In this document: piece after piece, positions 1 to 64,000 of the stretch
Layout of the letters: each line of letters begins with the position of its first letter
Position numbering within the stretch: the first letter of the stretch is position 1
Assembly (NCBI GenBank): GCA_958295785.1
Contig: OY282377.1
Coordinates: 634,394-698,393 of the forward strand
DNA from: an uncultured Latescibacterota bacterium
GTDB lineage: Bacteria > Latescibacterota > UBA2968
Reading direction: 5' to 3'
Length of the DNA stretch: 64,000 nt
Program-made: the position numbers and the translations under genes
Notes under the pieces: model-generated
What the model saw: the letters and a program-made list of their open reading frames with translations, nothing else
Told to the model about the DNA's origin: nothing
The model's database searches: none

Positions 1-557
1 AAATTGCGAAAAGCGTTCGCGGCTTTGAAGCGCTGTAGTTGCCCCAAACTGCTGATAGCCAATACGTCAGGCATAACCGCTTGTTCTTCTCTGGTGAGTT
101 CGATATCTTTATTGAAATCTTCTTCGTTGCTGACGGCAGTGCCTTGCCCTCTAGAAAAATCGATAAAGTGAAAAGGTGCGCCATAGCTGGAAAGCTTGTA
201 GCGCAGTATTTCTCGGCGCACCAGCGGTTTCCCGTTTTCCAAGCCTATTTCCAGCCTATAGGTCGCTAGGCGTTCTCTTTTCGCTATGGTCAAGCGAAAT
301 TTGAGTTCTATGACGATGCTTTCAGACAGACCGACGCCACGGGTGATCACTTCCTTAAATCCGTTGAACCCCCCTTCGTTTTGCAAGGCGATGCGGACGT
401 TCTGTGATAAACAGTTCTTCAAAAATGAAAAGACGCGAAACAAGGTGGTTTTGCCGACCCCATTCTTGCCGACAAACACCGCCAATGGAGGCAGTCCCTT
501 TAGGTTAATGTTCTTGAATGCCTTAAAATTTTGGATGTGGATTTCTTCTATGACCAT
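1..557 (-). CDS. AAA-family ATPase, C-terminal part cut by left edge
   Basis: The reverse strand reads without a stop from ATG at 557 to the left edge, giving about 185 residues. The protein begins MVIEEIHIQNFKAFKNI and carries a Walker A motif, GKNGVGKTT, near residues 28-36. This 'IxNFKxFK...GxNGxGKT' layout is typical of RecF/SMC-like AAA ATPases of the AAA_15/AAA_21 type, often found in OLD-like nucleases or defence modules. Walker B and the signature motif would lie beyond the edge. A good sigma70-like promoter sits 46-80 bp upstream. The + strand open frames here are shadows. Its partner, if any, is outside the window, so the biological role is unknown. Confidence 0.8.
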   Translation of the reverse strand, partial: MVIEEIHIQNFKAFKNINLKGLPPLAVFVGKNGVGKTTLFRVFSFLKNCLSQNVRIALQNEGGFNGFKEVITRGVGLSESIVIELKFRLTIAKRERLATYRLEIGLENGKPLVRREILRYKLSSYGAPFHFIDFSRGQGTAVSNEEDFNKDIELTREEQAVMPDVLAISSLGQLQRFKAANAFRN

Positions 558-609
558 AGCCAATACCCATGCATGAGGGAGCGATGCGGCTGAAAATGGC
601 ATAAATGCT

Positions 610-638
610 ATCGTAAGCGGTGTATATGATATTGTCAA
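610..638 (-). promoter_or_regulatory. Predicted sigma70-like promoter for the AAA ATPase
   Basis: On the minus strand TTGACA (633-638) and TACGAT (610-615) are separated by exactly 17 bases. Transcription would start near 603, leaving a leader of about 46 bases before the ATG at 557. The -35 matches consensus and the -10 matches 4 of 6 positions. Prediction only. Confidence 0.5.
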
Positions 639-721
639 GCACAATGTATGACTTGCAATGTGCGGCACTATGACAATTCAAACGTTGCGGAGAGAGGCCG
701 GAGGAGGGCCCCTATTTCGTC

Positions 722-2074
722 TTAAAACAACTTCTCGGATGGCATCACTTGTGGCGCGTCATTTGGGGACTGGCCGTCTGGGTCATTGACCCGAGAACCG
801 CTCGGCGCGGCGACGTAGCTATCGGGCAACAGGGGATCATGTGTCTCTGCCATCCACTCATCCAACCGCTCGCGCAATGCCTTCCGAATCGGTGCCATAT
901 CTTCTCGATCAATGATGTTGTGCGCTTCGTCGGGGTCGAACATCAAATCGTATAACATCTCTTGATCGCGCGGCAATTTCTCCCAATTTTGATCCAGCAA
1001 AAACGCTTTTGTCGGCGTATCATCCACATTGGGCAACACGAGTTTGTCGCGGCCGTCATATCGCCGGATATACTTGTATCTTTCCGTGCGGATGCTCCGC
1101 ATGGGTTCATACGCCGCGTGGTAGTTCACCTCTGAAAAAATTTCTTCCCGATGGCGATCCTCTCCGCCATTGACCAGCGGGCACAGGGATTTGCCTTCTA
1201 CATGGTCGGGTATTTCAATGCCCGCAACGCAATAGGCTGTGGGCAATACGTCCATCAAACTCACCATCGCATTTGCGACTTTCCCGCCTGCAAACCCGCC
1301 CGGCCCGCGGATGATCAAATACACGCCAATGCCGTGATCGGTCAGGTTGCACATGTTGCGCGGAAATTGCAACCCGTGATCGGCAAAACAGAACGTCAGG
1401 GTATGCTCTGCCAAACCGGTTTCTTCAAGCGCGGCGAGCACTTTTCCGTAGTGGTCGTCCATCACGCGCGCAGACGCTTTATAGTCCGCCATATCTGCTC
1501 GCGTCTCGGGCGTATCGGGCAAGGGGCGAGGGGGCAAGCAAAACTGTTCGCGCTCTGCGGGGTGATTTTGCGGGTCGGCTTTGTGAAAGGGCCGGTGCGT
1601 CTCATTCAATCCCAAATTTAAGAAAAAGGGTTGTCGCGGCGCGTTGGTCAAAAAATCCACCACCGCACCGGCCGGTTCGATCCGCTTGGGCAAGTTGGGA
1701 TAATTGGTGTCCAATCCCGAGAGCACGGCGTCATATCCAATCGCATTCAAATTCGGCATCGTGTGTTCCACGCCCGCTGTCGCGGTAAAATAGCCATTGG
1801 CCTTAAAAATGCGTGCCGCGTGCCAGTCGCAATTCGACATGGCAAAGCCGCGGTGTGCAAGGCCGAGCATCCCACACGAATGGGGGTACATGCCGGTCAA
1901 AAAACTCGCCCTGCTCGGCGAACACGTCGGCGCGGTGGCATAAGCCCGCCGAAACAACACGCCTTCTTCGGCCAGTCGCTGTACATGCGGCGTTGGCACG
2001 GCGTGTCCATAAGGTTCGATATGCGTTCCCGTGTTGTGCGAGTGCATAAACAGAATATTGGGTCGATTACCCAT
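722..2074 (-). CDS. Sulfatase 1 (sulfamidase-like, no signal peptide)
   Basis: A 450-residue alkaline-phosphatase-superfamily sulfatase. The activation signature C-x-P-x-R appears as CSPSR at residues 51-55 followed by ASFLTG; the cysteine would be converted to formylglycine. The start at 2074 (MGNRPNILF) is preferred over ATG 2101 because AAGGAAGG lies a few bases upstream of it. Overall it resembles the N-sulfoglucosamine sulfohydrolase-like branch. The usual N-terminal metal-binding Asp pair is replaced: the segment reads FMHSHNTG. A subfamily with HSHDTG is known to me, so the Asn is the odder change. No signal peptide is visible, so the enzyme is probably cytoplasmic. Substrate unknown. 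It is divergent from the PhoD-like gene. Confidence 0.88.
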   Translation of the reverse strand: MGNRPNILFMHSHNTGTHIEPYGHAVPTPHVQRLAEEGVLFRRAYATAPTCSPSRASFLTGMYPHSCGMLGLAHRGFAMSNCDWHAARIFKANGYFTATAGVEHTMPNLNAIGYDAVLSGLDTNYPNLPKRIEPAGAVVDFLTNAPRQPFFLNLGLNETHRPFHKADPQNHPAEREQFCLPPRPLPDTPETRADMADYKASARVMDDHYGKVLAALEETGLAEHTLTFCFADHGLQFPRNMCNLTDHGIGVYLIIRGPGGFAGGKVANAMVSLMDVLPTAYCVAGIEIPDHVEGKSLCPLVNGGEDRHREEIFSEVNYHAAYEPMRSIRTERYKYIRRYDGRDKLVLPNVDDTPTKAFLLDQNWEKLPRDQEMLYDLMFDPDEAHNIIDREDMAPIRKALRERLDEWMAETHDPLLPDSYVAAPSGSRVNDPDGQSPNDAPQVMPSEKLF

Positions 2075-2170
2075 GCAGACCTTCCTTGTCGCGTGTCTCA
2101 TTCATGTATATCTTATGCCTACCCATTGTAATGGATTTGTCACGCCGTTGAAACCAATTTCTAAATGTCT

Positions 2171-2193
2171 GGTGTCATAAAAATAATGACACC
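2171..2193. promoter_or_regulatory. Perfect 8-bp inverted repeat in leader of PhoD-like gene
   Basis: GGTGTCAT (2171-2178) and ATGACACC (2186-2193) are separated by a 7-base A-rich spacer. It lies 30 bp before the ATG at 2223, in the divergent region between sulfatase 1 and the phosphatase. It could be an operator or an RNA hairpin. No T-run follows on the + strand, so a terminator is less likely. Confidence 0.4.
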
Positions 2194-2222
2194 CACGCAC
2201 ACCTGTAAAAAAGAGATTCAAA

Positions 2223-3554
2223 ATGATTCGCCTGCTGATTGCGACCTTCTATATCCTGTCGATCACCCCTTATATTCAGGCTGCCGAATTGATTGCCGGC
2301 CCAATGGTTGGACATACCACGACAAATTCTGCCCGCATTTGGGTGGAAACCGATAGCCCTGCAAAAGTACAAATCACGTATTGGATGGCGACAAATAACA
2401 AACCGCTTGCAAAGGGCACAGCCAATGCCATGACGGGCAAAGACGCGCCACACACCGCCGTTGTCAAACTCGCTGGGTTGAACCCCAATGCCCAGATACA
2501 CTACGAAGTGCGGTTGGACAATCGCACAGTGCGCCCGCTCGCGCCGCAGGTATTTTACACTATGCCCAAAAATGACAATGAAGTCAATTTTATGGTGGCA
2601 TTTGGTTCGTGTATGAACCCGAGCACGGTTCCGTATCAGCCCATTTGGGAAAAGGCTGCCCAATATCGCCCGGCCGCATTTCTCTATATTGGGGACATCA
2701 ATTATCTGCCCAGCCCAGAAGCGGAATTTGGCGAAGAGGTGGCCCTCGTGCGCGAAGCCATTGCCGTCTATCACCGCGGCGTTCGCCACCTTTCAGGCGT
2801 TCGCACCCTGATGGCGACCACGCCGAGTTATGGCATTTGGGACGACCACGATTACGGCCCCAACAATTCGGATCGCACGTTCAGATGGCGCGAAGAAACG
2901 CTCGAGATGTACAAACATTTTTGGGCAAATCCAAGCGCGGGCACGCCCGGTACAAAAGGCATTTTTTACACATTCAAGATCGCCGATGTCGAGTTTTTCA
3001 TGCTCGACAACCGCTACCACCGCGACCCGGAAGAGGATGAGAATCGGAAAACGATGTTTGGACAACCGCAGTTGGATTGGCTCAAAAACGGCCTCAAAGA
3101 GAGCGCGGCCACCTTTAAGGTCATCGTGCAGGGCGGGAGTTCTGTTTTTACCGGGCGGGGTGAACGCTGGTCGAATTGGGGCACGGAACGAGACGATTTT
3201 CTCAAATGGATGTTTGGCGAAAAAATTTCAGGGGTCTTTTTTCTCGCAGGCGATTGGCATGTGGGCACCCTGAATCGGCTCCATCGTCCCGATGATGCGT
3301 ATCCCCTCTACGAATTGCTCAGTTCCAACTCGGGCGTGCGAAAAGAACCCATCGCGCTCAATACATCTCAGGGGCGTGGCGGCCATCATCAATCTGCGGC
3401 CAAATTATTCCGAGGGTACAACTTTGGCGCCCTTTGGTTTACGGGTAAAAAAGGCGAACGCAGCGTTGCCCTTCAAATTATAGACGAAAAGGGCACGGTG
3501 CAAATCCACCGCCAATTATCCGAGCGAGATCTCATGCCCAAAGCCGAGCAATAG
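2223..3554 (+). CDS. PhoD-like alkaline phosphatase/phosphodiesterase, secreted
   Basis: A 443-residue PhoD-family metallophosphatase. Residues 1-20 form a signal peptide ending in IQA/A. An N-terminal PhoD/fibronectin-like domain (about 22-115) precedes the metallophosphatase domain. Visible metal-binding motifs are FGSCMNPS, YIGDINY, WDDHDYGPN and FLAGDWHVG, matching the Fe/Ca PhoD fold. The protein would hydrolyse phosphate mono- or diesters in the periplasm or at the cell surface. The shorter, sulfatase-neighbour type is common in planctomycete-like genomes. The ATG at 2223 follows AAAAGAGAT, a moderate ribosome binding site. Exact substrate cannot be read from sequence. Confidence 0.88.
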   Translation: MIRLLIATFYILSITPYIQAAELIAGPMVGHTTTNSARIWVETDSPAKVQITYWMATNNKPLAKGTANAMTGKDAPHTAVVKLAGLNPNAQIHYEVRLDNRTVRPLAPQVFYTMPKNDNEVNFMVAFGSCMNPSTVPYQPIWEKAAQYRPAAFLYIGDINYLPSPEAEFGEEVALVREAIAVYHRGVRHLSGVRTLMATTPSYGIWDDHDYGPNNSDRTFRWREETLEMYKHFWANPSAGTPGTKGIFYTFKIADVEFFMLDNRYHRDPEEDENRKTMFGQPQLDWLKNGLKESAATFKVIVQGGSSVFTGRGERWSNWGTERDDFLKWMFGEKISGVFFLAGDWHVGTLNRLHRPDDAYPLYELLSSNSGVRKEPIALNTSQGRGGHHQSAAKLFRGYNFGALWFTGKKGERSVALQIIDEKGTVQIHRQLSERDLMPKAEQ

Positions 3555-3590
3555 AAAGGGTCTTTTGTCGTTTTTAAGGAGAATCGGATT

Positions 3591-4208
3591 GTGAAGAGGG
3601 TTTTCATCTATTGGGATAATTCCAATATCTTCATCAGCGCGCAAGAAGCCGCTGTTGACCGCGAAGGCGAGGAAACGCGCTCGCGGGTGCGTATTCATTT
3701 TCGCAATCTCCTCGCGCTGGCACATGCGGGGCGGTCAATTGAGCGGGCTATCGCCGTTGGCTCCATTCCGCCAGAGTTGCGCCAAGTTTGGAACCGCTTG
3801 GAGAACGAAGATGTCGAGGGGCGTTTGTTGGAATGCGGCGCACTGCACGGCAGCGAGGAGGGGGTGGATCAACTTTTGCAAACCTTTATGCTGCGCGATG
3901 CAGTCGATTACAACGGCGCGCCGGGGATTGCCGTCCTGCTCACGGGTGACGGCAGCGGATTTGCAGATGGCGTCGGATTTCACGCCGACTTGGATCGCAT
4001 GCATCGCAGGGGTTGGGCCATAGAAGTGCTGTCGTGGCGTCACAGTTGCAACCGCCGGATGCGCGAATGGGCAGAGCGGAACGGAAAGTTTATCGCGCTG
4101 GACGATTTCTACAACAGCATCACGTTCTTGGAAGGTGCCTGGCCGGGCCAGCCCGTTGCCGATCCGCGATACGCAGAGCCATTGCGCCTTGACGCGCGCC
4201 CGCAATAG
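3591..4208 (+). CDS. NYN-domain (PIN-like) putative RNase
   Basis: A 205-residue protein with an N-terminal NYN motif, VFIYWDNSNIF (residues 4-14); the Asp and Asn residues fit the NYN/LabA-like acidic pocket. A second acidic motif, LLTGDGSGF, and a C-terminal WRHSCNRRMREWA stretch also fit the family. NYN proteins are PIN-fold RNases, so RNA cleavage is the likely activity; the target is unknown. Translation starts at GTG 3591, supported by AAGGAG about 9 bases upstream. It follows the PhoD-like gene by 36 bp in the same direction and may be cotranscribed. Confidence 0.8.
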   Translation: MKRVFIYWDNSNIFISAQEAAVDREGEETRSRVRIHFRNLLALAHAGRSIERAIAVGSIPPELRQVWNRLENEDVEGRLLECGALHGSEEGVDQLLQTFMLRDAVDYNGAPGIAVLLTGDGSGFADGVGFHADLDRMHRRGWAIEVLSWRHSCNRRMREWAERNGKFIALDDFYNSITFLEGAWPGQPVADPRYAEPLRLDARPQ

Positions 4209-4254
4209 AGCAAAGATCGCCAAACATATCCGCACATGACGCCCCCACTCCCTT

Positions 4255-4740
4255 ATGGATATCCATCCCCTCATTGCCCACTTTCCCATTGCGTTGTTGC
4301 TCGTCGGCGTTGCATGCGATGCCATTGGCATTGTCACGCGGCGCGACTTTTTTTCTCAAACGGGCTATCTGCTCTTTTCCCTCGGGGCATTAAGCGCGAT
4401 TCCCGTCGCGCTCACAGGAGAGCAGGCGGGCGAACTCGCGCGGCATATCGACCGTATTGCCGCGGATTTGGACGACCACGACAGGTTGGGAACCGCCGCG
4501 ACGCTCCTCGCGGTTGCCCTCGCGCTGGTACGCACGCATTTCACGTTAAAAAAGCAATTCACCGGAAGCATTCGCTATGTGTATCTCGCCTTTGCCTTCG
4601 TCACTGCGGGCCTCATCGCGGCGGCGGGATACACGGGCGGGCATCTGGTTTATCGCTACGGAGCGGGCACCGAGCCCGTGACTTCGCAGATCAAAGTGGA
4701 AAAACGCATCCCGCAAAGCGACGCGTTTGAAAGCCAATAA
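4255..4740 (+). CDS. DUF2231-family membrane protein
   Basis: A 161-residue integral membrane protein beginning MDIHPLIAHFPIALLLVG, the hallmark N-terminus of DUF2231. About four hydrophobic helices are visible, with short loops and a charged C-terminal tail. DUF2231 proteins are predicted membrane proteins sometimes linked to haem or redox; no biochemical role is established. The gene stops 3 bp before the methyltransferase ATG and probably shares an mRNA with it. Confidence 0.8.
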   Translation: MDIHPLIAHFPIALLLVGVACDAIGIVTRRDFFSQTGYLLFSLGALSAIPVALTGEQAGELARHIDRIAADLDDHDRLGTAATLLAVALALVRTHFTLKKQFTGSIRYVYLAFAFVTAGLIAAAGYTGGHLVYRYGAGTEPVTSQIKVEKRIPQSDAFESQ

Positions 4741-4743
4741 GAC

Positions 4744-5463
4744 ATGCCCATTTACCTCAAAAATCCGCATAGCATTCTCGCGGTGCTGGAGAAGCGACCG
4801 GGGGATGTGATCGAGATTCGGTTGCCATCCACACGCGCGGGGGATGCGTGGAGTGCCGTGCAGGAACGGGCAGAAGCTATGGGTGCGCGTTTGCGTTGCG
4901 GGCAGGGGACAGCGCGGCACAATCGGTCGCATGGCGGACGCATTGGCGAGGCTGCGGTTAAAGCGCACCCCGGTTGCGCGCTCGACGCATTATTTGCCTA
5001 TCGCACGGGCGTGTATGTCGCGCTCGACACGGTTCAGGATCCGCAAAACCTCGGCGCGATTTTTCGCACGGCGGCCTTTTTTGGGGTTCGCGGCATTTTG
5101 CTCACCCGAAACCGATCCGCACCGCTGTCGTCTGCGGCTTATGACGTGGCTTCGGGGGGGATAGAATACGTCCCGTTTTCGATTCAGACCAATCTCAGTC
5201 GCGCGTTGGAGGTTGCCAAAGACGCGGGGCTTTGGATTCTCGGCACTGCGGAGGACGCGCCAGACGATTTGACCCCCATTTCGGCGGACCGCGCGTGGCT
5301 GCTCGTGTTCGGCAACGAGGAGACCGGTATGCGACGCCTCACCCGAGACAAATGCGACGCCATCTGCCGCGTCTCGCGTCGCGGTGCCATCGCGTCTTTG
5401 AATGTGTCGGCTACGGCTGCGATTTGCATTCACCATCTCACACAAGGAGTTTCCAATGGCTGA
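4744..5463 (+). CDS. rlmB: TrmH/SpoU-family RNA 2'-O-methyltransferase, RlmB-like
   Basis: A 239-residue SPOUT methyltransferase. A short N-terminal substrate-binding domain (about 1-85) precedes the knotted SpoU domain. The three SpoU motifs are clear: DPQNLGAIFRTAAFFG (catalytic Asn and Arg), VFGNEETGM, and the C-terminal SLNVSAT. The layout fits RlmB, which methylates a 23S rRNA guanosine, but TrmH or YsgA-type targets cannot be excluded. The ORF overlaps the start of the sulfatase 2 gene by 8 bp, so the two are translationally linked. Confidence 0.8.
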   Translation: MPIYLKNPHSILAVLEKRPGDVIEIRLPSTRAGDAWSAVQERAEAMGARLRCGQGTARHNRSHGGRIGEAAVKAHPGCALDALFAYRTGVYVALDTVQDPQNLGAIFRTAAFFGVRGILLTRNRSAPLSSAAYDVASGGIEYVPFSIQTNLSRALEVAKDAGLWILGTAEDAPDDLTPISADRAWLLVFGNEETGMRRLTRDKCDAICRVSRRGAIASLNVSATAAICIHHLTQGVSNG

Positions 5464-6874
5464 TAACAGGCCGAATATTTTGCTCATTATGACCGACCAA
5501 CAGCGCGGGGATTGCCTGGGCATTGAGGATCATCCCGTGTTGCAAACGCCCAATCTCGATTACATGGCCGCGTCTGGCGTGCGATTTCGCCGTGCGTATT
5601 CGGCGTGTCCGGTCTGTGTGCCCGCGCGGCGCACGGTGATCACGGGTCGCAAGCCGAGCAACCACGGCGCGCTCCAAAATGCGTCGGCACCGCTTCCGTG
5701 GCCGACTTTGCCGGGGGTGTTGCGCGACGCGGGGTACCGCACGCATCTTTCGGGCAAAGCCCATTGGGGGCCGCCTGCGACCGAGCTCGGCTTTGATACC
5801 GCGGAATGGGCAGACAGCCCCATCTCGGGCGTTGACAATGATTATCAAAGGTACGTGCGCGAAAACGGCGCGCCGTGGCACCGCGCTTCCGATGCCCATG
5901 GCATGCCCAGCAATGGGTTTCCAGGGCGGCCGTGGCATTTGGACGAGCATCTGCATTTTACCAACTGGTGCGTGCAAAAAGGGCTTGAGTTTATCGACGC
6001 GCAAACGGGCGACCAGCCGTGGTTTCTCGCGGTGAATTTTATTCATCCACACCAGCCCGTCACCCCGCCGGCGCATTACTTTGACAAGTATATGGCGATG
6101 GATTTGCCCGCGCCTTATGTGGGCGATTGGGCGCGCGTTTTCTATGGCCCCGTGCGCGGGTTGCAACCCGAATGCTGGCGGCTATGCCTCGACCCCCCGG
6201 TGATGAAAGCCACGCGCGCCGGGTATTACGGCTGCATTGAGCACATCGACCACCAGATCGCTCGGTTGGTGAGCAACCGCGTGTTGCCCCAAAATACCAT
6301 TGTCGTTTTCGCGTCTGACCACGGGGAAATGCTCGGCGACCACCAGTGGCTTCGCAAGCGCAATCCCTTTGAACCGTCTGCCCGCGTTCCCCTGCTGATG
6401 AAATTTCCCAATCACTTGGGCCTGCCCCAAGCGCGCGTGATCGACCACCCCGTTGAACTGATGGACATGATGCCCACCTTGCTCGACGCGGTCGGCGTTC
6501 CGATTCCCGATACGGTGGATGGACAGAGCGCGTTGCCCATCATTCGCGATCCAAACGCGGAATGGCGCGATTATGTCCACGGCGAATGCGCCAATGTGCC
6601 CACGTCGAACAGCGGCATGCAATACGTGACGGATGGCAAACGCAAGTACGTATGGTTGCCGGGGCAGGGGCGCGAACTCTTTTTTGATGTTGAAAATGAT
6701 CCCCGCGAAATGACGAACCTCGCCGACGATCCCGAGTGGGCCGAGGAAATCGCAAGGTGGCGATCCCGGCTCATCGCTGAACTCAACGGTCGGCCCGAGG
6801 GCTTTACAGACGGTGAACGTCTCATCGCGCAACCCGGCCCGACTGCGGCCACGCTGCCGGTTTGGGAGGGATAA
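5456..6874 (+). CDS. Sulfatase 2 (no signal peptide)
   Basis: A 472-residue sulfatase. It begins MADNRPNILLIMTDQQRGD with the metal-binding Asp-Gln, and carries C-x-P-x-R as CVPAR at residues 54-58 followed by RTVITG. Further conserved segments are SGKAHWG, FASDHGEMLGDH and a C-terminal ENDPREMTNLADDP typical of family S1. The start at 5456 has AAGGAG 8 bases upstream; an in-frame ATG at 5402 lies inside the methyltransferase and is rejected. No signal peptide, so a cytoplasmic location is likely. Its maturation needs a formylglycine-generating enzyme, and none with catalytic cysteines is in the window. Confidence 0.9.
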   Translation: MADNRPNILLIMTDQQRGDCLGIEDHPVLQTPNLDYMAASGVRFRRAYSACPVCVPARRTVITGRKPSNHGALQNASAPLPWPTLPGVLRDAGYRTHLSGKAHWGPPATELGFDTAEWADSPISGVDNDYQRYVRENGAPWHRASDAHGMPSNGFPGRPWHLDEHLHFTNWCVQKGLEFIDAQTGDQPWFLAVNFIHPHQPVTPPAHYFDKYMAMDLPAPYVGDWARVFYGPVRGLQPECWRLCLDPPVMKATRAGYYGCIEHIDHQIARLVSNRVLPQNTIVVFASDHGEMLGDHQWLRKRNPFEPSARVPLLMKFPNHLGLPQARVIDHPVELMDMMPTLLDAVGVPIPDTVDGQSALPIIRDPNAEWRDYVHGECANVPTSNSGMQYVTDGKRKYVWLPGQGRELFFDVENDPREMTNLADDPEWAEEIARWRSRLIAELNGRPEGFTDGERLIAQPGPTAATLPVWEG

Positions 6875-6894
6875 AGTGTAGCGTGCAGCGTGCA

Positions 6895-6922
6895 GAGGGG
6901 CGATGCCCCCGTGCTCGCCCGC
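6895..6922. repeat. Dispersed palindromic repeat, copy 1
   Basis: Contains GGGGCGATGCCCC followed by CGTGCTCGCCCG. It is the reverse-complement orientation of the family consensus GGGCGAGCACGGGGG-CATCGCCCCTACG. It lies 21 bp after the sulfatase 2 stop and could form a hairpin at the end of that transcript. Confidence 0.75.
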
Positions 6923-7031
6923 CATTATCCCATGTACGCGCAAGCCCCCGCAACTGGCTCCTGATTAAATTCTTTCAGGGTCAGCCTGCGAGGGCTTGTG
7001 TCGTTAGTGACGCTTTCTCATGACCAGCCGG

Positions 7032-10000
7032 TTAGGGAACCGCGTCAATCCGATAATCGTTGCCCACCCGAGTCACACGAAAGCCGTTCACATTGAGGCT
7101 ACCAACGCAAATCCGGATACTGCTGAAGGGGATATAGACGAAGCACCCACCGCCGACATTTCTAAACTCTCCACCGCCGATACTACAACTCTGGTTGGGA
7201 CGTACGACCATCCCCGCACTGCAAGCACCGAGACTACCCGTTGGTGGTGGTGGCGGAGTACTACCGCTCACCGTGACGCGCACGCCGGTTGAGCAGTTGT
7301 TGCCGGTATTGCTCTCGCCGCTGACGCTTGCCACGCACGCGCCGTAGTAATACGTGCCAGAACTCGATGGGGCAGTCAGGCTGATCGACTCAGAACTGGT
7401 CGCCGAAGCCGACAGCCCGCTCACGTTATCCGTGCCGACTTGCGTATTGCTCGTGGAGATCGTGGAATTAGACGAGCGATAATAGCGCAGGGTCGTCGAG
7501 GCCGACCGTCCCGTACCCGAGTTGCGAACCGTGGCACGCAGGGTAAAGGATTGCCCGGTTGTCAGCGTGTTGTCGCTGACCGAAGGCGATTGAACAATCA
7601 GATCGGGACGACTACTGCCACCGCCACCGCTGCCACTGCTCACCGTGACGCGCACGCCGGTTGAGCAGTTGTTATTGGAATTGCTCTCGTCGCTGACACT
7701 CGCCACACACGCGCCGTAGTAATACGTCCCCGCACTCGAAGGCGCTCTCAGGCTGATCGACTCAGCACTCGTGCCCGAAGCCGACAGCCCGCTCACCGAA
7801 TCCGTGCCGACTTGCGTATCGCTCGTGGAGATCGACGAATTGGACGAGCGGTAATAGCGCAAGGTCGTCGCGGCAGCCGAACCCGTACCCGAGTTGCGAA
7901 CCGTGGCACTCAGGGTAAAGGATTGCCCGGTTGTCAGCGTGTTGTCGCTGACCGAAGGCGATTGAACAATCAGATCGGGACGACTACTGCCACCACCGCC
8001 GCTACTGATAGACCCTGAAGTATCCAGCGCGATGCCAGTTGGCCTCCTCAATCCTGTGGTGATGAGGTCTTCGACATTGGAGCCATCGAGGTTGGCACGC
8101 TGAATCTTATACGTCCACTCGTCCGTCCAGTACATCTTTCCGCGCCCCACATCCAGCGCGATGCCAGTTGGCCTCCTCAATCCTGTGGTGATGAGGTCTT
8201 CGACATTAGACCCATCCAGGTTGGCACGCTGAATCTTAGCCGTGATCCTGTCCGTCCAGTACATCTTTCCGCGCCCCACATCCAGCGCGATGCTATTTGG
8301 CCTCCTCAATCCTGTGGTGATGAGGTCTTCGACATTGGAGCCATCGAGGTTGGCACGCTGAATCTTATCCGTGCCATCGTCCGTCCAGTACATCTTTCCG
8401 CGTCCCACATCCAGCGCGATGCCCTGTGGCCTCCTCAATCCTGTGGTGATGAGGTCTTCGACATTGGAGCCATCGAGGTTGGCACGCTGAATCTTATTCG
8501 TCCACTCGTCCGTCCAGTACATCTTTCCGCGCCCCACATCCAGCGCGATGCCAACTGGCCAATCCAATCCTGTGGTGATGAGGTCTTCGACATTAGACCC
8601 ATCGAGGTTGGCACGCTGAATCTTATCCGTGCCATCGTCCGTCCAGTACATCTTTCCGCGCCCCACATCCAGCGCGATGCCATATGGATCCGACAATCCT
8701 ATGGTGATGAGGTCTTCGACATTGGAGCCATCGAGGTTGGCACGCTGAATCTTACCCGTGCCCAAGTCCGTCCAGTACATCTTTCCGCGCCCCACATCCA
8801 GCGCGATGCCTTCTGGCCTCGACAATCCTGTGGTGATGAGGTCTTCGACATTGGAGCCATCGAGGTTGGCACGCTGAATCTTACCCGTGCCCAAGTCCGT
8901 CCAGTACATCTTTCCGCGCCCCACATCCAGCGCGATGCCAACTGGCCTCCTCAATCCTGTGGTGATGAGGTCTTCGACATTAGACCCATCGAGGTTGGCA
9001 CGCTGAATCTTCTCCTCCGTGCCATTGTCCGTCCAGTACATCTTTCCGCGTCCCACATCCAGCGCGATGCCCCTTGGCTCATCCAATCCTGTGGTGATGA
9101 GGTCTTCGACATTAGACCCATCGAGGTTGGCACGCTGAATCTTCTCCTCCGTGCCATTGTCCGTCCAGTACATCTTTCCGCGCCCCACATCCAGCGCGAT
9201 GCCCCTTGGCTCATCCAATCCTGTGGTGATGAGGTCTTCGACATTAGACCCATCGAGGTTGGCACGCTGAATCTTCTCCGTCCACTCGTCCGTCCAGTAC
9301 ATCTTTCCGCGCCCCACATCCAGCGCGATGCCAGTTGGCCTCCTCAATCCTGTGGTGATGAGGTCTTCGACATTAGACCCATCGAGGTTGGCACGCTGAA
9401 TCTTATACGTGCTCCAGTCCGTCCAGTACATCTTTCCGCGCCCCACATCCAGCGCGATGCCAAGTGGCCCCACCAATCCTGTGGTGATGAGGTCTTCGAC
9501 ATTAGACCCATCGAAGTTGGCACGCTGAATCTTAGGCGTGGGCCTGCCCTGGTCCGTCCAGTACATCTTGGGCGTACCGCCCCCACTGCCACTGCTCACC
9601 GTGACGCGCACGCCATCCGAGCAGTTGTTATCGGAATTGCTCTCGCCGCTGACGCTTGCCACGCATGCGCCGTAGTAATACATGCCCGCACTCGACGGTG
9701 CTCTCAGGCTGATCGACTCAGCACTCGTGTTAGAAGCCGAAAGCCCGCTGACTGAATCCTTGCCGACTTCTGTATCACTCGCGGAGATCGTCGAATTGGA
9801 CGAGCGATAATAGCGCAAGGTCGTCGCGGCAGCCGAACCCGTGCCCGAGTTGCGAACCGTCGCACGCAGGGTGAAGGATTGCCCAGGCGTCAAGGTACTA
9901 TCGCTGACAGAAGGCGATTCAACGATCAGGTCGGGACGACTACTGCCACCGCCAGGAGGCGATACTGGGCCGTCATAACTGCCGATAAAAATCAGAAAAT

Positions 10001-10745
10001 CAGAAAAGTCTATCGCGCCATCTCTATTCAAATCATACCTAACTTGGTATCTGCCATCCCCGCGCCTTGACCTATACTGCTCTGCAAACGCCATAAAGTC
10101 GGAAAAGCCAACCGTGCCATTGCCATCAAAATCCGGCGTCCGGGCAGTCGTCGCATTAAACTCGATTCGGTTTGTCGTGGTGAGCGTGTCGCTCGATGAC
10201 GAGCTTTCAGAAAGCGTCACCGACGCAATGCCAATGGAAAATTCCCTGCCCGTGACATTGGTCGCTGTGGTGAACTCTGCCCGTGTTAGAAAACCAGAAG
10301 ACAGCAATGTAACCGGCGGAGTCGCCGCGAAGTCAGTGCCCGTTGAAGCTCGAATTGGCAAGGTAAATGCGCTGTTCTCGGCTTTGTCAAAGGTCAGCAG
10401 AGTCGCATCAAAGTCAAAGCCGATTTGCATGCCGACCAAAGCAGTGGTCACGCCGGTTGCGAAAACTTCAATGGCAATTTTGGTGCCCTGTCCAGACACG
10501 GTGCCCGAAGTCACGGCATCATTTCGTTGATTGCCCGACCCGCCATTGGGAATCAGATCCAGCGACAGCGTCGCATTGGCATTGGGGCCTGCGGCGATTT
10601 TCGCACGCAGGTCAGAACTCGGGGAAGATTCCCCAGTGGTCGCGCCCGCATTAGCATCGGGTTCAGCAGCGACCTGCCTGCCCAAAAAGACCAGCACGGT
10701 CAGTGCGGTCATCAACACACCGATTGCCACAATCCGCTTACACAT
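7032..10745 (-). CDS. Secreted repeat protein: cohesin-like, dockerin-like, CARDB and 12 YWTD repeats
   Basis: A 1237-residue exported protein. The start at 10745 (MCKRIVAIG) has AAGGAG 7 bases upstream; ATG 10781 has none. Order of parts: signal peptide (1-28); cohesin-like domain (about 48-190); two EF-hand/dockerin-like motifs, DFDGNGTVGFSDF and DLNRDGAIDFSDF; a CARDB adhesion domain; 12 YWTD repeats of 43-44 residues (about 390-910), enough for two six-bladed propellers; two more CARDB domains; and a Cys-containing tail of about 65 residues ending VGNDYRIDAVP. The repeats are almost identical and vary mainly at two short sites. A surface adhesion or ligand-binding role is inferred. No anchoring motif is recognised. 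An IS lies 95 bp upstream of the start. Confidence 0.85.
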   Translation of the reverse strand: MCKRIVAIGVLMTALTVLVFLGRQVAAEPDANAGATTGESSPSSDLRAKIAAGPNANATLSLDLIPNGGSGNQRNDAVTSGTVSGQGTKIAIEVFATGVTTALVGMQIGFDFDATLLTFDKAENSAFTLPIRASTGTDFAATPPVTLLSSGFLTRAEFTTATNVTGREFSIGIASVTLSESSSSSDTLTTTNRIEFNATTARTPDFDGNGTVGFSDFMAFAEQYRSRRGDGRYQVRYDLNRDGAIDFSDFLIFIGSYDGPVSPPGGGSSRPDLIVESPSVSDSTLTPGQSFTLRATVRNSGTGSAAATTLRYYRSSNSTISASDTEVGKDSVSGLSASNTSAESISLRAPSSAGMYYYGACVASVSGESNSDNNCSDGVRVTVSSGSGGGTPKMYWTDQGRPTPKIQRANFDGSNVEDLITTGLVGPLGIALDVGRGKMYWTDWSTYKIQRANLDGSNVEDLITTGLRRPTGIALDVGRGKMYWTDEWTEKIQRANLDGSNVEDLITTGLDEPRGIALDVGRGKMYWTDNGTEEKIQRANLDGSNVEDLITTGLDEPRGIALDVGRGKMYWTDNGTEEKIQRANLDGSNVEDLITTGLRRPVGIALDVGRGKMYWTDLGTGKIQRANLDGSNVEDLITTGLSRPEGIALDVGRGKMYWTDLGTGKIQRANLDGSNVEDLITIGLSDPYGIALDVGRGKMYWTDDGTDKIQRANLDGSNVEDLITTGLDWPVGIALDVGRGKMYWTDEWTNKIQRANLDGSNVEDLITTGLRRPQGIALDVGRGKMYWTDDGTDKIQRANLDGSNVEDLITTGLRRPNSIALDVGRGKMYWTDRITAKIQRANLDGSNVEDLITTGLRRPTGIALDVGRGKMYWTDEWTYKIQRANLDGSNVEDLITTGLRRPTGIALDTSGSISSGGGGSSRPDLIVQSPSVSDNTLTTGQSFTLSATVRNSGTGSAAATTLRYYRSSNSSISTSDTQVGTDSVSGLSASGTSAESISLRAPSSAGTYYYGACVASVSDESNSNNNCSTGVRVTVSSGSGGGGSSRPDLIVQSPSVSDNTLTTGQSFTLRATVRNSGTGRSASTTLRYYRSSNSTISTSNTQVGTDNVSGLSASATSSESISLTAPSSSGTYYYGACVASVSGESNTGNNCSTGVRVTVSGSTPPPPPTGSLGACSAGMVVRPNQSCSIGGGEFRNVGGGCFVYIPFSSIRICVGSLNVNGFRVTRVGNDYRIDAVP
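8023..9570 (-). repeat. Twelve tandem YWTD-propeller units of about 129 bp
   Basis: Twelve copies of a unit starting KMYWTD, containing KIQRANLDGSNVEDLI and ending GIALDVGRG. Most units are 129 bp; two are 132 bp (an extra Glu in NGTEEKI). Bases are near-identical across units except at codons just after WTD and after TTGL. Synonymous Gly-Ser codons fall into two classes: GGC-TCC in units 6, 7, 9, 10 and 12, and GGG-TCT in units 1-5, 8 and 11. Confidence 0.92.
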
Positions 10746-10834
10746 AACTATCTCCTTTGCGTTGGGGGTAGAGGTGTCCATCTCACGAGTAGATGGAGGT
10801 CTTGACGAGAGGCAATATAATATATGCGCCTAAA

Positions 10835-11934
10835 ATTAGTAGGACTTACGCATGCTGAGTTAAAAAAGGGTGCAATTCCGTAAAATTTATCACTTTGAGG
10901 AGGTGTCAATGCGCCAACCGACGCGTTTGGCTTACTGTCAGTATCTGCTTAGCCGTCCCCTCAACGATACCCTGACCCATTTCGCCGACCACAGCGAAGG
11001 GTTCAGTCATGATATGATCAACCGCTATCTCGCCGGTGAGCGTATCCCCCCGCTTGGTGTGGGAACACGTCAAAGACCACATCGCGTTGACGCCCAAAGG
11101 CGATGTGATCTTTGATGACACGGTTTTAGACAAGCGCCACGCACGCAAGATCGCGTGAGTGCGTCGTCAATATAGCGGCAACGCCCAAGGCGTCATCAAC
11201 GGCATCGGGGGGGTCACATGTGTCTATGTCAATCCGCAAGAGGATCGGTTCTGGCTGATTGACTATCGGATTTATGACCCGCAAGGCGATGGCAAAACCA
11301 AATTGGATCATCTCAAGGACATGCTCTCTGCGTGGGTCTATCAGAAGGGCCTCCCTTTTACCGGGGTCTTGATGGACAGTTGGTATGCGACCAAAACAGT
11401 CATGCGACACAGAGAGCAGATGCAAAAAACCTATTCTTGTCCCCTCAAGACGAACCGGCGCGTGGACGAGTAGGCAGGCACAATCCCCTACCAGCGCGTA
11501 GATAGCTTAACTTGGACGAAAGCGCAACGCAAACAAGGCAAGTCAATTAAAATCAGAGGGTTCCCCAAAGACCACAAAGTGAAATTATTCCGGGTGGCGT
11601 CTGCTGATAGACGCACGGCGTATGTCGTGACTAACGACCATGCTCAAAACGATTCTTCAGGGGTACAACAGGTGTGTCACCAACGATGGAAAATTGAGCC
11701 ATTTCACCGCGAAGTCAAACAGGTGACCGGGCTTGAAAAGTGTCAATGCCGGTTGGCACGCATGGTACGAAATCATATTGGGTGTGCGATGTTCGTTTGG
11801 ATTCGACTCGCGCAGGTGGCCTATCAAACAGGACAAACCATTTATCAAGTCAAATACCGGGGGGTGGCTGACTTCTTGAGACAACAACTCAAAGCACCTC
11901 ATATTCCAATGGAAATTGCGTAAGTCCTAATTAG
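10835..11934 (+). mobile_element. IS copy 1 (decayed) with 5-bp target duplication
   Basis: The element spans 10840-11929 (1090 bp). Terminal inverted repeats are perfect over 13 bp: TAGGACTTACGCA on the left and TGCGTAAGTCCTA on the right. Both sides carry the 5-bp direct repeat ATTAG (10835-10839 and 11930-11934). Sequence is near-identical to the copy at 31951-33042. The transposase belongs to the IS4/IS701-like DDE group. Confidence 0.9.
10909..11923 (+). pseudogene. DDE transposase, broken (IS copy 1)
   Basis: Relative to the copy at 32020-33036 this gene has a 2-bp deletion near 11048-11050 that shifts the frame, a TGA at 11156-11158 that both copies share, and a TAG at 11471-11473. 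DDE residues remain visible in the pieces: DDTVLDK in part one (after the shift), VLMDSWYA and WKIEPFHREVKQ in the later parts. ATG 10909 is preceded by GAGGAGG. The enzyme would be inactive. Confidence 0.88.
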
Positions 11935-12091
11935 GAAAATTAAAAAACCCCAATGCTACAATACAGTGACGCTCGGTTGATTTTCGGATAGACCGATCAA
12001 ATGCCACAGGCGGCCTGCTTGAAAATTCCGATAATAAAATCGCCCATCCCAATGGGGCGCGATCTGCTTAAAACGCTGCTCGCATTTCCAT

Positions 12092-12142
12092 ACCAGCCGG
12101 TTAGGGAACCGCGTCAATCCGATAATCGTTGCCCACCCGAGT
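12092..12142 (-). pseudogene. 51-bp remnant of the YWTD/CARDB protein 3' end
   Basis: Identical base for base to 7023-7073, which encodes the last residues TRVGNDYRIDAVP plus the stop and 9 bp beyond. Nothing upstream on the minus strand matches the rest of the gene. It directly abuts a palindromic repeat. It is probably a scrap of a deleted paralogue or of a local duplication. Confidence 0.85.
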
Positions 12143-12144
12143 AT

Positions 12145-12213
12145 CTTTGGGCGAGCACGGGGGCATCGCCCCTACGTTTTCGGGCAGACACGGGGGCGCC
12201 GCCCCTACGTTTC
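12145..12213. repeat. Dispersed palindromic repeat, copy 2 (two tandem units)
   Basis: Two units follow each other: GGGCGAGCACGGGGGCATCG and then a variant with CACGGGGGCGCCGCCCC, each ending CCCCTACGTTT. Confidence 0.8.
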
Positions 12214-12340
12214 TATCCGCGCATCTTTCTTGTCGGGAGGTCTTGATTCCCCCTTCGTTGTAGGCACAGGCGTAGCCTACAAGGAGCGGAGCGAATAACG
12301 GGGGGTAGGGGGGTAGGTCCCGATAATTTTAAGATGGCTT

Positions 12341-13918
12341 CTAAAAGGGTTTTGCCCGTTGGCGCAGATCGTTTCCGGTCATTTCAGCGGGTTTGGGGAG
12401 GTTGAGGAGGGCGAGGAGGGTGGGGGCGACATCGCGCAAGGTGCCGCCTTCGCGCAAGGTGCCCTTAAAGGTGGGATCGAATAGCACAAAAGGCACGGGG
12501 TTGGTGGTGTGTGCGGTGTGCGGTTCGCCCGTGTGGTAATGGCGCATTTGTTCGGCGTTGCCGTGGTCCGCTGTGATGATGGCTGCGCCGTTTGCGTTTT
12601 TAATGGCTTTGAGCACGCGCCCAAGGCAGGTGTCAACCGCGGCGACGGCCTGCACTGCGGCGTCGAGGCGGCCGGTGTGCCCCACCATGTCGGGGTTGGC
12701 AAAGTTGCAGATCGCCGCGTGGAAGCGGTTGGATGCAATGGCGTCTGTGAAGCGGCGTGCGATTTCGGGCGCGCTCATTTCGGGTTTGTGATCGTAGGTG
12801 GGCACGTCTTTGGGCGATGGGATGAGGATGCGCGCTTCGCCTTCAAAGGGCGTTTCGTTCTGCCCGTTGAAGAAGAAGGTGACGTGCGCGTATTTTTCGG
12901 TTTCTGCGATGCGGAGTTGTCGCATGTTCGCCCGCGCGATGATCTCGCCACACAAGTTGGGCATGTTTTGCGAGAGGGATTCCGGCGGATACGCAATGCC
13001 GGTGACGGGTAAGCCCGCTTCGTATCGGGTCAGGGTGCTAAAGTGTACTTGGGGTATGACGGCGCGTTCAAAGCCGTGGAAGTCTTTGAGCACAAAGGCA
13101 CGGGTGATTTGCCGGGGCCTGTCCCCGCGAAAGTTGAAGCAGATGACGCTGTCCCCGTCTCGGATGGTCGAGAGGGGGTTGCCATTGCTGTTGGCTAGTG
13201 CAATGGGTTTGATAAATTCGTCTGTTTCGCCCCGAGTGTAGGCGTTTTGGATGGCTGCGATGGGATCGGTTTCGCGGATGCCTTTGCCCTGGGTGAGCAG
13301 GTCGTAGGCCAACTGGGTGCGCGCCCAGCGATGGTCGCGGTCCATCGCGTAATACCGCCCGCACAGAGAGGCCACGCGACCGATGCCATGGGTTTTGAAC
13401 ATGGCGAGCAATTCGCGCAAGCGGTGGATGCCGCTTTGGGGGGGCGTGTCGCGGCCATCTGTAAAGGCGTGGACAAAGACGCGATTGGCAGAAAGACCGC
13501 GGTCCCCTGCCAGTTTGATCAGGCCCTCGTAGTGCCCGGGCCATGAATGCACGCCGCCGTCAGAGACGAGGCCGATGAGGTGGAGGTTGCGGTTGTTGTT
13601 TTTGATGCGGTCTATCGCGGCGATGAGGATTTCGTTTTTGAATAAACTGCCGTCGCGCACGCGGTCGTCTATCTGCGTCATGGCTTGCAGAACCGTGCGC
13701 CCTGCGCCCAGGTTGAGATGCCCGACTTCGGAGTTGCCCATCAGGCCATCGGGCAGGCCCACGGCGCGGCCGGAGGTGTCGAGGGTGGTGTGGGCATAAT
13801 TCGCCCACAAGCGGTCCATAGTTGGGGTTTTCGCAAGGGCCACGGCATTGTGGTCTTTGCGCGGGTTTAGTCCCCAGCCGTCGAGGATGATCAATGCGAC
13901 AAAGCGTTGGTTGGACAT
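12341..13918 (-). CDS. gpmI: Phosphoglycerate mutase, 2,3-bisphosphoglycerate-independent
   Basis: A 525-residue cofactor-independent phosphoglycerate mutase interconverting 3- and 2-phosphoglycerate in glycolysis/gluconeogenesis, in the cytoplasm. Catalytic and metal-binding motifs are intact: ALIILDGWG, the nucleophilic Ser in GNSEVGHLNLGAGR, GGVHS, FTDGRDTPP, RGDRPRQ, EKYAHVTFF, NFANPDMVGHTG, ADHGNAEQM and HTAHTTNP. Length matches the family (about 510-530). It precedes the urea locus in the same orientation with a gap of about 110 bp to ureD, so it may be a separate unit. Confidence 0.96.
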   Translation of the reverse strand: MSNQRFVALIILDGWGLNPRKDHNAVALAKTPTMDRLWANYAHTTLDTSGRAVGLPDGLMGNSEVGHLNLGAGRTVLQAMTQIDDRVRDGSLFKNEILIAAIDRIKNNNRNLHLIGLVSDGGVHSWPGHYEGLIKLAGDRGLSANRVFVHAFTDGRDTPPQSGIHRLRELLAMFKTHGIGRVASLCGRYYAMDRDHRWARTQLAYDLLTQGKGIRETDPIAAIQNAYTRGETDEFIKPIALANSNGNPLSTIRDGDSVICFNFRGDRPRQITRAFVLKDFHGFERAVIPQVHFSTLTRYEAGLPVTGIAYPPESLSQNMPNLCGEIIARANMRQLRIAETEKYAHVTFFFNGQNETPFEGEARILIPSPKDVPTYDHKPEMSAPEIARRFTDAIASNRFHAAICNFANPDMVGHTGRLDAAVQAVAAVDTCLGRVLKAIKNANGAAIITADHGNAEQMRHYHTGEPHTAHTTNPVPFVLFDPTFKGTLREGGTLRDVAPTLLALLNLPKPAEMTGNDLRQRAKPF

Positions 13919-14026
13919 GGTTGGTTGTCAGTCAGGGTGTTGGATGTGGCTTCTCGTTGGGTGCAATATAGCCCAAATCCAAAAGGGCGTCAACAAACCG
14001 CTTGTGGACGGGCATTGGGCAAGGGG

Positions 14027-14863
14027 TTAGTACTTTTGGGCGAGGGGATCTGTGCCGAGGATGTTTGGGTGGGCGATTGCGTTGCGGAGGGCCGCGAAGA
14101 GGGGGTGGAGGCTTTCGATATTTTGCGCGAGGGAGCGGATGATGAATAGATCGGGCTTGGGGGAGGCGAAAGAGAGCAAGAGGTCGGGCGGGGTGGGTCG
14201 CAATAATGGGATGAGGGTTTGGGAGAGATTTTCGACTAGGTGGGTGAATTTCATCTCGCCGGGCGTCCCTGCGATGAAGAGGTTGAAGACGGCGTTGTAA
14301 GGGCCAAACGCGCCCGGGTGCGTGGGCGATACCGCGCTCGGTTCGGAGTGGTAGCGTTCGATGAGGAGCGGGCGTTTGGGCGTGTGAATGGCGATGTGGG
14401 ATCGGTAACGTGCGTAGGCAAAGTGTTCGCCGTGGGCAACGCGCCCGGCCGTGTGCCCATCTGCGAGGATCAGGCAGGCGTTGGGGGCCAAGTGCCAGTG
14501 TTGGTTTTGTTCAAAGATGCTTTGGGCATAGGGAACGACGGGGTCGGGCCACACGATAGCGAGGCCCTGGGATTCGACTGTGCCGATGAGGGTTTGTTTG
14601 GACGGGATGCCGTGGGGGTTTTTATAGACTTTGGTCAATGCCTGCGTGCCCAAGTACAGGGCCGCGCGTTTGCCACAGCGCACGCGGAGGATTGGCGCGT
14701 CTCCTTCGACCATGCCGCCGCCATAACTGGCGATTATGACCGCGCAATACGTGCCCTGCGTGGCGGGGTTGAGCAATTTGAGCGGTGCAATGGAGCGGCA
14801 AGCCGTGAGGACGGAGCGCGTGCCCGTGTGGGTCACTTCGATAGATGAGGGGATTGGGGGCAT
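14027..14863 (-). CDS. ureD: Urease accessory protein UreD (UreH)
   Basis: A 278-residue UreD homologue, the scaffold that binds apo-urease and helps deliver nickel with UreF and UreG. Recognisable segments are the N-terminal [26 protein letters not shown] and [13 protein letters not shown]. It is the last gene of the urea locus. Its start region overlaps the ureG 3' end by about 30 bp, which suggests translational coupling. No terminator is obvious downstream. Confidence 0.88.
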
Positions 14864-15582
14864 GATCGCGGCTGAGGTGAGAGGGCGGTTTCGCTGGCGC
14901 GGAGGACGTGGTCGATGATTTCATCGCGTCCAACTTTGTTTTTGATGCAGGCAAAGAGCGTGGGGCCATCTCCACGCATTTTTTTTGCGTCTCGTTCCAT
15001 AACGCCGAGGTCCGCGCCCACGAGGTCCGCGATGTCGGTTTTGTTGATGATGAGCAGGTCCGATTGGGTGATGCCCGGTCCGCCCTTTCGGGGAATTTTG
15101 TCGCCTGCGGAGACGTCGATGACGTAGATGGCGTAATCCACGAGTTCTTTGCTGAAGTGCGCGGCTAAGTTGTCGCCGCCGCTTTCGACAAAGAGAAGGT
15201 CGATGGCGCAGTCAAAGCGGGTCATTAGGTCTTCGAGGGCGTTGAGATTGAGCGAAATGTCTTCTCGAATGGCGGCATGCGGGCATCCACCGGTTTCAAC
15301 GCCGATGATGCGGTCGGCTTCGAGGGCTTTGTGATGCAAGAGAAATTCGGCGTCTTCGCGCGTGAAGATGTCGTTGGTGACCACGCCGAGGCTGTATTGG
15401 TCGCGCAGGGCTTCGCAGAGCAGGCGAACGAGCGCGGTTTTGCCGGTGCCGACCGGCCCGCCAACGCCGATAGTGAATGCGCGTTGCGAAAAGTCGCGGT
15501 TGGCGGAGACCGATTCGCGCAGGGCGAATTTGCCGGGGGATTCAAAGGGAAAATGAGAATGGCCGTGATGGTGGTCGTGCAT
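14833..15582 (-). CDS. ureG: Urease accessory GTPase UreG with His-rich N-terminus
   Basis: A 249-residue SIMIBI-class GTPase that powers nickel insertion into urease. The N-terminus [11 protein letters not shown] is a His-rich metal-binding stretch. Then come a P-loop GGPVGTGKT (41-49), [15 protein letters not shown], the metal-binding ETGGCPH (Cys-Pro-His), [11 protein letters not shown], and the guanine-specificity motif [10 protein letters not shown]. Bacterial UreG is usually about 200-210 residues, so this one is extended. No ureE is in the cluster, and the His-rich leader may serve as the nickel store. Confidence 0.95.
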
Positions 15583-15594
15583 GAGATGTCCTTT

Positions 15595-16268
15595 TTAACT
15601 TTGAAACAATCGGGAATAGAGATATTCGTGCATGCCTTGGGCGATGTCCCATTGGGGGGCAGAGCGCGAGGCGCGGGTGTGGTCTGCGTTGGCGATGGCG
15701 GCGATGGCGGTGATCGCGGTTTTGTGATGGCGTTTTTGCAATCGAGCGGCTTCGAGAGGGCCGATTTGTCCCAAGCGAACCGCCGCGCTGATTTGGTCGC
15801 GCAGGAATTGGTACATGAATACCCGACATGTGGGAATGCGTTTGAGGCCAGCGACGCGGCAGGTCGCGCCCAAGACGATGGTGTAGTGGGCAGGCGCGGA
15901 TTGGGCGAGCAAGGTTTTGTACAGACGCCCCATGGTATCTGAAGCGTACAGGTCGCGCATCAGGCGCAGCAAGTTGCGGCCCTGCACAGCACTGGCGCGG
16001 GCAATGGCGGGTGCGGTGATCATGGCGTCGTAAGCGAGCAGGATGTCGGTCAGGTTTGCGGGGATGGGATCGCCGGTGTAGCAGGTGTTGATGAAAGGGA
16101 TTTCGCTCGTGGCTGTGGTGTGGATGGCGGTTTGGAGGTACGCATCGAGGTCGGCAGGGGTACGCAGCAATCCCATTTGTACGGCGGATTCCAGGCCATT
16201 GGAGAATGCGTATCCGCCCGTGGGCAGCGCGCTGTCGGCAAGGGTGAAAAGGTCGAGTAACATGGCGA

Positions 16269-16272
<4 letters not shown>
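15595..16272 (-). CDS. ureF: Urease accessory protein UreF
   Basis: A 225-residue all-helical UreF. The conserved N-terminal [25 protein letters not shown] motif is typical; it marks the segment that contacts UreD and UreG. UreF acts as the checkpoint for UreG GTPase activity in the pre-activation complex. It overlaps ureC by 4 bp at its start and ends 13 bp before the ureG ATG. Confidence 0.92.
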
Positions 16273-17972
<1,700 letters not shown>

Positions 17973-18012
17973 TGAGAATCCCTCTGCGAATCAACGGAAC
18001 GAGGCACACTTG

Positions 18013-18046
18013 GACGGGCACGGGGGCATCGCCCCTGCGGTTTCCC
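18013..18046. repeat. Dispersed palindromic repeat, copy 3 (inside urease locus)
   Basis: CACGGGGGCATCGCCCCTGC lies between ureAB and ureC. It would form a hairpin in the mRNA and might change the ratio of the fused gamma/beta subunit to alpha. Confidence 0.75.
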
Positions 18047-18111
18047 GTCTCGGGCTGGACGGGGACTGACCACTTGGTGGCCAGGTGGCTGGGGTTCGTC
18101 TATTCGTCTAT

Positions 18112-18855
18112 CTATTGAAATCCCCGTTCTCTCGCCTTTTGGAGGGCCTTGGCTTTGTTTTCGTCGAGTTGGCCCGAGATGAGGGCATTGCCGCCATAGA
18201 CGGTGCGGTTGCCCGCGATGGCGACGAGGGAGACGGTTTTGGTTTCCCCGGGTTCAAAGCGCACGGCAGTGCCGGAGGGAATGTTCAGGCGAAAGCCGTA
18301 GGCTTTTTCCCTGTCGAATGAGAGGGCGGGATTGGTTTCAAAAAATGTGTAGTGCGATCCCACCTGTATGGGGCGGTCGCCCGTGTTGGTGACGGAGAGG
18401 GCGATGGTTTCCCGGTCTGCGTTGAGGGCGATGGGTTCGGCGAGGGGGGTACCCGCGCCCGGTGTTTCGGAGATGGTGTTGTCCGAGGACCAGGGCGGCT
18501 GGGTGCGCGTGAGGCCCGAACCGTACAGGGCGAGGTCAGAGTCGCCTTGAGCGCGGCAGATGGGGTGGTGAACCGTGACGAGTTTGGTGCCGTCGGGAAA
18601 GGTGCCTTCCACTTGCACTTCGCCGACCATGGCGGGGACGCCGGGCAAGACGTCGTTTGTGCCGAGCAGTTGCTTGCCTTTGTCCATGAGCACGGCCACA
18701 GAGTTTCCGTCGCGGATAAATTCGAGGAGTTGGGCCGCGATGAGGGCTACCGCTTCCGGGTAGTTGAGACGCAAGCCGCGGGCATAGCGTTTTTGGGCGA
18801 GGAACCCCGCGTTGTGGAGGAGGAGTTTGTCGATTTCTTTGGGCGATAGGTGCAT
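18112..18855 (-). CDS. ureAB: Urease gamma-beta fusion subunit (UreAB)
   Basis: A 247-residue fusion of the two small urease subunits. Residues 1-100 are gamma ([20 protein letters not shown] ... [18 protein letters not shown]), joined by a linker of about 25 residues to beta (about 125-247; [44 protein letters not shown]). Fused small subunits are known in Helicobacter and some other bacteria. The frame is open further upstream, but homology begins at ATG 18855; no strong ribosome binding site is seen. It starts 11 bp after the urtE stop. Confidence 0.92.
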
Positions 18856-18865
18856 GGGATATTTC

Positions 18866-19582
18866 TCAAAACGTGAGGTGCTGTTGGATGTTTTCGTCCG
18901 AGAGGTCGTGCGATGGGCCGTGTAGGGCAATGGCGCCGCGGTCCATGATGTAGAAGTAATCGGCGATTTGTCGGGCAAAGTCAAAGTGGTGTTCGACCAA
19001 GATGATGGTGAGGTCGCCGCGGGCTTTGAGGCGGCGCAATGCGTTTTCGATGTCGAGAATGATCGAGGGCTGGATGCCTTCGGTGGGTTCGTCGAGGATG
19101 AGGATATCCGGGTCTCCGACGAGTGCGCGGGCAATGGCGAGTTGCTGTTGTTGCCCACCGCTGAGGTTGCCGCCCATCTGGTGTTTCAGGTCAACCAATG
19201 CCGGAAAGAGGTCGTAGATGGGATTTTCGGGGATTGTTGCGAGGCCATCTGTGCGCGCTTCTAAGCCGATTTGCAAATTTTCGAGGACTGTGAGTTTGGG
19301 AAAAATTTCGCGCCCTTGGGGCACGTAACCCAATCCCGCACGAGCCCGCAAGTCCGGCGTCCAATCCGCGGCGCGTTCGCCTTTTATGAAGATATGACCT
19401 CGGCGGGGTTGGAGCAAGCCCACAATTGTTTTGATGAGCGTGGTTTTGCCGACGCCATTGCGCCCCATGATGGCGGCGATGCAACCGGTGGCGATGTCCA
19501 TGTCGATGCCCTGCAAGATGCGGCTTTCGCCGTAATAAACGTGGAGGTCTTGCACTGCGAGCGCGGTGGTCGGGGTGTTCAT
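18866..19582 (-). CDS. urtE: Urea ABC transporter ATP-binding protein UrtE
   Basis: A 238-residue branched-chain-type (LivF-like) ABC ATPase. It has Walker [10 protein letters not shown], the signature LSGGQQQQ, Walker [16 protein letters not shown] and switch His in VEHHFDF. The [12 protein letters not shown] wording is characteristic of UrtE. Start is ATG 19582 ([13 protein letters not shown]), 8 bp downstream of the urtD stop; the longer open frame to 19747 overlaps urtD and is rejected. Confidence 0.94.
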
Positions 19583-19589
19583 GTGGGTC

Positions 19590-20348
19590 TCAGGCGGTTT
19601 CGGGGTGTTTGCCCAAATAGCATTCGATGACGCGGGGGTCGTTTTGCACTTGTTCCATCGGGCCTTCGACGAGCACTTTGCCTTCGTGAAGCACTGTGAC
19701 CGTGCGGGCGATTTGTCGGACAAATTCCATGTTGTGTTCGATGACAATGATGGCGTGGTTCATGGTCAGGCGTTGGAGGATTTCGCCGGTTTTGACGGTT
19801 TCTTCGTCTGTCATGCCCGCGGCCGGTTCGTCGATGAGGAAGAGTTCGGGGTCTTGCAAAATGACCATTGCAATTTCGAGCCACTGTTTTTGGCCGTGCG
19901 AGAGGGAGGCCGCCGGGGCGTGCAGGTGGTCGGTCAAGCCGGTTTGTTCTGCGACTGCGTGGATGCGGTCGCGGTTTTTGTCGGAGAGGCGAGAGAAAAG
20001 CGAAAAGAGGACGTTGCGGTCGGTTTTGAGCGCGAGCATCAAATTTTCGTACACGCTGAGGGAGGTGAAGACAGAGGGGGTTTGAAATTTGCGCCCGACG
20101 CCGGCTTTGACGATGGCGTCTTCGCTCATGTGGGTGAGGTCGAATTTGTCGAATCGCGCACTGCCTCGGTCGGGCTTGGTTTTGCCACACAGCACGTCGA
20201 GAAAGGTGGTTTTGCCCGCGCCGTTGGGGCCGATGACCACGCGCAGTTCCCGGTCGTGCAAGACAAATTCGCGGATGTCGAGCGCGACAAATCCGTCGAA
20301 GGAGACGCGGAGGTTTTGCACGGTGAGGAGGATGGGGTCGAATATCAT
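19590..20348 (-). CDS. urtD: Urea ABC transporter ATP-binding protein UrtD
   Basis: A 252-residue LivG-like ABC ATPase. Motifs: Walker A GPNGAGKTT, GVGRKFQTPSVF (typical of UrtD), signature LSHGQKQWLEI and Walker B LFLIDEPAAGMTDEET, then IVIEHNMEFV. LSHGQ instead of LSGGQ is normal for UrtD. The gene lies 2 bp before the urtC stop and pairs with UrtE to energise the permease. Confidence 0.94.
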   Translation of the reverse strand: MIFDPILLTVQNLRVSFDGFVALDIREFVLHDRELRVVIGPNGAGKTTFLDVLCGKTKPDRGSARFDKFDLTHMSEDAIVKAGVGRKFQTPSVFTSLSVYENLMLALKTDRNVLFSLFSRLSDKNRDRIHAVAEQTGLTDHLHAPAASLSHGQKQWLEIAMVILQDPELFLIDEPAAGMTDEETVKTGEILQRLTMNHAIIVIEHNMEFVRQIARTVTVLHEGKVLVEGPMEQVQNDPRVIECYLGKHPETA

Positions 20349-20349
20349 G

Positions 20350-21408
20350 TTATTTTTTTCTTTTGAGTTGGGTCAGGCCGATGAGGCCATCTGGAAAAAA
20401 GAGCACGACGCCGATGAAGAGCAAGCCCAAAAAGTAGAGCCAAGTGCCGGGGAACGCGCCGGTTAGGAAGCTGTAGAGCAGGTTGACGAGCACTGCGCCG
20501 ATGATGGGGCCGATCAAGGTGCCGCGCCCGCCAATGGCGACCCAGATCACCATTTCGATAGATGCTTGCACGTCCATGCGCCCGGGGGTGATGATGCCGG
20601 TTTGCGGCACGTAGAGCATGCCCCCGAACGCGCCGAACATGCTGGCGATGACAAAGACGAAGACTTTGTAACTGGCGATGCGGTAGCCGATGAAGCGCAG
20701 GCGGTGTTCGCTGTCTCGAATGGCGATGAGTACGCGACCGAGTTTGGAGTTGACGATGGCGCGGCACAGAAAATAGGACGCGAATAGCGCGGTAAAGGCG
20801 ATGGTGTAGAGGCCGCGTTTGGTGGCTGGATCGGCGAGTTCAAAGCCGAGCATGGTTTTGAAATCCGTGAGTCCATTGGTGCCGCCGAGCATGGTTTCGT
20901 TTCGCAAGAAGATGAGATAGATGCCCAGGGCGAGGGCTTGCGTGATGATGGCAAAATAGACTCCTTTGAGGCGGCTGCGAAACGCGAGGTAGCCAAAGAT
21001 GAGGGCGATCAGGGCCGGAACGAGCAGGCCGAGGATGAAGGCGAATGTGAAGGTGTGAAACGGCTCCCAAAACAGGGGCAGTTGTTCTACGCGGTTCCAG
21101 ACCATGAAGTCGGGCAATGCGCTGCCATAGACGCCTTGGGCGCCGGTTTTGAGGAGCATGTACATGCCGACGGCGTACCCGCCCAAGCAGAAGAAGAAGG
21201 CTTGGCAGAGCGAGAGGATGCCGGTATATCCCCAGATGAGATCGATGCCGAGGGCGGCGATGGCAAAGCAGAAGTAACGGCCCCAGAGGTTTAGGGTCGT
21301 GTCTGAAATGACCCCTGTTGCATTGAGCACGGGCGCGACAATGCCAAAAATGAGGAATATCAGGATGGGGCGAGCGTAGGTCATGGCGGTGTTTTTACTC
21401 ATCTTCAT
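20350..21408 (-). CDS. urtC: Urea ABC transporter permease UrtC
   Basis: A 352-residue inner-membrane permease of the LivM type. About 8-10 hydrophobic helices are visible, with WGYTGILSLCQAFFFCLGGYA near the N-terminus, GGTNGLTDF, RFIGYRIASYKVFVF and IGPIIGAVLVNLL, all typical of UrtC. The start at 21408 (MKMSKNTAM) overlaps the end of urtB by 14 bp and has AAAGG upstream; ATG 21402 is an alternative. The long upstream frame is inside urtB. Confidence 0.93.
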   Translation of the reverse strand: MKMSKNTAMTYARPILIFLIFGIVAPVLNATGVISDTTLNLWGRYFCFAIAALGIDLIWGYTGILSLCQAFFFCLGGYAVGMYMLLKTGAQGVYGSALPDFMVWNRVEQLPLFWEPFHTFTFAFILGLLVPALIALIFGYLAFRSRLKGVYFAIITQALALGIYLIFLRNETMLGGTNGLTDFKTMLGFELADPATKRGLYTIAFTALFASYFLCRAIVNSKLGRVLIAIRDSEHRLRFIGYRIASYKVFVFVIASMFGAFGGMLYVPQTGIITPGRMDVQASIEMVIWVAIGGRGTLIGPIIGAVLVNLLYSFLTGAFPGTWLYFLGLLFIGVVLFFPDGLIGLTQLKRKK

Positions 21409-23080
21409 GTCTGCCTTTTGCGGGAAAAATGCCTGTGGGACGCAGTTGCAAGAAGAGGATGATGAGGCCCAAGATGAGCACTTTGGCATAGACGGCTTCG
21501 GCAAAAGGTTCGATGACTTTGTTGGAGATGCCAATGCCGAGTCCCGCGACAACAGCACCTAAAATTTTGCCTACGCCGCCTACGACGACGACCAAAAACG
21601 CATCGACGATATAAGTCTGCCCCATGTTGGGTACGACATTGCCAATCAGGGTCATGGCCCATCCGGCGATGCCGGCGATGCCCGTGCCGACGAAGAAGGC
21701 GATGGCGTCCACGCGGCGGGTGGGAATGCCCATGCACGCGCTCATGTCGCGGTTTTGCGTGACGGCGCGCAGGCAGAGGCCAAAGCGAGTTTTGAAGAAG
21801 AAGGCGATCAGGGCAATGAGGATGAGGCAGGTGAATCCGATGATGAAGAGGCGGTTGTAGGGCAGGATGACTTGGGGGGCCAATTCAAAGCCGCCGCTGA
21901 GTATTTGGGGCAGTTTGACGGCTGTGAGGTCGCCGAATATCGTGCGGGCGAGTTGTATGAGGATGAGGCTGATGCCCCATGTGGCGAGTAGGCTTTCGAG
22001 GGGGCGGTTGTAGAGGTGGCGAATGACCGCGGTTTCGATGAGCAAGCCCATGCTGCCTGCGGCGAAAAATGCTATCGGGAGGGACAGGAGGAAAAACAAG
22101 TCGATGTAGGCGGCGGGCAAGACGATCAGGCATATATTTTGAACGATAAATGTGAAATACGCCCCGACCATCATAAATTCGCCGTGCGCCATGTTGATGA
22201 TGCCGATTTGCCCGTAGATGACCGCCAACCCCAGGGCGATCAGGATGAGGATGGATCCCAGGCTGATGCCGACAAAGGTGGTTTGGATGACGACCATGAT
22301 TTGCTCGAAGGTTTCGAGCCACTGGATGGTTTTGCGAATTTCGCTTTGGACCGCGGGATTGGATTCGGGGATGGCGCCATTGGCGTCGGGTTCGATGCGG
22401 GCGCGGAGAAAGGATAGGACGAACGTGTTGTTGCGTTCTTTTAGGGTTTTCGCCGCATTGAGGCGAATGTCGGGGTTTGGGCTGGTGAGTTCGAGTTTGC
22501 CCAAGGCGACATGGATGAGATTTTGAATGTTGCTATCCGGTTCTTTTTTTAAGGCATTGCGTAGGGTGGCAATCGCGGTCACATCTCCGCGATTGCCGAG
22601 GGTTTCTGCGGCAATGCGCCGCTTGATGGGGTCGGGATGAAAAATTTCCATGCGGGTGAGATAGGGTTGAATGAGGGCGCGGATGCGGCGATTGCTGTCG
22701 ATTTCTTCGAAGTCGATCAGGGGGGCGATGAGGGGGTTGCCATCGGCGTTTAGAATGGGCTGGCGTTGGGGATACGCGGTGTAGAGCGGTGCAAAGCTGT
22801 CGCCGTAATCGTCTTCTTGGAGGTCGCCGATGACGACGAGTTCGCCATTTTTGAGATAGAGTTCGCCGTTGAAGAGCGCGGTCATGAGGGCGTAATAAGC
22901 CAAGTCGTTTTGGTCGGCAATGGCTTTGACCGCGGTCGTGATGCTGTCGCGGTTGCCGCTGACGATGCGCCCGAGTTGCAAGAGGTGATCCGATTGTGCA
23001 TGGATGGATTGCGCGCCCGAGATGAGGGCAAAAGTGATGATGCAGATGGCGCGCAAAAATTTGTGGCGTTTTGGTTTCAT
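21395..23080 (-). CDS. urtB: Urea ABC transporter permease UrtB with N-terminal repeat domain
   Basis: A 561-residue LivH-type permease. Residues 1-28 form a signal peptide (ISGAQSIHA). A soluble region (about 30-265) with HEAT-like repeats (RRIAAETLGNRGDVTAIATLRNAL) follows; this extension is known in UrtB. The permease part starts near VIQTTFVGISLGSILILIALGLAVIYGQIGIINMAHGEFM and continues with several helices to GIFPAKGRHE. It forms the channel with UrtC. Confidence 0.94.
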   Translation of the reverse strand: MKPKRHKFLRAICIITFALISGAQSIHAQSDHLLQLGRIVSGNRDSITTAVKAIADQNDLAYYALMTALFNGELYLKNGELVVIGDLQEDDYGDSFAPLYTAYPQRQPILNADGNPLIAPLIDFEEIDSNRRIRALIQPYLTRMEIFHPDPIKRRIAAETLGNRGDVTAIATLRNALKKEPDSNIQNLIHVALGKLELTSPNPDIRLNAAKTLKERNNTFVLSFLRARIEPDANGAIPESNPAVQSEIRKTIQWLETFEQIMVVIQTTFVGISLGSILILIALGLAVIYGQIGIINMAHGEFMMVGAYFTFIVQNICLIVLPAAYIDLFFLLSLPIAFFAAGSMGLLIETAVIRHLYNRPLESLLATWGISLILIQLARTIFGDLTAVKLPQILSGGFELAPQVILPYNRLFIIGFTCLILIALIAFFFKTRFGLCLRAVTQNRDMSACMGIPTRRVDAIAFFVGTGIAGIAGWAMTLIGNVVPNMGQTYIVDAFLVVVVGGVGKILGAVVAGLGIGISNKVIEPFAEAVYAKVLILGLIILFLQLRPTGIFPAKGRHEDE

Positions 23081-23092
23081 GCGTTTTGAGGT

Positions 23093-23134
23093 GGGACCTA
23101 CCCCCTCCTGCGAGCGCGGAAGGGGGATAGGTCA
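23093..23134. promoter_or_regulatory. Stem-loop between porin gene and urtB
   Basis: A long imperfect stem pairs GACCTACCCCCT with AAGGGGGATAGGTC around a GC-rich loop. It sits in the 78-bp gap between the porin stop and the urtB start. Such a structure may protect the upstream urtA-porin mRNA and lower downstream permease expression. There is no T-run. Confidence 0.45.
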
Positions 23135-23158
23135 GGTCTCCCGGTTAAACACGCGCAG

Positions 23159-24070
23159 TTAGAATGAGAATATGGATTCAAAAGCAAGTTGGGTCACTTT
23201 TTCGTCGATATTGCGGCGCAGTTCGGCCAGAACGCCCCAGTTGTCGGTGATGCTGTAGCTGGGGCTAAAGGTGATTTCCGTGAACTTGGCCTCGTTGTCC
23301 GTGTCTATGCCGCTGTAACGGACCGTGGCGGCGGCTTTGTCAGATACGGCTAAGTTGCCCATCAAAATATAGCCATAGCCTTTGTTGCCTTGGGCACCCC
23401 AGTTCGTCAGATAATTGTATTCGGCGGCCAGGATGACAGGGCCTGTGGCATACATGGCCCAAGCATTGATGAGGGATTGGTTAAAGACGCCCCTGTCTTC
23501 CCAGAGGTAGGCGACTTTGGCGGTGATGGCTTCAGAGGGGGTCAAAGAGATTTGCGTTTCAAAACCCAAGTCGTCAAAGCTGGTGTCGCTGCCATCCCAG
23601 ACGCTGGAGACAACAGATCCAAAGAAGCCGATTTTGCCGTTGCCAAAACCCGCGGCGGCGCCGTTTTGATAGCCCCCATAGACGAGGGTTGCAGAATAGG
23701 AGTACTGATACAACCCCGTGGGTTCTGCGGTTTCCCAACCCGAGCAACTCAGAAATTTGCCGCCCGTGATGCTGAAGCCATTGGGTGCTTTGTACGTGAC
23801 AAACGCCTGTTCGAGATCGATAGATCCTCTACTGAGGCTGTCGCTGACGCTGTTGATGTCGGCTTGGGCCGTGATGCCATGGCCGTAATTGTAGAGAAAA
23901 TCGACTTCAAATTGATCGAAGGACAGGGTATTGTCTTTAGACCCCGTGTCGTAGGTCGACGACATGTCGAAAAAACCCGTCACCGTGAGGTTGTCGGTAA
24001 TTTTGATTTGTGCAACTGACGGGGTGGCGAGCAATGCCGTGAGCGCGAAAAGCAGCAGCAGTTTTTTCAT
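23159..24070 (-). CDS. Outer-membrane beta-barrel porin in urea locus (FmdC-like candidate)
   Basis: A 303-residue exported beta-barrel protein. The signal peptide MKKLLLLFALTALLATPSVA is followed by alternating amphipathic strands and a terminal aromatic residue (FESIFSF), the usual outer-membrane barrel signal. It starts at ATG 24070 with CAGGAG upstream. It lies between urtA and urtB. FmdC of Methylophilus is an outer-membrane porin for short amides and urea encoded beside an ABC system, so urea or amide entry is a good guess; this is inferred from context, not read from motifs. Confidence 0.8.
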   Translation of the reverse strand: MKKLLLLFALTALLATPSVAQIKITDNLTVTGFFDMSSTYDTGSKDNTLSFDQFEVDFLYNYGHGITAQADINSVSDSLSRGSIDLEQAFVTYKAPNGFSITGGKFLSCSGWETAEPTGLYQYSYSATLVYGGYQNGAAAGFGNGKIGFFGSVVSSVWDGSDTSFDDLGFETQISLTPSEAITAKVAYLWEDRGVFNQSLINAWAMYATGPVILAAEYNYLTNWGAQGNKGYGYILMGNLAVSDKAAATVRYSGIDTDNEAKFTEITFSPSYSITDNWGVLAELRRNIDEKVTQLAFESIFSF

Positions 24071-24121
24071 GTTTTTCTCCTGTTTGATGGGGCCGGACAA
24101 GCGCGTTGCCCGGCCGAGTCC

Positions 24122-25396
24122 CTACGGTTTGAGGGTGTAGGTTCCCATGTAGTTGACGTGATCGCAGTCTTTGTCCGCACTCGTGATGTCGTCCCACGGA
24201 TCCGGGGCGACGAGGCCGTCTGTTTCATAGACGATTTTGAATTGGCCGTTTTTGCGGATTTCGCCGATCAGCACGGGTTTGTGCAGGTGGTGGTTTTTTG
24301 CGTCTATCATGACGGTGCCGCCCGGGCCGTCGAATTTGAGGCCATAGAGCGCGGGCCGCACGGCGTCAACGGCAAAAGAGCCGGCTTTTTCCACTGCGGC
24401 TTTCCACAGATAAACCCCCACGTAAGACCACACGATAGGGTCGTCGGTCACGCGCTTGGCCCCTCCGGGTAGCCCTTGCGCCGCGCAGTAATCTTTGAAC
24501 TTTTTGACAAAGGCGCGATTTTCTGCCGTGGGAATGGATTGGAAGTAGTTCCAAGCGGCGAGATGGCCCACGAGAAATTCCGTGTCCATTGAGCGCAATT
24601 CGTCTTCGGCTACGGAAAATGCCATGATGGGGCACATGGCCGAGGTGAGTCCTTGGTTGGCAAATTCTTTGTAGAACGGCACGTTGGAGTCGCCGTTGAT
24701 GGTGGATAGGACAGCCGCGTCGCCATCTGCGGCAAAGCGTTTGATTTTTTGCACGATGGTCTGGTAGTCCTGATGGTGGAAGGGCGTGTATTCTTCAATG
24801 ATATTTTTTTCGGGCACGCCTTTGTGCAGCAAGAAAGCGCGAAGGATTTTGTTCGCGGTGCGCGGGAAGACGTAATCCGTGCCGAGCAGGTAAAATTTCT
24901 CGTACCCGCCCCCTTCTTCGCTCATCAGATATTCAGCGGCGGGAATGAGTTGCTGATTGGGCGTGGCGCCGGTGTAGATGATGTTGCGCGAACATTCTTC
25001 GCCTTCGTACTGAACGGGGTAAAAGAGCAGGCCATTGCTTTCTTCAAAGACCGGCAAAACGGATTTGCGCGAGACAGAAGTCCAGCACCCAAAGGTGATG
25101 GCGACTTCCTTTTCCCGCAGGAGTTCTTTGGATTTTTCGGCGAACAAGTCCCAATCGGATGCCGGATCCACGACGATGGGTTCGATTTGTTTGCCGAGCA
25201 CGCCGCCGCTGGCATTGATTTCTTTAACGGCCATGAGCACGACATCGCGCAAGGAGACCTCGGAGATGGCCATGGTTCCGCTGAGGGAGTGCAGGACGCC
25301 GAGTTTGACGGTTTCTCCTGCGTGGTGGTCGGCGTGGACGGAAAGCCCCATCGCGAGCAGCAGGGCAGTGGTGACAAATGATTTCAGCAATTTCAT
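24122..25396 (-). CDS. urtA: Urea ABC transporter substrate-binding protein UrtA
   Basis: A 424-residue periplasmic binding protein. Signal peptide residues 1-24 (ALLLAMGLSVHA), then ETVKLGVLHSLSGTMAISEVSL, the well-conserved UrtA opening. Further family segments are GCWTSVSRKSVLPVFEE, LLFYPVQYEGEECSRNIIYTGA, LLGTDYVFPRTANKI and the C-terminal DPWDDI. The ATG at 25396 follows GGAGGAA by about 8 bases; the open frame to 25561 has no such support. It is the first gene of the locus and its product sets urea specificity. The intergenic region to acnA (divergent) is about 330 bp. Confidence 0.95.
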   Translation of the reverse strand: MKLLKSFVTTALLLAMGLSVHADHHAGETVKLGVLHSLSGTMAISEVSLRDVVLMAVKEINASGGVLGKQIEPIVVDPASDWDLFAEKSKELLREKEVAITFGCWTSVSRKSVLPVFEESNGLLFYPVQYEGEECSRNIIYTGATPNQQLIPAAEYLMSEEGGGYEKFYLLGTDYVFPRTANKILRAFLLHKGVPEKNIIEEYTPFHHQDYQTIVQKIKRFAADGDAAVLSTINGDSNVPFYKEFANQGLTSAMCPIMAFSVAEDELRSMDTEFLVGHLAAWNYFQSIPTAENRAFVKKFKDYCAAQGLPGGAKRVTDDPIVWSYVGVYLWKAAVEKAGSFAVDAVRPALYGLKFDGPGGTVMIDAKNHHLHKPVLIGEIRKNGQFKIVYETDGLVAPDPWDDITSADKDCDHVNYMGTYTLKP

Positions 25397-25727
25397 ACGT
25401 GGGTTCCTCCAGTGTAGGTGTGGTGCTGCGAGTGATGCCCCCTCCTGAAACGGGGCGACTTGTAGGAAGTGGGTCAAAAAACGCACTTCTGCGGGGATGG
25501 TCAATCGAGAGCCTCCTTTCATTTGCGGCGAAACAAACGGTTCCCCATTTCGTTGTTCCAACGGCGATACGCGGGTTTGACGGACACAAAATTAGGGTCA
25601 AATTATTTCCGCATCATTAAACAGATGTGAATTTGGTATTTCTTTTTTGTTGACGTTACGCGGTGAGGCTATATTTTTTTCTCTGCTCGAAATCCGTTGA
25701 AACAATCCTTCAGAAAGGAATTTGTTC
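25397..25727. other. Divergent intergenic region between urtA and acnA
   Basis: No gene is visible in these 331 bp. The right side carries a plausible acnA promoter. I saw no clear nitrogen-control operator such as a GTA-N8-TAC NtcA site upstream of urtA. A GAATTTGGTATTT stretch resembles an end motif of the long dispersed repeat. Confidence 0.5.
25649..25676 (+). promoter_or_regulatory. Possible acnA promoter
   Basis: TTGACG (25649-25654) and TATTTT (25671-25676) with a 16-base spacer, about 50 bp before the acnA start. TATATT overlaps the -10. Prediction only. Confidence 0.35.
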
Positions 25728-28427
25728 ATGACTGAACCCCATAATCCTTTGAATACACGCGATACGCTGGCGACACAGGCCGGAGACCTCGCAATTTTTC
25801 GGCTGGACAGGCTGGAAGGCGATGGCATTGGGCCGGTGTCGGGTTTGCCGTTTTCCATGCGCGTATTGCTCGAGGCCGCACTGCGTCATCTGGACGGGTA
25901 TCAGGTGCGCGAGGAAGATGTCAGCGCGTTGGCGAATTGGCACGCGGCCGATCCCGATCCCATCGAGATACCGTTTAAGCCCGCGCGGGTGGTGTTGCAA
26001 GATTTTACGGGCGTGCCGTCGCTGGTGGATTTGGCGGCGCTGCGTTCGGCCATGGGGCGCGTGGGCGGCAACCCCAAGCGGATCGAGCCTTTGATTCCGG
26101 CAGATCTGGTCGTGGATCATTCGGTGCAGGTCGATAGTTTTGCCAATTCGGATGCGTTGCAAAAAAATGCGGAGATCGAGTTTGAGCGCAATCGGGAACG
26201 CTACGAATTTCTGCGCTGGGGGGCGAATGCGTTTGAGCGTTTCAAGGTGGTGCCCCCGCTGACGGGCATCGTGCATCAGGTCAATCTCGAATACTTGGGC
26301 AAGGGGGTCATTGCCCGCGATGGCATGGCGTTTCCCGACAGCGTGGTGGGAACGGATTCGCACACCACGATGATCAATGGCCTGGGCGTGTTGGGGTGGG
26401 GCGTGGGCGGCATCGAGGCCGAGGCCGTGATGCTCGGGCAGCCGATTTACATGCTCCTGCCCGAGGTGGTCGGGTTCAAATTGCATGGGCAATTGCCCGA
26501 AGGCACGACCGCGACAGATTTGACATTGACGGTGGTGCAGATGCTGCGCGAGAAGGGGGTGGTGGGCAAATTTGTCGAGTTTTACGGCACGGGATTGACG
26601 GGTATTGGGCTGGCCGACCGCGCGACGATTGCAAATATGGCGCCCGAATACGGCGCGACGATGGGGTTTTTCCCGGTGGATGACGAGACCTTGCGCTATT
26701 TGAGGCGCACCGGGCGCGCGGCGCGAGCGGTGGATGTGGTAGAGCGATACGCCAAAGAACAGGGGTTGTTCCGCACAGACGACACGCCCGAACCGCGCTT
26801 TACCGATACCCTCGCGCTGGATTTGGGCGCGGTAGAGCCGAGTTTGGCCGGGCCAAAACGCCCGCAGGACCGCATTGCGCTCGGGCAGATGAAGCAGGCG
26901 TTTGAAGATGCGTTGCGCGCGCCCGTGGGCAACAGCGGGTTTGGGCTGGCTGAGCGGGAGATCGCAGCGGCGAATGCCGAGATCGGGCACGGCGCGGTGG
27001 TGATCGCGGCGATTACGAGTTGCACGAACACGAGCAACCCCTCCGTGATGGTGGCGGCGGGGTTGCTGGCGCGAAAAGCCGTTGAACGCGGGCTGAACGT
27101 GCGTGCCCACGTCAAGACGAGCCTCGCGCCCGGATCGCGCGTGGTGTCGGATTATCTCGATCAGGCGGGGTTGACGCCCCATTTGGAACAACTCGGTTTT
27201 CACACGGTGGGGTATGGCTGCACGACTTGTATTGGCAACAGCGGCCCGTTGCCCGATCCGGTGGTCGCGGCAATTGATGCGGGCGATCTCGTTGCGGCGT
27301 CGGTGTTGAGTGGCAACCGCAATTTTGAGGGGCGCGTGCATCCGCATGTCAAGGCGAATTATCTGGCGTCGCCGCCGCTGGTTGTGGCGTATGCTATCGC
27401 CGGGCGGGTGGATGTGGATTTGACCACCGAGCCGCTGGGGCGCGATGCCGATGGCAAGGCCGTTTTTTTGCGCGATATCTGGCCGAGCCAAGACGAGATT
27501 GCCGATACGATAGCGCGGGCGCTCAAGCCCGAGATGTTTGGCGCGCGCTACGGCAATGTGTTTGACGGCAATGAGATGTGGAATGCGGTGGCCGGGCAAG
27601 ATGGGGATCTGTACGAATGGCAAGCGGCGAGCACGTATGTACAAGAACCCCCATTTTTTATGAACCTGTCGCCCGAGTTGGATGCGGTGTCAGATATTGT
27701 GGGCGCGCGCGTGCTGGCAAAATTGGGCGATTCGGTGACCACGGATCACATTTCGCCAGCGGGTTCAATCGCGGTGGATAGCCCGGCCGGGCAGTATTTG
27801 ATTTCAAAGGGTGTTGAACCAAAGGATTTCAATTCCTACGGTTCGCGGCGGGGCAATCACGAGGTGATGATGCGCGGGACATTTGCCAATATTCGCATCC
27901 GCAATTTGCTCGCGCCCGGCACAGAGGGCGGCGTGACCATCCACCGGCCTTCGGGCGAGCAGATGAGCATTTTCGACGCGGCGATGCGGTACGTGGATGA
28001 GGGCGTGCCGTCTCTTGTGATTGCCGGCGCGGAATACGGCGCGGGGTCGTCGCGCGATTGGGCCGCCAAAGGCCCGGCACTTCAGGGGGTGCGCGCGGTG
28101 CTCGTGGAGAGTTTTGAGCGCATTCACCGCAGCAATCTGGTGGGGATGGGGGTGTTGCCCTTGCAGTTTAAGGAGGGCGAAAGCGCCGACTCGCTGGGGT
28201 TGAGCGGGCGAGAGGTGTACGATATTGCCGGCCTGAGCGATGATTTGCAGCCCCTGCAAGATGTGACGGTGACGGCGACAGATGATATGGGCAACATCCG
28301 ATCATTTTCCGCGACAGTGCGTATTGATACGCCCGTGGAGATCGACTACTACCGCAATGGCGGCATTTTGCATACGGTGTTGCGGAATTTTTTGAAAGCG
28401 CGAATCGGCGAATCAACCCCCGCCTAG
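25728..28427 (+). CDS. acnA: Aconitate hydratase AcnA
   Basis: An 899-residue aconitase of the AcnA/IRP1 type, isomerising citrate and isocitrate in the TCA cycle. The 4Fe-4S cysteines are visible in SCTNTSNP (near residue 431) and [11 protein letters not shown] (near 497 and 500). Domain 4 carries [20 protein letters not shown] and [14 protein letters not shown], both classical. ATG 25728 is chosen because AGAAAGGA lies about 9 bases upstream; TTG 25722 is too close. Length matches the family. It is alone in its transcription unit and followed by a palindromic repeat. Confidence 0.97.
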
Positions 28428-28438
28428 CCGCCATCAAT

Positions 28439-28467
28439 CGTAGGGACAGGCCCCCGTGCCTGTCCGC
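28439..28467. repeat. Dispersed palindromic repeat, copy 4 (variant)
   Basis: GTAGGGACAGGCCCCCGTGC then CTGTCCGC: a stem GGACAGGC/GCCTGTCC just after acnA. It may also act as a 3' hairpin for that mRNA. Confidence 0.6.
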
Positions 28468-28499
28468 TTACCCAACCAGGAATGAGGAATTGGAACAGA

Positions 28500-28885
28500 C
28501 TTACTTAAAGCGTTTGGTTCTGCCTCCACGTTTGTTGCCTTTGATGCCTTCGGCGTCAAACGCTCAAATTATTCGCGTTTTCATACTTTTTTTCAACAGC
28601 AAAAAAAAGTAGGCAAAAAATGCCGCTCTCATGCGCCGAGGGACTGGCACAGCGCAAAACGCTTCGTTGCACACACGACATGCGTTGGCCTGCAAGGTGG
28701 GTTGCAAGAGGGAGGTTGGTTGCGAGACAGCCTTGCGCGCTGTGCGCGATGGCTTTATCTGATGGTTTTTTGGGATGGCCTGGTTGCCATGGCTTTTCTG
28801 AATGACTGCGGAACGTCAAGGGAATCATTTGCTGGCAACATAGCGCATCACATGAGGACAACAGCTATTCAATTTGGTATAAGAG
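28500..28885 (+). repeat. Long dispersed repeat, copy A
   Basis: About 385 bp shared with 33105-33400 and 54690-55105. Landmarks: GCGTTTGGTTCTGCC, an A/T-rich hairpin TACTTTTTTT/AAAAAAAAGTA (28584-28611), ATGCCGCTCTCATGCGCCGAG, ACGACATGCGTTGGCCTGC, GCGATGGCTTTATCTGATGG, ACGTCAAGGGAATCATTTGC, and an end CAATTTGGTATA. Short open frames here show no coding signature. It fills the gap between acnA and the zinc-finger gene. Confidence 0.85.
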
Positions 28886-28894
28886 AGGTGAAAA

Positions 28895-29134
28895 ATGAAC
28901 AAATGCACGCTTTGTCACAAGGGGCAATACCTGAACGAGCAAGTCGTGTTCAGTTCGCGGCGAGGCGACCAGCTCGTAGTGGTCGAAGGCGTTCCCGCGC
29001 TCGTTTGCGATGTGTGTGGTGACCGCGTCATTACCGAAGAGACCGCCCGCGAGATCGAGCGCGTCGCAACGGGTTCCCCTGTTGATTCAGTGCCTTTGTA
29101 CCGTTTTCCCCAACTCGACTTTGTTCATTCTTAG
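28895..29134 (+). CDS. YgiT-type zinc-finger protein
   Basis: A 79-residue protein with two CxxC pairs: CTLC near the N-terminus and CDVC near residue 40, the pattern of YgiT/MqsA-type zinc fingers. In this family the zinc module is usually an antitoxin half, often beside a DUF4258 toxin. No toxin-like frame was found upstream; upstream is the long repeat. The next gene, a Uma2 nuclease, starts 3-30 bp downstream and could be a partner. ATG 28895 is preceded by AGAGAGG. Confidence 0.75.
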   Translation: MNKCTLCHKGQYLNEQVVFSSRRGDQLVVVEGVPALVCDVCGDRVITEETAREIERVATGSPVDSVPLYRFPQLDFVHS

Positions 29135-29137
29135 GGT

Positions 29138-29737
29138 ATGCGCGATATTTTGGAGATCGTGGCAATGGAAACTGTCTTGCATTTTCAGCCCGTGCTTGAA
29201 TTGAGCGATGAGAAATTTTATGCGTTTTGCCAACTCAACCGCGACCTTTTCATCGAGCGCGATGCTCAGGGGGATATGATTGTGATGCCACCAGCGGGCG
29301 GGGAGACGAGCGAGCGCAATGCAGAGATTACGATGCAGTTGCGGATTTGGGCAAAAGGCGATGGCACAGGCGCGAGTTTTGATTCGTCGGGCGGGTTTCG
29401 ATTGCCTAATGGCGCAGTGCGTTCGCCGGATGCGGCGTGGATTGAATATACGCGGCTCAACGCATTGTCCGCATCAGAGCGGCGCAAGTTTATTCCGCTG
29501 TGTCCGGATTTTGCCATCGAATTGCGCTCGGCAAGTGATCCCTTGTCCCCATTGCAGGCGAAGCTGCGGGAGTATCTCGACAATGGCCTGAGTCTGGGAT
29601 GGTTGATCGATCCGGATACACAGCGCGTTTATGTGTATCGGCCCGGATTGCCCGTCGAAGAATTGGAGAAGCCCTCGCGCATTTCTGGGGATCCCATCTT
29701 GCGAGGATTGGAACTGGATTTGGATGAGATTTGGTGA
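29138..29737 (+). CDS. Uma2-family (PD-(D/E)XK) putative endonuclease
   Basis: A 199-residue DUF820/Uma2 protein. Family segments include GDMIVMPPAGGETSERNAEI, the active-site region VRSPDAAWI, CPDFAIELRSASD, LREYLDNGLSLGWLIDPD and VYVYRPG. The acidic and Lys-type positions of the PD-(D/E)XK core are partly kept (PDAAW; the usual ExxS is ELRSASD). Uma2 proteins are widespread putative nucleases in cyanobacteria and other repeat-rich genomes, with no clear role. GGAG at 29152-29155 supports ATG 29165 as the start; ATG 29138 is the longer option. Confidence 0.83.
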   Translation: MRDILEIVAMETVLHFQPVLELSDEKFYAFCQLNRDLFIERDAQGDMIVMPPAGGETSERNAEITMQLRIWAKGDGTGASFDSSGGFRLPNGAVRSPDAAWIEYTRLNALSASERRKFIPLCPDFAIELRSASDPLSPLQAKLREYLDNGLSLGWLIDPDTQRVYVYRPGLPVEELEKPSRISGDPILRGLELDLDEIW

Positions 29738-29775
29738 CGGAGTCGGTGGGGGCGCGAAAAGATGTACCCGATTTT

Positions 29776-30531
29776 TTATTTCGCTTTTGGTTTGGGAAAG
29801 TCGCCGTTGACGAGATGCTCGCCGCGCATTGTGGGTACCGCGTTGCTCCAGTTGAGTTGTGCTGCGTGGGCAACATCGGCGGCAAAGCCTTTGTCGCAGA
29901 GTTCCTGACCGCTGGGGCAGTGGGTCAAAGCGGCGGGTAAGTCGTCGCGCAGGTGGATGAACGCGCCTTCGCATGCCCGCGCTTCGGGTGATTTTTCGCA
30001 GGAGAGATAGGATATGATCGCGCCCGCACCCAGGTCGTCTTCCAAGGCCTGGCGCAATGGCCCGTCTGCATCGGGATCGACATAGCGTTCTCCGCAGGAT
30101 AGGATGGTGATGGCGCGCTCGGTCGTCTGTAAGACGTGGGAAAGCGCGTGGGCAACGGATTGGGCGTTGAGCAACGCGCCCACGAGCAGGATGGGGACGC
30201 GACGGGCATACCGAATGCAGGTCGCGCCATTGGGCGAGGCGAGCACAATGCGCGTGTGGGATTCTATGTTGAGATAGGTGAGTGGGGAAAGCGAGAACCG
30301 GCCTTTTGCGGGGACATCTTCGCGGCCCACGGCGCACTCGGCGTTGACGCGTTGCGCGTAGGTTGCAGTATCTTCGCCTTTGGCGCGGGGGAAGACAACA
30401 CCGCCGTTGTGGATGGCGGTAATGGTTGAAGTGGAGAAGTTGAGGGTATCAACTATGACGAGGACATCGCCGCGTTGTGCGGCTTCTCGCGCACCCCGTT
30501 GGCCTCTGGCGAGTTGGCAGCGATAGGTCAC
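29776..30531 (-). CDS. comB: ComB-like 2-phosphosulfolactate phosphatase
   Basis: A 251-residue ComB-family protein; ComB removes phosphate from 2-phosphosulfolactate in coenzyme M synthesis. Typical segments: VLVIVDTLNFSTSTITAIHNGG, IVLASPNGATC, LLVGALLNAQSVA and ILSCGERY. In bacteria without coenzyme M the family is common and its substrate uncertain. The start is taken as GTG 30531, overlapping the TGA of the upstream oxidoreductase (GTGA), a sign of translational coupling. No comA, comC or comDE is in the window. Confidence 0.8.
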   Translation of the reverse strand: MTYRCQLARGQRGAREAAQRGDVLVIVDTLNFSTSTITAIHNGGVVFPRAKGEDTATYAQRVNAECAVGREDVPAKGRFSLSPLTYLNIESHTRIVLASPNGATCIRYARRVPILLVGALLNAQSVAHALSHVLQTTERAITILSCGERYVDPDADGPLRQALEDDLGAGAIISYLSCEKSPEARACEGAFIHLRDDLPAALTHCPSGQELCDKGFAADVAHAAQLNWSNAVPTMRGEHLVNGDFPKPKAK

Positions 30532-31913
30532 GAGGCGGATTCCCCGAGAAAATGGGCGTCCTGTTTTTTGCGAAGCATCCACAGCGGGTCGTTGTCTTGG
30601 GCACAAATCGCGCTTGCGGTGATCAGGGCGCCCGCGGGAACCTCCCGGCTGAGGGTATTGCCACTCGCCATGTGAAAAGGAAGGGGATTGTCGGGCGCGA
30701 CAGGCAGGGCAGGGCGCATGAGGTATTCGAGATTTGTGCTGTGATCCGTGCCGATTTGGTCGCCGGTTTTGAGGGGTTCTTTTGCGCGGGCCACAATGTC
30801 AAAGCACGGCCGGTAATGGAGCGCGCCCGTGGGCAGGTTTAAGAGGCCCGCGACGAGGGTGGTGATGGGGGTTTCCACGCCGCAGAGGTGATAGGGGCGG
30901 TAGATGAGGGCCGTCGTGCCTTTTGCGTTGGAGATGAGTCCTTTGGTGGTGAGGATGCGCCGCGAGTAATCGTTTTCACACGCAACGACGATAAAGACCC
31001 CGCCGCCGAGGCCGGGTTCATGTGCTCGGCGCAGGCAGGAGACGCAGTCGATGACGCCGCGCTGCGACAAGATGCCGCCGTCTTCTTTGGGGGCGAGCAC
31101 TTCCGGGATTTCAACGGTGCGAACAATGGGGGTATGCAGGGTTTCTACATCGGGCACCAGGCCAGTGGCATTGGCGGCGATAGTCAATTCGGTGATGTCG
31201 TAGCCGGCAATGGCGCCGCGTTGCCCAAGGGTTTTGCGGCGTTGTGCAACATGAGCCGAGGGGCCTTCGGCTGTTTGGGCCGCAAAGATGCGCTGATCTG
31301 GAATGTGGATTTTGCCTTTGGACCAAACAATGGCGTTGGCTTCCGGGTCGTACACGCGATCCGAATCGAGGGATTTGCCGCCGCAGAGGACTTCGAGGCC
31401 CAGGTCGCGCGTCCATTGGACGAGGCCCATGAGCAAGCCGTGCTGGTCCCCATCGACAGCGGTATAGACCAGGCCCGCTTCATCTGCGCGGTGTTTGAGG
31501 ATGGGGCCTACGGTGACGTCGGTTTCTTTGGAGACCATGGCGACGTGTTTGCCGTGTCGGATGGCTTCAAGGCCGTGTTGCGCGCCCGCGCTTGCGATCC
31601 CTGTGGATTCCACGATGACGTCGAGGGGCAAGTCCATCATTTGCATGGCATCGGTGAGAATGACGTGTTTGCCCCGTTCTATGGCTTCGGTGGCCTGTTT
31701 GCCGGTGTCGGCGATGATCGTTTTGTCAGAATCCAACCCCGCGTGATGGTATGCGTTTTGGGCCGCGTCTGGGTTGGTGTCACAGACCACGGGCACGTCG
31801 AGTTGATCGACAACGCGCGATTGCGTGACGAGGGCGGTGGCGTATTGCCCAGTGCCAATGACGCCAACGCGCACGGTGCGGTCAATTTGGGCGAAGAGTT
31901 GGTGGTAGATCAT
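30528..31913 (-). CDS. NAD(P)-dependent oxidoreductase with C-terminal SAF domain
   Basis: A 461-residue protein. The N-terminal Rossmann domain has VGVIGTGQYATALV, the central part resembles homoserine-dehydrogenase-like oxidoreductases (VIVESTGIASAGAQH, VSKETDVTVGP), and the C-terminal region (about 370-450) resembles a SAF domain (GDQIG ... GNTLSREVPAGALITASAI). Members are often annotated as SAF-domain or homoserine dehydrogenase-like proteins; substrate unknown. Start ATG 31913 has AAGGA upstream; the longer frame runs into the IS boundary. It is coupled to the ComB-like gene. IS copy 2 lies 37 bp upstream of its start. Confidence 0.75.
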   Translation of the reverse strand: MIYHQLFAQIDRTVRVGVIGTGQYATALVTQSRVVDQLDVPVVCDTNPDAAQNAYHHAGLDSDKTIIADTGKQATEAIERGKHVILTDAMQMMDLPLDVIVESTGIASAGAQHGLEAIRHGKHVAMVSKETDVTVGPILKHRADEAGLVYTAVDGDQHGLLMGLVQWTRDLGLEVLCGGKSLDSDRVYDPEANAIVWSKGKIHIPDQRIFAAQTAEGPSAHVAQRRKTLGQRGAIAGYDITELTIAANATGLVPDVETLHTPIVRTVEIPEVLAPKEDGGILSQRGVIDCVSCLRRAHEPGLGGGVFIVVACENDYSRRILTTKGLISNAKGTTALIYRPYHLCGVETPITTLVAGLLNLPTGALHYRPCFDIVARAKEPLKTGDQIGTDHSTNLEYLMRPALPVAPDNPLPFHMASGNTLSREVPAGALITASAICAQDNDPLWMLRKKQDAHFLGESAS

Positions 31914-31945
31914 GGTCGGTTCCTTGGAGCGAGTGTTTATACCAA

Positions 31946-33047
31946 TTTGATAGGACTTACGCATGCTGAGTTAAAAAAGGGTGCAATTCCGTAAAATTTA
32001 TCACTTTGAGGAGGTGTCAATGGACCGACCGACGCGTTTGGATTACTGTCAGTATCTGCTTAGCAGTCCCCTCAACGATACCCTGACCCATTTCGCCGAC
32101 CATAGCGAAGGGTTCAGTCATGATATGATCAACCGCTATCTCGCCGGTGATCGTATCCCGCCCCGCTTGGTGTGGGAACACGTCAAAGACCACATCGCGT
32201 TGACGCCTGAAGGCTATGTGATCTTTGATGACACGGTTTTAGACAAGCGACACGCGCGCAAGATCGCGTGAGTGCGCCGTCAATATAGCGGCAACGCCCA
32301 AGGCGTCATCAATGGCATCGGGGTGGTCACATGTGTCTATGTCAATCCGCAACAGGATCGGTTCTGGCTGATTGACTATCGGATTTATGACCCGCAAGGC
32401 GATGGCAAAACCAAATTGGATCATCTCAAGGACATGCTCTCTGGGTTGGTCTATCAGAAGCGCCTTCCTTTTACCGGGGTCTTGATGGACAGTGGGTATG
32501 CGACTAAAACGGTCATGCGACACATAGAGCAGATGCAAAAAACCTATTATTGTCCCCTCAAGACGAACCGGCGCGTGGACGATTCGGCAGGCACAACCCC
32601 CTACCAGCGCGTAGATAGCTTAACTTGGACGAAAGCGCAACGCAAACAAGGCAAGTCAATTAAAATCAGAGGGTTTCCCAAAGACCACAAAGTGAAATTA
32701 TTCCGGGTGGCGTCTGCTGCCAGACGCACGGCGTATGTCGTGACCAACGACCATGCTCAAAACGATTCTTCAGTGGTACAACAGGTGTGTCACCAAAGAT
32801 GGAAAATTGAGCAATTTCACCGCGAAGTCAAACAGGTAACCGGGCTTGAAAAGTGTCAATGCCGGTTGGCACGCATTGTACGAAATCATATTGGGTGTGC
32901 GATGTTCGTTTGGATAAGACTCGAGCAGGTGGCCTATCAAACAGGACAAACCATTTATCAAGTCAAATACCGAGGGCTGGCTGACTTCTTGAGACAACAA
33001 CTCAAAGCACCTCATATTCCAATGGTGATTGCGTAAGTCCTATTTGA
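31946..33047 (+). mobile_element. IS copy 2 with 5-bp target duplication
   Basis: The element spans 31951-33042 (1092 bp). The 13-bp terminal inverted repeats TAGGACTTACGCA/TGCGTAAGTCCTA are perfect, and the target TTTGA is duplicated at 31946-31950 and 33043-33047. The target lay in ATACCAATTTGATTTTTA, a motif seen also at the ends of the long dispersed repeat. The transposase reads fully except for one TGA. Confidence 0.92.
32020..33036 (+). CDS. DDE transposase (IS4/IS701-like) with one in-frame TGA
   Basis: From ATG 32020 (preceded by GAGGAGG) the reading frame runs 83 codons to TGA 32269-32271 and then continues in the same frame from GTG 32272 to 33036. DDE residues: first Asp in FDDTVLDK, second in VLMDSGYA, Glu in WKIEQFHREVKQ. 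Family segments RRQYSGN, DYRIYDPQGDGKTKLDH, FPKDHKVKLFRV and CQCRLARIVRNHIGCAMFVW are all kept. Only the TGA interrupts; related proteins have a Leu-type residue there, by my memory. It could be read through, made as two pieces, or be a dead copy. The other copy has the same TGA. Confidence 0.8.
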
Positions 33048-33471
33048 TTTTTATTTTTCCGTATCCTGCCTCCCATCAGGGAGGAATGAGGAACAAGCGT
33101 TCCGTAGAGATCATGCGTTGCTTGCCTCAAGCGTTTGGTCCTAACTCCTCGTTGGTTGCCTTCGATGCCTTCGGCGACCGACTTTTTTTCACCAGCAAAA
33201 AAAAGTAGGCAAAAAATGCCGCTCTCATGCGCCGAGAGGCTTGCACAGCGCAAAGCGCTTTGCGGGTCGCACGACATGCGTTGGCCTGCGAAGGAAGTTG
33301 CAAGAGGGAGGGGGGTTGCGAGACGGCCTTGCGCGCTGTGCGCGATGGCTTTATCGGATGGTCTTTTGTGATGGCATTTTTGTGATGGCTTCTTTGAATG
33401 ACTGCGTAGCAGTTCATCGAAGTGCGTCGGGTTTTGGAGGTGTTGGGCGGGGACTGACTGCTGACCACTTT
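33048..33471. other. Intergenic region filled by the long repeat (copy B)
   Basis: No gene. It contains copy B of the long repeat (about 33105-33400). After about 33400 the sequence diverges from copies A and C, and the repeat's conserved 3' part is missing. Confidence 0.6.
33105..33400 (+). repeat. Long dispersed repeat, copy B (3'-truncated)
   Basis: Shares with copies A and C the TTGCCTTCGATGCCTTCGG stretch, the A/T hairpin (33181-33207), ATGCCGCTCTCATGCGCCGAG, ACGACATGCGTTGGCCTGCG, CTTGCGCGCTGTGCGCGATG and TTTGAATGACTGCG, then loses similarity before the ACGTCAAGGGAATCATTTGC segment. Confidence 0.82.
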
Positions 33472-34077
33472 TTAAATATTTCCCCGTGCTTTGAGCAGAG
33501 TGATGATTTGCCGTGCGGCCTGTTGCGGCGTGCTGTCAACAGTGTGAATGACGAGTTCGGGGTTTTCAGGCGGTTCGTACGGGTCGGAGATGCCCGTGAA
33601 ATTGGGGATTTCACCGGCGCGTGCTTTTTTGTACAGCCCTTTGGGATCGCGTTTTTCACACACCTTGAGGGGCGTGTTGATGAAGACTTCGATGAAGTCG
33701 TTGTCAGCCATCAATTCGCGCACGGCATCGCGGTCCGTGCGGTAGGGGCTTACAAAGCTGGAGAGGGTGATCATGCCCGCGTCTGCAAAGAGTTTGCCCA
33801 CTTCGCCGATGCGACGGATGTTTTCAGCGCGGTCTTCGGCTGAGAAGCCGAGGTTTTTATTGAGGCCGTGGCGGATGTTGTCGCCGTCGAGCACATACGC
33901 CATGCGCCCGCGTTCAACCAAGGCGTGTTCAACGGTGAATGCGAGGGTGCTTTTGCCCGAACTGGGCAAGCCGGTGAGCCAGATCAGCACGCCCTTTTGT
34001 TTGAGCAGGGCCTCGCGCTGTTCACGCGCCACCTGGCCTTCGTGCCAGACGATATTGGTGGCTTTAACTTCTGCCAA
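33472..34077 (-). CDS. cysC: Adenylyl-sulfate (APS) kinase
   Basis: A 201-residue APS kinase, phosphorylating APS to PAPS with ATP. P-loop GLPSSGKST, LDGDNIRHGLNKNLGFS, AENIRRIGEVGKLFADAG, FVSPYRTDRDAVREL, the lid-like DPKGLYKKARAGEIPNFTGISDPYEPP and IHTVD are all characteristic. No ATG lies at the right place. TTG 34077 is the likely start because AGGAGG sits 6 bases upstream. The gene follows the kinase-SUMF1 gene in the same direction. No ATP sulfurylase is in the window, so PAPS may serve sulfation or assimilation; unknown. Confidence 0.93.
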   Translation of the reverse strand: MAEVKATNIVWHEGQVAREQREALLKQKGVLIWLTGLPSSGKSTLAFTVEHALVERGRMAYVLDGDNIRHGLNKNLGFSAEDRAENIRRIGEVGKLFADAGMITLSSFVSPYRTDRDAVRELMADNDFIEVFINTPLKVCEKRDPKGLYKKARAGEIPNFTGISDPYEPPENPELVIHTVDSTPQQAARQIITLLKARGNI

Positions 34078-34159
34078 GAGATGCCTCCTGTGTTTGTAAG
34101 AAGATGAAAGGGCCTCGAAAGCCCTTAATATCAAAAAATTTCGTTCAGAGCCTGCTCCC

Positions 34160-34298
34160 TCGATTGAGGGGTAAGGGTTGAAAGATTGACAGAATATATG
34201 TATCCCGTTCATCCATGTCAGTCGCAAGATATGGTGGGGCAGAAGCGAGATGCCGTGCCAAGTCGTTTTGCTGATTGCTGACGATGGAGTTGGCCTGC
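34160..34298 (+). repeat. Direct repeat A1 (right-hand partner A2 at 37035-37193)
   Basis: About 139 bp beginning near GATTGAGGGGTAAGGGTTGAA, with TCCCGTTCATCCATGTCAGT in the middle, ending GGAGTTGGCCTGC. It matches 37035-37193 with few differences. The pair brackets the kinase-SUMF1 gene. Confidence 0.9.
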
Positions 34299-34396
34299 GA
34301 AAAAAAAATTGAACACCCCACGCAAGACTTTTCTACAAAATCCACACCCTTTCCCAGTAAAAAAACAAAAGAGGTAAAGAGGTAAAGAGGCAAGAC

Positions 34397-37009
34397 TTAA
34401 AAGCGCCGGGCAACTCGAAAACCATGGTTGTAGCGCCGGAGCCCGGTGGTGCTCCTGTTGCGGTAAGCCGAGCGCAGATTCCTGGGTTCGTTGACCCAAG
34501 AACCGCCACGCAACACGCGAGAAGAGCAATCGCCACGCTCCCACGCTGAACCGTCACTAGGCATGCCCGGGCGCCTCGACGGGCGCCTCGACATTGCCCA
34601 CACGGGCCGCTCCCACGCTGAACCGTCACCAGGCGCGCCTAAATAGCTCGTATTCCAACAATCCTGCGTCCATTCCCATACATTCCCGTGAACATCGTAC
34701 AATCCAAACGCATTTGACGAAAATGAACCCACAGGCACGGTCTTCTTGCGATACATCCCTTTCCTGCCAGAACCATACGTGTAATTTCCATGGTAGTTCG
34801 CTTGAGACGTCGAGATCGTCTCACCAAAGTGAAAAGGGGTACTCGTTCCTGCACGCGCCACATACTCCCATTCCGATTCGCTCAACAAACGATAGGATTG
34901 ACCCGTCTTGGAAGACAACCAAGACACATAAGACCAGGCATCATCCCAACTTACATTGATCACAGGACGACGACCGCGACCCCAACCCATATCACTTGGA
35001 CGATACCCGTTGCACCCACCCGACGCCACGCACGCATCCCATTCGGCAAACGTTACTTCATACACTCCCACGGCCAACCGATAACCGATCTCAACACGAT
35101 GCTGAGGCCCTTCATCATTATTACGACCCTCCTCACTTGATGGCGAACCCATCATAAATGAACCTGTTGGCACTTCTACCATCACGGGGCACTCCGAGCA
35201 GTCCTTGAATGTCTCGCCTGCTCGCGCTACGCCTGCTCGCGCTATAAGTGTTGCATTTGCCAAACGCTTTTCCAAATCATCCAACACAGACGCATCGGCA
35301 TCAACCCCACGAATGCGAGACACATAATCAGACGCAGAGCTTAAATTTTCACCCGACAAGGCGGCCTCAAACTGCGACACATACTCATCAACCTGACGCT
35401 TGATCTCGGCCTGACGCTTGATCTCGGCTTGACGCGCTGCCTCTTCGGCCTGACGCTTGATCTTGGCCTGACGCGCTGCCTCTTGTGCTTGCCCCAACCG
35501 ACGCTCCAATTCGACTAACACGGGCGCATCCGAATCCACCAGACGAATACGAGACACATAATCAGATGCAGAGCTTAAATCTCCACCCGCCAAGGCGGCC
35601 TTAAACTGAGACACATACTCATCAATCTGACGCCTGATCTTGGCCTGACGCGCTACCTCTTGTGCTTGCCCCAACCGACGCTCCAATTCGACTAACACGG
35701 GCGCATCCGAATCCACCAGACGAATACGAGACACATAAGCAGACGCCGAATACAAATCTCCCCGAGACAACGCATCTTCAAACATATCCGCATAACGAGA
35801 GATTTGTCTATCTATTGCCTTGACTTCGGCCCGACGGTCTATCTCTCCGATGACCCAATACCCAACCAAGCCGACCACTACAAGCACCACAAACGCACCC
35901 AACGCCACCCACACCCCCTTGCCACGTGCCTTCGCTTTCTGACGTTCTTCTCTCTCTTTCTGTTCTCTCTCTTTCTGTTCTCTCTCTTTCTGTTCTCTCT
36001 CTTTCTGTTCTCTCTCTTTCTGTTCTCTCTCTTTCTGTTCTCTCTCTTTCTGTTCTCTCTCTTTCTGTTCTCTCTCTTTCTGTTCTCTCTCTTTCTGTTC
36101 TCTCTCTTTCTGTTCTCTCTCTTTCTGACGTTCTTCTTCTATCTCGGCACGCCACGCATAGATGGTTTGCGGACGATCCTCCTTATTCACTTGGAGCGCG
36201 TGATCTATCGCCGACAGAAAGCCCCGGCTCGCTTGATCCTCGTTGCATCGCTCGGCAATGGGAACCAGTTCATCATTTTCTCTCCTATCTATGGCTTCAT
36301 CGGGCACCGCGCCCGTCAAGGCGTGATAGCATACCGCACCCAACGCATAGAGATCCGTCCAAGGCCCTTGATCCCCACGGGTCGAATACTGCTCAACAGG
36401 CGCGTAGCCCGGCGTCATGATGCGTGTAAAGGCACGGGTCCTGGCCCCTATCGCCTGACGCGCCGCGCCAAAGTCTATCAACACAGGCAAACCATCCTCG
36501 GCGCGAATGATGATGTTGGCCGGCTTGATGTCTCGATGAAGGAATTTTGCCCCATGCACGACTTTCAACCCATCTAGCAACGGAAATAGAATCTCCTTGA
36601 GTTCGCCTTCAGTCAGCACCCCTTTGCGGTTGAGAAAGTCCAACAAGGTCTCGCCCTCGGCGTATTCCATCACGATATACGCCGTGCCATGCGCTTGAAA
36701 AAAGTGTTGCACGCGCACGATGTTCGGATGCTGAAACCGCGCCAAAATTCGGGCTTCGTCGATCAAGCGATCCAATCCCCACTGAAAATTCTCCGTAGCC
36801 TGAGACGACTGCGGCACCACAGACAGGTCGCTTTTGCGGGTCGCCAAGTCAGTCGGAAAATACTCTTTGATCGCCACGGGAATATCCAACGCGAGATTCC
36901 GGCCGAGATAGGTCATCCCAAACCCGCCGTGCCCGAGAACGCGCTGAAACTCAAAATCCCCAATGCGCGTGCCCTGCGGCAAGGTCAATTTGTGTTGTGC
37001 ATCGTTCAT
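34397..37009 (-). CDS. Ser/Thr protein kinase with transmembrane helix and SUMF1-type C-terminal domain
   Basis: An 870-residue protein. Kinase domain, residues 20-285: glycine loop LGHGGFGMTY, Lys48 in VAIK, HRD at 158-160, DFG at 179-181, MTPGYAPVEQY. Residues 296-357 are KEREQ repeats (a likely charged helix). A single membrane helix lies at about 365-387, followed by three similar segments of about 65 residues with YVSRIR-VDSDA-VLVELERRL, then a SUMF1/FGE-like domain (about 625-868; VPTGSFMMGSPSSEEG, NVWEWTQD, RVLRGGSW, HGFRVAR). The cysteine pair of true formylglycine-generating enzymes is not present after GGSW. Start ATG 37009 has AAGGAG upstream. Likely a membrane sensor kinase with a ligand-type outer domain. 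Confidence 0.92.
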   Translation of the reverse strand: MNDAQHKLTLPQGTRIGDFEFQRVLGHGGFGMTYLGRNLALDIPVAIKEYFPTDLATRKSDLSVVPQSSQATENFQWGLDRLIDEARILARFQHPNIVRVQHFFQAHGTAYIVMEYAEGETLLDFLNRKGVLTEGELKEILFPLLDGLKVVHGAKFLHRDIKPANIIIRAEDGLPVLIDFGAARQAIGARTRAFTRIMTPGYAPVEQYSTRGDQGPWTDLYALGAVCYHALTGAVPDEAIDRRENDELVPIAERCNEDQASRGFLSAIDHALQVNKEDRPQTIYAWRAEIEEERQKEREQKEREQKEREQKEREQKEREQKEREQKEREQKEREQKEREQKEREQKEREQKEREERQKAKARGKGVWVALGAFVVLVVVGLVGYWVIGEIDRRAEVKAIDRQISRYADMFEDALSRGDLYSASAYVSRIRLVDSDAPVLVELERRLGQAQEVARQAKIRRQIDEYVSQFKAALAGGDLSSASDYVSRIRLVDSDAPVLVELERRLGQAQEAARQAKIKRQAEEAARQAEIKRQAEIKRQVDEYVSQFEAALSGENLSSASDYVSRIRGVDADASVLDDLEKRLANATLIARAGVARAGETFKDCSECPVMVEVPTGSFMMGSPSSEEGRNNDEGPQHRVEIGYRLAVGVYEVTFAEWDACVASGGCNGYRPSDMGWGRGRRPVINVSWDDAWSYVSWLSSKTGQSYRLLSESEWEYVARAGTSTPFHFGETISTSQANYHGNYTYGSGRKGMYRKKTVPVGSFSSNAFGLYDVHGNVWEWTQDCWNTSYLGAPGDGSAWERPVWAMSRRPSRRPGMPSDGSAWERGDCSSRVLRGGSWVNEPRNLRSAYRNRSTTGLRRYNHGFRVARRF
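34536..34629 (-). repeat. In-frame 72-bp duplication inside SUMF1 domain
   Basis: The 22-base block coding DGSAWER occurs at 34536 and 34608 (72 bp apart, 24 codons). Between them lies GGGCGCCTCGAC repeated twice in tandem. The result is an inserted segment with SRRPSRRPG. Related domains normally have one DGSAWERGDCSSRV. Confidence 0.8.
35951..36126 (-). repeat. 15-bp tandem repeat coding KEREQ
   Basis: Eleven perfect copies of the 15-bp unit read as TCTCTCTTTCTGTTC on the + strand, with partial units at the ends, code for (KEREQ)11 between kinase and membrane helix. Copy number changes by slippage would keep the frame. Confidence 0.95.
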
Positions 37010-37034
37010 CGCGTCTCCTTTGGTACCAAGCCCG

Positions 37035-37193
37035 TCCCCTTGATTATAGGGGTAAGGGTTGAAAGATTGACAGAATATATGTATCCCGTTCATCCATGTC
37101 AGTCGCAAAATATGGTGGGGCAGAAGCGAGATGCCGTGCCGAGTGGTTTTGCTGATTGCTGATTGCTGACCACTGACGATGGAGTTGGCCTGC
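37035..37193 (+). repeat. Direct repeat A2
   Basis: Same orientation as A1 (34160-34298). It contains a small local expansion, TGATTGCTGATTGCTGACCAC, that A1 lacks. It lies just upstream of the kinase-SUMF1 gene start. Confidence 0.9.
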
Positions 37194-37235
37194 ATAAAAA
37201 AAATCCCGTGCCTGTTTTTCATTTAGGCCGTGGAT

Positions 37236-37272
37236 AAAAGCACTGCCGATTCCATGATCAGCAGTGCTTTTT
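37236..37272 (-). terminator. Rho-independent terminator after ABC ATPase gene
   Basis: AAAAGCACTGC (37236-37246) pairs perfectly with GCAGTGCTTTT (37261-37271) around a 14-base loop. It has T- and A-tracts on both strands and may act in both directions. Confidence 0.75.
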
Positions 37273-37298
37273 GTTTCTCCATTGCGCGTTTGGTCTGT

Positions 37299-38072
37299 TC
37301 ATTCAGCCGTGGGATCGAATCCCTCGATGCGCCCTTCTTGAATCTCGATCTCGTCGCGGCGTCTGATTTGCTCAACTTGCCCATCGCGCAAATCGACCAC
37401 GCGATCAGACACCCCCAGCATCTTGTGATCGTGCGTATTGGTCACAATGGTCACACCGCTTTCGCCCTGCATCTTGAGCAACAATTCGATGATTTCCTGC
37501 CCGGTTTTCAAATCCAAGTTTCCGGTTGGCTCATCGGCCAAAATCAAATCTGGGTCATTGGACATGGCCCGGGCGATAGCCACGCGCTGTTGCTGACCGC
37601 CCGACAATTCGTAGGGCTTGTGATGCAGGCGGTCGCCGAGGCCCACCAGCGACAATTTGTGCGCGGCCTTTTCCTCGTATTCCCTGCGCGACATGCCCGA
37701 AAACACCATGGGCAAAGCCACATTTTCGAGCGCGGTCATGACGGGAATCAAGTTGAACGACTGAAAAATATACCCCACACTGTGGCAGCGCAAATACGCA
37801 ATTTGCCCTTGGCTCATGTCGCCCATGTTCGCGCCGTTGACCAAGACCGTGCCCTTGGTGGGCGTGTCCAATGCACCGACCATGTTGAACATCGTGGTTT
37901 TGCCCGATCCCGAAGGCCCCATGATGGACAAATACTCCCCGCGAATCACATTGAGGTTTACGCCGCGCAGGGCATGCACTTCCTGATCGCCCATCCGATA
38001 GGTCTTCCACACCTCTTGGACATTGATAATATAATCCTCATTGCCATTGCCTGCTTGTTGTGCTTGAGCCAT
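37299..38072 (-). CDS. ABC transporter ATP-binding protein, LolD/MacB-like
   Basis: A 257-residue ABC ATPase. Walker A GPSGSGKTT (52-60), Q-loop FQSFNLIPVMTALENV, signature ELSGGQQQRVAIARAM, Walker B LILADEPTGNLDLKTG and a switch His in VTNTHDHKM. The FQSFNLIP and DEPTGNLD wording is typical of the LolD/FtsE/MacB (MJ0796) group, which works with FtsX-like permeases. No permease is next to it. Start ATG 38072 follows CAGGAG; the six-codon-longer frame has less support. It might serve the FtsX-like protein at 57714, but that is speculation. Confidence 0.92.
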   Translation of the reverse strand: MAQAQQAGNGNEDYIINVQEVWKTYRMGDQEVHALRGVNLNVIRGEYLSIMGPSGSGKTTMFNMVGALDTPTKGTVLVNGANMGDMSQGQIAYLRCHSVGYIFQSFNLIPVMTALENVALPMVFSGMSRREYEEKAAHKLSLVGLGDRLHHKPYELSGGQQQRVAIARAMSNDPDLILADEPTGNLDLKTGQEIIELLLKMQGESGVTIVTNTHDHKMLGVSDRVVDLRDGQVEQIRRRDEIEIQEGRIEGFDPTAE

Positions 38073-38233
38073 GGTGTTCTCCTGTTGCAATAAATCCGCG
38101 ATTGAAAACCCATATTAGCGAAAACCCTTGGGCGTGTCAAGCGCAAATAAAATTTTGCGTGATTCCCAATGCGGCTTCCCCTATATTCTACCCTCATCCA
38201 ACCCGGACAACCCCCAACAGAAAGGACGACATC

Positions 38234-39058
38234 GTGAAACTCGCAGTGTGCAATGAGTTTTTTGAAGGCTGGACAATTGAGCGGGTCTTTGACTACGCAG
38301 CGGAAATCGGCTGTGACGGCGTGGAAATCGCGCCCTTTACATTGGCGCCGAGCGCAACGGACATTTCGACCAAACAGCGCGGCGACATTCGCAAAGCCGC
38401 AGAAAGAGCCGGGGTTGAAATCGTCGGCCTACACTGGCTGCTCGCAAGCCCGCCGGGGCTGTATCTCACGCATCCGGATGCAACCGTCCGCAGCAAAACA
38501 GAGGCGTACATTAAAGCGTTGATCAATTTCTGTGGCGACTTGGGCGGCAGGGTTATGATCCACGGGTCACCTGCACAGCGCAATATCCAAAAAGGTTGGG
38601 ATCGCGCCGCGTGCTGGCAGTATGCCGTGGATATTTTCGCCAACTGCACCCGTGAAATGGAAAATAACAATGTCACCTATTGCATTGAAGCACTGACGAG
38701 CAGAGAGACCAATATTTTGACCTCCATTTCCGAAGCCCTCAAAATGGTCGCCGATGTAGGCCATCCCCATTTCCAGACGATGGTGGATACCAAAGCCGCC
38801 GCCGCCGAAAGCAAGCCCCATGTGGATGTGATTGCCGAAGCGGGCAAGGCCATGCGCCATGTACACGTCAATGATCCCAATTTGCGCGGGCCGGGATTTG
38901 GCGATTTGCAATTCGCTTCCATTCTCCGCGCCCTCAAAGATCGCCACTACGACGGGTATGTATCTGTCGAAGTTTTCAACTTCAAACCGGATCCGCAAAC
39001 CATTGCCGCCCGCAGCATCGGCTATCTCAAAGGCATTCTCGAGGGATTGGAAAACTAA
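38234..39058 (+). CDS. Sugar phosphate isomerase/epimerase (TIM barrel)
   Basis: A 274-residue xylose-isomerase-like TIM-barrel protein (AP_endonuc_2 type). Segments GCDGVEIAPF, VGLHWLL, GGRVMIHGSPAQRN, VTYCIEAL and MRHVHVNDPNLRGPGFGD carry the usual metal-binding Glu, His and Asp positions; YDGYVSVEVF closes the barrel. The substrate is probably a keto-sugar or sugar acid. GTG 38234 is chosen with AGAAAGGA upstream; the open frame before it covers the promoter region. Its stop overlaps the stop of the convergent epimerase gene by 4 bp. Confidence 0.85.
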   Translation: MKLAVCNEFFEGWTIERVFDYAAEIGCDGVEIAPFTLAPSATDISTKQRGDIRKAAERAGVEIVGLHWLLASPPGLYLTHPDATVRSKTEAYIKALINFCGDLGGRVMIHGSPAQRNIQKGWDRAACWQYAVDIFANCTREMENNNVTYCIEALTSRETNILTSISEALKMVADVGHPHFQTMVDTKAAAAESKPHVDVIAEAGKAMRHVHVNDPNLRGPGFGDLQFASILRALKDRHYDGYVSVEVFNFKPDPQTIAARSIGYLKGILEGLEN

Positions 39059-39900
39059 AAATTCTTTGACTTGTGCGTGTAAATGCGCTCGGCCACAAAT
39101 CCTATTTCTTTTTTGATCCGCCGCACGTCATAAACGCTGTCGTATTCATGCCCTGGCTGTTCAAAATGCGACAAATCCACATCATTGCCCCACCAATGGC
39201 GCAAAATTTTTGCCACGGGCACTGCGGTCCAGGCCTTGGGACCGGCCGCATTCATGATACGCGCCCCCGGCTTGTGCGGTGCGGTTGCCGCCATGGCAAA
39301 TGCCCGAACCGCGTCGGGCAAGTCCATGATGGTCAAACTGCCCAACCCCCACTGGCGCGGCGGCGAGAGGGTTCGCAACGGCGGCAACCCGGCATGCGGC
39401 ACGGACGACAGGCGCAAATTGATCACATCAATGGCGTCATTTTGCCGTGCGTAGTACTTTGTGATCTCCTCCATCAAATATTTCGACAGCCCATAGCCAT
39501 CGCGGTCCAAACACGGGTGTTCGTCGGGAATGGGCAACACTTGCGGGCGAAAGCCCGGGTTTTGCATCCCCACTGCGGCTATCGAACTCGCCATCACAAA
39601 TTTTTTGCATCCGCGATCCATCAAATAGCGCGTCAAACAGCGCGTGCCCTCCACGTTGACCATTACCCCATCGCGTTCCGAACAACCGCCCGTAACCGCG
39701 GCCAAGTGAACCACCACATCAATCGCCTCGGCATTGAGGTGTTGCAAATCCTCAAAAGACCCAAATTCGCCGCGCACCCAAGGCAAATCCAATTGCGGAT
39801 TTTTTCGGCTCATACATATCACCCGGTGGCTTTTCGCCATCGAAACTGCCAACGCCCGACCGATAAAACCACTCGCTCCGGTAATCAAAATTGTGCTCAC
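39055..39900 (-). CDS. NAD-dependent epimerase/dehydratase (extended SDR)
   Basis: A 281-residue extended SDR enzyme. NAD-binding GASGFIGRALA at the N-terminus, VVHLAAVTGG, SSIAAVG and the catalytic YxxxK as YGLSKYLMEE. It starts at GTG 39900 with GAGGAGG a few bases upstream. The family acts on nucleotide sugars or related carbonyl compounds; the substrate cannot be read. It lies downstream of the amidohydrolase with a palindromic repeat between them. Confidence 0.85.
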   Translation of the reverse strand: MSTILITGASGFIGRALAVSMAKSHRVICMSRKNPQLDLPWVRGEFGSFEDLQHLNAEAIDVVVHLAAVTGGCSERDGVMVNVEGTRCLTRYLMDRGCKKFVMASSIAAVGMQNPGFRPQVLPIPDEHPCLDRDGYGLSKYLMEEITKYYARQNDAIDVINLRLSSVPHAGLPPLRTLSPPRQWGLGSLTIMDLPDAVRAFAMAATAPHKPGARIMNAAGPKAWTAVPVAKILRHWWGNDVDLSHFEQPGHEYDSVYDVRRIKKEIGFVAERIYTHKSKNF

Positions 39901-39920
39901 AATCCCTCCTCGTATTTTCA

Positions 39921-39942
39921 GGCGGGCACGGGGGCACCGCCG
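39921..39942. repeat. Dispersed palindromic repeat, copy 5 (truncated)
   Basis: GGCGGGCACGGGGGCACCGC: the left half of the family consensus; the CCCCTACG end is lost. Confidence 0.6.
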
Positions 39943-40015
39943 AGATAACGTTTGTACCCCTTCGTGTCGTGGACTGCTATCGCAGTTGTATCCCGCCCGT
40001 GGATCACATCGTGGG

Positions 40016-41252
40016 TTAATCGCTGAAAACGCCACTTGCGCCGCGCAAAACATCTGTTACGACCTCGCCCGCTTTCATCACCATTTTCACATGGCGCAAA
40101 CACGCGATATCTTCGAGTGGATTGCCCGATAGGGCTATCGCGTCTGCGAACATTCCCGCGTGCAGATGCCCGACGCGATCCGCCATGCACAGCATCTCGG
40201 CGGTGTTGGTGGTCACGGCCTTGAGCGCGTCTGTTTCCGATACGCCCAAGCCAACGAGTGCGCTCGCTTCGCGCCAGAGTGTTGCATGCGTGCTATCGGT
40301 TCCCAAACACACCTTGACGCCTGCGCGAACCGCTTCGGGCAAATGCGTCGCGGTCAATTCGCGTGCGCGTTCAACCCGCTCGCGCCACCAATCCCACGTC
40401 CAAGTTGGAAAGGACGCAAACCCGACTTCATCGTCAAAAAACAGTTGCAAATTTGGATCGCTCAAATACGCGCCCGATTTTGCGAACAGCGCGACATCCT
40501 CATCGGTCAACAAATTGGCGTGCTCAATGCTGTCGATCCCGGCTTCTAGTGCCCAGCGCAGGGCCGGCCCGCCTATCGCATGCGCGGCCACAGGGATGCC
40601 CAAGTCGTGCGATGCGGCAATGGCCGCCTCAATTTCCCGTTTCGAGTACGCGGGCACATCCGTCAGGTCGCCTCGAATATAATCTTCGTACGCATCGCCT
40701 TGCCGCACATTGGTAACAAACAACTTCGTCCAATCCGCGCCTCGGGCAAAATTTTCCCGGATTTTCAACGCCAATTCTTCTGCCCCATCCGCGGGAAAAC
40801 ACAAAAAAGGCGCGGTTCCGTGGCTCGGTCTCAATGCCCGCACGCACACCTGCAACCTCGGCCCCACGGCTTCGCCCCGGTCAATCGCCCCTTGAAAAGC
40901 CTTTTCAATGCCCGGGCGATCCCCCAAAGTCCGCATGGTCGTCACACCCGATGCCAGATCGCTCCGCAAATTCATCGCACCGCGCAACACAGCCGTTGTC
41001 GCGTCCAGATCGAAATGCGCGCTTAGGGGCATCTCGAACCGATTGTTGATCGTGATATGCACATGGGAATCGATCAGCGCGGGCATCACGGTATAGGCCG
41101 AGCAATCCACCACCTCGGCGCCTGCGGGCACGGCTATGTCTGCCCCAACATCCGAGACGCGCCCCTCGTTGACGACCACCATCCCCTGCGGTATGGGCGC
41201 GCGGTCAGGATGGATGATCAACAGTTTGGATTTAATTACTTTTGGCATCATA
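40016..41252 (-). CDS. Metal-dependent amidohydrolase
   Basis: A 411-residue amidohydrolase-superfamily protein (imidazolonepropionase/prolidase-like branch). Metal-binding DSHVHI near residue 63, VAAHAIGG, SIEHANLL and LGTDSTHA follow the usual order of the (beta/alpha)8 barrel, and the flanking sandwich domain is visible at both ends (VVNEGRVSDVGADIAVPAGAEVVDC; DAIALSGNPLEDI). No signal peptide, so cytoplasmic. The target is a cyclic amide, peptide or similar C-N bond; not determinable. The start is the ATG pair at 41249-41252; no strong ribosome binding site. It is divergent from the luciferase-like gene. Confidence 0.87.
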
Positions 41253-41316
41253 GCGAATTGTTTTGTATCATAAGAGCGACCAACGCCGATCCGCCGCGTT
41301 GAACAGGAGATACAGC

Positions 41317-42510
41317 ATGCAATTTGGCATCTTTTACGAACATCAAATTCCCCGCCCATGGGCAGCAGGAGACGAGCATCGGCTTTTTAAGGACGCGCTC
41401 GAACAAGTCGAAATTGCCGATAGCATTGGCATTGAATACGTTTGGGAAGTCGAGCACCACTTCTTGGAAGAATATTCCCACTCCTCGGCGCCCGAAGTGT
41501 TTCTCGCGGCGTGTAGCCAACGCTCGAAAAATATTCGCTTGGGACACGGCATTGTGCTCATGCCCCCCAATTACAACCATCCCGCCCGCGTGGCCGAACG
41601 CATTGCAACCCTGGATTTGATCAGCGACGGGCGCGTGGAATGGGGCACGGGCGAATCGGCCTCGCGTGTGGAACTCGAAGGATTCAATGTGCCGCCCGCG
41701 CAAAAAAGAGCCATGTGGGCAGAAACCGTGCGAGAGACCGCCAAAATGCTCGTCTCAGAACCGTACCCGGGGTATCGGGGCGCGTTTTTTTCCATGCCCG
41801 AACGCAACATCTTGCCCAAACCCCTGCAAAAGCCCCACCCGCCCCTGTGGGTCGCCTGTTCCAGCCGCGAGAGCATTCGCTGGGCCGGCAAACACGGCAT
41901 TGGCGCGCTTACCTTTGCCTTTATCGAACCGGAAGAAGCCAAATACTGGGTTGATGAATACTATACCGCATTTGAGACCGCATGCGAACCCCTCGGTCAA
42001 GCCGTCAACCCCACCATTGCAATGGTCGCCGGGTTTATGTGTCACGAAAATGGGGACATCGCACGCGCACGCGGTCTGGAAGGCTTTCAATTTTTTAGCT
42101 ATGCCCTGTCCCACTATTACAAGCACGGCACCCATGTGCCGGGTGCTTATGACTTATGGGCAGATTTCCAGCAAAACAAACCCGAACCCAAAGAAAGCGC
42201 GCGCTGCATTGGCACGCCGGACGAGATTCGCGCCCATCTCGAAAACATGGAAAAAATCGGAATCGATCAGGTCGTCTTTCTCCAGCAAGCGGGCAACAAC
42301 AAACACGATCACATCTGCGAATCGCTCGCGTGTTTCGCCCAAAATGTCTTGCCGGATTTCAAAGCGCGACACGAAAAATACGCCGCAGAGAAAGCCGAGC
42401 GTCTCGGCCCGGCCATTGAAAGAGCGCATGCCAAAATTCCACCCATTGACACCCCCCGATTTGCACCCTTAGCAGCCTATCCGGTTTTGAAATCATCCGA
42501 AGAAGAATAA
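41317..42510 (+). CDS. Luciferase-like (LLM class) flavin-dependent monooxygenase
   Basis: A 397-residue bacterial-luciferase-family protein. Typical blocks: MQFGIFYEHQIPRPW, YVWEVEHHFLEEYSHSSAP, RLGHGIVLMPPNYNHPARVAERIATLD, RVEWGTGES and PHPPLWVACSS. These match class C flavoprotein monooxygenases, which use reduced flavin from a partner reductase (none seen here). ATG 41317 follows ACAGGAGA. Substrate unknown. Confidence 0.88.
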   Translation: MQFGIFYEHQIPRPWAAGDEHRLFKDALEQVEIADSIGIEYVWEVEHHFLEEYSHSSAPEVFLAACSQRSKNIRLGHGIVLMPPNYNHPARVAERIATLDLISDGRVEWGTGESASRVELEGFNVPPAQKRAMWAETVRETAKMLVSEPYPGYRGAFFSMPERNILPKPLQKPHPPLWVACSSRESIRWAGKHGIGALTFAFIEPEEAKYWVDEYYTAFETACEPLGQAVNPTIAMVAGFMCHENGDIARARGLEGFQFFSYALSHYYKHGTHVPGAYDLWADFQQNKPEPKESARCIGTPDEIRAHLENMEKIGIDQVVFLQQAGNNKHDHICESLACFAQNVLPDFKARHEKYAAEKAERLGPAIERAHAKIPPIDTPRFAPLAAYPVLKSSEEE

Positions 42511-42856
42511 CAGGCCAAAGCCGCATTGTGACGAATCAGCTATCGGCTTTCAGCCCCACCTATCCCAACCGTCGGGTATGATGACCGGCGCGGAGGCCTG
42601 TCCCTACAGATGATGGAGACAGGGGGACTGATGACTGACTTGGTCTAGGTTATGCTAACGGGCGTAAAGTGCCCCAAAAACACCATCAGATAAAGCCATC
42701 AGGCACAACTTAAAATCAAATTGGTATTACGCGGATGCAAGTCGAGACGTAGTAAAATCAGGGGTCGGTGGCCGGTGATCAGTGGTCAGTCCCTGCCCTG
42801 TCACCCCAAAAATCGAGACGTAAGACCGTAGGCGCGGCCCCTGTGCCCGCTCGAAA
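42511..42856. other. Intergenic region with scrap of long repeat
   Basis: No gene. A 50-60-bp inverted scrap of the long dispersed repeat lies at 42673-42727 (CCATCAGATAAAGCCATC, ending AAATCAAATTGGTAT). The rest shows only low-information direct motifs around TGATCAGTGGTCAGT. Confidence 0.55.
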
Positions 42857-42898
42857 GCAAATAAAGCCCGGAGTCATTGCGACCCCGGGCTTTTGCTT
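42857..42898 (-). terminator. Terminator-like hairpin after dockerin-type remnant
   Basis: Stem AAAGCCCGGAGTC with GACCCCGGGCTTTT around ATTGC, with A/T tails on both sides. On the minus strand it lies just past the stop of the broken secreted-protein gene. Confidence 0.65.
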
Positions 42899-42922
42899 TG
42901 TGGTGCGTCCTGATGATTTGTC

Positions 42923-43204
42923 GCATCAGCACGCCGATCCAAAGCTGGCGGCGAAGATGAGAAAATCGCCATTGAGATCGCACCGGGCGTCATATCGCTC
43001 CTGACCGAGGCGCGATCCGAACTTGCCGGCAAAGGTCTAGAAGTCGGCAAAATTCATCTGCCTATCGCCATCCAAGTCGGGTGAGGGCAATTGTACGTCC
43101 AGCGTGTAGGTCAGCGAGGCCCCATCGCCATCGGCGTCCAACGCGCTCAAGGTGTAGGTCGCCTCGGCTGTTGCCTCGAGCGGTGTGCCAGACATGATGA
43201 GCGT
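42923..43204 (-). pseudogene. Remnant of secreted protein with dockerin-like tail
   Basis: On the minus strand the frame reads GTPLEATAEATYTLSALDADGDGASLTYTLD, then PDLDGDRQMNFADF, an in-frame TAG (43037-43039), then TFAGKFGSRLGQERYDARCDLNGDFLIFAASFG and a natural stop. The EF-hand pair resembles the dockerin-like pair of the 1237-residue protein. The 5' part is missing: recognisable sequence stops near 43204, close to direct repeat B1. It is truncated at its 5' end and carries a premature stop. Confidence 0.65.
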
Positions 43205-43217
43205 CTCAGCGATGAAA

Positions 43218-43354
43218 GGCGAAAGGCTACCATAGAGGGACAAACATTGGGGCGTGCAGATAGGACGGAGAATGGAGCAGACAGAGAGGACATAGTGGAG
43301 GCAGAGTGGCGAGGGGTAATCCGCGCAATCCCTAATCCGCGACAATCCGCGATC
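43218..43354 (+). repeat. Direct repeat B1 (partner B2 at 44463-44600)
   Basis: About 137 bp from GGCGAAAGGCTACC to GACAATCCGCGATC, including GAGGGACAAACATTGG and GGAGAATGGAGCAGACAGAG. B1 and B2 are direct repeats that bracket the Rpn nuclease gene. Confidence 0.9.
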
Positions 43355-43400
43355 CATACAGTTGCGTTGCAGAGCCTGTGCCAAACGCCGTAATCCAGTG

Positions 43401-44306
43401 CTACGCCTCTGCGTCCAACGCACGCTGAAATCCCTCGAGATTGTCCACTTGCACCGCCGTGCGATGCAACTGCTTGAGCCGTTGCAAATCGGCGATAGCC
43501 CGAATGCGACCAACAAAGGGATACACAGAGATTGAACCAAAGCGAACCTCCAACGCTTCTTGGATGCTCTCTTGGATGCCCTGTTCAATGCCCTGCTCGA
43601 TCCCGCGGTCAATACCTTGTTGGGTGAGGTATTGGGCAAACGATGATTCACGCATAATCGCATCCATAAAACCCTCCTGAGAAATAATACGCCTAACGGT
43701 GCTCAATTTGTATGCTATCCCACCTAAAATAGCCATACCCGCCATCATGTCAACCTTGGTTGAGGCATCCAAGGGCAGGGCTTCCGTCGCCTGAAGACAT
43801 TGACGCAACCACGCATCCGCAGACACCCCAGACGGAGGTTTCATCAGCGGCGCAAACGGAAGTAAGCCCGGATGACCATCCTCGATAATCGCTTGACCAT
43901 CGATCTCACTCAGACGAATCACCTGATATTCCACGACAACGCGGTGGCCGGGCAGTTCTTGGATGTAGTATCCCTTATCGCGTCGTCCAGCACCGGGACG
44001 CAGGTAGATCACAAAGGAAAAGATCGGCAGGCCATAGCGTTCTATGGCGCGACCAATATAGCCGGCCATGCGACGCGACATCGGGACGTCCGTGCTGTCC
44101 GCGGTTTGAAATTCGCAATGAATCAACGCATCCTCACCCTCAATACGCACGAGAATCAGGCTATCGGCGCGCCGGGCTTCCACAGTGGGTTGCTCGGTTT
44201 CGAGCACCTCGAGCACCTCGATGTCAGCGCGTCCGAGTGTGAAGCGGATGAAATCGTCCGGGTAGGTTTGAATCAGGTGTTTGGATATCGTATCGTATTC
44301 GGCCAT
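43401..44306 (-). CDS. Rpn/PD-(D/E)XK family nuclease (transposase-like)
   Basis: A 301-residue protein. The N-terminal part, with EARRADSLILVRIEGEDALIHCEFQ, fits the PDDEXK_2/Rpn core (Asp, then E-F-Q). The C-terminal region carries the repetitive GIDRGIEQGIEQGIQESIQEAL stretch typical of Rpn-like proteins. Rpn nucleases cleave DNA and promote recombination in E. coli; the role here is not known. ATG 44306 follows AAGGTGG. Direct repeats of about 137 bp flank the gene. Confidence 0.82.
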   Translation of the reverse strand: MAEYDTISKHLIQTYPDDFIRFTLGRADIEVLEVLETEQPTVEARRADSLILVRIEGEDALIHCEFQTADSTDVPMSRRMAGYIGRAIERYGLPIFSFVIYLRPGAGRRDKGYYIQELPGHRVVVEYQVIRLSEIDGQAIIEDGHPGLLPFAPLMKPPSGVSADAWLRQCLQATEALPLDASTKVDMMAGMAILGGIAYKLSTVRRIISQEGFMDAIMRESSFAQYLTQQGIDRGIEQGIEQGIQESIQEALEVRFGSISVYPFVGRIRAIADLQRLKQLHRTAVQVDNLEGFQRALDAEA

Positions 44307-44415
44307 AAACGCCACCTTGAAAAAATTGATGAACAAAAATGGGGAACAAAAATTACACAATCACGCCATTTTTGACAAGACTTTGTTTCACGCGGCTAAA
44401 AGATGCGAAAATAAA

Positions 44416-44450
44416 AACGTAGGGGCGGTGCCCCCGTGCCCGCCCGAAAA
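44416..44450. repeat. Dispersed palindromic repeat, copy 6
   Basis: AACGTAGGGGCGGTGCCCCC then GTGCCCGCCCG, in reverse orientation to the consensus. Confidence 0.8.
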
Positions 44451-44462
44451 GGCAAGATACAA

Positions 44463-44600
44463 GGCGAAAGGCAACCCTAGAGGGACAAACATTGGCGGAG
44501 CGCAGATAGGGCGGAGAATGGAGCAGACAGAGAGGACATAGCGGAGGCAGGGTGGCGGGGGTAATCCGCGCAATCCCCTAATCCGCGACAATCCGCGATC
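44463..44600 (+). repeat. Direct repeat B2
   Basis: Same orientation as B1 and about 90% identical by eye, with GGAGAATGGAGCAGACAGAG and the GGTAATCCGCGCAATCCC block. Confidence 0.9.
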
Positions 44601-44700
44601 TAGACAAATGGTGTTTTGATTTGATCGGGACCTACCTCAGATTGGTCTAAATGGGACCTATTCTCCAGTCCCCTTTCCTCCCGGGGTTCTCACCTCTTGT

Positions 44701-44735
44701 ATCTTTGGGCGAGCACGGGGGCATCGCCCCTACAC
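44701..44735. repeat. Dispersed palindromic repeat, copy 7
   Basis: ATCTTTGGGCGAGCACGGGG then GCATCGCCCCTACAC. The leading CTTGTATCTTT is also present at other copies. Confidence 0.8.
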
Positions 44736-44791
44736 ACACGCGCCTTTTGTGCCTTTTGTGGCTAAACTTCCATCTCGTCTCTCATCCGCGT

Positions 44792-45994
44792 TCATCTGTG
44801 ATTGCCTCTTGCCTCGGCAATCGCCTCACCCACAGCCGCGATGGTATCTTCAATATCGGCCTCGGTGTGTGCGAGCGAAAGAAACATGGGATGGGTCGGA
44901 TGCAAATAATACCCGCGTGCGAGGCATCCCCGCAACATATTGAGACAGCGCGTGCGGTCGGATTCTGCCATCACGGGACGCGGCATCGGGCCAATGCCAA
45001 TGAGTCGATAACTCAGCCCGCCCGCTTCGCAAGCCGCGTTGACCCCTTCGATGAGTCGGTTGCCAATTTTCCATTGATACGCAATGCCATCCCGCCGCTG
45101 GAGTTCCCGCACCACGACCTCTATGGCGGTCAAACTGAGCGGATCCCCGTGCGCGGTTGCGGTCATCCACGCTTTGCGGCACGCTTTTGACGCCAAAATT
45201 TCGCGCTTGCCGGCGATAAAACTCCCGGCATACCCATTGCAACACGCCTTGCCATAAGTCGCCATATCGGGCGTCACCCCATAATATTCACCCGCGCCGC
45301 CCATGGCCACGCGAAATCCCACTTTGGTTTCGTCAAACACACAGACCGCGCCGTGTGCGTGCGCCACATCCACGCACCCCTGCAAAAATCCCTCCGGCGG
45401 TCCGCCCGCTTGAATCGTTTCCATCACCACACACGCCACCTGATTGTCATGTTGCTTCAAACAGTCTTCGAGGGCGTCTAGATCGCCGTAGGCCACCGCA
45501 AGGGTCAACGCGCTGACGGGTTGTGGCACGCCCACATCGCCGGGCCTCGCCCAATCGTGCCAGCCGTGATACCCGCACACAATCACCTTATCGCGTCCGG
45601 TATAGGCCCGCGACAGGCGCACGGCCCCAGAAGTCGCCGCGCTGCCCCCGAGAAAAAACCCCACCATCTCGGCGCGTGGGATCACCTCGACGAGCAATTC
45701 CGCGACATCCAACTCTTTGGGATGCGCCAGCCCGTACACCGTGCCGCGCGCCATCTGATCCGCGATGGCGTTGCACACGGCCGGGTCGTCATATCCCAGC
45801 ACAATGGGGCCAAACCCCAAGATATAATCCAAATACGCATTGCCATCCACATCCCAAAACCGCGCGCCCGCAGCGCGTTGGACAAACGCGGGATAGCCCA
45901 TGCCCGCCATGCCAAAAATATTCTTATGGGGCATGTATCCGCGAACGAGCACCGCGTCATGGCGATTCAACAGGACTTCGGTATTTTTGGACAT
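44792..45994 (-). CDS. Class III PLP aminotransferase (glutamate-1-semialdehyde aminomutase-like)
   Basis: A 400-residue fold-type I PLP enzyme. Family blocks: FWDVDGNAYLDYILGFGPIVLGY, GSAATSGAVRLSRAYTGRDKVIVCGYHGWHDW, CVVMETIQ, CVFDETKVGFR (PLP-binding Asp) and the Lys in YGKACCNGY that forms the internal aldimine. The overall look is that of HemL-like aminotransferases, but true HemL has different substrate residues and the window holds no other tetrapyrrole gene. ATG 45994 follows GAGGAGG. Substrate unknown. Confidence 0.88.
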   Translation of the reverse strand: MSKNTEVLLNRHDAVLVRGYMPHKNIFGMAGMGYPAFVQRAAGARFWDVDGNAYLDYILGFGPIVLGYDDPAVCNAIADQMARGTVYGLAHPKELDVAELLVEVIPRAEMVGFFLGGSAATSGAVRLSRAYTGRDKVIVCGYHGWHDWARPGDVGVPQPVSALTLAVAYGDLDALEDCLKQHDNQVACVVMETIQAGGPPEGFLQGCVDVAHAHGAVCVFDETKVGFRVAMGGAGEYYGVTPDMATYGKACCNGYAGSFIAGKREILASKACRKAWMTATAHGDPLSLTAIEVVVRELQRRDGIAYQWKIGNRLIEGVNAACEAGGLSYRLIGIGPMPRPVMAESDRTRCLNMLRGCLARGYYLHPTHPMFLSLAHTEADIEDTIAAVGEAIAEARGNHR

Positions 45995-46160
45995 CTACTG
46001 GCCTCCTCATGGATGCGTTTTGCACGCCTATTCCGCTTGCCACCCGTCATTCCTTTCCCTATTTTCTCGAAGTGTCCAGCAGTTGGCAAAACGAGCGGTA
46101 AGCCCATACATCGCTTTAGGCGGATGGCCGGGGCTGATTGCATCTTGTATCTTGCATTTT

Positions 46161-46195
46161 CGGGCGAGCACGGGGGCATCGCCCCTACGTTTTTG
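46161..46195. repeat. Dispersed palindromic repeat, copy 8
   Basis: CGGGCGAGCACGGGGGCATC then GCCCCTACGTTTTT, about 30 bp before the alcohol dehydrogenase ATG. Confidence 0.85.
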
Positions 46196-46221
46196 CACTC
46201 TGCACATAAAAAGGAGAACCT

Positions 46222-47259
46222 ATGCCACGCGAACTCATTGCAGACCGACCGGGTCATACGATCTTGCGCGAATACGATGAAGACCCCCTCGAGCGCGATC
46301 AGGTGCGGGCCAAAACGTTGTTTTCAGCCGTAAAACACGGCACCGAGTTTCGGGGATTTCAAGCCAATACGCTCGATGCGTCCGACGTTTTTAGCTGGGA
46401 ATGGCGCCTGCATTTGCGCGGCAAAAAGCAGGAAGCCGCGTTTCCAAAACGCTTGGGCAATATGTACGTGGCCGAGGTGACGGAAGTGGGATCGGATGTG
46501 TCAACGGTTCGGGCAGGGGATCTCATCTTCGGTCACGCCTCTGTGCGAGAGACCCACACGCTTTCGGCTGATCGCGTTGAGAGAGCACCCGAAGGCGTCT
46601 CGTGGCAAAGCCTGATGGCGACCGACCCCGCGGGCGTTGCCCTGGGCGGCGTGCGAGATGCCCACATTCGCATTGGGGATCGCGTCGCGGTCTTTGGCTT
46701 GGGGGCAATCGGATTGATGGCCGTGCAACTCGCCCGCATCGCAGGCGCGCGCTGGGTTGCGGCCATTGACCCCATTGAAAAGCGATGCCTGATTGCCGAG
46801 GCGTACGGCGCGGACCTCGTGTTGGACCCGCGCGAAGCCGATGTGGGCATGGACATTAAACGGGCAACCGAAAAACTCGGCGTGGATGTCGCTATGGAAA
46901 CCAGCGGGTCTTCCGTTGCCATGACAGACGCGCTGCGCGCAACGCGCTATCAGGGCACGGTTGTCTCCACGGCCTATTACAACGCGCCCATGCAAAGCCT
47001 GCATTTGACCGGCGAATGGCATCGCAATCGGATCAGCATTGTGTCCGTGCGCTCCGACAGCGAACCCTGGCTGGATTACGGATGGGGAAAAACGCGGGGC
47101 AACAAAGAAGCCTTTGACCTGCTCGCTGAAGGCCGCCTAACCGCCGATGGCCTGATCGATCCCATCGTGCCATTTGACCGCGTTGCCGAAGCCTACATGC
47201 AAATGAACGCACACCCGGAAACGGGCATCAAACTCGGCGTTGATCATTCGCTCCATTGA
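46222..47259 (+). CDS. Alcohol dehydrogenase-like (MDR superfamily)
   Basis: A 345-residue medium-chain dehydrogenase/reductase. The N-terminal catalytic domain has AKTLFSAVKHGTEFRGF and YVAEVTEVGSDVSTVRAGDLIFGH; the Rossmann domain has VFGLGAIGLMAVQLARIAGARWVAAIDP. The Cys and GHE motif of classical zinc-dependent enzymes are not evident, so the zinc status is uncertain; it resembles the bacteriochlorophyllide/threonine dehydrogenase-like group. ATG 46222 follows AAGGAGA. It lies 5-7 bp before the restriction gene start. Confidence 0.83.
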   Translation: MPRELIADRPGHTILREYDEDPLERDQVRAKTLFSAVKHGTEFRGFQANTLDASDVFSWEWRLHLRGKKQEAAFPKRLGNMYVAEVTEVGSDVSTVRAGDLIFGHASVRETHTLSADRVERAPEGVSWQSLMATDPAGVALGGVRDAHIRIGDRVAVFGLGAIGLMAVQLARIAGARWVAAIDPIEKRCLIAEAYGADLVLDPREADVGMDIKRATEKLGVDVAMETSGSSVAMTDALRATRYQGTVVSTAYYNAPMQSLHLTGEWHRNRISIVSVRSDSEPWLDYGWGKTRGNKEAFDLLAEGRLTADGLIDPIVPFDRVAEAYMQMNAHPETGIKLGVDHSLH

Positions 47260-47266
47260 GGACAAT

Positions 47267-47690
47267 GTGAAGAAAGACGAAAAGCAGTACCTCGAAATTT
47301 TTTTGTCACCGGTCAGAAAGTGCAAGAGCTACCGACCAAAATTTGGTTTGGTTATGGAAAAGGCTTTGCTCTGCAAGAGTTCAAAACGCTTTACGGTTCA
47401 GACCTCTTCTACTCCTGGATCGGTTTGGATACAGACCTGATGTACGCCGCTCACCGGGCAGCGGGTGGAATGACTTCCGTGTATCGTCAGATTGGCATTG
47501 GCTGTGAACGACTATTTCGCGCTGTGCTTATCGACACGACTGGTTATGCGAATGCCGAATTTGCCACATGGTCTTATACTGCCCAAACGCGCTCGGGTAA
47601 AGCCAAAAAGTTATCTCTGGATGGCAGGTTAGAACTTTCAGAAATCAGGAATCAAAGGGTACTGACCAATGTCGAACAATGGATTACAAA
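47267..47690 (+). pseudogene. Restriction endonuclease, N-terminal piece (frameshifted, split by IS)
   Basis: GTG 47267 (with TGAGGA upstream) opens VKKDEKQYLEIF. A run of seven T at 47298-47304 then shifts the frame; one more T would join it to FVTGQKVQELPTKIWFGYGKGFALQEF and on to RVLTNVEQWIT at 47690. The insertion point is inside the codons for ITN. Joined to 48933-49313 the protein would be about 300 residues. It sits directly before a methyltransferase, as type II endonucleases do. The enzyme family name is not recognised. Confidence 0.75.
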
Positions 47691-48940
47691 GGGAATTATA
47701 TACTTATCAACCCTAAGCTTTCTTGTTATATTTATCCAAGTTACAAGTTACGAATGAACAAGGGGGTGTATGATGGCAAAGCAGCTTAGTTTCGTCGCGT
47801 TCACACAGAAGTTTGCCACGCCTGAAGCGTGTATTTTGCACCTTGAAAAGATCCGCTTTAAGGATGGCGAGTCTTGTCCGCATTGTGGTAGTATGGGAAA
47901 AATCTATCGTCGTTCTGATTTGGCGTATAGGTGCTCGGATTGTGGGCGTAATTTTCATATGATTTACGGAACGATGTTTGGCAAGTCTAAAATCAAGATG
48001 TTGCCTAAATGGTTCGCGGCAATATGGATTGAAACGAACCACTCAAAAGGTATTTCAAGCGTTCAGTTGGCTAAAATGATCGGTACAACGCAAAAGACCG
48101 CTTGGTTTATGCTTCAAAGAATACGAAACGCTTTTGGCAACAAAGACGGTGATGATGATGATTTTCTGTCTGGTATCGTTGAAATTGATGAAACCTACAT
48201 CGGTGGCAAAGAAAAGAACAAACATAAATCCAAAAAGTTGAATGCGGGTCGCGGAACAGTAGGTAAATCGGTTGCTTTTGGAATGCGGGAAAAAGGTGAA
48301 GATGGTGAGGCAATGGTGGTTCATGTACAGGACGCAAAAGGGGCAACATGACGCGATCAGATGTTGAACCAGGTCTTGACGGGCGCAACTATTCATGCAG
48401 ACGAGAACCGCGCATACGGCGCATTGAGGGATGATTACGAAGGGGAACAAATCAATCATTCTGCCGACGAATATGAACGCGATGGTGTCCATACAAACGC
48501 CATTGAGAGTTTGTGGGCCCTGGTTAAGCGTGTCTATATGGGTATTCATCACCACTGGTCAGACAAACACATGCAAAAGTACCTGAATGCTTGCGTGTTT
48601 CGCATCAATCGAAAAAAGGTTGATACCTTAAGTCGTGTTGATGAGATGTTGAATATGGCGATGGGCGCACGGTTGACTTACAAGCAACTTATAGCCAGTG
48701 AGGCGGTTGCATGAACAACCTTTATGGCACAGGCGGGCGATATGGAAGTCAACGGGAAATGTTATCCACGCATGCAAATGTGATCCGTTCCTGAAAGACG
48801 CGAAGGAAAACGTTTTGAAACGCCAGATGTTAGGGGCAGGCATGCCCAAAATCAGAGGGCGCTTGCATTCAACACCAAAAACCCGTGATTACTTTAACAA
48901 GAAGATTGAGGGTTGGAAAGTATATAATTCCCATTACAAA
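47683..48940 (+). mobile_element. IS1595-type insertion with perfect 8-bp target duplication
   Basis: The element spans 47691-48932 (1242 bp). Its ends are long imperfect inverted repeats of about 37 bp starting GGGAATTATATACTT, with AACCCT and TTCTTGTTA conserved inside. ATTACAAA is present on both sides (47683-47690 and 48933-48940), the 8-bp duplication expected for IS1595. Removing the element and one duplication restores the endonuclease frame exactly. Confidence 0.93.
47770..48714 (+). CDS. IS1595-family transposase with one in-frame TGA
   Basis: The frame runs from ATG 47770 to TGA 48349-48351 (193 codons) and continues in the same frame to 48714. Features: N-terminal zinc ribbon CPHCG ... 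CSDCG, then the ISXO2-like catalytic domain with VEIDETYIGGK (first Asp), ATIHADENRAYGAL (second Asp, after the stop) and HTNAIESLWALVKR, HHHWSDKHMQKYL. Apart from TGA the ORF is whole. It could be a readthrough site or recent inactivation. Confidence 0.82.
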
Positions 48941-49313
48941 CTATTGTGCGGAGTTGGGGGAAGTTTCCGAGCCGACCAACGGTATTGTTTTTGAGGTCCG
49001 CCAAGGGTACAAAAGTAAGGATTCTAAACGTCAAAATGCGGACATTGACAACGCAACGGTGGCATGGGCAAATAATTACTTACCTGTGTTTGCCGTTTTT
49101 TCTTCGCAAATTGATACGGACATTGTTTTGAGATACCGAAACAATCGCTGCGGCATACTCATCGGTGCGACCAGCGATAATCATAACATCTCCTTGTACG
49201 CATTTTGCGATCAGATTTTGGGATATGATTTAGCGGGTTTCTTCAGACGCCACACAACGCGTATAAAAAAAGAAATCCGCGATGTACTCGAAACCCTGCG
49301 GAGTGCCGCGTGA
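48933..49313 (+). pseudogene. Restriction endonuclease, C-terminal piece
   Basis: Starting at the second target duplication the frame reads ITNYCAELGEVSEPTNG, then FEVRQGYKSKDSKRQNADI, a basic PD-(D/E)XK-like active-site region (E-x-R ... K-x-K), and LPVFAVFSSQIDTDIVLRY. It ends in RSAA at TGA 49311-49313, overlapping the methyltransferase ATG. No start of its own is evident, so this piece is not expressed as an enzyme. Confidence 0.78.
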
Positions 49314-50602
49314 TGGACGTTAAACTAACACAGCGGTCGGATTACACTTTCAAATACAACGCGCAACTCGGCAGGCATGGCTGGCTGCGTTTGACACCTG
49401 CCTATTCGGTCAAGCTGGTTGAGGAGATGATGGATGGCGTCCCAAGGGATGCCTTTATTCTCGATCCCTTTTCCGGTACAGGGACGAGCGGGTTGGTCGC
49501 CGCAGAACAGGGATTATCCGCACATTGTCTCGACATAAACCCATTTCTCGTTTGGCTTGGAAATGCCAAATGCCGCAACTACTCACAGGTCGAATTGGAA
49601 AGGCTGAAAACGGAAAGCGATAAAGTTCTGGCGGATTGCAAGGAGATTGTGAATCGAGACAACTGGATGCCCCAAATCCACAATATTACGCGGTGGTGGT
49701 GCAAACACACCTTGAATGTACTCGCTGCACTTCGCAAAGCTCTGGTCAACCGATTTGGAGACCCCAACAAAGACGGGGTGGCGAACTTGGCCTGGATAGC
49801 GTTTTGTCGCTTGGTCATTGAAACGTCTTCGGTAGCATTCAACCATGTGTCCATGTCCTTTCACGACAAAGCGGCGACTTATGAGGTTGAACAAATTGAA
49901 TCTCTGTACCAAAAGATATTGAACGCAATCGTCGAGAGTGCAGGTGAAGAACTGACCGGTTCCGCGTCGGTGCATTACGAGGATTCGCGGCAACCCGTTT
50001 CAATTGATGGGGTGCAATATTCTTATGTTATCACATCTCCGCCGTATCCAAACCGCATCAGTTATATCCGCGAACTTCGTCCCTACATGTACTGGACAAA
50101 ATTTCTCGATTCGGCCCGGGAAGCAGGTGAGTTGGATTGGAAAGCGATTGGTGGGACCTGGGGGATTGCAACCAGCCGGCTTCAAGATTGGAAATCAAAC
50201 GGACTCGACCTTCCAGAATCGTTGAAACCTGTTGTTTCCCAAATTTTGGAGAGCAAAAAACAGAACGCCTTGCTGATGGCAAATTATGTTTGGAAATATT
50301 TTCACGATATGCACCTGCACCTTCAAAATTTGCAAAAAAGTCTGAAGAAAGGTGCCGTGCTGTCATATATTGTCGGCAATTCCAGTTTCTACGGCGTTCA
50401 GGTTCACACGGAAAAGTTGCTTGAAGACTCCTTGAAAAACCTTGGATTCACGAACATAGAAAGCAAGGTCATCCGAAAGCGCAACAGCAAAAGAGAGCTT
50501 TTTGAATACTGCGTTTACGCCACTTGGAAGGGAAGCACAAAACGCGAACCACAATACTTTTGTCGCACTAAAGGGCTAGATCGGCAACTCGCGCTTTTTT
50601 AA
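49313..50602 (+). CDS. DNA methyltransferase, probably N4-cytosine type
   Basis: A 429-residue SAM-dependent DNA methyltransferase. Motif I is DPFSGTGTSG (51-60) and motif IV is TSPPYP (about 240-245), the TSPPY form typical of N4-cytosine and some N6-adenine enzymes; motif I precedes motif IV, with about 180 residues between them. The start codon overlaps the endonuclease stop (TGATG), a typical R-M arrangement. ATG 49313 or GTG 49310 could be used. Since the endonuclease is broken, it now appears to be an orphan methylase. Recognition sequence unknown. Confidence 0.88.
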   Translation: MDVKLTQRSDYTFKYNAQLGRHGWLRLTPAYSVKLVEEMMDGVPRDAFILDPFSGTGTSGLVAAEQGLSAHCLDINPFLVWLGNAKCRNYSQVELERLKTESDKVLADCKEIVNRDNWMPQIHNITRWWCKHTLNVLAALRKALVNRFGDPNKDGVANLAWIAFCRLVIETSSVAFNHVSMSFHDKAATYEVEQIESLYQKILNAIVESAGEELTGSASVHYEDSRQPVSIDGVQYSYVITSPPYPNRISYIRELRPYMYWTKFLDSAREAGELDWKAIGGTWGIATSRLQDWKSNGLDLPESLKPVVSQILESKKQNALLMANYVWKYFHDMHLHLQNLQKSLKKGAVLSYIVGNSSFYGVQVHTEKLLEDSLKNLGFTNIESKVIRKRNSKRELFEYCVYATWKGSTKREPQYFCRTKGLDRQLALF

Positions 50603-50629
50603 AAACCGCACCTGTCTTTGAGTTCCTCC

Positions 50630-50815
50630 ATGAGACTCGACGACTACCCGGAAACGGATTCTCCGCATATTGACCTATCTGAGCGAGCCAGCGTTGGAAG
50701 TCGGGAAATAGATGCTGAGGGCAGGCTTGTCGGCATTGACACGGGTCGCGCCAGCGAGAAGGTCGAACTCAAAAAACGCACGCTCAACAAATTGCCCGTC
50801 GCGATCAGCGCATGA
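50630..50815 (+). CDS. DUF2283-like small protein, probably internally truncated
   Basis: A 61-residue product: MRLDDYPETDSPHIDLSER, then SREIDAEGRLVGIDTGRASEKVEL. It matches the DUF2283 pattern (beta-hairpin small proteins of unknown function, sometimes beside toxin genes). The usual stretch between the ES-x-E element and DAEGR (a short V-LDY segment) is missing, so the gene may be degenerate. It lies 27 bp after the methyltransferase. Confidence 0.55.
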   Translation: MRLDDYPETDSPHIDLSERASVGSREIDAEGRLVGIDTGRASEKVELKKRTLNKLPVAISA

Positions 50816-50845
50816 CCTAAGTTGGGGCGATCACACGGTTTTCTC

Positions 50846-53311
50846 ATGCAAAAAATTCAGGCCATATTGATAGTTTTCTCTTTTCTGTTAGGCGCCTCAG
50901 ATCTGTTGGCGCGCGAGGGTACTGTGCAGCGCGTTTCGGGCGATCTGGCTTATGTCGCGGGCTTGAACGGTTTGGCGCCCATGTGGGCGAATCTCACGGT
51001 GCAGAACGGGCATGGCCGCGGCGCGATGCTCGAAGTCATCAAAGAATTGCCAAAATTGGTCGTGGCAAGGGTCTTGGAAGCCGACAAAACAGCGGTGAAG
51101 CCCGGCGATGTGGTGGTGGTGTCGGGCATGCTATCGTCTGGATCGGCGCGAAGAGCCAAGCGGATTGTTCACGCTGTGCGCGTTGATGAGCGGCCAAATC
51201 TCGATGGCGTCTTGGACGATCCTGCCTGGTCGCGGGCGAGGCCAATCACGGGATTTGTCCAGCGCGATCCAAACTACTGGATGCCGAGTGCGGAACAAAC
51301 CGTCGCGCGGATTGTCTATACGGACAAAAGCATCTACTTCGGGTTTGAATGCTTCGTCCCGGACTCTTCTCAATTCGTTGCCAATAACATGCGCCGCGAT
51401 TCTGAAATTTACGGCGATGACAACGTTCAAATTCTGCTCGACACGTACAATGATCGGCAAAACGGCTTTTTCTTTTTTGTCAACCCCTTGGGCGCGCAAA
51501 GCGATTTGATGCTCTCCAACGAGGGGCGAACCTACAACCGCGACTGGGATTGCAATTGGACAGCGCGCACCAAACACCATCCGGACCGCTGGACCGTTGA
51601 AATCGAAATCCCGTTTAGCCAACTGCGATTTAAGCAATCGGACGACATCACCTGGGGCATCAACCTGTCGCGCTACAACGCCAAAAAAAATCAGGCGACC
51701 CAACTCGTCGTGGGCCAGCAGAGTTCGTCTTCGACCGAGCGGTATCGCATGGCGGACATCGGCGAACTTCAGGGCCTCACACACATTCGCGCCAGGCGGC
51801 CAATTCGCATCAAACCCTACGCTTTGCCGGGCGCGACCATCGACGACCGCGCAACGGACCCGGGGGAAAATGCCACCTTTGAAATCGGCGCTGACCTGCG
51901 CTATGGCATCACGTCAAACATTTCTCTCGACTTGTCTTACAACACGGATTTCGCGCAAGTAGAAGCGGACCAAGAACAGACCAACCTGACGCAGTTCCGC
52001 CTCTTTTTTCCGGAAAAACGCGAGTTCTTCCTCGAAGGTGCCAACCTCTTTCAATTTGGCGAACAGGCGCGCACCAGCGGCAGCGGCACTCGCCCGCCCA
52101 CCCTGCTGTTTTATTCCCGGCGCATTGGCATTGAGAAAGGCACAAAAATCCCGATTCTCTTCGGCACAAAAATCGCCGGGAAAGAAGGGCGAACGAGCAT
52201 TGGCGCGCTGAATGTCTCGACCGACGCCAAATCGTTTTTCGACGACGGCGACACTGTGCGCGTGCATCGCACCAACTACTCGGCGATCAGAATGAGACGC
52301 GATGTGTTCGCGCGGTCAAATGTGGGCTTTATCGCGGTCAACAAGCAGGTTGACGATCCCATAGACGGATGGAACCGATACAACCGTGCGGGCGGCATTG
52401 ACTTCAATTATTCCCCCACGCCAAACCTGAACTTTCAAGCCTTTGCAGCGCGGACTTGGGATTCGCAAATTGACGAGGCAGACGACGCGCGATTTTTGGC
52501 GATGAACTATCGCGGCACCTTGTATTGGGCGCGCCTCAAATTTCTCGATGTCGAGGACCAATTTGAACCCGCGGTGGGATTTATCAATCGCAGAAGTGGG
52601 TTGGACGGTTTCAGGCGTTACGACCTCTACGCGCGCTACCGGCCCCGACCGAACTTCGGCAATATCCGCTACATTTCAATGGGGCCTGAAGCGCAAGTTT
52701 TTACGGACCGAGACAACAATGTGAAATACTGGACCGCGGAACTCTCGATTTTTGCGATCTTCAACACGGGCGACTACTGGCGGATCGAAATGACGCGCAC
52801 GCGGGATGTGGTGGATGAGACGTTTTACCCCTCTGCGCGGCGAGACGACGTGGGCATTCCCCCCGGCACCTATACGTTCACGTCATTTACCACGGGCCCG
52901 CGCCCTAGCCGCGCCCGCAAATTGCGCCCCGGCATCACCTTTGAGGCCGGCACGTACTACACGGGAAAACGCTACACCCTGCGGTCGGAAAGTTCTTTTC
53001 GCCCCTCTGGTCGATTGACTTTTGAAGCGCAGTATCAGGGCGACTGGATTCGACTGCCCCAAGGCAATTTGAACATTCACACCCTCAGCAACCGCCTTCA
53101 GTACTCTTTTTCCACAGACTTTTTCGTCAAACTCTTCGTGCAGTGGAACAACGACAAAGCATTTGCGAGCGCGAATTTTCTCCTCAACTATCGGTACCGC
53201 CCCGGCAGCGACATCTTTGTCGTCTTCGACAGTGCTTACGACACCGACACGGGCCTCACCCGGAAAAACCGCTCGGTCCTCGTCAAACTCTCCTATCTCT
53301 TGAGCCTGTGA
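50846..53311 (+). CDS. DUF5916 outer-membrane-type protein with CBM9/DOMON-like domain
   Basis: An 821-residue exported protein. Signal peptide (about 1-23; VFSFLLGASDLLA). A short beta domain follows (VQRVSGDLAYVAGL ... KPGDVVVVSG). A CBM9-like domain begins VRVDERPNLDGVLDDPAW, and contains YFGFECF and DDNVQILLDTYNDRQNGFFF. The remainder is a DUF5916 beta-barrel-like region: LSYNTDFAQVEADQEQTNLTQF, LFFPEKREFFLEGANLF, and many aromatic strands to the end (VKLSYLLSL). Common in Bacteroidota, Gemmatimonadota and relatives; a carbohydrate-related surface role is usually assumed. ATG 50846 is the start that gives a signal peptide. Confidence 0.83.
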   Translation: MQKIQAILIVFSFLLGASDLLAREGTVQRVSGDLAYVAGLNGLAPMWANLTVQNGHGRGAMLEVIKELPKLVVARVLEADKTAVKPGDVVVVSGMLSSGSARRAKRIVHAVRVDERPNLDGVLDDPAWSRARPITGFVQRDPNYWMPSAEQTVARIVYTDKSIYFGFECFVPDSSQFVANNMRRDSEIYGDDNVQILLDTYNDRQNGFFFFVNPLGAQSDLMLSNEGRTYNRDWDCNWTARTKHHPDRWTVEIEIPFSQLRFKQSDDITWGINLSRYNAKKNQATQLVVGQQSSSSTERYRMADIGELQGLTHIRARRPIRIKPYALPGATIDDRATDPGENATFEIGADLRYGITSNISLDLSYNTDFAQVEADQEQTNLTQFRLFFPEKREFFLEGANLFQFGEQARTSGSGTRPPTLLFYSRRIGIEKGTKIPILFGTKIAGKEGRTSIGALNVSTDAKSFFDDGDTVRVHRTNYSAIRMRRDVFARSNVGFIAVNKQVDDPIDGWNRYNRAGGIDFNYSPTPNLNFQAFAARTWDSQIDEADDARFLAMNYRGTLYWARLKFLDVEDQFEPAVGFINRRSGLDGFRRYDLYARYRPRPNFGNIRYISMGPEAQVFTDRDNNVKYWTAELSIFAIFNTGDYWRIEMTRTRDVVDETFYPSARRDDVGIPPGTYTFTSFTTGPRPSRARKLRPGITFEAGTYYTGKRYTLRSESSFRPSGRLTFEAQYQGDWIRLPQGNLNIHTLSNRLQYSFSTDFFVKLFVQWNNDKAFASANFLLNYRYRPGSDIFVVFDSAYDTDTGLTRKNRSVLVKLSYLLSL

Positions 53312-53412
53312 TGAATGGGCGAATTTCGTCTATTCGGGCGGGCGCAGGGGCCACGCTCCTGCGATTCGTTGATGAATTAGCTTGAGAACCGGCCAGTTGT
53401 ACCCCGTTCCGT

Positions 53413-54597
53413 CTATTCATCTACGCGTTCAACCGCCATCGCAACCGCTTCGCCACCGCCGATGCACAGCGCGGCAATGCCCACGCGCTTGTGCCTGCGT
53501 TTGAGCGCGTGGATGAGGGTGACGAGAATGCGCGTGCCGCTCGCGCCGATGGGATGCCCAAGCGCGACTGCGCCGCCGTGGGTATTGAGCTTCTCGGTGG
53601 GGATGTTCAGGTCATGTGCCGCCGCCATTGGAACGCAGGCAAAGGCTTCGTTGATTTCAAACAGGTCGATGTCCGAGACGCTGAGTGAGAGTTTGGACAA
53701 AAGTTTGGAGATGGCGCCGATGGGCGCGAGCGTGAACCACTCGGGCGCCTGTGCATAAGTGGCATACCCCAAAATTTCGACTTCGGGCGCGAGGTTGCAT
53801 TGCGTTGCTTTTTCCGCGGATAGGACGATGACAGATGCTGCGCCATCGTTGATGCTCGAGGCATTGCCGGGGGTCACAGACCCATCTTTTGAAAACGCGG
53901 GTCGCAGTTGGCGCAATTTGTTTTCGTCAAATCGCAGGGGTTCTTCATCCCGATCTACGGTTGTGATCGCCTTGCCCGATGGTGGTGCTTTTACGGGCGC
54001 GATCTCATTGCGAAAGCCGCCTTCTTTGTCGGCGCGAAGTGCTTTTTTGTAGCTGTTTATGGCGTACTCATCTTGGTCTTCGCGCGAAAAATGGTAGCGT
54101 TCTGCACATCGGTCCCCGCAAGTGCCCATGTGCAAGTTGTTGTACACATCCCACAGGCCATCGCGGATCGCGGCATCCACGAGTTCGCCCGATCCAAGCC
54201 TGTAACCCGCGCGTGCGTTTTCGAGCAAGTAGGGCGCGCGGCTCATGTTTTCCGTGCCCCCTGCGAGGATCAAGTCCGCGTCGCCGCACTGGATGGCCTG
54301 CGCCGCGAGCATCGCGGATTTGAGGCCCGAACCGCACACCTTGTTGACGGTTGTCGCGCCCACCGACGCATCGAGACCCGCGCCTATCGCCACTTGACGT
54401 GCAATATTTTGGCCCAGCCCCGCGCTGAGGACATTGCCGAAGATCACTTCATCGATATCATCGCCCGATACGCCCGCCTGCACGAGCGAAGCCTCGGCAA
54501 CAGCACTGCCCAACTGGGGCGCAGGGACCTCGGCAAATCCGCCCATAAATCCCCCAATAGCCGTGCGCTTGCTGCCAGTGATATAAATGCGTTTCAT
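53413..54597 (-). CDS. Acetyl-CoA acetyltransferase (thiolase)
   Basis: A 394-residue thiolase that condenses or cleaves acetyl-CoA units. Active-site residues: Cys88 in NKVCGSGLKS, His in NTHGGAVALGHPIGASG, Cys in ALCIGGGEA. GNVLSAGLGQNIARQVAIGAG is typical of the AtoB/PhaA group. Start ATG 54597 is preferred: GGGAGG is 7 bases upstream, whereas it is only 1 base from ATG 54603. It is alone on its strand, with palindromic-repeat debris downstream at 53335-53365. Confidence 0.95.
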   Translation of the reverse strand: MKRIYITGSKRTAIGGFMGGFAEVPAPQLGSAVAEASLVQAGVSGDDIDEVIFGNVLSAGLGQNIARQVAIGAGLDASVGATTVNKVCGSGLKSAMLAAQAIQCGDADLILAGGTENMSRAPYLLENARAGYRLGSGELVDAAIRDGLWDVYNNLHMGTCGDRCAERYHFSREDQDEYAINSYKKALRADKEGGFRNEIAPVKAPPSGKAITTVDRDEEPLRFDENKLRQLRPAFSKDGSVTPGNASSINDGAASVIVLSAEKATQCNLAPEVEILGYATYAQAPEWFTLAPIGAISKLLSKLSLSVSDIDLFEINEAFACVPMAAAHDLNIPTEKLNTHGGAVALGHPIGASGTRILVTLIHALKRRHKRVGIAALCIGGGEAVAMAVERVDE

Positions 54598-54689
54598 AGT
54601 CATTCCTCCCTATCGCGTGCCAGCGACCTCAAGATACATTCAGACCGGGAAATCGGGCAAATTTTTATTTTTTTATCTTACGCACAGAG

Positions 54690-55105
54690 TCGCACCAGCG
54701 TTGCTCGTCTCAAGCGTTTGGTTCTGCCTCCTGGTGGGTTGCCTTCGATGCCTTGGCTACGCCTGTGCCTACGGCGTGCGGCGACCTACTTTTTTTAACA
54801 GCAAAAAAAAGTAGGCGAGCGGAGTACAACTGCCCCAGCAGTTCAAAAATGCCGCTCTCATGCGCCGAGAGGCTGGCACAGCGCAAATCGCTTTTGTCGC
54901 ACTACGACATGCGTTGGCCTGCAAGGTGGGTTGCAAGATGGCTGTTGGTTGCGAGACGGCCTTGCGCGCTGTGCGTGATGGCATGATCTGATGGTTTTTT
55001 GCGATGGCCTGGTTGCAATGGCTTCTTTGAATGATGGCGTAACGTCAAGGGAATCATTTGCGGGTCGCATATCGCATCAGGGCAACTGAAAATCAATTTG
55101 GTATA
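54690..55105 (+). repeat. Long dispersed repeat, copy C
   Basis: The longest copy. The hairpin CCTACTTTTTTT/AAAAAAAAGTAGG is at 54785-54814. It has two insertions relative to A and B: one before the hairpin (GGCTACGCCTGTGCCTACGG) and one after it (GAGCGGAGTACAACTGCCCC). The 3' part ACGTCAAGGGAATCATTTGC and the end AAAATCAATTTGGTATA are kept. Confidence 0.85.
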
Positions 55106-55173
55106 AAATGTGTTATTGATGATCTCCTCTACAATACATACGCGAAATTGATTACTCGGATCGATTGATGACA

Positions 55174-55216
55174 CAAAAAAACCGCGCACGGCCTGAAGAC
55201 TCTGCGCGGCGCGGTT
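55174..55216 (-). terminator. Rho-independent terminator after tRNA-Phe
   Basis: On the minus strand AACCGCGC pairs with GCGCGGTT across a loop of about 25 bases, followed by TTTTTT. It lies 9 bp after the tRNA 3' end. Confidence 0.7.
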
Positions 55217-55224
55217 AAAAAAAA

Positions 55225-55300
<76 letters not shown>

Positions 55301-55394
55301 GCCATTATTTTTGAATGTGGAACAAATGTAACAAAGGGGTTGGCGGGTGTCAAGGTGTTAAAGGTGAGGAGTGAGAGGTAAGATGCGAGGATAG

Positions 55395-55435
55395 AAACGT
55401 AGGGGCGATGCCCCCGTGCTCGCCCAAAGATACAA
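55395..55435. repeat. Dispersed palindromic repeat, copy 9
   Basis: GAAACGTAGGGGCGATGCCC, then CCGTGCTCGCCCAAAGATAC and AAG: a full-length copy in reverse orientation, including the flanking AAAGATACAAG. Confidence 0.85.
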
Positions 55436-55729
55436 GAAGGGAGAGCCTCCCCATCCGTTCTCCAAAACCATATCACTTTCGATGACCTGCTGTTGTCGTT
55501 GTACCCCGTTCCACTGATGACTCGCGCCGCTCATTATAGGCTATGCCTGTGCGTAGAGGGACTGCTACGCAGTTGTACCTCGTCCGCAAATTCGCCGTTG
55601 CCCTAAAATCATTTGACAAATCCATGTGGCAAAGGTATAATCTGAAGCCGACCTCTCGGCGCGTCCTTTGTCGCCATATATTCTGGTATCTTTCCCCACC
55701 TTTGCGGTTTTTTTCTTTTGATTGCTATT

Positions 55730-57721
55730 ATGGCCCTCGATTCACGACATCTTCAGCGGGAAATTTCAGACGAGCAGTCCCAGCCCGCTGTGACCGTGCG
55801 GTCTGTGGGGTTGGGGCTGTTTTTGGTCGTCGCGCTCGATGTCTTGGCGATTTGTGTGCGCTATGTTTTTCACGGTTCTTTAATGACCTATAGCCACATC
55901 CCAATGGCGATGCTGATGGTGCTGATGATCCTGATGTTTGGCCTCGCCGCCGTTGCCAAAATGACCGGGTGGGTGCTCTCAAAAGGCGAGTGGCACGCGA
56001 TTTTGGCAATGGGCATTGTGGGCGCCGCGTTGCCGTGTTTTGGTCTGACGGGCTATTTAATCGGGTACATCACGGCGCCTTATTATTTCGCCACTGAGGA
56101 AAATGCGTGGGCAAAGCACTTGTACCCGCATTTGCCCAACTGGTTGTTGCCGAGCAATGAAGGCGATGCTGTCGCGTGGTTTTACGAAGGCTTGCCGCGC
56201 GGTGCCAAAATTCCGTGGGGCGTGTGGGTGTTGCCCCTGTTCTGGTGGACGACGATTGTGGCGGCGGCGTTTGTGATGCTGGCGTGTGTGGCCGTTGTTT
56301 TTCGCAAACAGTGGGTGCAAAACGAACGCTTGGTCTTTCCCGCAATGGCGCCGTTGATCGACATGGCATCCGGGCCGGGCGATGGCAAGCGGTGGTTGCC
56401 CGAGTTCACGCGCAATCGGTTGTTCTGGATCGGATTCGCCATTGCGTTTGGGGTGCTGGCGTGGAATTGCATCAACTACTTTTTGCCGGGGTTTCCGCGC
56501 TTTCCCATTTACCGGTCTCGGTGGTACTGGATCGACCGGGCACTGCCCCCGATCAGGGGATACTTTGGCATTTTTACCGTGTTTTTCTCGTATTTTGCCA
56601 GCTTGGATGTGCTGTTTTCGATCTGGTTTTTCGATTTGGTGTTCATCTTGGAAGGCGGTCAACTCAGCCAGTGGGGCTATAAAGCCACCACGCCGTATTA
56701 CCGCACGGGCGTGTATTACTGGCAGACGTTCGGGGCTTTTGTCGTTTTTGTGTCTTCCACATTCTGGGTTGCGAGAAAACACTTGCGCGATGTGCTGATG
56801 AAAGCCCTGGGCCGCGATCCCACTGTGGATGACGCCAATGAGTTGATGTCGTATCGCGCTGCTTGTATCGGGTTGCTGGGCAGCATGGCGTATTTGTTCG
56901 TCTGGCTGGTGCAAATGAATTTCGATCCCCTGCTTGGGTTTTTGCTCCTGCTGGCCGTGATCTTTGTCTATACGGGGATGGCGAAAATTTTGGCCGATAC
57001 GGGCATGCCATTTACCAGCACACCGATTGGCGCGTGGGGGATGGTCGAGCCGTTTTTTGGGCGGCGCAATATCCCGCTGGCCACCCTTGCAAATCTCCGG
57101 TTTGCGTGGTTGATCGCCGGGCATTTTAAGGGGTTGTTTTTGCCCGCGCTTTCCCATGCCGGGCGCGTCTCTGAGGGCGTTCCCGGAAATCAGCGGCGGC
57201 GGTTGATGGGCGCGATTGGCCTGGTGTTTATCGTCAGTTTGTCGTTCAATCTGCTGTTCACCGTGTGGCTGGGTTACGACCAGGGGGCGTACAATTTCAG
57301 CAGTTGGGAAATCACGCGCGCCGCCGAACGCCATTTTCAGCGGACGGTTGACGTCATCAAAAAACCCGACGAGCCGCCGTTTTACGAAAAACACCCCGAA
57401 GAGGCGGTCTTTTTTGGAATTGGCGGTCTGCTGATGGCCGGGTTGATCTACATGCGCTATCGCTTTGTGTGGTGGCCCCTGCACCCCGTTGGATTGGCGA
57501 TTTCGGGGGCGTATCTGGCGCGGCGCACCAGCTTTACAACATTTTTGGCGTGGCTCATTAAGTTCGTGATGATGAAAGTGGGTGGGCCAACGGTTTATCG
57601 CAAATCCAGACCTTTGTTCATCGGGTTGCTGGTCGGGTATATTCTCGGCGTGATTTTGTCGACGGGTATCGACATGATCTGGTTCCCAGAACGCGGACAT
57701 GTGGTGCATCGCTATGGATAA
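55730..57721 (+). CDS. OPT-like multispanning membrane protein (DUF6785/DUF6784 type), first copy
   Basis: A 663-residue integral membrane protein with about 12 or more hydrophobic helices. From memory it resembles the DUF6785/DUF6784 family of OPT-transporter-like proteins: an N-terminal VRSVGLGLFLVVALDVLAICVRYVFHGS, VQNERLVFPAMAPL, GYFGIFTVFFSYFASLDVLFSIWFFDLVF, YRAACIGLLGSMAYLFVW, AKILADTGMPFTSTPIG and FVMMKVGGPTVYRKSRPLFIG (C-terminal DUF6784-like end). Start ATG 55730; a TTG 55718 is possible. Its stop overlaps the next gene's start by 8 bp (ATGGATAA). The family is predicted to transport peptides or metal complexes, unproven. Confidence 0.75.
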   Translation: MALDSRHLQREISDEQSQPAVTVRSVGLGLFLVVALDVLAICVRYVFHGSLMTYSHIPMAMLMVLMILMFGLAAVAKMTGWVLSKGEWHAILAMGIVGAALPCFGLTGYLIGYITAPYYFATEENAWAKHLYPHLPNWLLPSNEGDAVAWFYEGLPRGAKIPWGVWVLPLFWWTTIVAAAFVMLACVAVVFRKQWVQNERLVFPAMAPLIDMASGPGDGKRWLPEFTRNRLFWIGFAIAFGVLAWNCINYFLPGFPRFPIYRSRWYWIDRALPPIRGYFGIFTVFFSYFASLDVLFSIWFFDLVFILEGGQLSQWGYKATTPYYRTGVYYWQTFGAFVVFVSSTFWVARKHLRDVLMKALGRDPTVDDANELMSYRAACIGLLGSMAYLFVWLVQMNFDPLLGFLLLLAVIFVYTGMAKILADTGMPFTSTPIGAWGMVEPFFGRRNIPLATLANLRFAWLIAGHFKGLFLPALSHAGRVSEGVPGNQRRRLMGAIGLVFIVSLSFNLLFTVWLGYDQGAYNFSSWEITRAAERHFQRTVDVIKKPDEPPFYEKHPEEAVFFGIGGLLMAGLIYMRYRFVWWPLHPVGLAISGAYLARRTSFTTFLAWLIKFVMMKVGGPTVYRKSRPLFIGLLVGYILGVILSTGIDMIWFPERGHVVHRYG

Positions 57722-60700
57722 ATACCGCAATCTCATCTCGCGCGGCCTCGTCGGTTTGGGCATTTTGGTCGCCGCGCTCCTGATCGCCGGCCCCGACCGC
57801 GTGAATGTCCATTTGAGTGCGCTGTTGGGCTTGGAAGTGCCCGACGCGGTGCCGCCTGTGCCGGTGCCGCGCGCCGAAGAGGTCAGCGCGAGGGTTTTAG
57901 ATGCCGTGCGAGAAGATGGCATTCGCGCATTGATGGACGAGTTCACGCGCCACGACTCGCGCGTGGTGGGTTATCCGGGCCATGAAAAAGCCGCGGATTT
58001 TATCGCGTCCGAGTTTCGGCGTTTGGGCATGGAAGATGTCGAGGCCGAGACTTATGGCGTGGCCGTGCCCGTCGATCGGGGCGGGAGCTTAACCGTGGCA
58101 GAGACCGGCGAGGCGTTTGCCATTCACGGCTTGTGGCCGAATTTGGTCAAGACCTCCACCTTGCCCGCAGGCGGGGTGCGCGGGCATCTCTTGTATGGCG
58201 GGGCTGGCGAGGTGTCGGCGTTCAACGGGCGCGAAGTACAAGGCGCGGTGGTGTTGATGGAATTTAATTCGTGGAACAACTGGCTCAATGCCGCGATGCT
58301 CGGCGCGCAGCAGATCGTGTTTATCGAACCGGATTCCACTTTTACCGCGCAGGCCGAGACCAAGTTTTTGCAAGTGCCCAACAGCATCGAGCGGTTCTGG
58401 ATCGACAAGGCGAGCGGGGAAAAGCTCAAAACATTGATCGCTTCAAAGGATGTGGTACGCGTCGCGCTGAACGCGCGCATGGATTGGCAAAAGGCCGAGA
58501 CGCGGAATATCTTGGGCTGGATTCGCGGAACCGATCCGGCGTTGCGCGAAAAGATCGTGGTGATCAATGCCTATTACGATGCGATGTCCGTCGTGCCCGC
58601 GCGCGCGCCGGGCGCGGAAATGGCGTGTGGCATTGTGGGGTTGATGCAGTTGGCCGAATATTTCAGCAAGTACCCGCCCAAACACACGCTTTTGTTTCTC
58701 GCCTCTTCGGGCCACCACCTCGGCTTTCGGGGGATATGCGATTTTTTGAGCCGGCATTCGCGGAAGGAAAAGCATTTTGCCGAACTGATGACCGAGCCCC
58801 TCGAGCTCCCGCTGTTGATTTCGCTGGATTTGACGAGCCAAACCGACGAGGTGGGGGTTTGGAACAGCACGCGCAATTATTATTACAAGCGGTTCTTCAC
58901 GCCCTTTGGCAAGTTGTTTGTGCATTATTCAAAGGCGATAGCCGAGCATTTTGGGCTGGATGCCGCGGACGCGCTCATCGACGGGATCCAGCCAAAAGGC
59001 GGCATGAATTGGGACATGTACGTTCCGGGGAAAATACTAAAAACAGATGGCGAGGTCGTGCTGGAAGCCGGCACGCCCGCGCTGTCGCTCATTACGGTCA
59101 ACGACGCGCGTTTCAGGGTGGATACGCCGCTGGACAAGGCCGAGTTCGTGAATTTCAAAAATCTCACCGGGCAGATTCGCACCCTTGCCGGCGTGCTCGA
59201 TTTGGGGCTCAATTCAGCGGATTTTCTGCCCGATTACAAATTGGATCCCGACGACCGCATGCGCGGGTTGCGGGGGTTTGTACGCACGTTCCCCCGGCGG
59301 AGCATTACGCCGGATCGCCCCCGGCCAGGCGCGGTTGCTTCGCTGCGAATGGGCATCGACAAGTCGGTCAAAGGCGTGCGGCGCATCTATTACGACATCG
59401 CGGATGAAAATGGCGAGTTTTACATGCCGGGCATCGCCGAGCGCCGCGTGGATGTGAAAGCGTTTTACATGGATCCGCAAACCGGAGAGATTACGTACGC
59501 GCCCAACCGCGGGCGGCAGGCGCGCATTTACCGGGGCGAGTTCGACATGGACTGGTGGATTTCCAAGCGCACGCAGATCTTATTCCCGTGTATTACAACG
59601 GATTTCTACGACACGGTCGATCCGCGCTATCTCACCAAATTGTCGAGCATCAGCGTGCTCGGCCTGGGCAATACCGCGCCGCAGGAATACGGCTATGCCA
59701 TTGGCTTTGGCGCGGACGAACCGGTCGGCACGATTTTTACAACGCCGGGCGAACGGATCAAAATTGTGATGCGCGAGCGCGAGATCGGGGTGCGCTATTT
59801 GCTGCTGAACGCGAAAAGCGCGGAGAGCGTGGAAATTGCGCGCGGCGAGGGTTTTGCGACCCTGAAGCACGGGGCGTTCACGCGCTCCTCGTTTCAAGCC
59901 GCAAAAGACATGTGGACATTGAACGAGGCGCGGATGCGCGAATTGGAGAAATATTCGATAGAGAACCAGCGCATGACCAATTTGCACGCGCAGGCCAAAG
60001 AACACCTGGATCTGGCCGAAGAGGCGATGCACGACAAGCAGTGGGATGCGTTTGTCAAGCACACGCGCGCGGGCCTAGGCTTGGAATCGCGCGCCTATCC
60101 CGATGTCAAAGACACGCAGAACGACGTGATTCGCGGCGTGATTTTCTTCATGTTGCTGGTGATTCCGTGTGCGTTTTTTATCGAGCGATTGGTTTTCACG
60201 TTTTCCGATATCCGCATGCAAATCATCGGCTTTGGCGCGGTTTTTGTCGTGATCTGGATTTTTCTGTCACAAGTGCATCCCGCGTTTGACCTGTCCAATC
60301 CCTTTGTGATTTTGCTGGCTTTTGTGATTCTGTCCCTGGCGATTTTTGTGATTTCCATTGTGTCGAGCAGGTTTGGTGACAATATCCGGCAGTTACGCAT
60401 GGAAGATGTTTTGTTGCACGATACGGACGTGGGGCGACTGAGCGCGTCTGTGGCGGCCTTTCAACTGGGCATCGCCAACCTCAAGAAGCGCAAAATGCGA
60501 ACCTGCCTGACATTTGTCACGCTGGTCTTGCTGACCTTTACCGTATTGTCCTTTACGTCGATCAAGACCACGCTGTCCTTTTCTCAACTCGCGCTGGATG
60601 TGGAAGGCAAATATCCGGGGATGCTGATCCGCAGCCAATTTTGGGGGCCGTTAGAAGACACGGCTTACGACTATGCCAAGATCAATTTTTTCGGCCAAGG

Positions 60701-62219
60701 CGAAATCGCGCCGCGCAGTTGGTACGTGACGAAAGACATGAAAAAGACGCCCATTGAAACGCCGGACAAATCAACCAAAGTGCTGGGCATTTTGGGCTTG
60801 TCGGTCAACGAACCCGCGGTCACGAAGATCGATACATTGCTCAGCCACGGGCGTTGGTTTGAAGCGGGCGAATTTGCGTGTATTTTGCCGGGCAAAATGG
60901 CCGAGTTGCTCGACGTGTCGCCCGAAGATGTGGGGCAAAAAAGCGTGCGCTTGTTCGGCAAACAGTTGAAGGTGGTGGGGCTGATCGACGCGGAAAAAAT
61001 GCGAAATCATCTCGACTTGGACGGCGAAATGTTGAGCCCGGCCGATTTCAAATTGACGGATGAGGAAATCGTTTCCCAGATGAGCCAGCAAGAGAGCCGG
61101 GAAAAACAGGGCTTGGAACAGCCGCAACTCGAGAACATGCCGTTTGAGCATATCGACCCCGACGATATTGCCATTATTCCCTATTCGATGTTGCGCGAAG
61201 TGGGCAGCCCCCTGCAATCCGTGGCGATTCGCCTGCGCGAAGGCGTGGATGTAGAAGCGCAGATCAAAGAATACGTGTCGCGCTTGTCCGTGGTGTTGTA
61301 CGCGGGCATTCCCGAGGCCGATGGCAGCATCCGCGCGGCGATTTACAGTTCCCTCGGGTGGGGGCCATTGCCCGGCATGGCGAATTTGTTCGTCCCCATT
61401 TTGGTGGCCGCGCTGATTGTGCTCAACACGATGATGGGGTCCGTGTACGAGCGTTTCCGCGAGATCGGCATTTATTCTTCTGTGGGATTGGCGCCCGTAC
61501 ACATCGCGTTTTTGTTCATTGCCGAGGCGTGTGTGTACGCGGTTTTGGGCACGGTTGCCGGGTATTTGTTGGGGCAGGGCGTCGCCAAAATTTTGCTGTG
61601 GCAGGGGTGGTTGCAAGGGCTGTCCGTCAATTATTCGGCCTTGTCAACCGTGCTTTCCTCCGCGCTGGTGATGCTGGTGGTGTTGCTGTCCTCGCTCTAT
61701 CCGGCGCGCCAAGCGTCTATGATGGCCGTGCCCGACGTGACGCGCCGCTGGAAATTGCCCGATCCAGAGGGCAACCGCTGGCATTTTGAGTTTCCATTTA
61801 CCGTGGGCGGCAAGGACGTGTTTGGCCTGTCGGTGTTTTTGGTCGATTATTTCGAGTCGCACATGGGCGAGTCTATGGGCGCGTTTTACACAGATGGCGC
61901 GCGCTTTGGATCCATTGAAACAGAATCGGGACGAGGATATACCATAGACACCATGATCTGGTTGGCGCCTTACGATTTGGGCGTGCGGCAGCAGGTACAC
62001 TTTGAAGCCATCTCCACGGGCGAACACGATATTTACGCGATGACCCTGACGATAGACAGGCTTTCGGGCGATGCGGCCTCATGGCGGCGGGGCAATCAGG
62101 GCTTTATGAACGCGCTCCGCAAACAGTTTTTGATCTGGCGCACGGTCGATCCCGCCTATCGCGTGAAATACACGCAAAAGGGACGGGACTTGCTCGCTGC
62201 CCAACCCATCACGGCATAG
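57714..62219 (+). CDS. Fused M28-like peptidase domain and FtsX/MacB-like permease
   Basis: A 1501-residue membrane protein. Signal-anchor helix about 8-26. M28/PA-like aminopeptidase domain about 60-480: DSRVVGYPGHEKAADFIASEFRRLG is typical, but the zinc-binding places read NAYYDA (285-290), GAEMACG (300-306) and SSGHHLGFRG (331-340) instead of the usual H-x-D, D-D and E-E. A second soluble region extends to about 800. Three helices at about 800-885 are followed by KKRKMRTCLTFVTLVLLTFTVLSF, the FtsX/MacB start. A periplasmic loop follows, and three more helices (about 1219-1336) include NTMMGSVYERFREIGIYSSVG. The C-terminal tail is soluble. No ABC ATPase is adjacent. Function unknown. Confidence 0.78.
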   Translation: MDKYRNLISRGLVGLGILVAALLIAGPDRVNVHLSALLGLEVPDAVPPVPVPRAEEVSARVLDAVREDGIRALMDEFTRHDSRVVGYPGHEKAADFIASEFRRLGMEDVEAETYGVAVPVDRGGSLTVAETGEAFAIHGLWPNLVKTSTLPAGGVRGHLLYGGAGEVSAFNGREVQGAVVLMEFNSWNNWLNAAMLGAQQIVFIEPDSTFTAQAETKFLQVPNSIERFWIDKASGEKLKTLIASKDVVRVALNARMDWQKAETRNILGWIRGTDPALREKIVVINAYYDAMSVVPARAPGAEMACGIVGLMQLAEYFSKYPPKHTLLFLASSGHHLGFRGICDFLSRHSRKEKHFAELMTEPLELPLLISLDLTSQTDEVGVWNSTRNYYYKRFFTPFGKLFVHYSKAIAEHFGLDAADALIDGIQPKGGMNWDMYVPGKILKTDGEVVLEAGTPALSLITVNDARFRVDTPLDKAEFVNFKNLTGQIRTLAGVLDLGLNSADFLPDYKLDPDDRMRGLRGFVRTFPRRSITPDRPRPGAVASLRMGIDKSVKGVRRIYYDIADENGEFYMPGIAERRVDVKAFYMDPQTGEITYAPNRGRQARIYRGEFDMDWWISKRTQILFPCITTDFYDTVDPRYLTKLSSISVLGLGNTAPQEYGYAIGFGADEPVGTIFTTPGERIKIVMREREIGVRYLLLNAKSAESVEIARGEGFATLKHGAFTRSSFQAAKDMWTLNEARMRELEKYSIENQRMTNLHAQAKEHLDLAEEAMHDKQWDAFVKHTRAGLGLESRAYPDVKDTQNDVIRGVIFFMLLVIPCAFFIERLVFTFSDIRMQIIGFGAVFVVIWIFLSQVHPAFDLSNPFVILLAFVILSLAIFVISIVSSRFGDNIRQLRMEDVLLHDTDVGRLSASVAAFQLGIANLKKRKMRTCLTFVTLVLLTFTVLSFTSIKTTLSFSQLALDVEGKYPGMLIRSQFWGPLEDTAYDYAKINFFGQGEIAPRSWYVTKDMKKTPIETPDKSTKVLGILGLSVNEPAVTKIDTLLSHGRWFEAGEFACILPGKMAELLDVSPEDVGQKSVRLFGKQLKVVGLIDAEKMRNHLDLDGEMLSPADFKLTDEEIVSQMSQQESREKQGLEQPQLENMPFEHIDPDDIAIIPYSMLREVGSPLQSVAIRLREGVDVEAQIKEYVSRLSVVLYAGIPEADGSIRAAIYSSLGWGPLPGMANLFVPILVAALIVLNTMMGSVYERFREIGIYSSVGLAPVHIAFLFIAEACVYAVLGTVAGYLLGQGVAKILLWQGWLQGLSVNYSALSTVLSSALVMLVVLLSSLYPARQASMMAVPDVTRRWKLPDPEGNRWHFEFPFTVGGKDVFGLSVFLVDYFESHMGESMGAFYTDGARFGSIETESGRGYTIDTMIWLAPYDLGVRQQVHFEAISTGEHDIYAMTLTIDRLSGDAASWRRGNQGFMNALRKQFLIWRTVDPAYRVKYTQKGRDLLAAQPITA

Positions 62220-62227
62220 GAAAATCA

Positions 62228-64000
62228 ATGGCTTTAAGCAATCTATTGAGACGCAACAAAGACACGGAAAAGAAAAATACCCAATTTGAGGAGATCGAAG
62301 AGTACCGCGATCTGCTCGACGACCCCGACGAATTTGTCGATGGCTTCAACATGAAGACCATTGTGGGGGCGTTGTTCGTGTCGATAGTGATGGTGCCGGG
62401 CAATATCTATCTCGATTTGATGATCGGCGGCTCGATAGGCGCGGCCGCGCAATGGGTGACAATTATTCTGTTTATCGAATTGGCCAAGCGCTCGTTCACA
62501 ACCCTCAAGCGGCAGGAAGTCTATTTGCTGTTCTACGTGACGAGTTCGCTGGTCAATCGGGAATCCAATGCGTTTGAAGGGCTGTTGTGGCACCAGTATT
62601 TTGTGCAGTCGCCCGCAGCCGTGCAATTCGGCATCCAAAAGGCGTTGGGCGAACTGTGGTGGTGGGCGCCGCCTGCAGATTCGGAAGCCCTCGTGGAGCG
62701 CACGTTTTTACACGCCGATTGGTTTTGGCCCATTACATTTTTGGTGCTGGGCACCATTATGGGGCGCACCGCGTGGTTTTCCGCCAGCTACGTGTTGTTC
62801 CGAATCACGTCCGACTACGAAAAATTGCCCTTTCCCTTTGCCCCGATCAACGCGCACGGGGCCATGGCGCTGGCCGAAGAAAGCAGCGGGGATATTACGT
62901 GGCGCTGGCGCATGTTTTCTATCGGTGCTGTCATCGGCGTGGTTTGGGGGATGCTCTATGTCGCCGTGCCCGCGATTTCGGGCGCGTTTATGGAACAACC
63001 CGTGCAACTCATCCCCATTCCCTGGGTGGATTTCACGCAGTACACGGGCTATTTTTTGCCGGCCACGCCATTGGGCTTTACCCTGCACTTGGGGCCCATT
63101 TTTACCGGCTTTCTCGCCCCCTTCTGGGCGGTGATCGGCACGTTTATCGGCGTGCTCATCCACACGATAGCAAGCCCGCTCTTATACCATTACGGCTATA
63201 TGCCCCACTGGTTTATGGGCATGGACACCATCCAGACGCACTTTGTGACCGGCATCGATTTCTGGATGAGCTTTGGCATTGGCATTACATTTGCCATTAC
63301 GGTTATCGGGTTTTATCAGGTGTGGCGGGGCGTGCGAACCGGTCGGATTGAAAAGACGGAAAAGGGATCGTGGGAGACCCCGCCCGGACGAGGCGATTTT
63401 AAGATTTGGATCTGCGTGGTGTTGTTTTGTTTGGCGAGCCTGTACACCATCGTCATTTCAAAAATTTTATTTCCGCAGTTGGTCACCGTCACTTTGCTGA
63501 TCTTTTTCTTTGTGTTTTCCTTTGTGTACACGCCCCTCATTTCATTTGTCAATGCCCGCTTAGACGGGATGGTGGGGCAAAACGTGAGCATTCCCTACAT
63601 CAAAGAAGCCACCATTTTTCTCAGTGGTTTCAGGGGCATTCAGATCTGGTTTGTCGATTTTGGCTTGGACAACTACGGCGCGGCGGCCCAACGCTTTAGG
63701 GAGATCGAGTTGACGGGCACCAGCTTTAGAAGCATTTTGAGGGCCGAAGTGTTTATGGTGCCCCTGGTTTTTGTCACCAGCTTTATGTATTGGTCCTACA
63801 TCTGGAAACTCGCGCCCATTCCGTCCGATGCCTATCCCTACGTGCAGTTGTTCTGGCCCTTGCGCGCGCTTCAGCGATGCGTGTGGATTACGAGCACCAT
63901 GCGCGGGGAAGTGGATTACGACCGAGAGGGCATGGTGACGTGGACGCCGGCCAATTTGTCGAATCATGCGTGGTGGTACTGGCGGGTGCGGGCGACAACT
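62228..64000 (+). CDS. OPT-like multispanning membrane protein, second copy, cut by right edge
   Basis: ATG 62228 opens a frame that stays open to the window end (591 codons). It begins MALSNLLRRNKDTEKKN and has a charged N-terminal arm. It then has many hydrophobic helices (IVGALFVSIVMVPGNIYLDLMIGG; LGTIMGRTAWFSASYVLFR; YEKLPFPFAPINAHGAMAL; GPIFTGFLAPFWAVIGTFIGV), in the style of OPT-family membrane proteins. It follows the M28/FtsX-like gene by 8 bp and is the third gene of the operon. I recognise no substrate. The C-terminus lies outside. Confidence 0.75.
   Translation, partial: MALSNLLRRNKDTEKKNTQFEEIEEYRDLLDDPDEFVDGFNMKTIVGALFVSIVMVPGNIYLDLMIGGSIGAAAQWVTIILFIELAKRSFTTLKRQEVYLLFYVTSSLVNRESNAFEGLLWHQYFVQSPAAVQFGIQKALGELWWWAPPADSEALVERTFLHADWFWPITFLVLGTIMGRTAWFSASYVLFRITSDYEKLPFPFAPINAHGAMALAEESSGDITWRWRMFSIGAVIGVVWGMLYVAVPAISGAFMEQPVQLIPIPWVDFTQYTGYFLPATPLGFTLHLGPIFTGFLAPFWAVIGTFIGVLIHTIASPLLYHYGYMPHWFMGMDTIQTHFVTGIDFWMSFGIGITFAITVIGFYQVWRGVRTGRIEKTEKGSWETPPGRGDFKIWICVVLFCLASLYTIVISKILFPQLVTVTLLIFFFVFSFVYTPLISFVNARLDGMVGQNVSIPYIKEATIFLSGFRGIQIWFVDFGLDNYGAAAQRFREIELTGTSFRSILRAEVFMVPLVFVTSFMYWSYIWKLAPIPSDAYPYVQLFWPLRALQRCVWITSTMRGEVDYDREGMVTWTPANLSNHAWWYWRVRATT

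Follow-up and report, generated by a model that had tools for sequence, protein, structure and literature searches.

The window analysed here, a stretch of 64,000 nucleotides corresponding to C1:634394–698393 of the genome contig, carries on its minus strand a kinase-SUMF1 gene encoding 870 amino acids (34397..37009), bracketed by a pair of direct repeats, termed A1 (34149–34309, 161 bp) and A2 (37029–37204, 176 bp), both given in the minus orientation. In the reading direction of the minus (coding) strand, the locus comprises in turn an ABC transporter ATPase gene (37299..38090), A2, the kinase-SUMF1 gene, a conserved 3′ tail of ~96 bases (34301..34396), A1 and cysC, coding for an adenylyl-sulfate kinase (33472..34077). 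Neither A copy overlaps a likely coding region, and each is located just upstream of a minus-strand gene: 19 bp separate the end of A2 from the likely ATG start of the kinase-SUMF1 gene at 37009, which stands behind AAAGGAG, and 71 bp separate the end of A1 from the TTG start of cysC at 34077. An open reading frame of 941 amino acids starting at 37222 was rejected, as it runs through A2 and the ATG at 37009 is the likelier start. The bracket contains no transposase gene, and the one found beside the repeat pair (32272–33036) is located outside.

Gapped alignment of A1 with A2 yielded 151 identical positions in 161 aligned columns, with 10 mismatches and gaps of 14 and 1 bases. The pair was also recovered as two repeat families of the window, D3 (115 nt at 97%) and D6 (42 nt at 88%), where the best 115 bp differed by 3 substitutions only. 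With both copies masked, the next-best match of A1 in the window was 14 bp long, so that the pair is far beyond chance. The preliminary description had reported two noncoding repeats of the same orientation flanking the kinase-SUMF1 gene, which the repeat search and the gapped alignment confirmed, the alignment extending both copies and placing the earlier coordinates within ~11 bp of the correct ones. In the whole genome (5,660,449 bases, one contig), A was present as two full copies and one diverged 63-bp piece (81%) at C1:554452, and a 28-base core, allowing up to 3 mismatches, occurred only at A1 and A2. Among the 60 genomes searched including its own, A matched in none of the 59 others, A2 gave no blastn match to the plasmid collection at E 0.01, an exact 25-base core had no match among the viral contigs, and Rfam indicated no structured RNA at gathering score in 30000–42000. 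At 161–176 bp, the copies are too short for a transposase gene, which led us to reject them as the IS copies of a composite transposon. At its left edge, A2 has a 5′ context, the coding remnant HGLNEKQARDFF, in common with the third, partial copy. In that copy, the remnant terminates a 107-aa open reading frame that occurs once in the genome, yields no Pfam match at E 0.01 and matches nothing in 10 congeners at E 1e-8. As only the A2 left edge matches the third copy, A2 seemingly represents the older arrangement, and A1, which joins the 3′ tail of the kinase gene with its 5′ edge at a poly-T run, a copy truncated at the gene junction.

The kinase-SUMF1 protein comprises a Ser/Thr kinase domain (36167–36952; Pfam Pkinase, 1e-38) with all of the motifs HRDIKP, DFG and VAIKE, a segment encoded by a charged 15-bp tandem array (35948–36127), one likely membrane helix (35861–35917; residues 365–383, mean Kyte–Doolittle value 2.57), a linker, and a C-terminal FGE-sulfatase/C-type-lectin-like domain (34406–35191; Pfam FGE-sulfatase, 7e-49). 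Genome-wide, 17 FGE-sulfatase matches were found. As the likely membrane helix lies between the lectin-like domain and the kinase, the protein would function as a receptor kinase whose sensor can evolve. Sequence matches in the PDB included PvdO, formylglycine-generating enzyme (FGE), ToxD and the Treponema denticola variable protein 1 (2y3c), which is TvpA, a protein of a diversity-generating retroelement (DGR). The catalytic cysteines of FGE are seemingly absent from the C-terminal domain, whose AlphaFold model was too poor to use (mean pLDDT 57.6, below 50 for the variable-region (VR) part). The protein ends in VLRGGSW...GFRVARRF, a terminus suggestive of a DGR target, which prompted a search for a reverse transcriptase (RT).

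Profile searching of the whole genome with RVT_1 and E up to 0.001 yielded a single match, C1:4216108–4216746 (E 6e-17). This RT lies amid FGE-sulfatase matches and adjoins a template repeat (TR) as well as an Avd gene, the latter recognized by NCBIfam DivGenRetAVD (NF033474; E 1e-30; 106 bits, the cut-off being 80) and by Pfam bAvd; Avd is an accessory protein that is frequent in DGRs, albeit not universal. The TR is a 113-bp adenine-rich repeat directly 3′ of the RT stop (C1:4216982–4217094). Besides the TR itself, ten TR-like copies were detected at E <1e-10, seven of them in the DGR cluster, one in the window gene and two, which are diverged, at 784 kb and 5532 kb; three short matches at E 0.4–0.74 were dropped as chance. 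The seven cluster VRs belong to six neighbouring kinase-SUMF1 genes, one of which has two VRs. Among the seven cluster genes checked for a hydrophobic stretch, g6661 is comparable to the window gene (2.06) and the other six peak at ≤1.29. The window VR (34407..34519, minus strand, 113 bp) sits at the 3′ end of its gene in the style of DGR targets and is, with 88% identity, the closest TR match among the ten copies. It lies 3.55 Mb along the contig from the DGR locus; on a circular chromosome, the opposite route would measure ~2.1 Mb. The bracketed gene is almost certainly a remote target of this chromosomal DGR.

Comparing the window VR with the TR, we observed that all 14 mismatches fall on template adenines (chance ~3e-9 if sites were random) and that none of the 80 non-adenine sites is changed. 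Taking together the eight well-preserved ungapped copies, 140 of 143 mismatches to the TR were at adenines, and the window VR showed the fewest mismatches of the eight. This total omits the decayed copies at 5532 kb (20 of 33 mismatches at adenines) and at 784 kb, whose ungapped TR comparison was out of register and whose counts were dropped. In the rest of the domain, the window gene shares 87–89% identity with each of the seven cluster domains (dS 0.22–0.30), and with a divergence of 12% the probability of zero changes at 80 sites amounts to ~4e-5. The contrast between 0/80 changes and a domain identity of 87–89% argues that the template was copied over the window VR subsequent to the divergence of these genes. 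The distant template probably served for this rewriting, and rewriting of the window gene in trans by its DGR is, in our judgement, quite likely. This rewriting likely took place at the present location of the gene; the last event could predate the gene's move. The translations of window VR and template differ in nine residues, which presumably sit on the binding face of the C-type-lectin-like domain.

The 3′ tail behind the VR is common to the DGR cluster genes and includes TTTACCTCTTTACCTC (34371–34386). Its identity to six cluster tails ranged from 73/81 to 91/95 aligned bases, the similarity ending at the poly-T where A1 begins. The phage-type DGR target site, as described for BPP-1, is a GC-rich hairpin or cruciform behind the VR with a stem of 7–10 bp (PMC3240598). 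Neither the window gene nor six cluster genes exhibited a perfect stem of ≥6 with a loop of 3–6 within 80 nt 3′ of the VR, and the DNA fold of the window tail gave a z of +0.74. The window VR is followed by a tandem motif, TTTACCTC-TTTAC(A/C)TC, of which both TTTACCTC units are kept. We analyzed 29 downstream flanks, derived from the window gene, six cluster genes, 19 gene ends of other DGRs, two remote Binatia genes and one Latescibacteria relative. The tandem motif, which was picked after viewing the same 29 flanks, was present in 20 of them with ≤3 mismatches in 20, other phyla included. The nine flanks devoid of it were one remote Binatia gene and eight gene ends in L083, for which all tblastn matches were taken, so that several may not be VRs. 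In shuffled flanks (200 shuffles each), 3 mismatches were reached in 2 of 29 and fewer were never obtained. A perfect stem of ≥8 was found in 10 of the 29 flanks, none of them from the own genome. A literature word search for the tandem motifs together with a DGR term returned none with a DGR term among the matches listed. Rather tentatively, the portable rewriting address in this cross-phylum DGR clade might be the tandem TTTACCTC-TTTAC(A/C)TC behind the VR and not a phage-type hairpin, a VR and a short tail then sufficing megabases away, with the A-bracketed kinase gene as an example after a move.

RT matches with E <1e-20 were obtained in 4 of 60 genomes: the own genome, the congener G008 with a fragment, and two more distant ones. 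A single scan of genome contigs for RT relatives yielded 12 loci. Six near-full-length closest RTs, from Binatia, Nitrospira/Nitrospirales and Rhodospirillaceae assemblies, reached 67–78% by best segment, and a Nitrospira assembly and the Latescibacteria record OX638329 contributed partial matches of 85–86%. These cross-phylum relatives suggest horizontal spread. A phage origin of the RT was rejected, as all 154 matching phage records stayed below 60% identity; a peptide-pattern scan of viral contigs detected no RT relatives. The related RTs in other genomes also adjoin TR-like repeats. On the Binatia chromosome OX638375, which carries a DGR of the same clade, we identified four VR copies, two local (16/17 and 17/27 mismatches at adenines) and two remote, at 0.18 and 0.48 Mb from the template (18/21 and 16/21). 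With 3 and 5 non-adenine changes in the remote Binatia VRs, exact agreement with the template is no rule for remote copies. The two remote targets are ankyrin-FGE proteins, and no repeats bracketing them were found within the 16-kb stretches compared.

The neighbourhood of the bracket was compared with that of ten congeners. In all ten, cysC has one other gene before it, which in the own genome is located at C1:1419823, and a cyclase and a dehydrogenase gene after it, whereas none has the ABC gene within ~1.5 kb on either side of cysC. The ABC gene, the first conserved gene across the junction, is at 3,256 kb in G008, 2.4 Mb from cysC at 813 kb; in the nine draft congeners, the two reside on different contigs. 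Over the 40 kb compared with G008, the gene order resolved into two blocks. With another cysC neighbour kept in the congeners and the ABC gene far from cysC in G008, the bracketed gene is situated at a lineage-specific junction of two blocks. No A copy was found in 19 kb near the displaced neighbour at C1:1419823, and none of the ten congeners had an exact empty site of the order ABC–A–cysC. Each A copy contains a promoter-like site CTGACA-17-TATATT on the minus strand, the one in A2 (37074..37102; 10/12 matches) pointing at the kinase gene and the one in A1 (34193..34221) at cysC. The region contains seven such sites, as compared with 3.0 (sd 1.7) after shuffling, a weak excess of consensus matches only. 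With moderate confidence, we read the A repeats as what would be the scar of the gene's arrival, not as the borders of a swappable cassette. We infer that, most economically, the pair would have arisen when an insertion duplicated a promoter-bearing spacer; a circle integrating via a single crossover at A would lead to the same final picture.

Overall, a remote DGR target that is rewritten in trans, with A as a scar, is very probably the best explanation of the locus. In this model, random bases would be incorporated opposite the adenines of the template RNA, and the resulting cDNA would supplant the 3′ terminus of the remote gene, with the common VR end and the conserved 3′ tail serving as guides. 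The gene together with its tail would have been placed between two chromosome blocks, duplicating the promoter-bearing spacer, so that the spacer copies would have ended up before the kinase gene and before cysC, with the junction at the shared poly-T run.

The preliminary description had regarded the layout as a cassette, in which the A copies are recombination borders for loss, duplication or exchange of the gene. The bracket itself is real, and its two direct copies, differing by so few substitutions over their best part, could in principle recombine and thereby cause loss of the gene; the ~1.5-kb flanks on each side of cysC lack a kinase-SUMF1 gene in 10/10 congeners, which would be compatible with a cassette. 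The idea of a repeat family with exchangeable genes nevertheless failed, since a genome search for other A-bracketed genes, proposed together with the cassette, found none (3 matches in the own genome, 0/59 other genomes) and since two related remote DGR targets have no bracketing repeats. Scattering of the repeat at random, which had been named as speaking against a cassette, was likewise not observed, because A is no dispersed family. Moreover, the variation of the bracketed gene has a source in the DGR, given the 14/14 VR mismatches at template adenines, and is, as judged from the sequence, explained by template copying instead of cassette exchange. Cassette borders are thus a very improbable function of the A copies.

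Two further alternatives accept the DGR and differ from the preferred reading, rewriting in trans at a distance, in the history of the gene. The gene may have been rewritten inside the cluster and moved thereafter, rewriting having ceased since, which would agree with a window tail lacking a BPP-1-type hairpin and with the decayed appearance of the two other remote copies (784 kb, 5532 kb). Such a relic is unlikely, as the six cluster tails also lack the hairpin, both TTTACCTC units are kept in the window tail, and the VR shows 0/80 non-adenine changes and the fewest mismatches of eight copies, while the A pair has already diverged at 10/161 columns. Alternatively, the kinase-SUMF1 gene was acquired separately from a similar DGR of another genome and not from the local cluster. 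We find this distinctly unlikely in view of the likeness between window and cluster genes on the DNA level (kinase part 82–87%, FGE part 85–89%, linker common to g6661 only) and of a window VR identical to the local TR at non-adenines, even though six loci in other phyla harbour close and near-full-length RT relatives (67–78% by best segment) and 9/10 congeners are without an RT match at E 1e-20, the tenth having a fragment.

Here, following up a pair of noncoding repeats pointed to a hypervariable receptor-like kinase and to a DGR megabases away. The host group is sparsely represented in the literature searched, where one paper among those listed mentions both DGRs and Latescibacter, with a single DGR mention. 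The joining of a target gene to a new promoter-bearing spacer represents one possible route for spreading evolvable sensors through a genome. The locus also offers a naturally separated target for asking what short DNA recruits DGR rewriting in trans; the natural target of BPP-1 is local.

Many DGRs have several target genes (Yan et al. 2019, PMC6642488), and fragmented assemblies miss remote ones (Roux et al. 2021, PMC8144416). The Bordetella phage BPP-1 DGR shares with the present system the RT, TR, VR, adenine mutagenesis and a target signal behind the VR, requiring up to 35 bases behind the VR, hairpin included (Guo et al. 2011, PMC3240598), whereas the window tail has the tandem TTTACCTC motif instead, with no hairpin found. 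In Thiohalocapsa PB-PSB1, whose DGRs likewise have FGE-type CLec targets, rewriting in trans was inferred from exact non-adenine matches, the same argument as applied here, and mobile elements and repeats are described as shaping the DGR loci (Dore et al. 2024, PMC10907252). According to that report, diversification was shown by reads, and the repeats there are MITE-like and match the ends of IS elements, neither of which A was seen to do. The closest counterparts are found in cyanobacteria, where 76 remote targets in 21 genomes were reported with kinases as the commonest fusion and transposases as the suggested dispersers (Vallota-Eastman et al. 2020, PMC7517822). As described there, these proteins also combine a Ser/Thr kinase with a C-terminal VR-bearing CLec and are dispersed from the RT; the window gene differs in belonging to another phylum, in a VR without non-adenine change and in its direct-repeat bracket, inside which there is no transposase. 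Remote kinase-fused DGR targets are hence already known from cyanobacteria, and what is less usual here is the A bracket, the host group and the conserved tandem motif.

Shortly behind the variable region (VR) of the window kinase gene, a remote DGR target, lies a tandem motif near TTTACCTC-TTTAC(A/C)TC (34371-34386, minus strand). This motif, which was picked from the same flanks in which it was examined, also closely follows the VR of DGR target genes from several phyla, as at the compared loci L079, L080, L081, L082, L084, L085, L087, L088 and L102. In DGR targets it is often followed by a hairpin, CCAGGGGGC...GCCCCCTGG, and no such hairpin after the motif was found in the window's genome.

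Just ahead of the VR, two 32-bp repeats set 72 bp apart (34536-34639) match the position of a ~23-residue insert in the window protein, absent from all ten related domains in the alignment. Also within the gene, 12 exact 15-bp units (35948-36127) encode a charged KEREQ-type repeat, likely a coiled coil of variable length.

Elsewhere on contig C1 of the same genome, two copies resembling the template repeat, at 784554-784672 (76% identity) and 5532580-5532700 (72%), sit within short or broken FGE genes and look like decayed remote targets.

The adenylyl-sulfate kinase gene cysC is adjoined by an IS-like element (31939-33054) bearing inverted arms at both ends, at a place occupied by a cyclase gene in all 10 congeners; its DDE transposase frame is broken by an in-frame TGA into 31981-32271 and 32272-33036. 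The translated ORFs at 28556-28861, 33002-33468 and 2591-3991 of locus L093 resemble each other by eye, suggesting an intergenic repeat dispersed in the window's genome.

For the DGR reverse transcriptase (L022, 9854-10981), intact close relatives occur in other phyla and the own genus yielded a relative only as a fragment, a distribution which suggests that the enzyme has spread horizontally.
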